Source: a virus. From it: a stretch of 25,725 bases of DNA. A program made the translations under genes and the position numbers. Of this stretch, positions 1-25,725 are shown one piece after another. How positions within the stretch are numbered: the first letter of the stretch is position 1; every line of letters starts with the position of its first letter. The stretch covers positions 1-25,725 of IMG/VR virus record IMGVR_UViG_3300032223_001584; one strand, given 5' to 3'. The notes under the pieces were generated by a model. The model worked only from the letters and a program-made list of their open reading frames with translations. It was not told where the DNA came from and did no database searches.

Positions 1-121
1 CTTGGTAGTGAGGGCCGGGAACGTCTGACGGCAGCAGGTCGCAGGAGATGGCGTCGTGGCCGCGACGGCGGAACGCATCGCGGACCGTGCCGCTGTATTC
101 GCAGGCTATCAGAATCTTCAT
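1..121 (-). CDS. Phage methyltransferase-like protein, N-terminal fragment
   Basis: Only the first 40 codons are present; the gene runs off the left edge. The visible protein starts MKILIACEYSGTVRDAF and continues with RGHDAISCDLLPSDVPGPH. From general knowledge, this opening is typical of a widespread phage family often annotated as DNA cytosine methyltransferase-like: a first beta strand, an S-G turn that would correspond to the SAM-binding loop, then an acidic second strand (SCDLLPSD). No catalytic motif lies inside the window, so activity is inferred. The ATG at 119-121 is the only sensible start, and no clear Shine-Dalgarno precedes it. It lies downstream of the 383-862 gene on the same strand, behind a possible attenuator at 161-205. 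Confidence 0.62.
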   Translation of the reverse strand, partial: MKILIACEYSGTVRDAFRRRGHDAISCDLLPSDVPGPHYQ

Positions 122-160
122 GTGCCGTAGGTCTATCCCCGCCGGTGGAGTCCCGTCCAG

Positions 161-205
161 AAAAAAGCAGGGGGTACCCCTCTGAGGTGATGGGGGCCTC
201 AGGGG
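161..205 (-). terminator. Possible attenuator: competing GC-rich stems ending in a T-run
   Basis: On the minus strand, CCCCTGAGG (205-197) can pair with CCTCAGAGGGG (187-177) with a two-base bulge. Alternatively AGGGG (181-177) can pair with CCCCT (173-169), followed by GC and six T residues (166-161). The two foldings are mutually exclusive, as in a terminator/antiterminator pair. It sits 40 bases before the methyltransferase-like start. The T-terminated stem is only 5 bp, so this is tentative. Confidence 0.28.
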
Positions 206-288
206 TGTAGGGCGCCCCAAGGGCGACTGTGGAGGGACCTCGACTTTCACTTCTTAGAGCGCCGCGGCTGGGGGTGATCGGGGCCCGG

Positions 289-336
289 CCACTACAGGTT
301 GTGGTTTACCTGACCTGGCACCACTACAAGTTGTGG
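289..336. promoter_or_regulatory. Two operator-like dyads 32 bp apart
   Basis: CCACTACAGGTTGTGG (289-304) and CCACTACAAGTTGTGG (321-336) differ at one base. Each is an imperfect palindrome (CCAC..GTGG ends with inner AC/GT pairs). Their start-to-start distance is 32 bp, three helical turns, which would place two dimers on one DNA face. The rest of 122-382 holds no convincing gene; it is the spacer between the methyltransferase-like gene and the 383-862 gene. Confidence 0.4.
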
Positions 337-382
337 TGTCCGGTCCGATCCAACCACTCCATATGACGTGTGTTGTATTGAC

Positions 383-862
383 CTATGTGGAAGTCTCTGG
401 CGTTGTTGCGCTTACATTAGCAGGCTGCACAGCCTCCGCTGCTACCTCGATCACCGGACCTGACGGCGCCATCAACCCCTGGCGCTGAGCATCGGCGAGC
501 GCGCGCGCGGTTCGCGCCTCGAGCTGTGCATCCGTCAACTCCGTCAGCGCCGCTAGCAGTGGCGAGCCATCCGCGTTGGCGAGTTTGGTTGGCAATAGTT
601 TGGAGAGCAGCGCGCAGAACGTGCGCGGGTCGGTGCGTCCGACGTGTTCGAGATACGAGGCGCCGCCGAGTTTATCGAAGGCGCGCTCCACCGCCTCGCG
701 AACCGATACGGTGAGAGCGTTAGGCGTGCCTTTGGCTCTGCCGATAGTGCGCTCTCCGGCCTTGAATGCGTGCTCCTTTAGTGCTGCGGGAATCATCCGC
801 CTATCATCCGCCTTTTCTAGGCGATCTTCACCAATTTTTTTTCCTGCGTAAAATCCTAGCAC
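383..862 (-). CDS. Phage protein with KGTPN motif, possibly terminase small subunit-like
   Basis: I choose the GTG at 862 (159 residues) because a near-perfect Shine-Dalgarno, GGAGGTGAT, sits 7 bases before it; the in-frame ATG at 796 has nothing comparable. The protein has a basic N-terminus, then GRAKGTPNALT at about residues 40-50, a helical stretch with SYLEHVGRTDPRTFCALL, the motif SKLLPTKL, and a variable Ala/Thr-rich tail. From memory, KGxPN followed by helices and a KLLP element is common in small phage DNA-binding proteins, some annotated as terminase small subunits or DUF5681-like. No large terminase subunit is next to it, so packaging is only a guess. It is transcribed away from the plus-strand island across a shared regulatory region. 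Confidence 0.65.
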   Translation of the reverse strand: MLGFYAGKKIGEDRLEKADDRRMIPAALKEHAFKAGERTIGRAKGTPNALTVSVREAVERAFDKLGGASYLEHVGRTDPRTFCALLSKLLPTKLANADGSPLLAALTELTDAQLEARTARALADAQRQGLMAPSGPVIEVAAEAVQPANVSATTPETST

Positions 863-943
863 GCAATCACCTCCACCCTGTACGCAAAAAAAGCGTACGA
901 TTTTTATTGCGTCCACTCTGTGCTGTGCGTAGTTTGTACGCAC
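845..943. promoter_or_regulatory. Operator array of TGCGT(A) half-sites between divergent genes
   Basis: Half-sites TGCGT or TGCGTA, or their close relative GCGTAC, occur in both orientations at 845-850, 861-865, 881-886, 893-898, 908-912, 926-931 and 937-942. They form two perfect dyads: GTACGC-N7-GCGTAC (880-898) and GTGCGTA-N5-TACGCAC (925-943). The array overlaps the Shine-Dalgarno and start of the leftward gene and lies just upstream of the rightward one, so one repressor could control both directions. The cognate protein is not evident; the HTH protein at 12237-12560 is one candidate. Confidence 0.5.
907..935 (+). promoter_or_regulatory. Weak candidate promoter for the plus-strand small-gene operon
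   Basis: TTGCGT (907-912) and TAGTTT (930-935) are 17 bp apart, matching sigma70 spacing, but the -10 matches consensus at only three positions. The -10 lies inside the dyad at 925-943, which would suit repression by occlusion. This rests on spacing and context only. Confidence 0.28.
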
Positions 944-971
944 TCCAAACGGAGCAACCCTACACAAAAAA

Positions 972-1313
972 ATGAAAACCACCCTGTCCACCTCCCAAGC
1001 CGCTAACCTACTTAAAGCCGATACAAACGCTAGCTGGTCGCGTTCTGGTGCCTATGCTCTCGTTGAGTATCTCGAACAACTCGAAGAAGATATTGGCTCC
1101 GATATTGAGTTCGATATTGTCGCAATCCGTTGCTACTATTCAGAGTTTGGATCAGCCGTACAGGCCGCTGTTGCTCAAGGATTTGAGCCCAACCCCAACT
1201 TGGGACAAGAGCCACAGAGCCAAGAGGATAAAGAAGCCGATGCTCTCGCTTGGCTACAGGATCACACTCAGGTGATTGAATTTGATGGCGGCATCATTAT
1301 TGCCAACTTCTAA
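972..1313 (+). CDS. Conserved small phage protein of unknown function
   Basis: A 113-residue acidic protein. It contains GAYALVEYLEQLEEDIG (about residues 26-42), EFDIVAIRCYYSEF (46-59), and a C-terminal ALAWLQDHTQVIEF followed by DGGIIIANF. I recognise this arrangement from many phage early regions (a helix, an EFD-V-A-I-RC strand and a closing DGG strand), but I know no assigned function. There are no membrane segments and no catalytic motif. The start follows an A-rich tract (ACAAAAAAATG type) with no Shine-Dalgarno, as in the other genes of this island. It is the first gene after the divergent operator array and probably leads the transcript that ends at the terminator near 2111-2143. Confidence 0.8.
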   Translation: MKTTLSTSQAANLLKADTNASWSRSGAYALVEYLEQLEEDIGSDIEFDIVAIRCYYSEFGSAVQAAVAQGFEPNPNLGQEPQSQEDKEADALAWLQDHTQVIEFDGGIIIANF

Positions 1314-1351
1314 CCCCCTCACCCCGTACAACCTACAACCAAAAACACAAA

Positions 1352-1579
1352 ATGAACCTAAAATCCATTCTCGAGTTCCTCCTGGCATTCGATCCTAATT
1401 CACAAATCATTGAAAACGCCTGTCTATGTGAGTTTTCCGCTGAGGACAACACGCCCACAATCCATCTCACGCTGTGGAGAGGACATAATCTCTCAGACAT
1501 TCCAGACACCGGACTAGAGGTTGCGTGTGAGGGATTTAACGATATCGGTAGAACCTACGGCCTCCAATCCAAAAACTAA
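1352..1579 (+). CDS. Hypothetical small phage protein (75 aa)
   Basis: I do not recognise this protein. It begins MNLKSILEFLLAFDPNSQII, an amphipathic helix followed by a DPNSQ turn like those in small phage proteins that begin with a LL..D.N..V element. It continues with an acidic middle and ends GFNDIGRTYGLQSKN. There is no transmembrane segment. It lies 38 bases after the preceding gene and 2 bases before the next, so it probably shares their transcript. The leader is A-rich (AACACAAAATG) without a Shine-Dalgarno. Operon position and sensible composition support it as real. Confidence 0.65.
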   Translation: MNLKSILEFLLAFDPNSQIIENACLCEFSAEDNTPTIHLTLWRGHNLSDIPDTGLEVACEGFNDIGRTYGLQSKN

Positions 1580-1581
1580 AA

Positions 1582-1716
1582 ATGATAGACATCTCCCTTC
1601 CCGAGATAGCCGCCTTTCGGCACAAACTCCACGTGTTCATGGCGTTGTGCCTCATGTTCGCGTTTCTGAGCGTGTACATCCCATTCATCATAGACAACCT
1701 AAAGCCTAGAAAGTAA
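1582..1716 (+). CDS. Small single-span membrane protein (44 aa)
   Basis: Translation from the ATG at 1582 gives a 44-residue protein starting MIDISLPEIAAFRHKLHVF and ending DNLKPRK. Residues about 18-37 (VFMALCLMFAFLSVYIPFII) form one hydrophobic span, flanked by basic RHK before and KPRK after. It starts 2 bases after the preceding stop and ends 2 bases before the next start, so the four genes from 972 to 1943 are tightly packed. The function is unknown; tiny membrane proteins of this sort are frequent in phage early operons. Confidence 0.62.
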   Translation: MIDISLPEIAAFRHKLHVFMALCLMFAFLSVYIPFIIDNLKPRK

Positions 1717-1718
1717 GA

Positions 1719-1943
1719 ATGAAGGCTATTATTAAAAGACCTATCGGCATTATGGTTGGCTCCGATGTTCGCAATCCTATCGGAGGCCACTTTGTGACAA
1801 TCCCCGTAGGAGAAACGATTTCTCTAGAAGAAAGCCGAAACCTTAGCTGTTCGGTTTGGATTACATGGCAAGGCCAGAGGGGCAAGATTGAATGTGGTCA
1901 GATCAGTAATCTTACACGTGACGGGAGGATTCAGCTTTTATGA
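1719..1943 (+). CDS. Hypothetical small beta-rich protein (74 aa)
   Basis: I do not recognise a family. The sequence alternates short hydrophobic strands (KAIIKRPIGIMVG, HFVTIPVGETISL, CSVWITWQGQ) with turns and ends GQISNLTRDGRIQLL, suggesting a small beta barrel. It has no membrane segment and no obvious metal site. Its stop overlaps the start of the next ORF in an ATGA arrangement at 1940-1943, a hallmark of translational coupling that supports both genes. Confidence 0.62.
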   Translation: MKAIIKRPIGIMVGSDVRNPIGGHFVTIPVGETISLEESRNLSCSVWITWQGQRGKIECGQISNLTRDGRIQLL

Positions 1944-2083
1944 GCGCGCGCCTCTACCGATCGGGCGGAGCTTGGGTAGTGCGAGCACTAGCCGTCCACA
2001 CCTTCGCAACCGCAAAAGAAGCGCGACGATGGGCCAAGGCAAACCGCCTTCGCTTGATTCGATCGGATCAATCGGACCGTTAA
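1940..2083 (+). CDS. Hypothetical small basic protein (47 aa)
   Basis: This 47-residue ORF starts in an ATGA overlap with the previous stop. It reads MSARLYRSGGAWVVRALAVH and then contains FATAKEARRWAKANRLRL. The FATAKEARRWAKA helix is an amphipathic basic segment, and the N-terminal half looks like two short beta strands. The fold and charge suggest a nucleic-acid contact, but no family is identified. It is the last gene before the terminator at 2111-2143, which supports it as the end of the operon. Confidence 0.55.
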   Translation: MSARLYRSGGAWVVRALAVHTFATAKEARRWAKANRLRLIRSDQSDR

Positions 2084-2110
2084 CCAAAACCAAACGCCAC
2101 GCCGAACAAG

Positions 2111-2143
2111 GGCGCACTCCTAACGGGGTGCGCCTTTCTTTTT
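2111..2143 (+). terminator. Rho-independent terminator of the first plus-strand operon
   Basis: GGCGCACTCC (2111-2120) pairs with GGGGTGCGCC (2125-2134), nine Watson-Crick pairs and one G-T, closing a TAAC tetraloop. It is followed by TTTCTTTTT. The stem lies 28 bases after the stop at 2083. Confidence 0.85.
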
Positions 2144-2147
2144 GATC

Positions 2148-2171
2148 AAAAGCGTCCTCAAAAGCGTCCCC
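2148..2171 (+). repeat. Tandem 12-bp repeat
   Basis: AAAAGCGTCCTC and AAAAGCGTCCCC stand head to tail directly after the terminator, differing at one base. The core resembles the GTGTCCTC repeats near 4000-4200 only partially, and no function is apparent. Confidence 0.5.
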
Positions 2172-2233
2172 AAGAAACGCCACCAAATAACCTTCATAAA
2201 AGCCCCCAAAAAGCCTCGCACCCCCTTCCCGCT

Positions 2234-2344
2234 ATGGCCTATGCCACCAAACTCCAGACCCTACTAGAACCCCGCCCCAAGCCACGGGAACCGCCGCCTC
2301 CAAAGAGACGCGACAACCCTAACCCTGACCCGCGACCGCCCTAG
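2234..2344 (+). CDS. Tentative proline-rich peptide (36 aa)
   Basis: An open frame from ATG 2234 to TAG 2342-2344 encodes MAYATKLQTLLEPRPKPREP followed by PPPKRR and a Pro/Asn/Asp-rich tail. Eleven of the 36 residues are proline, which partly reflects the strongly C- and A-rich composition here, so this may be chance. It lies between the terminator and the tandem hairpins and has no Shine-Dalgarno. Listed because no other gene explains 2172-2385. Confidence 0.3.
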   Translation: MAYATKLQTLLEPRPKPREPPPPKRRDNPNPDPRPP

Positions 2345-2386
2345 GGAATGCGCCCAAAACCGCACTCACCCTCTGTGGAAGAGTTC

Positions 2387-2519
2387 AAAACCAAAATCAA
2401 TAAAACCAAAATCCAAAACCCATTTTACTCGGAAAATGGGGACCCAGATAAAAAGTTTGAAAACCAAAATTGCCTGAACTAAAACCCGAAACCCTTTTTG
2501 CTCGGAAAAAGGGGACCCA
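2387..2519 (+). repeat. Two tandem covarying hairpins in an A/C-rich leader
   Basis: Hairpin 1 is CCCATTTT (2419-2426), loop ACTCGG, AAAATGGG (2433-2440). Hairpin 2 is CCCTTTTT (2492-2499), loop GCTCGG, AAAAAGGG (2506-2513). Both stems are 8 bp and perfect. The fourth pair is A-T in one and T-A in the other, a compensatory change, while CTCGG in the loop and GACCCA immediately 3' are identical. The copies are 73 bp apart. AAAACCAAAAT recurs at 2387, 2402 and 2460. The pair lies directly upstream of the gene at 2552 and is most simply a structured RNA leader or processing element. Confidence 0.7.
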
Positions 2520-2551
2520 AAACCACAACCAGATACACCCAAACAGAAACT

Positions 2552-2920
2552 ATGAACTTCATTGCCAACTCTCACTTTCGGCGGCTGCGCCGCATCAAGC
2601 ACGACTACCGGTACGCGGCGGAGAGCCGCTCCCCTGCCGAGTGGATCAAGCAGATCAATACCTTGCCGGAGACGCATCGCGCTATTGTGGCGCGTGTGGT
2701 CTGGTGGGACTGGTTTGGAGAGCGGACTTTCTCAAACCGCGTTGCGGAGTTCGACCACTGGCTCTACGAGCCGTTGTGTCCAATTGCGAATGAGCCACCA
2801 CCGGAGGCCCTCATGAAATCGATTGTTTCTATCGGGTACCCGATGGAGATCGCGCAGCGCCGGTTCCGGCGCAAGTTCAATGATAGTTCCCTGCACCAGA
2901 TCAAGACTCCTAAAATCTAA
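2552..2920 (+). CDS. Hypothetical phage protein (122 aa)
   Basis: I start this at ATG 2552 because the upstream frame runs through the hairpin repeats. The protein opens MNFIANSHFRRLRRIKHDYR, strongly basic, then has AEWIKQINTLPETHRAIVAR, a Trp-rich VVWWDWFGERTF, and a second half ending GYPMEIAQRRFRRKF. Predicted to be helical and basic, it may bind nucleic acid, but I recognise no family and assign no function. It is followed 4 bases later by the membrane-protein gene at 2925. The tandem hairpins end 32 bases before its start, so it is the most likely target of any regulation by them. Confidence 0.65.
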   Translation: MNFIANSHFRRLRRIKHDYRYAAESRSPAEWIKQINTLPETHRAIVARVVWWDWFGERTFSNRVAEFDHWLYEPLCPIANEPPPEALMKSIVSIGYPMEIAQRRFRRKFNDSSLHQIKTPKI

Positions 2921-2924
2921 AACT

Positions 2925-3290
2925 ATGAGCACATCACGTTACGCTAATACAAATTATCAACACCGGCAGATCAAAGAACTTCAATCGGTCATCCCCGCAT
3001 GGGAGCCGCCGCTCTCGAGTCCCTCGATCCAGCACTCCCGCCCGGAGGCTGGAGATGTTGGGCTCGACACAATACGCATCCCGCTTGCAGCGGTGCAGAA
3101 CTACCGTAAAGCTTCGCTACGCGCCCGCTACGCGGCGCTGTTCGCGCTCGCGGCGGTGCTGCTTATGGCCGATGGCATTGCTCTTGTGACGTGGACCGAT
3201 AGCGTTGTGGAACATTACGTTTTTGCATGTCTCGCAATCTCAGCGGAGCTTCTCCTGATAGCCTGCGCTATTAGCTGCCGGAAGCTTTAG
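2925..3290 (+). CDS. Hypothetical two-span membrane protein (121 aa)
   Basis: ATG 2925 lies 4 bases after the previous stop. The first 65 residues are soluble and polar, including QHRQIKELQSVIPAWEPPL. Residues about 68-89 (RYAALFALAAVLLMADGIAL) and 97-117 (HYVFACLAISAELLLIACAI) are two hydrophobic spans joined by a short acidic loop, with basic residues just before the first. This resembles small inner-membrane phage proteins with a cytoplasmic N-terminal domain. No family is recognised. Its last 20 bases overlap the 3' end of rusA, which converges from the other strand. Confidence 0.6.
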   Translation: MSTSRYANTNYQHRQIKELQSVIPAWEPPLSSPSIQHSRPEAGDVGLDTIRIPLAAVQNYRKASLRARYAALFALAAVLLMADGIALVTWTDSVVEHYVFACLAISAELLLIACAISCRKL

Positions 3291-3828
3291 CCTCTTGTAG
3301 CCATTCTGGAGCGTCGTCGGGGGTATCCATGCTCGGCGGCGCGTCCAGACCTTCCCGCGGGGCTCCTGAGGCGTCTATCGACACCTCTACAACCGCGCCT
3401 TCACCACCAGGCCGACACCAGTACTTCCTAATCATACCGGCGGACACTCGGCAATCATCTCCCCCAAAGAGGCCAACCTTCGTTGCCTCATCTAGCACCA
3501 GCTTGTCCAGGTTGTCCCGGTCGGGTTTGTGCGTGTGCGGTTTTCCCCAGCGGTCGGAGACCTTGGTGGGAAAAAAGAACGTCACATCCACCCGCAAGGC
3601 TATCGCCTTATGCAGCAACCCCCCCGCAATCGCGTTTAAAGCCTCGCTAGCGGCCCTGCGGACCGCTCCCTGCCACGATGATACTGCTGGCGTGATATTG
3701 GAGATCACACGGCCCTGCACGAAGCGCGGACGCGGCTGGGATTTCGGCTCACCGCGCACGGTCAACCTAATTAGCAACTCTCCGGCGCCTGCGGCGCACT
3801 CCGCACTTAATTTTGATTGTGACTTCAT
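3271..3828 (-). CDS. rusA: RusA-family Holliday junction resolvase
   Basis: RusA enzymes are small metal-dependent endonucleases that cut Holliday junctions; phages use them to resolve recombination intermediates and branched DNA before packaging. This 185-residue protein has the hallmarks: GEPKSQPRPRF near residues 26-36, then KPDRDNLDKLVLDE (101-114) carrying the acidic pair D103/D105 and basic K109, and GGDDC (122-126) supplying the third acid. It is longer than Escherichia coli RusA (about 120 residues), with an extra acidic C-terminal tail rich in Pro and Asp (DAPPSMDTPDDAPEW). ATG 3828 begins about 30 residues before the core and has no clear Shine-Dalgarno. It lies beyond the putative origin from the primase-helicase gene and is the last minus-strand gene of the replication block. 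Confidence 0.93.
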   Translation of the reverse strand: MKSQSKLSAECAAGAGELLIRLTVRGEPKSQPRPRFVQGRVISNITPAVSSWQGAVRRAASEALNAIAGGLLHKAIALRVDVTFFFPTKVSDRWGKPHTHKPDRDNLDKLVLDEATKVGLFGGDDCRVSAGMIRKYWCRPGGEGAVVEVSIDASGAPREGLDAPPSMDTPDDAPEWLQEAKASGS

Positions 3829-3913
3829 AATACTTGTTTTCTGCGTATGCTTAATTTTTTACCAACTTTGAGCACTGCCGCAACTTAAGGAAGGAAGCGA
3901 AGCGTTCCACGGT

Positions 3914-3961
3914 CCTCATACGGATCCTAGCGTAAGCGGTAAAGGATCCGAATATATGAGG
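3914..3961. repeat. Long inverted repeat beside the putative origin
   Basis: CCTCATACGGATCC (3914-3927) is mirrored by GGATCCGAATATATGAGG (3944-3961); the arms match fully apart from four extra bases in the right arm and are separated by 16 bases. It lies 86 bp upstream of rusA and adjoins the hairpin at 3966-3995. Confidence 0.65.
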
Positions 3962-3965
3962 ATAC

Positions 3966-3995
3966 GGGGAACTAGGGGACTATTCCCTATTCCCC
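3966..3995. repeat. Strong hairpin with one bulge
   Basis: GGGGAA-C-TAGGG (3966-3977) pairs with CCCTATTCCCC (3985-3995): 11 bp with one bulged C and a 7-base loop. No T-run follows on either strand, so it is unlikely to be an intrinsic terminator. Its place between an inverted repeat and the GTGTCCTC array fits an origin structure. Confidence 0.65.
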
Positions 3996-4002
3996 TTATA
4001 TA

Positions 4003-4200
4003 GTCCTCGTGTCCTCAAATGAGTTAAATCGAGCATTTTCAACAACTTACGCGTGTCCTCGAGACCCCACAAAAAATGCAAAAAAGGACACGCACATTTT
4101 TTAAGCATTTTTACGTGTCCTCAAGCGTGTCCTCTGAGGACATCGAGACTCTATTTACTCTGTTGGACTACGGTGTCCCCGTGTCCTCAAACATGTCCTC
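4003..4200. other. Iteron-like GTGTCCTC array, candidate replication origin
   Basis: Exact GTGTCCTC occurs at 4009-4016, 4053-4060, 4115-4122, 4127-4134 and 4181-4188. One-mismatch copies are at 4173-4180 (GTGTCCCC), 4193-4200 (ATGTCCTC), and on the minus strand at 4136-4143 and 4084-4091. Many are preceded by AC or GC and followed by AA or GA. Some neighbours are 12 bp apart. The array extends into the last codons of the primase-helicase gene, the usual place for a phage or plasmid origin relative to its initiator. AT-rich tracts lie between copies. The gap 3829-4167 holds no gene. Confidence 0.6.
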
Positions 4201-6642
4201 GGCGTTATTTTGACCATTTTTATCTTTCGACCCGCCTAGCGGCTCGGATTTGGGTCCAAACTGCGCTTTCCAGGCGTTGGATCTGGCCATTAAAACGATC
4301 TCGGCAGTGTCCGCATCAAAGTAATAATCCTCCCACTCAGGGGCGGTATTGTACGCCCCGGACGCAATAGTCACCCCAGCCTCGTCCTGAGAGAGCACTC
4401 CGCCCGGCACGTCGAGATAAGTCTTCGACTTACTACCCCGAACAGCACACGGCACAAGCAACCCCTTTATCAATGCCTCCTCTACAAGGTGCCCAAATTC
4501 CCGCCAGCCTACACCTCGAAGTATTGGGGGCAGCTCGTTGCGGCGTTTATAGAGCCCATTCGCCGCATTCTTGCCTCCCACGGCGTATGGGTGCAGTGCC
4601 GAAGCGGCCTGCTGGATTGCGTAAACCATCCACGCCACACGCTCATTCACGTTCACTGCGGCATAAGAGTCAACAGCGGTGATGTCCTCCAAAAGGCCGA
4701 TCCCATTGCGGAGCAAAGTCCGCTCTCCCTGCAAAAGACCATGAATATTCGCCTTTACAATCCCAAATTTCCACATGGCTCCACGCTTTGGAGTCATGCT
4801 CATGGCCTTCATGCGCCGCTCGTAATCGCTAGCGTGGAACATTCCAAAATTGATCCGAAAGTACGACGGGATCGCACTCGCCCCACGGATAGCACTCCTA
4901 AGCTCCTCGAGCGACCTGAGCGGCTCGTTGGACTTGCGGATATGGTGGTTAATCAGAAGCGCCGCCCCCAGCTCCCCGCAGACGCGGTGCGCCTCACGCA
5001 TCATCTCGGCAATCACGACATTCGAGTTCTCATCGCCATGTGACACACTGTTGAGTGTATCAATCGCCACCAGCACCGGCGGCTCTGGTAGCGCCTTCAT
5101 CAGATCCAGCATCCGGCGCCACTTGTCTGAGGTGACCGTCCCACCGGTCTTAAAATCCCTCTCTGTGAGCGGGAACGCACCCCCAATGTTCGTCATCGGC
5201 AGCACAATAAGCCTGTCCCCGGCTTGGTTGATGAGGCCGCCCTGATCGAGCTGCTTAATGCGAATATGCATCTCAGTCTGGCTGTCCTCACACAGAATCA
5301 GCACCGCCGTGCCGCCCCCACGAATCTTCTGCCCGCACCAGTAATGATCTCGGCCCTTCTCCCAAGATGCGACCTTCAGCGCCAAATCAGCCACAAGGAA
5401 AGTCTTGCCGCTCCCACCTTCACCCACAAACAAGTGCGGCTCACCCTTGAGTACGAGTCCCTCGACGAGTTCCTCGTGTACTGGCACCGGGTCCACAATC
5501 CAGCGGTGTGCAGACCATGCTAGCAAGCCATTCTCGCCAATCGGCAAAGCCTCGGCCTGAGCCTCTGTCCTCGACTTTTTCTCTGTAAACGCACCCTTTG
5601 AGGACACGTCTTGACGGCACAAAGCTTCCCATTCTGTCCGCACTCTTGTCTCGGGCCACGCTGGTTTCATGTGTGCAGAAACCCATCCGCTTAAAGCCTC
5701 GAAGGCTTCCGCCTTGTCCATGTCCCCGCGCCGAATACAGTGGATGTAGTGCCCGGCAACGCGGTTGAACTCCCCAAAACGAGTGACGATCTCGCCCCCG
5801 GCATGAACATCTCGATTCAGCTCCACCGGCTCAAAGTCCTCGCCTGCGTTGGTGCTGTCCTCCCCAAAGAGTCCCCGAATCACGTTATTCCCGTCCCCTA
5901 AGGACATCTTGGTCCTCACCGCCCACGGGGCGGGTTCAACTTCCTTAACTTTGTCAGCAAAGTCCGTGTGCAAGCAATCTCCCGTGATTTTTTCACGCCA
6001 CTCTACTCTGCACGGCTTCGCCATGTCGCCTTTGCCGTGTACTGTCCCCGCAATTCTTACTGGCTGGTGCGAGCGCCCAAACGGATTGCTCTTCACCCCG
6101 CGCCCCAGCATCAAGTCACCACCGGCCTTCTCGGCTATCTCATGCCGCAGGTTAATGACGCCTTCGATGTCAGCGGTCGGCTCAATCTTCCACCAGGCAT
6201 GACGCTTTGGTGTACCGGCCTCGGTAGTGCCACCAGACTCCACCACTAGATCCGGCACGCCGATGTTCTCTGCCACCCACGCAATCCGCTCGTCAGTGTT
6301 GCCGGTATCAAAGTCAGCCACAACCGTCGTAAACATCGAAATGTTCGTCGATGTCGCTTTTGGCGCCTTTAGCACACACGGCACAATAAACGAGGCCACG
6401 GCATGCTGCCCCCACCGGCGGCAGTGTTCCACCGCTGCATTCACCCAGTTGATATCCACTGCCGGCTCAAAGAAGAACTCCTCCCGGAATGTGCCTTCTT
6501 GAGAAGTACCTTTCTCCCCGATGCCTCGGAGACACACGTATGCTCCGGGCTGGAAGTCCAATTTCCCGAAGATAAAAGACAAGTGTTCCCGAACCTGATC
6601 CTCATCGAAATGGACCAGGCTTTCAATTTTAGCTGTCATCAT
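4168..6642 (-). CDS. Primase-helicase replication protein (AEP-like primase plus RepA-like helicase)
   Basis: This 824-residue protein looks like a fusion of a priming and an unwinding domain. The N-terminal part has TVVADFD (106-112), consistent with the hhDhD metal site of archaeo-eukaryotic-type primases, followed by VVESGGTTEAGTPKRHAWWK (133-152) and RSHQPVRIAGTVHGKG (190-205), where S, H and R match that superfamily's layout. The C-terminal half is a RecA-fold hexameric helicase of RSF1010 RepA type: Walker A GEGGSGKT (407-414), Walker B VLVAIDTLN (523-531), INHHIRKS (564-571) and RGAS (586-589). It would prime and unwind phage DNA. The start overlaps the previous stop in ATGATGA (6639-6642), so it is translationally coupled to the Cas4-like gene. 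Its last codons contain origin-like repeats. Confidence 0.88.
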   Translation of the reverse strand: MMTAKIESLVHFDEDQVREHLSFIFGKLDFQPGAYVCLRGIGEKGTSQEGTFREEFFFEPAVDINWVNAAVEHCRRWGQHAVASFIVPCVLKAPKATSTNISMFTTVVADFDTGNTDERIAWVAENIGVPDLVVESGGTTEAGTPKRHAWWKIEPTADIEGVINLRHEIAEKAGGDLMLGRGVKSNPFGRSHQPVRIAGTVHGKGDMAKPCRVEWREKITGDCLHTDFADKVKEVEPAPWAVRTKMSLGDGNNVIRGLFGEDSTNAGEDFEPVELNRDVHAGGEIVTRFGEFNRVAGHYIHCIRRGDMDKAEAFEALSGWVSAHMKPAWPETRVRTEWEALCRQDVSSKGAFTEKKSRTEAQAEALPIGENGLLAWSAHRWIVDPVPVHEELVEGLVLKGEPHLFVGEGGSGKTFLVADLALKVASWEKGRDHYWCGQKIRGGGTAVLILCEDSQTEMHIRIKQLDQGGLINQAGDRLIVLPMTNIGGAFPLTERDFKTGGTVTSDKWRRMLDLMKALPEPPVLVAIDTLNSVSHGDENSNVVIAEMMREAHRVCGELGAALLINHHIRKSNEPLRSLEELRSAIRGASAIPSYFRINFGMFHASDYERRMKAMSMTPKRGAMWKFGIVKANIHGLLQGERTLLRNGIGLLEDITAVDSYAAVNVNERVAWMVYAIQQAASALHPYAVGGKNAANGLYKRRNELPPILRGVGWREFGHLVEEALIKGLLVPCAVRGSKSKTYLDVPGGVLSQDEAGVTIASGAYNTAPEWEDYYFDADTAEIVLMARSNAWKAQFGPKSEPLGGSKDKNGQNNAEDMFEDTGTP

Positions 6643-7415
6643 TTTTTGTAGTTAAAGAACTGTGTTGTGTGTACTGCGTGTGCTCGCTTCTCTTTCTGCC
6701 AGCACCGCTTCGCGTAGTCGCAGAAGCGACAGCGCCAATCGGTTTCCTCTGTTGAACAGCGGGGTAACTGTTCTGGGTGATTGCTTTCTACTACCCGCAA
6801 AGCGCGGTCGCTGGCTTCTTGTGCTGCCCTCATGTCTGGCTCTCCCAGCTCGGCAAACACTTCACCGGTATCGCGGTTCATGGCCGTGAAGAGATACCCT
6901 TCCAGCCCAAGATAAGCGATGTACGTCTGCATTTGGACGTAATACAGTGGTTTGCTTTTGGCAATGCCCTTGTCTTTAGTGTCGTTCCAGCTCTTGTTGT
7001 TGAGAGCCTTGTTCTCCCAGACAAGCGGCACCTTGGTGATGCCGGGACCGGCATGGATAATGCCGTCGCAGTGTCCTCCCAGCTTGCCCTCGCAAGCAGT
7101 GAATCCGATCTGGCCGCCTCCGGGTTTCTCTACTTGCAGGTCATACCCCGCCATTCGCATATAGTGGGACATTCGGGACTCACCGTCGTGTCCCATGTCG
7201 AAGATGCGGTAGAGATCGGCAGAGAACTTAGGCTTGGACATCTCGTCTCTGTCGGTTGCATGAAACTCATACCCAAGTGCTCGCTCACAATGATGCCCCC
7301 ATCTACTTGCCCCGAGATAAGTGCGTCGGTCTTCTCTGGATCTTGCGATGGCGAGTGCATTTGAGATGGCGGCTTCAATTTCCTCGTTGTGAAAGGACTT
7401 TGGTGGTTGAAACAT
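6639..7415 (-). CDS. Cas4/RecB-like PD-(D/E)XK nuclease with probable iron-sulfur cluster
   Basis: The 258-residue protein shows the Cas4/RecB nuclease layout: HHCERALGYEF (41-51) with the first cysteine, a conserved His in MGHDGE (74-79), catalytic D117 in GGHCDGII, E134-x-K136 in LVWENKAL, and QMQTYIAYLG (161-170) as the QxxxY motif. The terminal cysteines C220, C229, C232 and C238 (RCRFCDYAKRCW) with C43 could hold a 4Fe-4S cluster, as in Cas4 and AddB. Related phage enzymes are exonucleases that generate 3' ends for recombination. No CRISPR array or other cas gene is present, so recombination or replication is the likely role. The gene sits between small coupled genes and the primase-helicase, whose start overlaps its stop. 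Confidence 0.88.
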   Translation of the reverse strand: MFQPPKSFHNEEIEAAISNALAIARSREDRRTYLGASRWGHHCERALGYEFHATDRDEMSKPKFSADLYRIFDMGHDGESRMSHYMRMAGYDLQVEKPGGGQIGFTACEGKLGGHCDGIIHAGPGITKVPLVWENKALNNKSWNDTKDKGIAKSKPLYYVQMQTYIAYLGLEGYLFTAMNRDTGEVFAELGEPDMRAAQEASDRALRVVESNHPEQLPRCSTEETDWRCRFCDYAKRCWQKEKRAHAVHTTQFFNYKK

Positions 7416-7416
7416 A

Positions 7417-7599
7417 TTATTTACAGAACATCCAAATCAATGCGGTTTCGTAAACTGCAAGCCTAAGCTCGATACCCATTGCCTCAAAAGTGGCGTTCAG
7501 AATCGCTTGTATCAAAAGAGATACAAGCAACACTTCTGTGAAAGCAGCGGCTCTTTTAAGCCGTCCGCGAATCGGAGTCTCTTGAATCTTTTTATTCAC
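7417..7599 (-). CDS. Hypothetical small membrane protein (60 aa)
   Basis: A 60-residue protein starting at GTG 7599 inside the last codons of the upstream gene (8-base overlap). It has a basic N-terminus (MNKKIQETPIRGRLKR) followed by hydrophobic AAFTEVLLVSLLIQAILNA (about 18-36) and a second weaker apolar stretch at the C-terminus (VYETALIWMF). It ends 1 base before the Cas4-like gene, so it belongs to the same message. No family is recognised. The unusual start and short length leave some doubt, but the packing argues for a real gene. Confidence 0.55.
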   Translation of the reverse strand: MNKKIQETPIRGRLKRAAAFTEVLLVSLLIQAILNATFEAMGIELRLAVYETALIWMFCK

Positions 7600-7813
7600 G
7601 TTCTTGAAGTCCTGTTAAGTTCTCCGGGCCGTCGGCTACAATCCCGCACAATTCTCCAAGAGCCGCGTCGCGAATAGCCTGAAGCTGCATGTGCAGCTTA
7701 TCTGCGTGAATCGCAATTCTAAAATGTATTTTCCGTTCTTCCTCCAAAATCTTTTCCAGCTCCACTCGGCGCTGATATTCTTCCTGCCATAAGGCATGAT
7801 AATCTTGGTTCAT
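7592..7813 (-). CDS. Hypothetical coiled-coil protein (73 aa)
   Basis: The protein begins MNQDYHALWQEEYQRRVELE and is almost entirely helical and charged through residue 50, with heptad-like spacing of Leu and Ile; the tail AALGELCGIVADGPENL is less regular. Its ATG overlaps the preceding stop by 4 bases and its own stop is overlapped by the next gene. It is probably a small accessory or structural helix protein of the replication operon; no function can be assigned. Confidence 0.6.
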   Translation of the reverse strand: MNQDYHALWQEEYQRRVELEKILEEERKIHFRIAIHADKLHMQLQAIRDAALGELCGIVADGPENLTGLQERE

Positions 7814-7962
7814 TTGTTTTGTAAAGTTGCCAACTTGTTTCTAAGCTCTTCAACTTCAAGCTGAAGGCTCTGATGTTTTAGCCGAAGAATGGCTAACTCT
7901 CTGGCAATTCGGTCCCGGTCTTCTCTAAGCCTACTAATCTCTGCTTCGTCGTGGATGCTCAT
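7810..7962 (-). CDS. Hypothetical coiled-coil protein (50 aa)
   Basis: I start this at ATG 7962 rather than further upstream because AAAGGAGGG stands close before it and the ATG overlaps the preceding stop as ATGA. The protein, MSIHDEAEISRLREDRDRIA and onward, is one continuous charged helix with leucines at heptad spacing (LAILRLKHQSLQLEVEELRN), a strong coiled-coil candidate. It overlaps the next gene by 4 bases. It may pair with the neighbouring coiled-coil products at 7592-7813 and 7959-8411; this is inference from sequence type and adjacency only. Confidence 0.62.
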   Translation of the reverse strand: MSIHDEAEISRLREDRDRIARELAILRLKHQSLQLEVEELRNKLATLQNK

Positions 7963-8411
7963 TTCCCGCCCTCCTTTGCTGCTGCGATGAGTGCGTCTGC
8001 CATTTTTAAGCACATGTTCGCGCATTCATCGACATATGCCGCAGGATTATTTTCGGCCATAAATATCGCCGCAATCTCTAGCCGCGAGGGTTCTGGGCGG
8101 GTGCGCTCAAGCTGTGCTTGTTTAAGCTGTACTGCCTCAACACGCGCCTCATGCAGCTCTTTAAGTAACTCATCAATCCGTTTTTCTGCTGCTTCTATCT
8201 TCTCGCGCCCCACCTTGATCCATAGATCGCGGTCTGTCTGCATTGAGTCGTTAAATTGCTGCAACTCCTCCAGCTTATTGCGCTTTAAGTCATTGAGTTG
8301 CAGCAAAAGTTCCAGTCTGTCGGCGGATTCCTTTAGGATTTGATCGGTGATTGGTATTGGTCCTAATGGCATTATATTTCTAATGCATTCAATAAGTTCT
8401 TGTGTCGTCAT
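7959..8411 (-). CDS. Hypothetical phage protein with coiled coil (150 aa)
   Basis: Residues 25-105 form a long charged helix with regular leucines (RLELLLQLNDLKRNKLEELQ, then a Lys/Glu-rich RIDELLKELHEARVEAVQLK). The C-terminal 40 residues (RLEIAAIFMAENNPAAYVDE, then CANMCLKMADALIAAA) are a compact helical module I have seen at the ends of assorted phage hypotheticals, where it follows variable N-termini. The module includes two cysteines but no complete metal site. No function is known to me. It begins 9 bases after the 30-residue ORF at 8421-8513 and overlaps the next start as ATGA. Confidence 0.7.
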   Translation of the reverse strand: MTTQELIECIRNIMPLGPIPITDQILKESADRLELLLQLNDLKRNKLEELQQFNDSMQTDRDLWIKVGREKIEAAEKRIDELLKELHEARVEAVQLKQAQLERTRPEPSRLEIAAIFMAENNPAAYVDECANMCLKMADALIAAAKEGGK

Positions 8412-8420
8412 ATTGTGTTT

Positions 8421-8513
8421 TTAAGTTGTCAAGGAATCCTTGACTACTGGCTCCTCCCATTTCCCTAGCGTTCTGAGAAACGCCTCTGCGCGTTGGCGAG
8501 CGGTGGTCATCAT
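8421..8513 (-). CDS. Tiny hypothetical protein (30 aa)
   Basis: The ORF reads MMTTARQRAEAFLRTLGKWE and continues EPVVKDSLTT. Its first ATG overlaps the previous stop in ATGATGA (8510-8513), giving two possible in-frame starts. The amphipathic RQRAEAFLRTLGKW helix, the lack of any other gene here and the coupling on both sides support expression. No function is known. Confidence 0.5.
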   Translation of the reverse strand: MMTTARQRAEAFLRTLGKWEEPVVKDSLTT

Positions 8514-8647
8514 TCCGTTTGCTCCTCTCCTTGTTTAAGTGCGCACTCTGGGCAGAACCATCCGTCCCAAATGTCTTGTTCCATTAGTGCATCGCATTCT
8601 GGGCAGAAATGCTCTGGTTTCTCATCGGGGTTCAGGTAAGCAATCAT
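8510..8647 (-). CDS. Small zinc-ribbon protein (45 aa)
   Basis: Translation from ATG 8647 gives MIAYLNPDEKPEHFCPECDA followed by an acidic linker and WFCPECALKQGEE. The two CPEC knuckles (C15/C18 and C33/C36), 14 residues apart, make a minimal zinc ribbon. Such miniature proteins in phages probably bind nucleic acid or a host protein. It begins 1 base after the helicase stop and ends overlapping the 30-residue ORF. I am fairly sure it is real because the metal ligands are intact and the packing is tight. Confidence 0.72.
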   Translation of the reverse strand: MIAYLNPDEKPEHFCPECDALMEQDIWDGWFCPECALKQGEEQTE

Positions 8648-8648
8648 A

Positions 8649-10280
8649 TTATTTAGCGGTTATTTTGGTTCTAATTTTGTTTTCATTGAAATTCCACGTG
8701 AGTAAACATGATGCACGGTATCTGCTCATGTTGAACATGTTAGCTCCATTGCCAAGAGTCTGAATCTGTTTTGCTGTGGGCGGCAGATTAAGCCACGACC
8801 TTGTCTTGCGGCACAAGCTCGTATCTCCGTTAGCGCGAAGAAAATCATCTGCGCTAGAGATCACCAATATCTTATCATCACTCATATCCAACTTTTGAAC
8901 ACGTTGTCCCTCGACAGCCCCCACGGCCCAGAAGCTTCCGCCAAAAGCGATCACCGAGGCCCAGGCTTTCATACCGTTGGCTACCAGCACAAGGCCATCA
9001 AACAAAGACTCCCACTGGAACGGAGAGGCGTCTATCAGCTCCACCTCGGTCATGCGGAACTCTTCAAGGATGCCCTTGCTAACTTTGTCTTCGTAGCCGC
9101 AGATCGGGCAGATCATCGTCGAGATCGGCAGACTGATGCCGCAGCCTTTGCATTTCTTGCTGGGAGCCTCGCCGGGTTCAGCGTCCTTGGCCTTGGTAGC
9201 AAGGCGCACCTCGGCCTCAAGGTTACCATGCGTCACCAGGCTATAGCCGAAGTCCATAATGAGGCAGTCGCTTTTGGTCTGCCCGGGATACCGCTCTGGG
9301 TCCAGCTTGCGAAGGCCGCGCCCTACCATCTGAAGCATGACACTCTTGCTCGAGCATGGCCGAACCAGCACCACACAGGACACCGGCTGACAGTCCCAGC
9401 CCTCGGTGAGGACGGCCACGTTTAGTATCACCTGATACCGGCCCTCATCAAATCCCTTGAGTGTGGCCGCTCGATCTGCCCCGGCCATCTCTCCGTGGAC
9501 AACTACGGCAGCAACACCGGCCTCTACAAACGCTTCGCACAAATGCTCAGCGTGAGCCACGGTAGCGGTAAACACTACGGTCTGTCGTTTGCCGGCTTGC
9601 GCTTTCCATTCTTTGACGATGCGGTCGTTGAGCGGACTCTTGTCCATGACCTCGGCAACCTCATCCATATCGAAGTCGCTGGTCTTTGGAATCCGATCTA
9701 GCTCGGCTTTGAGTCCCAGATCCATCACGATGCCACGGGGCCGTACAAGAAAGCCGCCCTGCACCAGTTCCCCGAGTTGAATAATGTCTGCAACGGTTGG
9801 GAAGACTGATATTAACGCTTTCCGGTCTGATCGCTGTGGCGTAGCCGTTAGACCCAAGATATGCCCCTGCGGGTTGCGCTCACGAAATTCCTCAATGATC
9901 CGCAAGTACGAGGCAGCAGCAACATGATGGGCTTCGTCAACTACAAGCAAATCAAGGTCTTGCGGCATGGTTGCAAGATTGCGTTCTTTGACAAGAGTTT
10001 GAACCATACCAAATGTCGCGTGCTGTCCCCAGGTCTTCCGATCTGCAGTAAAGAGATCGCTACGCTTCTTTGGGTTCACCGCCGTGAAAGTCTTCCGGTT
10101 CTGGTTTACCAGCTCGTCTCGGTGCTGAAGTATCAGCGCCCTCTTGTACCGGCTTGCAGCAGCGGAAAGCATTACTGTCTTTCCTGCGCCGGTGGGAGCA
10201 ACTCCGAGTGCTGCGCCGTATTGATCTAGTGCCGAGTGGCACTTCTCTACAAATAATTTTTGTCGTGGTCTAAGAATCAT
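8649..10280 (-). CDS. Superfamily 2 DNA helicase with C-terminal zinc ribbon
   Basis: I take ATG 10280 (543 residues), since RPRQKLFVEK is the usual opening of phage DEAD/DEAH-like helicases. Motif I APTGAGKT (28-35), DEAH box (115-118), motif III LTATP (144-148), motif V TEGWD (292-296) and motif VI QMVGRGLR (317-324) are all present, so ATP-driven translocation should be intact. A Cys4 knuckle pair KCKGCG and CPICG (C377, C380, C391, C394) follows, then a poorly conserved domain. This is the SSL2/RAD25-like type common in phage replication modules, likely acting on DNA during replication or recombination. An in-frame GTG at 10367 would add 29 residues, translated through the structured leader; I consider that less likely. 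Confidence 0.9.
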   Translation of the reverse strand: MILRPRQKLFVEKCHSALDQYGAALGVAPTGAGKTVMLSAAASRYKRALILQHRDELVNQNRKTFTAVNPKKRSDLFTADRKTWGQHATFGMVQTLVKERNLATMPQDLDLLVVDEAHHVAAASYLRIIEEFRERNPQGHILGLTATPQRSDRKALISVFPTVADIIQLGELVQGGFLVRPRGIVMDLGLKAELDRIPKTSDFDMDEVAEVMDKSPLNDRIVKEWKAQAGKRQTVVFTATVAHAEHLCEAFVEAGVAAVVVHGEMAGADRAATLKGFDEGRYQVILNVAVLTEGWDCQPVSCVVLVRPCSSKSVMLQMVGRGLRKLDPERYPGQTKSDCLIMDFGYSLVTHGNLEAEVRLATKAKDAEPGEAPSKKCKGCGISLPISTMICPICGYEDKVSKGILEEFRMTEVELIDASPFQWESLFDGLVLVANGMKAWASVIAFGGSFWAVGAVEGQRVQKLDMSDDKILVISSADDFLRANGDTSLCRKTRSWLNLPPTAKQIQTLGNGANMFNMSRYRASCLLTWNFNENKIRTKITAK

Positions 10281-10286
10281 AAAAAA

Positions 10287-10361
10287 ACGCAACGGCTGTT
10301 TCACAAGGTTAAATGAACCAACCTTCCCGCAGGGTCTCCCTGCGTAGCATGGCTGTTGCGT
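10287..10361 (-). promoter_or_regulatory. Structured RNA leader (three-way-junction fold) before the helicase gene
   Basis: On the minus strand, ACGCAAC (10361-10355) pairs with GTTGCGT (10293-10287), enclosing two perfect hairpins: CGCAGGG-AGA-CCCTGCG (10344-10328) and AAGGTT-N9-AACCTT (10325-10305). Seven T residues (10287-10281) then run directly into the helicase ATG, so the outer stem could also act as an attenuator. A 13-codon ORF beginning MLRRETLREG (10350-10309) lies inside. The remaining gap 10362-10452 also contains a weaker CACCCC/GGGGTG hairpin and no gene. Confidence 0.6.
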
Positions 10362-10452
10362 GTGCACCCCTCGTACACGGGGTGGGTTGTACCGAAGACA
10401 GACTTTGCTGGCTAGTTCGTTTTTGTTTGGAACCAGAAAAGTCTGCGAATTG

Positions 10453-11055
10453 TTACTTCATCCAAGGCGGCTTCACAGCACCGACAGTCCCTCCAGGCGC
10501 GGGGCTGGACCTCGGCGCCACCGGCGATGCAGTTGCTCCCGTTCCTGAGATGGACTCAGCTCCTCCTTGGGCGAGCGTGTAGCTTTTGTAGCCGTTGCTT
10601 TTGAGATTAGGACTGGTCCACTCTTTTACCTCGTTCTTGTCAGCGCGACCATCCTTGCCCTTCTGGATACCGATGACGATAAATACTGACTTTGCAGACA
10701 TTGCCATTGCAACCTCTTGAATACCGGCATCGTTGAACGCATTGTACGTCTCAGGGCTTGACGGGTTAAACACGCCGATGGACTCCATGATACGGGTAAT
10801 CGTACCCACGGCCATTTCCTTTGCTTTCTCGGAAGTCTTGTCATCCCACGGATCACAGACTACTGAGAATATACGACGCCGGTCGTATTTTCCGCCATAA
10901 ATAATTAGTTCCAGGTCCAGATACCGCCCTCCGGTCGATTGGGAATACTTGATGTCGCGGACCGCGATGACAACTTTTGCAATTGTCCCGGCAGGAATCA
11001 GATCGAACGCTGCGTTACTGCCGGTGTTTGATGTTTCGGGTGAAAAGAAGGACAT
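10453..11055 (-). CDS. DUF669-like phage single-stranded DNA-binding protein
   Basis: The 200-residue protein has the layout of phage DUF669/SSB-like proteins: LIPAGTIAKVVIAVRDIKYS (19-38), STGGRYLDLELIIYGGKYDR (39-58) and RRRIFSVV, consistent with an OB-like fold. These are followed by a helical middle with AVGTITRIMESIGVF and a disordered tail rich in Gly, Pro and Ala that closes GAVKPPWMK. The aromatic C-terminal tip after a flexible linker recalls SSB proteins, although the usual acidic residues are missing. In phages this family sits next to the P-loop ATPase and helicase, exactly as here. It probably coats single-stranded DNA. The gene starts 3 bases after the ATPase stop. Confidence 0.78.
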   Translation of the reverse strand: MSFFSPETSNTGSNAAFDLIPAGTIAKVVIAVRDIKYSQSTGGRYLDLELIIYGGKYDRRRIFSVVCDPWDDKTSEKAKEMAVGTITRIMESIGVFNPSSPETYNAFNDAGIQEVAMAMSAKSVFIVIGIQKGKDGRADKNEVKEWTSPNLKSNGYKSYTLAQGGAESISGTGATASPVAPRSSPAPGGTVGAVKPPWMK

Positions 11056-11058
11056 AGT

Positions 11059-11922
11059 TTAGTTATTGGTTGGAAGTGAAGTCTGAAGGTTGTCGATGCG
11101 CTTACCAGCGCGGATTTTGGCGATGATCTTTGCAAGGTTTGGTTCCTCGATCATCTCAAGGCATCCAGAACGGTCTTTTGCTGGAAAGCCGTAAGGATTC
11201 TGTTCGTGACATACGAAGGCCCGGTACAGGCTCCCGTCCTCGGCTTTTAGGTTCGAGAGCGTTAGCACCTCGTCGAAGACCCCAGGCAGTTCCCTGCCGG
11301 TCTTAGAACCTTCGATCTGCGGCTCCCAGAAGACTCGCTTCAGCTCGTCTTCGTCTCGGTTCAGGATGCCCACCATGATCACGCTTTTGGGAGCGTGCTG
11401 TAGGTGCGTGATCCAGCGCATCATCTCACGGCCTAGCAAGCCGTAGGCTCCGCGCATGTCGGGCTTGCCGGTGCGCTCGCTAAGAGCCTCTGGCTGGGTC
11501 TGTGCCCACTTGAAGCATTCGCGTGCTGCGACGGTGATGGAGTCCACGAACACAATGTCGTAATGCTCGATCTCCTTGGCGTCACCGAACATCTCGCAGA
11601 CTTGATCGTACATCGCCTTTGAGTACGATCCGTTCGAGTCTGACGGGTCAGGCCCGCCAATGTAGAGCGCGGCAGCCCGCGCCAACTCCCAAGGGTGGCA
11701 TCCTACGCTTCCGGAGACGGCTCGGATGTCGAAGACATTATCCTTTACCCAATCCTTGCCGAGAGCCAGCGTGCCGGCCTCGAAGTCAATAAACAGCGTC
11801 TTCTTGGGATCGAGCGTGCGAGCCTGTGTGGTCTTTCCGGCCCCAGCGGGACCGAAGATACACATCGTTACTTTGTTGCGAGCCGCCTTGAGGCGGTCAT
11901 CTGCTTTTGTGAATTTAAGCAT
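11059..11922 (-). CDS. P-loop ATPase, Sak4-like recombination protein
   Basis: A 287-residue RecA-type NTPase (AAA_24 group). Walker A is GPAGAGKTT (24-32), followed by TLFIDFEAGT (42-51); Walker B is YDIVFVDSIT (121-130). The region SVIMVGILNRDEDE and the downstream strands fit the RecA core without a helicase C-domain. Phage proteins of this kind, neighbouring DUF669 proteins, include Sak4-type single-strand annealing or recombinase-like factors; this assignment comes from domain and context. It begins inside the last codons of the previous gene (8-base overlap), so the two are translated together, and it precedes the ssDNA-binding protein, its likely partner. Confidence 0.85.
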   Translation of the reverse strand: MLKFTKADDRLKAARNKVTMCIFGPAGAGKTTQARTLDPKKTLFIDFEAGTLALGKDWVKDNVFDIRAVSGSVGCHPWELARAAALYIGGPDPSDSNGSYSKAMYDQVCEMFGDAKEIEHYDIVFVDSITVAARECFKWAQTQPEALSERTGKPDMRGAYGLLGREMMRWITHLQHAPKSVIMVGILNRDEDELKRVFWEPQIEGSKTGRELPGVFDEVLTLSNLKAEDGSLYRAFVCHEQNPYGFPAKDRSGCLEMIEEPNLAKIIAKIRAGKRIDNLQTSLPTNN

Positions 11923-12343
11923 CTTTTTTGTTCAGTTTTATTGTGGGTATCCCGAGTTTAGTCGTCCTGGCATCCACCAGAGCGTCAATCAAGCCGGGAT
12001 CTACTTGATTCTTGAAAACGGCCTCAGATACCGAGAACTCGGTCTTTATCAACTTGTTTCCAATATCTGGAGGCAAAGCTTCCCAAAGCTTTCGCAGCTT
12101 CTCTTGGTCCCAAGAGACTGTCTGCTTTACCTCATAGGTAAGCTTCACTCCATCAATCTCTTTTGAGATTGAGCCGTGAGACTTTTCACGCTGTAGCATC
12201 TCCGCGATAAAATATCCGGAGGTGCGGCTCAAGAGTTCAGCTTCCCTGAGCTGAGTCCGAAGCTTGTAATGTTGTTGCAGATCTCGAAGCGTTTCGATCT
12301 CCTGCGCTAACTGTGGGATGGTTAACTCTGCTTGTTCGTTCAT
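11915..12343 (-). CDS. Conserved phage protein of unknown function (142 aa)
   Basis: The N-terminal 50 residues are a charged helix (IPQLAQEIETLRDLQQHYKL). Then come SISKEIDGVKLTYEVKQTVS, SWDQEKLRKLWEALPPDIG and EFSVSEAVFKNQVDPGLIDA, ending with KLGIPTIKLNKKDA. I recognise this pattern (a beta strand, W-D-Q-E-L, then a domain ending near KPGKP or similar) from phage operons, usually directly before the Sak4-like ATPase, but its role is unassigned. A recombination accessory is a reasonable guess from context. The start overlaps the end of the HTH gene by 107 bases in another frame, and no other in-frame Met occurs until residue 49. Confidence 0.72.
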   Translation of the reverse strand: MNEQAELTIPQLAQEIETLRDLQQHYKLRTQLREAELLSRTSGYFIAEMLQREKSHGSISKEIDGVKLTYEVKQTVSWDQEKLRKLWEALPPDIGNKLIKTEFSVSEAVFKNQVDPGLIDALVDARTTKLGIPTIKLNKKDA

Positions 12344-12560
12344 TTTTGATGTGGTCTTCTAGTTTTAGTTTGAAGCCCTCTTGTTTTGCGAGGGCCACAA
12401 GTTGAAGGAATCTATGCATGGGAATAATCTCATGATAGACCCAGTTATCCAATGTTCTGTGAGAGATCTGGATTTTCGCCAAGCAGAGCTTCCGGTAAAG
12501 GAGTGCTCTGCCGCCAAACTTCCGAATCACGCCAGGAACATCAAAGGTTAGTTTTGTCAT
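12237..12560 (-). CDS. HTH regulator of Cro/YdaS type
   Basis: I start at ATG 12560 (107 residues); the longer frame from 12611 runs through the terminator. The first 70 residues form a compact helix-turn-helix-like domain: VIRKFGGRALLYRKLCLAKI, then QISHRTLDNWVYHEIIPMHR (recognition-helix region) and FLQLVALAKQEGF. This resembles Cro-like or YdaS-like small phage regulators. The last 35 residues are low-complexity Ser/Thr/Asn/Arg and overlap the next gene by 107 bases. As first gene of the early operon, behind the late-block terminator, it is well placed to autoregulate the replication genes. The DNA target cannot be read from sequence, but TGCGT and GCGTGCG elements lie just upstream. Confidence 0.7.
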   Translation of the reverse strand: MTKLTFDVPGVIRKFGGRALLYRKLCLAKIQISHRTLDNWVYHEIIPMHRFLQLVALAKQEGFKLKLEDHIKNERTSRVNHPTVSAGDRNASRSATTLQASDSAQGS

Positions 12561-12576
12561 GGCGAGAACAGATCTA

Positions 12577-12595
12577 GCGTGCGCTATTTCTGCGT
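12577..12595. promoter_or_regulatory. Possible operator upstream of the HTH gene
   Basis: GCGTGC is repeated (12577-12582 and 12592-12597), and TAGCG-TG-CGCTA forms a short interrupted palindrome at 12575-12586. TGCGT at 12591-12595 matches the half-site repeated at 845-943. Position just upstream of ATG 12560 suits autoregulation, but the sites are short. Confidence 0.25.
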
Positions 12596-12600
12596 GCAAT

Positions 12601-12636
12601 AAAAAAAGCACACTTTTTTACGGTGTGCCTTTTTTG
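12601..12636. terminator. Bidirectional intrinsic terminator between late and early blocks
   Basis: GCACAC (12608-12613) pairs with GTGTGC (12623-12628) around a 9-base T-rich loop. Seven A residues precede and seven T residues follow (from 12630), so each strand has a T-run after the stem. It lies between the endolysin and the HTH gene, both on the minus strand, and would stop late transcription from entering the early operon. Confidence 0.75.
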
Positions 12637-12654
12637 TTTTTGATTTTGAGGAAC

Positions 12655-13197
12655 TTAGGCGAGTTCGCAGTCCTTGCGAAGATCATTAAGGCGGTTAAGC
12701 CAGCCCTTCAAGAACCGATTAAGATGTGGTTTTGTTTCCACGAGTCCACGGTAAAAGTTTTCTTTCTGATCGCATACAAAAATGCACAAAGCCTTGAGGC
12801 CGATCTCGTTAATGGTTTGCTCGACAGCTTGACGTGTTGCTGGACCCCAAATTCCGTCTGCTTTAACCTCAACAGCGCGTTGAAGAAACTTCATCTGTTG
12901 TCCGATGCCAATGTTTACCGCGCCATCAAACTGAATTTGAGATAATGGCTCTGGCAATTCGTTGCAATGTGCTTTCTCCCAATAACATCTCTTGTAGGTT
13001 ATGCCCGCTTCCTCAAGCGTCAATGAGTCCAAGTCCAGCTCAGGGTGACTAGCAGAATCGAGTCCAAACTTTGTGCGTCCACCGGAATCTCCTTCTTCAT
13101 TTTCGACTATGGCATAATCCATGTCTCCGTAATGCCCTTTGGCGTAAACGGTTTCGTGCTCTAGCACAAACTTCAAAGCTTTTTCAAAATCACTCAT
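12655..13197 (-). CDS. GH108 endolysin (N-acetylmuramidase) with peptidoglycan-binding tail
   Basis: GH108 enzymes cleave the N-acetylmuramic acid to N-acetylglucosamine link of peptidoglycan. In this 180-residue protein, E15 within VLEHETVY aligns with the catalytic Glu of the family EGGY motif, though the glycines are replaced by T-V. GDSGGRTKFGL (36-46) matches the D-GG-T-YG motif, and IQFDGAVNIG (88-97) is the family core. KADGIWGPATRQAVEQ near 112-126 is the PG-binding-3-like element. There is no signal peptide, so release depends on a holin, and several candidates lie just upstream. The start overlaps the previous stop by 4 bases. It is the last gene of the lysis cassette. Confidence 0.87.
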   Translation of the reverse strand: MSDFEKALKFVLEHETVYAKGHYGDMDYAIVENEEGDSGGRTKFGLDSASHPELDLDSLTLEEAGITYKRCYWEKAHCNELPEPLSQIQFDGAVNIGIGQQMKFLQRAVEVKADGIWGPATRQAVEQTINEIGLKALCIFVCDQKENFYRGLVETKPHLNRFLKGWLNRLNDLRKDCELA

Positions 13198-13550
13198 ACA
13201 AGACTCAATCGGTACACTAAGTGGTTGACCTCACCCAACATGTCATCTCGGAGAGCCAGAAGGTCAGTGGCGCCTTTGAGATCCTTATCCATGCCAGCGA
13301 GATAGTTCCTCATGCCGGTCAGAATTGTGATGATCGTGGAATCCTCCACGGAAGCCTTTAGTCCCAGGTTGACGTCCTTGAGGGCCTCGCGGCCATACCG
13401 GCCAAAGAACACTTCAACGAACTCGTCAATCTGATCCGCGAGCGCCTCATAGGCGTCTCCGAACGCCTCATGCTGCGCGAAAGATTTGGTCATCCAGTGC
13501 CACAACTTGAGCTGGGACTGAAACTGAAGAAGAGGTTGAACAACATTCAT
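13194..13550 (-). CDS. Ferritin/Dps-like four-helix protein (DUF5856-like)
   Basis: The 118-residue protein is helical throughout, with LKLWHWMTKSFAQHEAFGDA (15-34), ALADQIDEFVEVFFGRYGRE (36-55) and a later helix ending DMLGEVNHLVYRLSLV. The W-H-W, then Q-H-E and D-E spacing resembles the ferroxidase-like layout of Dps-type proteins, and I know the family from phages and giant viruses as DUF5856. Function is not established; metal binding or structural roles are possible. Its position inside the lysis cassette, coupled to both a holin-like gene (overlap 13547-13550) and the endolysin (overlap 13194-13197), is unusual. Confidence 0.72.
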   Translation of the reverse strand: MNVVQPLLQFQSQLKLWHWMTKSFAQHEAFGDAYEALADQIDEFVEVFFGRYGREALKDVNLGLKASVEDSTIITILTGMRNYLAGMDKDLKGATDLLALRDDMLGEVNHLVYRLSLV

Positions 13551-13735
13551 TTTTTCATGTCCTTAATGGTTTGAGCAATTTTGAGCACCGTGTAAATCAA
13601 AGCTGCAATCAGGCCAAATGTCCGAAGCCAATGATCAAAATCACTCCAGCTTACAATAAATGCCAAAGCTCCAATTGCGTTGACTTTAACAATCTCGTCC
13701 ACTTTGCCGTCGAGATGAAGGAAGAAGTCTTTCAT
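13547..13735 (-). CDS. Small holin-like membrane protein (62 aa)
   Basis: This 62-residue protein has an amphipathic N-terminus (MKDFFLHLDGKVDEIVKVNA), a hydrophobic span at about 18-30 (VNAIGALAFIVSW), a short acidic loop and a second span at 40-55 (FGLIAALIYTVLKIAQ), and ends with basic KDMKK. Two spans with a charged C-terminus fit class II holins. The start is in a TAATG overlap with the preceding ORF, and the stop overlaps the next start. Which of the several cassette membrane proteins is the functional holin cannot be decided from sequence. Confidence 0.65.
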   Translation of the reverse strand: MKDFFLHLDGKVDEIVKVNAIGALAFIVSWSDFDHWLRTFGLIAALIYTVLKIAQTIKDMKK

Positions 13736-13959
13736 TACGCCAAGAAGGTTAAGTTTGATCTTGGAGTCGGAAGCTTTCCGTTTTCGTCATAAATCCCACT
13801 GTACGGAGTGATTGTATCAGGAGGCAGCCCGTTCCCCTCGCTTCCTGCTGGAGGCAGAACGCGATGCGGCCTTTGTAGAACTTGAAGGCCTGCTGGGGGT
13901 ACGTCGCTTAGGTACCTCTGCTGCATCGGCGGAATTGATGGGATTGGCATTACGGTCAT
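13735..13959 (-). CDS. Proline-rich protein overlapping the upstream membrane gene (74 aa)
   Basis: A 74-residue ORF, rich in proline, beginning MTVMPIPSIPPMQQRYLSDV and ending TPYSGIYDENGKLPTPRSNL plus TFLA. It shares 143 bp with the 3' end of the membrane gene at 13817-14215 in another frame, then extends 82 bases to join the next start as TAATG, which argues for real, coupled translation. The arrangement recalls Rz/Rz1 pairs, but there is no cysteine for a lipobox and no signal peptide. I cannot assign a function. If it is not translated, 13738-13816 would be the only unexplained gap in a tightly packed cassette. Confidence 0.5.
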   Translation of the reverse strand: MTVMPIPSIPPMQQRYLSDVPPAGLQVLQRPHRVLPPAGSEGNGLPPDTITPYSGIYDENGKLPTPRSNLTFLA

Positions 13960-14215
13960 AGTACGAACTCCAAAGATAATTTAGCGAAAACCCAACATTC
14001 AGCAAGATTTCTGTCCAGCTTGGCGTTGATAAAGTGACAACATTGAGCACTGCCCCACAAATTACGACACTGGACACCAATTTTCTGGACGTAAGCATCA
14101 CTGGAAATTGATGAATGGGGTGATCCGGCCGGCCAAAGACACGAAGAGCCAGATCAATAACGGCACCGGCAACGATGCAGTTAGCGATGGCGTTTACTAC
14201 TGTTAGTGGGTTCAT
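13817..14215 (-). CDS. Three-span membrane protein, holin-like (132 aa)
   Basis: Hydrophobic spans at about 6-27 (VVNAIANCIVAGAVIDLALR), 45-62 (KLVSSVVICGAVLNVV) and 67-86 (WTEILLNVGFSLNYLWSSYY) suggest three membrane helices. The C-terminus from residue 100 is a low-complexity basic tail (KRRTPSRPSSSTKAASRSAS), consistent with the cytoplasmic charged tails of holins but also with constraint from the overlapping frame of the 74-residue ORF. The start overlaps the previous gene by 35 bases. It is part of a run of membrane proteins before the endolysin. Holin or antiholin is the likely class. Confidence 0.65.
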   Translation of the reverse strand: MNPLTVVNAIANCIVAGAVIDLALRVFGRPDHPIHQFPVMLTSRKLVSSVVICGAVLNVVTLSTPSWTEILLNVGFSLNYLWSSYYDRNANPINSADAAEVPKRRTPSRPSSSTKAASRSASSRKRGERAAS

Positions 14216-14486
14216 TTGCTAGGAGCTTTGAGGTGATTGACTCTATCGCCCGTAGCCCGGCAAACCCGAGAAGAAAAGCGATTGCGTAAGAGTAGGTGGG
14301 ATCGTTATCGAGCTTGGTAATATGCAGAATGAGAGGCGTAACGTAATTTGCCGAAGCAGCGCCTCCAACGGTAGATAAAATGCTTTTGCCAACATTCAAT
14401 CCTGCTGTCTTGGACATCATCATCAACGCGCCAAACAGGCCCGCTATAGCGAATCCTACGTCAATACCTTCGTCCTTTAGGTTCAT
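14181..14486 (-). CDS. Small membrane protein, holin-like (101 aa)
   Basis: Likely membrane segments are at about 9-24 (DVGFAIAGLFGALMMM), 36-56 (ILSTVGGAASANYVTPLILH) and 66-82 (SYAIAFLLGFAGLRAIES), with a charged C-terminus (NEPTNSSKRHR). This glycine- and alanine-rich pattern with three weak spans is common in holin-type phage proteins. It overlaps the previous gene by 4 bases and the next by 35 bases. I cannot distinguish holin from a supporting membrane protein. Confidence 0.65.
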   Translation of the reverse strand: MNLKDEGIDVGFAIAGLFGALMMMSKTAGLNVGKSILSTVGGAASANYVTPLILHITKLDNDPTYSYAIAFLLGFAGLRAIESITSKLLANEPTNSSKRHR

Positions 14487-14977
14487 TTCTTTGAATTAGT
14501 GACCGCCGGCGTGTGTGATGCACCAAAGTAAAAGGACAGCACCGAGGTAAACCCCGTAGTCAATCCACCCAGCAATAATGTAAGGGTCTGATTTTCCCAT
14601 AGCTTCATATCTCCGGTAAGCAGACAGCATATAATTCCAAGGTAACAGATAGTCATTGTGCATGCCAGAGCCGATGGAACCCAAGAGCCAGTGGCTACCT
14701 GCATTGCTCTAGCATCGCTACGGTCTTTGACAGCTAACTCTTCAGCCTTGATGCCGAGTTCCTCAAGCTTTGCTTTTAAGTCATTGTCGGCCTGCTTTAG
14801 AGCCTGCATTGCCTCCGGCGTAAGCCGTCCCGAAGAAAGGGCATCTGTAACGGTTTGCTCAGTTTTTTCATTGAGCCCTAGCGCCGAACCTACAGCCTCG
14901 ACAGCAGCCCCCAGCATGGGCCCGCCAGGCACCAGCAGTGAACCTATAGTCGGGAGTATCTTTGCCAGCCATTCCAT
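14483..14977 (-). CDS. Holin-family membrane protein (164 aa)
   Basis: The protein opens MEWLAKILPTIGSLLVPGGP and an apolar helix with AAVEAVGSALGL, then has a charged helical middle (LTPEAMQALKQADNDLKAKL, EELGIKAEELAVKDRSDARA) and the characteristic MQVATGSWVPSALA motif. Two C-terminal spans follow, about 103-121 and 132-152, ending SFYFGASH. I recognise this arrangement (TPE, KQADND, VKDR-S-AR, ATGSWVPS, YYFGSS-like end) as a common phage holin or holin-associated family. It is the first gene of the lysis cassette, four genes upstream of the ferritin-like gene. The ATG at 14977 has no strong Shine-Dalgarno. Confidence 0.75.
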   Translation of the reverse strand: MEWLAKILPTIGSLLVPGGPMLGAAVEAVGSALGLNEKTEQTVTDALSSGRLTPEAMQALKQADNDLKAKLEELGIKAEELAVKDRSDARAMQVATGSWVPSALACTMTICYLGIICCLLTGDMKLWENQTLTLLLGGLTTGFTSVLSFYFGASHTPAVTNSKK

Positions 14978-14980
14978 TGT

Positions 14981-15016
14981 TTAGTTTGATGCGTTTTGAA
15001 AAGATTTGCTGCTCAT
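14981..15016 (-). pseudogene. Remnant copy of a tail-spike gene start (11 codons)
   Basis: The ORF ATG to TAA reads MSSKSFQNASN. Its DNA (14990-15016) matches the start of the second spike gene (16596-16622) at 26 of 27 positions. It begins 5 bases after the spike stop and ends 3 bases before the next gene. The simplest reading is the leftover start of a deleted or exchanged third spike gene. Confidence 0.6.
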
Positions 15017-15020
15017 ATGG

Positions 15021-16622
15021 TTATCTGTAGTTTACTTGTATTGACCCATTGGAAACATTGACTCCGTCTACAGTTGATTTTACTTGCAACTGCCCAATAA
15101 CAGCAAACGAATCAATATCAGATTGAGCAACATCAATCCATCCACTGTTAAATGTTTGCCACCCTGTAGAACTTGAAGGTATTCCCAATATTTCAACATT
15201 AGAAAGACCATTACCTAGCCTGACTCCAAGCGAGCTTCCTGATTGAGCTGTATTTACAAGCAATTCTCCTTCGAGCTTCACTTGATGAATTGTTGATTGA
15301 CCGGGTCTAAAAAACGATCTTGTAGAAAAATCCTGATATGAAGTCGTTGTTGTAATTGTCTGTTCTGTAAATCTTCCAAAAAACAACAACGTACCAGCGG
15401 AGTCTGTCGAGATGTAATCTGCACCAGCTCCAGCAAGCTTTACTCCGTGAATTACATTAGTCCTAACAATTCTGTATCCAGAAAGCCTAACTCTTGCACC
15501 TGCTTCCACACTAAAACACACCTGCCCTGCGGCTGATGTTGAATACTGATTTACGTCCAAGTTATCAAAAATAAATTTTCCACCTGATGCTGTCCCCAGA
15601 TCAAACACCTGTCCGCCAGCATCAATCACAGTGATACCAGTAAACTTAATGAAAGCATTTTGAGTTGCTAACTGAAAAGCAGTATCTGCGTAAGCGTATC
15701 CAAACGCATTTCCTGTCTGTGAAATGCAGTTTGCAAAATTAGCCACCACAGTGGTCGTAGTAGATGCAACCTTCATGCAAACCTGCGGCAAGTTGAACTG
15801 CACGTTTGTCAACGTGCCGTTGTACAGGCTGTGGGTATTTCCAAGGCACGTTCCATCTTCAAAATAGATTGCAACGGCATCTTCAAAGAACTCAAGACCA
15901 TCGACCATTATGTTGTCCGTGTACTGGCAGTGCCAGCCCTTTGTGTTCGCTCGAATGTAAGTACTTACAAGCGAGCTTGAGGAGTACCAGAGGTTTCGGC
16001 AGTGAATATCAGACCAGTAAACCGTGTCGTTTGCGTTTGTGGTCTTCAGCCGAGTTACAAATGCAGACACTATGATATCTTTCCAAAATACATTTGTTCC
16101 ACCACCGGAATCAGTTGTGTAGTTCAGATGAATACCGTGGGAAGCATTCACAATTATTACATCCTCAATTTTTGAGTGAGATACGATTTGTTCGATGCAA
16201 TATCCGTAGGTGTTTGGAGTCCACGATCCACCAGATGGCACTGGCTGGTTGTGAATGAAGTTGATTCCAATAACAGCAGAACCGTGCCCCTGAAGCTTAA
16301 TAGCAGGATTTGATGCGTGCGTAGGATTGATCCAAGACCCGTGAGCAGCCCATTGTGCGTTTGTTGCCGTTGCTCCAGCAAAGTTCTTCCCCGCAACTCC
16401 ACGCAAACATACGCCATTTGGAAGAATAATAGTGTCTGTTGTCTTATATGCTGCTCCAGTTGGAGGCAAAAACACTTCTAGTCCTCCTGAAGCCCCTGCT
16501 GCGTTAATAGCAGCCTGAATCGCCGCAGTATCATCATGCACACCATCTCCAACAGCCCCAAACTGCGTGACTGATACGATGCCTTCTAGCTTGTCTGCGT
16601 TTTGAAAAGATTTGCTGTTCAT
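15021..16622 (-). CDS. Tail spike with pectate-lyase-like beta helix, no head-binding domain
   Basis: This 533-residue protein starts MNSKSFQNADKLEGIVSVTQ and runs straight into FGAVGDGVHDDTAAIQAAIN (21-40), the opening of a Pectate_lyase_3-type right-handed beta helix. The following residues are Asn-, Gly- and Ser-rich short strands typical of such helices (for example SHSKIEDVIIVNASHGI), and a C-terminal domain from about residue 415 looks like a beta sandwich. The family binds and often cleaves surface polysaccharide. With no N-terminal virion-binding domain, it probably attaches through the first spike or another adaptor. Its first 9 codons are duplicated after its stop. It is base-poorer in G and C than the virion genes around it. 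It begins 4 bases after the upstream spike's stop. Confidence 0.88.
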   Translation of the reverse strand: MNSKSFQNADKLEGIVSVTQFGAVGDGVHDDTAAIQAAINAAGASGGLEVFLPPTGAAYKTTDTIILPNGVCLRGVAGKNFAGATATNAQWAAHGSWINPTHASNPAIKLQGHGSAVIGINFIHNQPVPSGGSWTPNTYGYCIEQIVSHSKIEDVIIVNASHGIHLNYTTDSGGGTNVFWKDIIVSAFVTRLKTTNANDTVYWSDIHCRNLWYSSSSLVSTYIRANTKGWHCQYTDNIMVDGLEFFEDAVAIYFEDGTCLGNTHSLYNGTLTNVQFNLPQVCMKVASTTTTVVANFANCISQTGNAFGYAYADTAFQLATQNAFIKFTGITVIDAGGQVFDLGTASGGKFIFDNLDVNQYSTSAAGQVCFSVEAGARVRLSGYRIVRTNVIHGVKLAGAGADYISTDSAGTLLFFGRFTEQTITTTTSYQDFSTRSFFRPGQSTIHQVKLEGELLVNTAQSGSSLGVRLGNGLSNVEILGIPSSSTGWQTFNSGWIDVAQSDIDSFAVIGQLQVKSTVDGVNVSNGSIQVNYR

Positions 16623-16626
16623 TGCA

Positions 16627-18735
16627 TTAGATTCCTTGTTGGTACATTGCTGGCGCTACCGAATATGTCACAATCATTATTGATCCTGTTGTGAGAGTGT
16701 AAACTTGTCCTGTTGAAGAATAAGCAACAGGAAGACCGTTTACGGTAATAGAAGAAACGGTTCCGCCTTGAACCCAAACAAGTTGTGTCCATCCAGTTGT
16801 GTTTTTATATGAAAACGGAGAAGCTCCAACCGTCATTCCGGCTTCTCCGAGCGGATTTAACCCTATGTTGTGCTCAATTATCTTTTTAACATCTCCAGTT
16901 GTGTCATAAACAACTGAAGTTGAAACAATACCAGCAGCATCGTTTCCTATTGCTGTTATGTTTTGAGCGGTTCCTGTAAAAGCAATTAAATACGCAGAAT
17001 ACCAGTTGTTTAATCCCCTTCGAGCCCTGTTGCCATTTGCGCTAACACTTCTTGCAGAATTAAACTCGATACACGCTCCTGTTGGAGTGTTTTGGTCTGC
17101 AAAAGTGTTTTCAAATACATGAAAATCACTGCAAGCCGGGCCATACACTAGCACTCCTGCGTTTTGACCTTGGTAAAAAACACAAGAGTTTACAAATACG
17201 CTTTTTATCTGTCCTCCCGTGCCAGTGCTTGTGAACACCATTTGTGCAGATGTGGCCTTGTTTAGGTACATCCCATCAAAATGCACATCCTCAACAACGG
17301 AAGCGGCTCCATCAGCCTCGACATAGACGCAGTTAACTACTTCTTGATCAATTTGACACCCATCAACAAACCAAACATCTCCAATCCACGCAGAATTTGA
17401 TGCGTACATGTTGATGGCTTTTTCCCCTGCGTAAAAGTCGCAGGATCGAAATTTGATGCCAGCACACGACCCGTTTCCGCTTGAATTGTTGTACGGGCCA
17501 ACATTTGAAAAAATAGAAACACAAGAGTTTCCTGTGTTTTTTGACGAAACAAACTGGCAATCCTCAAACCTCAAATCGGCAGTGAATTTCCCATTTTGCC
17601 TAATTTTTAAACAAGTGTTTGCAGTTGAAAACTCGGAATTCCACCCAGCAATTCTACTAAACGAAATTTGTCGGCAATGGATCACATCAAACAATGTTTG
17701 AAATCCATTGCAATAAATATCGTGAACGCTTGAAAATTGGTATCCAACAATTACATCCGCGCCTGAATTTTCGTTTCCAAATCGAATTCCAGTTAAAGAA
17801 GATGACCCTGCATTTTGAACAGCAAATCCACCCAGACTAAACCCCGTAGGAGTTCCTGCTGTTACAACACTCAGCACAGGACTCGTAGAAGAAAAAGTAG
17901 CGGCTGTTGTAAAGATGGTAGCATTGGCTCCAGCTCCTTGAATTGAAAAGCCACCCGGAGCAATTGTGAGCGTCAGTGGAGATGTTATTTTGTAAGTCCC
18001 AGCCGGGATTGTCCCATTTCCTCCTCCTGACAAGAAATTAAAAAACGCCTGAATAGCCGCAGTATCATCCGCGACTCCATCACCCACCGCCCCAAAGTCC
18101 TTCACAGACACGCTCTCACGCGCCTTGTCCTGCATGTTCCGAGTGATAGCACCCGTACCGGCCTGAATGAACGACACCTGCGACCCAGGCGTCTGGTTGC
18201 CGGTGATGACCGTGCCGCCACGAAACATCAGCTCGTCTCCGAGAGCCGCAGGCCGTGTCAGGGTGATTGTGGCACTGTTGGTCTCGATGTAATCGACGTT
18301 CACCGTCAGATGTAGGCCGTTCCGGTAAACCTCGAGAGTGTCCGTTCCCGGCAGATACGTGAAGGTCGTGAGCGTAAACGTGCTCTGCTGTGCCGTGGCC
18401 GTGATGACCTGTTGTGCGACGTTAAACACAGCGGTTGGTGCGTCGGACTGATTGAATGCCGCAAACACAAACACGCTGTTGCGGTCGCGTACCGTGATGC
18501 TGTAGGTGTCTTGAGACACGTACAGGTTCCCAGGGCTGCCGTTGCGGCTGGCGTAGCCTCCTACCGTGCGGATCGGCTGTGCCGCCGGGATGGTGCACGC
18601 TGCATCCCAGAACACGTTAATAGGTGAGACTTCAGGGTTCAGGTTCGATGTCCCAATGAAGATATATCCAGCCTCGAGAGGCGTGCCGTCGAGGTCGTTG
18701 AAGACTGGGAAAGGTGAGACGATGGAAGAGGACAT
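16627..18735 (-). CDS. Tail spike with P22-like head-binding domain and beta helix
   Basis: This 702-residue spike has residues 1-95 (VFNDLDGTPLEAGYIFIGTS, then PAAQPIRTVGGYASRNGSPG, then SITVRDRNSVFVF) resembling the P22 tailspike head-binding domain. Residues 105-175 form an adaptor with EVYRNGLHLTVNVDYIET and LGDELMFRGGT. FGAVGDGVADDTAAIQ (214-229) opens a Pectate_lyase_3-type beta helix. Spikes of this type recognise host surface glycans. DNA for the N-terminal part is visibly richer in G and C than that for the helix, suggesting domain exchange near the FGAVGDG codons. AGGAG lies 9 bases before ATG 18735. The stop is 4 bases from the second spike. Confidence 0.9.
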   Translation of the reverse strand: MSSSIVSPFPVFNDLDGTPLEAGYIFIGTSNLNPEVSPINVFWDAACTIPAAQPIRTVGGYASRNGSPGNLYVSQDTYSITVRDRNSVFVFAAFNQSDAPTAVFNVAQQVITATAQQSTFTLTTFTYLPGTDTLEVYRNGLHLTVNVDYIETNSATITLTRPAALGDELMFRGGTVITGNQTPGSQVSFIQAGTGAITRNMQDKARESVSVKDFGAVGDGVADDTAAIQAFFNFLSGGGNGTIPAGTYKITSPLTLTIAPGGFSIQGAGANATIFTTAATFSSTSPVLSVVTAGTPTGFSLGGFAVQNAGSSSLTGIRFGNENSGADVIVGYQFSSVHDIYCNGFQTLFDVIHCRQISFSRIAGWNSEFSTANTCLKIRQNGKFTADLRFEDCQFVSSKNTGNSCVSIFSNVGPYNNSSGNGSCAGIKFRSCDFYAGEKAINMYASNSAWIGDVWFVDGCQIDQEVVNCVYVEADGAASVVEDVHFDGMYLNKATSAQMVFTSTGTGGQIKSVFVNSCVFYQGQNAGVLVYGPACSDFHVFENTFADQNTPTGACIEFNSARSVSANGNRARRGLNNWYSAYLIAFTGTAQNITAIGNDAAGIVSTSVVYDTTGDVKKIIEHNIGLNPLGEAGMTVGASPFSYKNTTGWTQLVWVQGGTVSSITVNGLPVAYSSTGQVYTLTTGSIMIVTYSVAPAMYQQGI

Positions 18736-21017
18736 TACTTGGACTCCTGTTTGGGTGTGCTTTTGCGAGCCTCAGCTTGGATCGCTGATGTTAAAATTCG
18801 GTAGGCATTCTGCTCTGCTGCGGTCCCCTGCGGGGCGGTGGAAAGCGCCACAAGAGCACGGCGCACAGGCTGAGAATTGTATATCCTAGCTGATAATCCT
18901 AATCCAGCGCCTATTGCTCCAGTAACTAAAGTAGTTACTGCCGCTGCTCCTGGATGCATTGCTGCTTCTGCCCCTAAAGCTCCAACTGCGGCAGTTTTCC
19001 CAATTTTTGTAAGAGCAGAAACAACCTGACCAGGTACAGCCTGCACGCCGGTTTCAGCATTCGGAGCAAACCGCTGACTGCGTTCAGTCAATCGAATGGC
19101 TTGAGCGAGGCCCGTTAATTCAGTCTGTTGAGTAGGAGTAAATGAAACATTCAGGTTGCTGGCAAGATTATCAATCTGCCGCAAGAACCTTGCTGGGCTA
19201 AACTCTCCCTTAAATGTTGAGTCTTCGTAAGCTTTTTGCATGATTGCAGTGCGAAGATTTCTTCGCCCACTTTCGCTTAATTGTCCGTACAAAATAGCCT
19301 GCGTGCTTTCAGGGGCGTTAAAAATCAATCTCTTCACCACTTCTGGAGTCTGTCTTCCGGCATCCAAAACATGCTGAATTGCTGCCACTTCTCTTTCGGT
19401 ATTTAGCCTAGTTATCGTTGCGTTTGCAACTCTCCATCTCGTGAGATCATTCGGATTTCCATGTTGCTGAATAAAAGAAGCAATATCCTCATTGATAGGT
19501 CCATACAAATTGCTGATTGCTCTACTCCCTTGAGTGCGGACATGCGCCAGATTTGGAGCTTCAAAAAGATCACCAACGCTCTGTCGAACGCTTTCAAGGT
19601 TACCCAGATTGCCTCCAACTAAAGAGTCTCGAACCCTTTGAACTTCTCTTGCCGCATCTCTGAGCATTTCGTTTGAACGAAGTTGATTGATCGCATTATC
19701 AATTGCCGGTAAAGAATTTGTCAAAGGCACAGGAAGCCCAGTAGATTCTGCCGCCTGCATTGCCTGTCGCCTTTGGCCTTGCGCTTGTTGGAGTATCCTT
19801 CCTCTGCGCCGTTCAAAAGATCGGAAAACATTGGTTAGAGCTTGGTCTACACCTGTTTCACCAAGATCAGACATCTGCACTCCAAACCTTCCAAGAGTTC
19901 TTTGCACTGCCGCTTGAGTTGCCTCCTGCTGAGATACTCGTTGCCCAGTAGTTCCCAGTGGCAACACTTCACCCGCCCGCTGAAGCGCCTGTCCTGTTCG
20001 TCCTTGAGGACGAAACACGTCCTGCGTGTAAACCGGAATACCGGCCTGCTCTGCGGCTTGGATTGATTCAACTTGCCGAGGAGTCACTGCCGAAGTTCTA
20101 GGAGCAATTCTAGGCTCCATTACGCCGCCGGTGATAGCACCAACAACACTGCGCTCGACGCCGCCACCAGTTGCTGCAGGAATGCCACCTCCGATCGCTG
20201 AGCCCATAGCCACTGCGGCAATTGCTGAAGCATCTCCAGACATTGCGCGTTCAATCGTATTAAGCGCAGGCCGCATCGAAGTTAGGTGCGGCAACACTTC
20301 TCCAATTGCCGTGCCTGCTCTGGTAACGCCATGTGCTGCATCAAATGCTGCCTGCGCTTTAGCTGCCGTCTGCTCTTGAGGTGTACGAAATGCGCTCTCG
20401 GCTGCGCTCTGAAGCTTAGCTCCAATTGCTGCTCCACCCATTTGTCCTAAAAATGGCGTCACTGGTCCTGTAACGGGAGCCCCCATAGCACCAATCCCAG
20501 CGCCAACAAGACCGCCTATCCCAGCTCCAGCCTGGCTCTCTGCTCCGCGAGCCATCGCGCCCAAGAAGGACGGCTCCATTTCCTGCTTGTACTGCTCCCA
20601 GATCGGAGCCAGCACCGGGTATTGTTGCGGGTCGAGCGTAGCAGTCGGACTCAGGCCGCCAGACGCAACCTCTTGATGCAATACATCGCGGATGGAGCCA
20701 GCTTTCTCAAGGCCGCCAGCCATCGCCTGCACATTCGACTCGGTAGGCTGTCCGCCTTGCGGCGATTTAATCTTGAGCAATTCAGCCGCCATCTCTGCCG
20801 GAGGCAGGTCGTTGAGCGTAGCCTTTACCTCTTCCGCTGGGCGAGGCTGAAACTCGATGGGAGTCTGAAGTGTCCCAACTTTCTCAACAGGAACTTCTGT
20901 AGCAGTAGGTTGCGCCTGCATCTGCCGAATAGCATCAGCGAGTGCTTTTGCGTCTGCCGCGTTTCCCGCAGCATCAGCTTTTACCAATGCTGAACTAAGT
21001 TCTTCAATCGTAGGCAT
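18735..21017 (-). CDS. Probable DNA-ejection/internal virion protein (760 aa)
   Basis: Located after a gp7-like protein and a Gln-rich protein and before the spikes, this 760-residue protein probably fills the P22 gp16-like ejection slot; the assignment is contextual. It starts PTIEELSSALVKADAAGNAA, a short helical motif found at the N-termini of assorted phage ejection proteins, then has a Pro/Glu-rich linker. Three Gly/Ala hydrophobic segments (near 163-185, 260-300 and 690-723) could interact with the envelope: AGAGIGGLVGAGIGAMG, AIAAVAMGSAIGGGIPAATG and TTLVTGAIGAGLGLS. The central part is charged helix with RRRGRILQQAQGQRRQAMQ. Ejected proteins of this kind form a channel for DNA entry. 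Its start shares TAATG with the preceding stop. Confidence 0.7.
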   Translation of the reverse strand: MPTIEELSSALVKADAAGNAADAKALADAIRQMQAQPTATEVPVEKVGTLQTPIEFQPRPAEEVKATLNDLPPAEMAAELLKIKSPQGGQPTESNVQAMAGGLEKAGSIRDVLHQEVASGGLSPTATLDPQQYPVLAPIWEQYKQEMEPSFLGAMARGAESQAGAGIGGLVGAGIGAMGAPVTGPVTPFLGQMGGAAIGAKLQSAAESAFRTPQEQTAAKAQAAFDAAHGVTRAGTAIGEVLPHLTSMRPALNTIERAMSGDASAIAAVAMGSAIGGGIPAATGGGVERSVVGAITGGVMEPRIAPRTSAVTPRQVESIQAAEQAGIPVYTQDVFRPQGRTGQALQRAGEVLPLGTTGQRVSQQEATQAAVQRTLGRFGVQMSDLGETGVDQALTNVFRSFERRRGRILQQAQGQRRQAMQAAESTGLPVPLTNSLPAIDNAINQLRSNEMLRDAAREVQRVRDSLVGGNLGNLESVRQSVGDLFEAPNLAHVRTQGSRAISNLYGPINEDIASFIQQHGNPNDLTRWRVANATITRLNTEREVAAIQHVLDAGRQTPEVVKRLIFNAPESTQAILYGQLSESGRRNLRTAIMQKAYEDSTFKGEFSPARFLRQIDNLASNLNVSFTPTQQTELTGLAQAIRLTERSQRFAPNAETGVQAVPGQVVSALTKIGKTAAVGALGAEAAMHPGAAAVTTLVTGAIGAGLGLSARIYNSQPVRRALVALSTAPQGTAAEQNAYRILTSAIQAEARKSTPKQESK

Positions 21018-22534
21018 TAGCGGTACTTGTTAAGAATTGATTGAATATCAGGAGTTGCCTTTGATGGAGCAGCAGGTTTTGGTTGTTTAGATTCAATCAA
21101 AGCATTTAACGCCGGTGTATTTGGCGTTTCATCTTTAGGAAATAGATTAGCTGTTACAGCATTAATGAAATTGGATTTTGATTGTCCTTTTGAAACTGAT
21201 ACTCCAGCAACATCAGCGTCTTCCGGGGCATTTTGTTTCCCTCGAAATTGAGAGTTCCATTCAGCTTCTGCCCTGAATACTTTTGCCATTCTATCTTTAA
21301 CTTCTGCTGTTACTTGTGCTTTTTCTACTGCGGCTTCTGGGTTTTTCCAAACATCAGGAATATACTTTGTCGCAAGGTTTACCATTGCATTGCTTCTTAT
21401 TGCTCCACCTTGAGCTTGAGATTCTGCTCCAAGACCTCCTAAATTCAAAACACGTTGCAGTTCATTTCGAATTGGAATTTCCGGCTGAGAAGTAAGCAAG
21501 CCTTTTGCTTTAACAAACATTTCATGCGAAACACCAGAAGTCAGATTTGGATCAAAAGATTTCAAAGAATCAGCAGCATTTTTAAGCTCTAATGAACTTG
21601 CTTCAAAAGATTTAGCTTTATCTTCAAGTTTTGAGTTTTCCTTCAAAACAGTAGATGGAAGCGGCTTCTCAGTTCCAGCCTTTATCTCAGCAGTATGCTC
21701 TTTTACTATTTTAAGAGCATCTTCAGCAAACTTCTGATCCCCAACAAGATTTGCTGCATTTACAGCATTTAAAGCCAAGACTTGAGGCGGAAGATTTGGA
21801 TTCGAGTTAATGAGATCAACAAGTTTTCCAAACGAGTCAGATACAGACTTAGCTGCCGGACTTGTGTCTTTGCTATTCACAAGCGCCGCTTGGACTTCGG
21901 CGGCTGAATTCTTGGCCGCATCTTGATTCCCAGCAAATGCTGCATTTACCATGTTAATCATGCCGCTTTTTGCAGCAGACTGCATGGCAGGACTCATTGT
22001 TAAAAAACTCTGCTGAAATTGCTGTTGTTCAGCAGGCTTCAAAAGGGTCTGTCTATTTGACCAGTTCCGAATATCACTTGATGTGATCGGATCACCTTGA
22101 TCCAACTTCTTTGTAACCTCTTGATTGACTCTAATCTGTTCTGCTTTCCCAAGATTTTCAACCGCAGTCGCATCAAGAAGCGGAATAATCGGAGCGAGAT
22201 CTTTAACAGTCTTTGTGTCGTCACTAAAATAATTTTTAAGCGTAGAAGAGATCAACTGTTTATCAGCAAGCCCTAGATTTGCCATCTGAGTCTGAACACC
22301 CAAAAGATTGGTTGCTGCACCGGAATGCGCCGCAGCAGCTTTTGAAGCATCAATCTGAGCCTGTAGCTGCTGAAGCTGAAGCGGCTGCTGTTGCTGCGCG
22401 AACTGCGCCTGCTGCTGAGAGATCTCCTGCTGCTGCTGAAGCCCCTTGAGTTGCTGTATCCCCAGCAGACTCTGTAGGAAGTTCTGCGCCGGAGGCTGCG
22501 GGATATTGATGCTGTAGTCGTATTGTCCGGCCAT
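21017..22534 (-). CDS. Probable DNA-ejection/internal virion protein, Gln-rich N-terminus (505 aa)
   Basis: I start at ATG 22534 (505 residues), 4 bases after the previous stop; a longer frame would overlap the gp7-like gene. The N-terminus is MAGQYDYSINIPQPPAQNFL, then residues 29-62 are dominated by Gln (LKGLQQQQEISQQQ, then AQFAQQQQPLQLQQLQAQ), likely a coiled coil. The rest is helical and polar, ending TPDIQSILNKYR. No catalytic motif is seen. Position between two ejection-type genes suggests the P22 gp20 slot, but the sequence shows no family motif I can name. The coding DNA is poorer in G and C than the gene before it. Confidence 0.65.
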   Translation of the reverse strand: MAGQYDYSINIPQPPAQNFLQSLLGIQQLKGLQQQQEISQQQAQFAQQQQPLQLQQLQAQIDASKAAAAHSGAATNLLGVQTQMANLGLADKQLISSTLKNYFSDDTKTVKDLAPIIPLLDATAVENLGKAEQIRVNQEVTKKLDQGDPITSSDIRNWSNRQTLLKPAEQQQFQQSFLTMSPAMQSAAKSGMINMVNAAFAGNQDAAKNSAAEVQAALVNSKDTSPAAKSVSDSFGKLVDLINSNPNLPPQVLALNAVNAANLVGDQKFAEDALKIVKEHTAEIKAGTEKPLPSTVLKENSKLEDKAKSFEASSLELKNAADSLKSFDPNLTSGVSHEMFVKAKGLLTSQPEIPIRNELQRVLNLGGLGAESQAQGGAIRSNAMVNLATKYIPDVWKNPEAAVEKAQVTAEVKDRMAKVFRAEAEWNSQFRGKQNAPEDADVAGVSVSKGQSKSNFINAVTANLFPKDETPNTPALNALIESKQPKPAAPSKATPDIQSILNKYR

Positions 22535-22538
22535 AAAA

Positions 22539-23468
22539 TTATGAGGCTGAATACCACCCGCCAGCTCCTCCTGGAGCTGTTGGAGCAAAATACTGAACAG
22601 GGGCGCCGCCGTAAGCTGCCTGAGCTTCGGCCTGAGTTCCATAAAAGCCTCCGGTGCCAATTCCAGATGTAAGGGAAGGTTTATTGAGCGCCTGCATCAA
22701 TTGATAATTTTGAAGGCCACCGCTTATTGCGCTTGTAATCCCTTGTTGCCCTTGAATTTGAGCGTTTGCAGCTCCCATAATTCCGCCAGCCTGTGCTGCG
22801 CCTTGCCCCACCATGAGATTACCGATGTTCTGCGCGGATTGCTGGCCTGCTGCTGCCGTTCCGGCTGCTGATGCCTGCCCAAGACGCAATAAGTTCTCGG
22901 CGGATGTTGATCCCAGCGCAGTCAACCCAGCCAGTTTTCCATACTGAGACTCAATGAGTTGGTTCAACAGTGCCGGACGGAACTGAGATAAAGCCGCCTG
23001 TACATTGCCGCCTCGGAGTCCACCGGTAGCCGATGCGTTCTGAAGAATGCCCTGCTCACCCTGCTTGGCGAGTTCTTGAAACTGAGCCGAGTTCTTAATC
23101 TGGTCAATGGCGGCTTGCTGCTCTGCATTGCCGCGAAGCCCTGCAAGCCCCTGCATGGCCTGAACTGCGCCAGGGCCAGCCTGAATATATGGTTGCGTCA
23201 GGTCAGTCTTGCCTGCTTCGATATATGGCTTCAAAAGAGCCTGAATGGAATCAAACTGCCTTTGCTGTTCAGAAATAGCCGACCCTTGAGCTGCCGCTTG
23301 AGTGTTTGCAGCCTGTTGCGCTGCGCTAGCAGCTTTACTTGAAGACATCGCACTACCGGCTACTCCTGCGGCAGCAGTTCCAGCAAGAATAGCTCCCGTC
23401 GCTCCCACTCCAGCCGCAGCAAGGCCGCCTCCAACAAGTCCTCCTACTGCTACAGCAATTGCGCTCAT
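22539..23468 (-). CDS. DNA-transfer protein, P22 gp7-like (309 aa)
   Basis: A hydrophobic Gly/Ala-rich N-terminus (residues 1-35, with VGGLVGGGLAAAGVGATGAI) is followed by an Ala/Gln-rich helix (SSSKAASAAQQAANTQAAAQ), SEQQRQFDSIQALLKPYIEA, and GLRGNAEQQAAIDQIKNS. Then come FQELAKQGEQGILQNASATG and NVQAALSQFRPALLN. This order of elements is typical of the P22 gp7-like internal proteins that enter the host with the DNA. The C-terminus is a Gly-rich low-complexity region ending GGAGGWYSAS. A clear Shine-Dalgarno (AAGGAGA) precedes ATG 23468, and the start overlaps the previous stop. Confidence 0.8.
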   Translation of the reverse strand: MSAIAVAVGGLVGGGLAAAGVGATGAILAGTAAAGVAGSAMSSSKAASAAQQAANTQAAAQGSAISEQQRQFDSIQALLKPYIEAGKTDLTQPYIQAGPGAVQAMQGLAGLRGNAEQQAAIDQIKNSAQFQELAKQGEQGILQNASATGGLRGGNVQAALSQFRPALLNQLIESQYGKLAGLTALGSTSAENLLRLGQASAAGTAAAGQQSAQNIGNLMVGQGAAQAGGIMGAANAQIQGQQGITSAISGGLQNYQLMQALNKPSLTSGIGTGGFYGTQAEAQAAYGGAPVQYFAPTAPGGAGGWYSAS

Positions 23469-24316
23469 TCTTTTTCTCCTTCTATCTGATAGCCATTAAT
23501 CTTCAATGCCTGCATGTAATCTACAGTAATCTCTTCACCGTTGTCACCTCCAGAACATCCACAAATATCATTAGAGGCCATAGCATAAATATCGCCATCA
23601 TCATTCTTGACAAAAAAAGCGTTTGGAGTTGTTGAGTGATTTGTGTATCGACCAAGAGGAGTTCTTTTACCATTAAGTCTAGCTGGTCCGATCACCTCAA
23701 AAGCCGAAATTGGAAACGAAGCAAACACTCCAGTACCATGAATTGGACTTGGATGCAGCGCAACTTTAGGCGCCGATCCTTCTGGGAATGGAATCTGATC
23801 GTCCTCTGCTTGCGAGATAGAGGCGACGAACTCTTCATCCATTCCAAAAGATGCAATCACATCTTGAAAATCAGTGCGATCTTCAGTGTGCAGGCTCTCT
23901 TGCAGCTTAAAGACTCGATCCTTGTACTCGAGCCAAGCATCGCTCTTGTCCAACAGCATCTCTTCTAGCTTTTCTACATGTCGCTCTTCTGTGGCGTACA
24001 CATTCTGCCACACGGTATCTTCAATAATGTAGGCAAGCTTTCTGCCGGGATTGGAGGTAATGATAGCTGGGGCCACAAGTTCAGCAACCTCGCCGCCCTC
24101 ATTTAAAAACTTAAGGCGTCCAGACACCAGAATATTGGTATGAGCGTTCTTATGCCGATGCCCAAGAATCAAAGACCCTGCTGGCATCCTGACTTCACGA
24201 ATGTAAACTCCAGGGCCGAAATGATGCAGTACAGGACAATCGATTTGAGGCAGCTCAAGAAGTTTTGCCTCAATTTGATCTGTTACATCAACCGGCGCTG
24301 AGAGTTCGCACACCAT
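23465..24316 (-). CDS. Cupin-SET domain fusion protein
   Basis: Residues about 27-112 form a cupin-like barrel: PVLHHFGPGVYIREVRMPAG, the metal-type motif GHRHKNAHTN (52-61), SGRLKFLNEG and SNPGRKLAYIIEDTVWQNVY. This domain is known in many phage virion modules. A helical linker (113-180) leads to a SET domain at about 184-268: HGTGVFAS (193-200), RYTNHSTTPNAFF (223-235) and GEEITVDY (260-267), the SAM-binding NHS-PN motif and closing D-Y. SET enzymes methylate protein lysines, so this could modify virion or host proteins; the substrate is unknown. The final CGCSGG resembles a metal-binding insertion but is not complete. It overlaps the previous start and the next stop in coupled fashion. Confidence 0.82.
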   Translation of the reverse strand: MVCELSAPVDVTDQIEAKLLELPQIDCPVLHHFGPGVYIREVRMPAGSLILGHRHKNAHTNILVSGRLKFLNEGGEVAELVAPAIITSNPGRKLAYIIEDTVWQNVYATEERHVEKLEEMLLDKSDAWLEYKDRVFKLQESLHTEDRTDFQDVIASFGMDEEFVASISQAEDDQIPFPEGSAPKVALHPSPIHGTGVFASFPISAFEVIGPARLNGKRTPLGRYTNHSTTPNAFFVKNDDGDIYAMASNDICGCSGGDNGEEITVDYMQALKINGYQIEGEKE

Positions 24317-24651
24317 TATGTCACTTCCCTCCCGGAGGCTGCAATTGTAAGCGCCGAAGCCGTGCCGGCCAACGTCGAAATAAAGCCACCGGATTCAAGA
24401 ACTTGTCCCACAAGCTCAGGACAAAGGTAGCACTCGCCGGGCACAATCGAGCGCGTTTTGACAATCAGGTTTGATGTATCGGCAGATCCACCGGAAGCCA
24501 CAAGATTCACGCTGAAAGTGACGTTTGCAGCGTTGGTATTCGTGACAGTAAACTTGTCGATAATCGCTTTGCAGTTCGTAGCCGTGTACTGTGTAGTCTG
24601 CGCGGCTTCTGCCTGCTTGGCTGGAATGATGTTTTTGACGGTGACTGCCAT
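24316..24651 (-). CDS. Small virion-type phage protein of unknown function (111 aa)
   Basis: The protein begins MAVTVKNIIPAKQAEAAQTT and contains CKAIIDKFTVTNTNAANVTF, SVNLVASGGS and CYLCPELVGQVLESGGFIST. From general knowledge, this AKQAE, TT-YTA, DKFT-TNT, VTFSVNLV layout marks a common phage family among structural genes, probably a small beta-sandwich virion component. No function is assigned. It begins 1 base after the previous stop and shares one base with the next start, so it is in the same late message. Confidence 0.7.
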   Translation of the reverse strand: MAVTVKNIIPAKQAEAAQTTQYTATNCKAIIDKFTVTNTNAANVTFSVNLVASGGSADTSNLIVKTRSIVPGECYLCPELVGQVLESGGFISTLAGTASALTIAASGREVT

Positions 24652-24652
24652 A

Positions 24653-25438
24653 TTAAGAAATGTTGTCGGTAACAGTAAGAATCACAGAAGGGATAGCCGG
24701 TACTGGTGAGCTTGCTGCCGAGGCAAATATCTGGCAATTCGTGTCGTCCGTGCTCCACATCAGCTCGAAATAATCTCCAGCATTGACAGGCAGAACAAAA
24801 TTCCACGCGGCAACCGTTTCAGCGTTGTTGCCTTGGATGCGAATCTTAGTAGCAGAGGCAGGGATGTCAACTCCGTTTACCCTGGGCCAGATGTAAACCG
24901 CACCCACACCATCGCTGGTCTTGGCAAGCTGCGCTGAGAACTGAAAGTTGTACAGGCCCTCTGTATCAACATAAATACGACTTGTGGGGCTACCTACATA
25001 AACACCGAACGATACATCCGTTGTGTTCAGCGTCATTCCATACGCCGTGTTAATCGCCGCAGCCGTTTGAAGCGCTGTGCTGTGAAACGCTCCGTACCGC
25101 TTGCGCCGGACCTCGTTGATGACCGGTGGCAAAATGTCAGGCTGTGTTGTGATCTGCACCACCGGAGGCGCTATGTCCGTGACTGCGCTCACTTCAACGC
25201 TCCGAGGCGCCAGCGCCAGCAGTTCCACAGCGTCGGCTAGCCTGTCTATCGCCGCCAATGCCTGCTGTGCCCTAGAATCGGCTCCTGCGGCGTTTATCGA
25301 GACTTCTTCAGCGGAGCTTGTATTTTGATTAACTTGAGATGGAACAACATCAAAAAGTTGCTCAAAAGCTCGGATCGCTCGCTGCGACGGCAGGAACTTA
25401 GCAAGCTCTGAGCGCAGGAGTCTATTAGGACCGTCCAT
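24653..25438 (-). CDS. Probable phage fibre or head-fibre-type protein (261 aa)
   Basis: I start at ATG 25438; a longer start at 25450 adds only four residues. The first 90 residues are helical (LLRSELAKFLPSQRAIRAFE, then ALAAIDRLADAVELLALAPR), likely a trimer-forming or virion-binding stalk. From about residue 115, GAFHSTALQTAAAINTAYGM, then VSFGVYVGSPTSRIYVDTEG and LYNFQFSAQLAKTSDGVGAV form a C-terminal jelly-roll of the C1q/TNF-like kind common in phage fibres (YNFQFSAQL then VYIWPRVNGVDI are its strands). It would decorate the virion and bind a receptor or host surface; this is by fold only. It overlaps or directly follows the gp10-like gene at 25440. Confidence 0.68.
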   Translation of the reverse strand: MDGPNRLLRSELAKFLPSQRAIRAFEQLFDVVPSQVNQNTSSAEEVSINAAGADSRAQQALAAIDRLADAVELLALAPRSVEVSAVTDIAPPVVQITTQPDILPPVINEVRRKRYGAFHSTALQTAAAINTAYGMTLNTTDVSFGVYVGSPTSRIYVDTEGLYNFQFSAQLAKTSDGVGAVYIWPRVNGVDIPASATKIRIQGNNAETVAAWNFVLPVNAGDYFELMWSTDDTNCQIFASAASSPVPAIPSVILTVTDNIS

Positions 25439-25439
25439 A

Positions 25440-25725
25440 CTAAACAGCAAGTGGTTCTACGCGGACCTCAAGCCGTGCCACAGCAAGCTGTGCATCGCTA
25501 GTGCCCCGGAAGCGTTGCGAGCGCCATTGACGCATACGACCTTGTTGAAGCCAAGACAAGCGTTTGCCTCGAACTCCTGTCTTACCCGCCTTGCACACTC
25601 GTTCTTGACTCCACGTCACGCCGTCGGTGGTGTACGAGGTCCAGATGCTAGGATCAGCACCAAAAACAGCATTACCAGTAAGTGAAACCAATTCCAGCTC
25701 ATGGAAGATAAGGCCGTGGCTTTCA
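25440..25725 (-). CDS. P22 gp10-like packaged-DNA stabilisation protein, C-terminal fragment
   Basis: The frame is open to the right edge and shows about 95 C-terminal codons. Reading upstream of 25691 adds SHGLIFHELELVSLTGN without a stop, so the apparent TTG start there is not real. The fragment has WTSYTTDGVTWSQERVCKAG, GKRLSWLQQGRMRQWRSQRF and ends LEVRVEPLAV. The TDG-TWS, RLSW-G and RFR pattern is typical of the beta-propeller-like tail proteins that plug the portal in P22-like phages (gp10 family). It fixes the reading direction and phage type for the rest of the block. The stop at 25440 lies 2 bases before the next start. Confidence 0.72.
   Translation of the reverse strand, partial: ESHGLIFHELELVSLTGNAVFGADPSIWTSYTTDGVTWSQERVCKAGKTGVRGKRLSWLQQGRMRQWRSQRFRGTSDAQLAVARLEVRVEPLAV

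Follow-up and report, generated by a model that had tools for sequence, protein, structure and literature searches.

Conserved direct repeats in the non-coding DNA of phages are of a known kind, two examples being pac boxes (PMC4737164) and the start-associated sequences, SAS (PMC3203893). In phage SPP1 the pac region contains direct-repeat boxes around the cut, and in the SPP1/SF6 arrangement (pacL-pacC-pacR, boxes A, B and C) these are recognised by the small terminase (PMC4737164). The SAS/ESAS elements of cluster K mycobacteriophages are conserved repeats of unknown function, placed mostly upstream of start codons (PMC3203893). The localized nick sites of phage tf and of the phiKMV-like phages (TACT/RTGMC; CGACn5CCTA/CTCCGG) are spread along the genome, with 14 of them in tf (PMC3517423). 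The genome architecture of tf was described as similar to that of Pseudomonas phage PaP3 (PMC3517423), whose cos is the 20-nt sequence GCCGGCCCCTTTCCGCGTTA (PMC7672466).

The element described here was found in a complete IMG/VR record of 25.7 kb from a podophage, the whole of which is referred to as the window. It resembles the SPP1/SF6 pac in that direct repeats surround one locus; the SPP1/SF6 boxes, however, lie at the small-terminase gene, whereas the present 63-bp unit is located 1.6-3.3 kb off, behind an opposite operon. The SAS elements are likewise conserved phage repeats, but those occur many times in a genome and are linked to genes. The present repeat does not follow that pattern of numerous copies each preceding a start codon: a single locus contains two copies, in some phages without any gene after them. 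With the nick sites of tf and the phiKMV-like phages only the letters TACT(C) in the conserved core are held in common, and the core occurs at one locus in contrast to the genome-wide sites of tf. The large terminase (TerL) of this phage group shares about 40% identity with its tf counterpart, and a stretch partly similar to the PaP3 cos, CCCCTTT(TT)CCGnGT, occurs on the minus strand; most of the genomes tested had a better site than this match, and the similarity was dismissed as chance-level. No Rfam family reached its gathering score for the window element. The repeat family thus appears to be undescribed, in agreement with the earlier note on this DNA, since the database and literature searches made returned no described family.

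Copy 1 of the repeat occupies positions 2384-2446 and copy 2 positions 2457-2519, both 63 bp on the plus strand, scoring 56.8 and 51.4 bits with R1, the sequence-only model of the repeat that was used to scan contigs. The two are 79% identical at a spacing of 73, far beyond chance in the window (0.01 matches expected). The earlier note had seen two tandem hairpins. Both are real, at 2419-2440 (stem CCCATTTT/AAAATGGG) and 2492-2513 (stem CCCTTTTT/AAAAAGGG) on the plus strand, each with the perfect 8-bp stem and the 3' GACCCA that had been reported; the repeated unit, however, is the 63-nt direct repeat, of which the hairpins form only the 3' third. The loop, given as an unchanged CTCGG, does contain these letters in both copies, but it is 6 nt long (ACTCGG and GCTCGG) and its first base differs. 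Compared with dinucleotide shuffles, the two copies showed no unusual folding (z = -0.73 and -0.66). The window holds 7 perfect 8-bp stems with loops of 3-8 nt, at 5 places, versus 2.7 expected, and two such stems within 2101-2560 arose in 0.35% of shuffles; as the copies are repeats of each other, these two stems are not independent events.

Relatives were collected from viral contigs by searches with the core pattern, the helicase and the putative small terminase subunit (TerS). The locus carried two copies in 18/18 fetched contigs that encode the putative TerS and reach the locus, 1.6-3.3 kb from the TerS gene and on the opposite strand; contigs with the putative TerS and no repeat match end before the locus. 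Six near-complete genomes (G001, G003, G009, G010, G055 and G056) gave two R1 matches each and no others; two of them, G003 and G009, can be circularised through a 127-nt overlap of their ends. Three copies were present in G004, two before small plus-strand genes and one after the terminator of those genes. No locus that was visible in full had fewer than two copies. Their orientation was constant and their spacing varied, the extremes being 73 bp and more than 700 bp. First and second copies tend to fall into separate sequence clusters, which suggests an old duplication with separate roles. In one relative, L030, the copy at 7029-7089 shares bases with the 3' end of a gene that we read as MazG-like and is directly followed by the terminator CCCGTGGGCGCCTGACGCTCACGGGTTCTTTTTT.

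The repeat was lacking in phages with other packaging genes. In two complete relatives (G044 and G066) the portal and coat proteins are homologous, and the repeat and any homologue of the putative TerS or of TerL are missing; five contigs (L383, L387, L388, L389 and L392) encode a related TerL, with no such TerS and no repeat. In G044, judged by the sequence only, no analogous long tandem repeats were evident at a comparable non-coding place. R1 gave no match in those portions of EBPR podovirus 1 and MW202785 that were retrieved. An origin as a host repeat was rejected, the strict core pattern being absent from all 84,980 bacterial and archaeal species genomes searched. Taken together, the element is very probably a two-copy direct repeat of 63 bp whose primary sequence is conserved and which keeps one orientation at one non-coding locus of podophages of about 37-40 kb with P22-like portals, the hairpin being local to the window phage. 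This provides a well-defined cis element, with its conserved positions listed, for a large group of uncultured freshwater podophages.

The conserved sequence of the repeat comprises AAAACCAAAATCG, CATTTCTCAAAA and, above all, the 3' ACTCGGAAAAAGGGGACCC. In alignments A1 and A2 the most conserved core of copy 1 was ACTCGGAAAATGGGGACCCA (2427-2446, plus strand), with its homologue in copy 2 at 2500-2519 on the same strand. Conservation is strongest in the 3' half of this repeat, which many phages have in common, and this supports the sequence-specific recognition proposed in the earlier note. Selection for the hairpin, also proposed there, did not withstand comparison with relatives. Over 21 copies the eight pairs of the stem were formed in 60.7% of cells, as against 60.0% with shuffled partners, and sliding the partner arm gave similar values; RNAalifold returned no consensus structure for 29 copies on the plus or the minus strand. 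In most relatives GTCAATTT or GTGAATTT stands opposite AAAAAGGG, leaving positions 1, 4 and 5 unpaired, and many copies have no stable hairpin. The 5' arm varies while the 3' ACTCGGAAAAAGGGGACCC is kept; stem bases thus change in homologous phages without pairing, the observation which the earlier note had itself said would refute it. The A-T to T-A swap at the fourth pair had been taken for a compensatory change. In most relatives this position is A opposite A; the 3' base became T in copy 1 of the window and in one copy of L040, and the 5' base became T in copy 2 of the window, and the apparent swap is more plausibly the result of two single-base changes, each on a different arm, starting from an unpaired A.A. 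With no more than two paralogous copies to compare, what looks like a compensatory change inside one genome can be misleading. A small protein-coding gene was likewise discarded, with stops in 9-16 of the 21 copies in every frame and no codon periodicity. In a wedge model, the copies were not exceptional in intrinsic DNA bending.

The locus is flanked by a plus-strand operon of small genes, which ends in a terminator, and by the minus-strand replication operon. In the relatives read, the order was the putative TerS gene on one strand, the small plus-strand genes, the strong terminator GAACAAGGG..., in most of them a short block, copy 1 and copy 2, followed by variable small genes or none and then by the convergent operon. 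In the window the intrinsic terminator of the upstream operon (2108-2137, plus strand) is kept in relatives and marks the left edge of the non-coding locus. The block, (TTT)AAAAGCC-N17-TATGGC (TTTAAAAGCC-N17-TATGGC; 2209-2238, plus strand), has a spacer of 17-18 nt between TTTAAAAGCC and TATGGC in relatives and is possibly a promoter of unusual type. Six relatives (L040, L026, L011, G030, G055 and L315) carry an extra conserved block around GAAGATTYYSCTAAASCC upstream of copy 2, and in several of these copy 2 is immediately preceded by a palindrome, CCGATT-N5-AATCGG; the window has neither.

In the window the gene 386-796 (minus strand) is assigned as the putative TerS by its position next to a methyltransferase and TerL only; in G009 the gene order is TerS-methyltransferase-TerL-portal (P22-like). 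The protein is small and very strongly conserved (YLVHVGRTDPRTFCALLSKLLPTKLANADGSPLLAALTELTDAQLEARTARAL). It matched no Pfam family and no solved structure, the TerS of the EBPR podovirus is not similar to it, and its AlphaFold model (pLDDT 48) was too poor for a fold search.

We infer that the repeat is a two-site, cis-acting element of double-stranded DNA, recognised by its sequence and read by a protein. It is tempting to speculate that it is the packaging-start region recognised by the putative TerS, a reading which we regard as tentative, though the most likely of those weighed. The two copies would then be candidate binding sites for the TerS encoded at the distance given above, an arrangement akin to the boxes that recur in other pac or cos regions. 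The repeat is co-inherited with the putative small terminase, as would be expected of a packaging site, and it was retained while the replication and recombination genes were exchanged between the window clade and G003; this exchange, together with the absence of the repeat alongside other terminases, points away from an origin bound by an initiator and fits a site of the packaging enzyme. The linked small genes co-inherit too, however: the neighbouring small plus-strand genes 1940 and 972 show the same association with the repeat, so that the association is not separable from simple linkage, and all three (terminase, small operon and repeat) may be inherited as a single unit. Pac and cos sites are usually found in or beside the small-terminase gene. 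Here an opposite-strand operon stands between the repeat and the putative TerS gene, which argues against packaging, as do contig ends that do not fall consistently at the repeat, the variable copy spacing and a TerS assignment that has neither sequence nor fold support. If the reading is true, it would supply a packaging site for this terminase type and would allow virion ends to be predicted from metagenomes.

Tandem operator- or promoter-like DNA sites for the variable plus-strand genes (2552 and 2925 in the window), bound by a host or phage regulator or a sigma factor, are an alternative that is almost as likely. In most lineages an ATG follows the end of copy 2 by some 9-60 nt (32 nt in the window), a small gene between the copies in L101 and L305 makes each copy precede a gene, and the promoter-like block recurs upstream. 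The last copy, however, is still well conserved in four relatives with no plus-strand gene after it (L022, L013, G056 and L012), and no additional copies occur elsewhere in the near-complete genomes. Neither a sigma-70-like promoter nor a minus-strand terminator was consistent among the copies, and both were rejected as the conserved feature. The narrower proposal of the earlier note, a translational operator for 2552, is unlikely because the repeat persists where no gene follows and because 2552 is missing in most relatives, its only homologue among those examined being in L101; a search of viral contigs with the 2552 protein found no relatives at the sensitivity of that search. Iteron-like sites of a phage replication origin would agree with a single non-coding locus of direct repeats whose GC is below that of the genome. 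This explanation is nevertheless unlikely: clades that differ in the initiator/helicase module still carry the repeat, so that linkage to an initiator was not found, the locus has no GC-skew switch, and transcription units converge there. That the repeats form a recombination boundary, serving as homology for the exchange of small gene cassettes, hardly comes into question; different small genes do stand between or after the copies in close relatives and the recombinases Sak4 or RecT are encoded, but a single copy was never seen where the whole locus was visible, and the conservation is sharper than a recombination substrate needs. Such a boundary is the least probable of the explanations weighed; two others take up the hairpins themselves. 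A structured RNA or hairpin family was rejected on the pairing at shuffled levels, the missing consensus fold and the Rfam result. An RNA element of a plus-strand leader, with short lineage-specific hairpins before a constant ACCC, would still draw on the window hairpins and on CCGU-GAAA-ACGG in G055_2 and G001_2, CCCC-A6-GGGG in G030_2 and CUCC-GAAAAA-GGGG in L041_1. In addition, the 3' segment has a slight folding advantage over shuffled sequence on the plus strand (mean z about -0.6), which is not seen on the minus strand (-0.1). The slight excess and the different short hairpins of other copies are weak evidence for RNA structure, and with no excess pairing in the proposed stem and many copies devoid of a stable hairpin we consider a leader RNA quite unlikely. 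Its special form, in which the presence of a stem is selected and not its bases, so that unrelated short hairpins arise in each lineage while the flanking ACCC and the upstream sequence stay fixed, is very improbable. Equally little weight is given to the window hairpins as intrinsic terminators of the minus-strand replication operon ending at 3271. Hairpin 1 read on the minus strand is followed by TTTTGGATTT and was scored terminator-like, but the hairpins are absent in relatives, the region has 3 terminator-like sites versus 2.3 expected by shuffling, and termination would account for the local variant only and not for the conserved repeat. As both window copies acquired a perfect stem, the first of them terminator-like on the minus strand, the hairpins possibly have a local role in the window phage.

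The window encodes tail spikes, P22-type ejection proteins, an endolysin, Sak4, a helicase, a Cas4-like exonuclease, a primase/helicase and RusA (minus strand), and its plus-strand cluster of small genes extends over 972-3290. No host was identified via the primase. The window clade and the G003 clade have in common the structural genes, the putative small terminase and the repeat. The whole replication/recombination module differs between them (3271-11922 in the window versus 3431-9201 in L133, from G003), with Sak4, Cas4, RusA and primase in the window clade and O-like, DnaB-like, RecT and exonuclease genes in the G003 clade. In the replication region of the latter, the protein encoded at 4096-4647 of L133 matches a PHROG annotated as 'ferredoxin' (phrog_3704, E 4.8e-31). 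In the window two operator-like palindromes, GTACGC-AAAAAAA-GCGTAC and GTGCGTAGTTTGTACGCAC (880-898 and 925-943), lie where the putative small terminase gene and gene 972 diverge.
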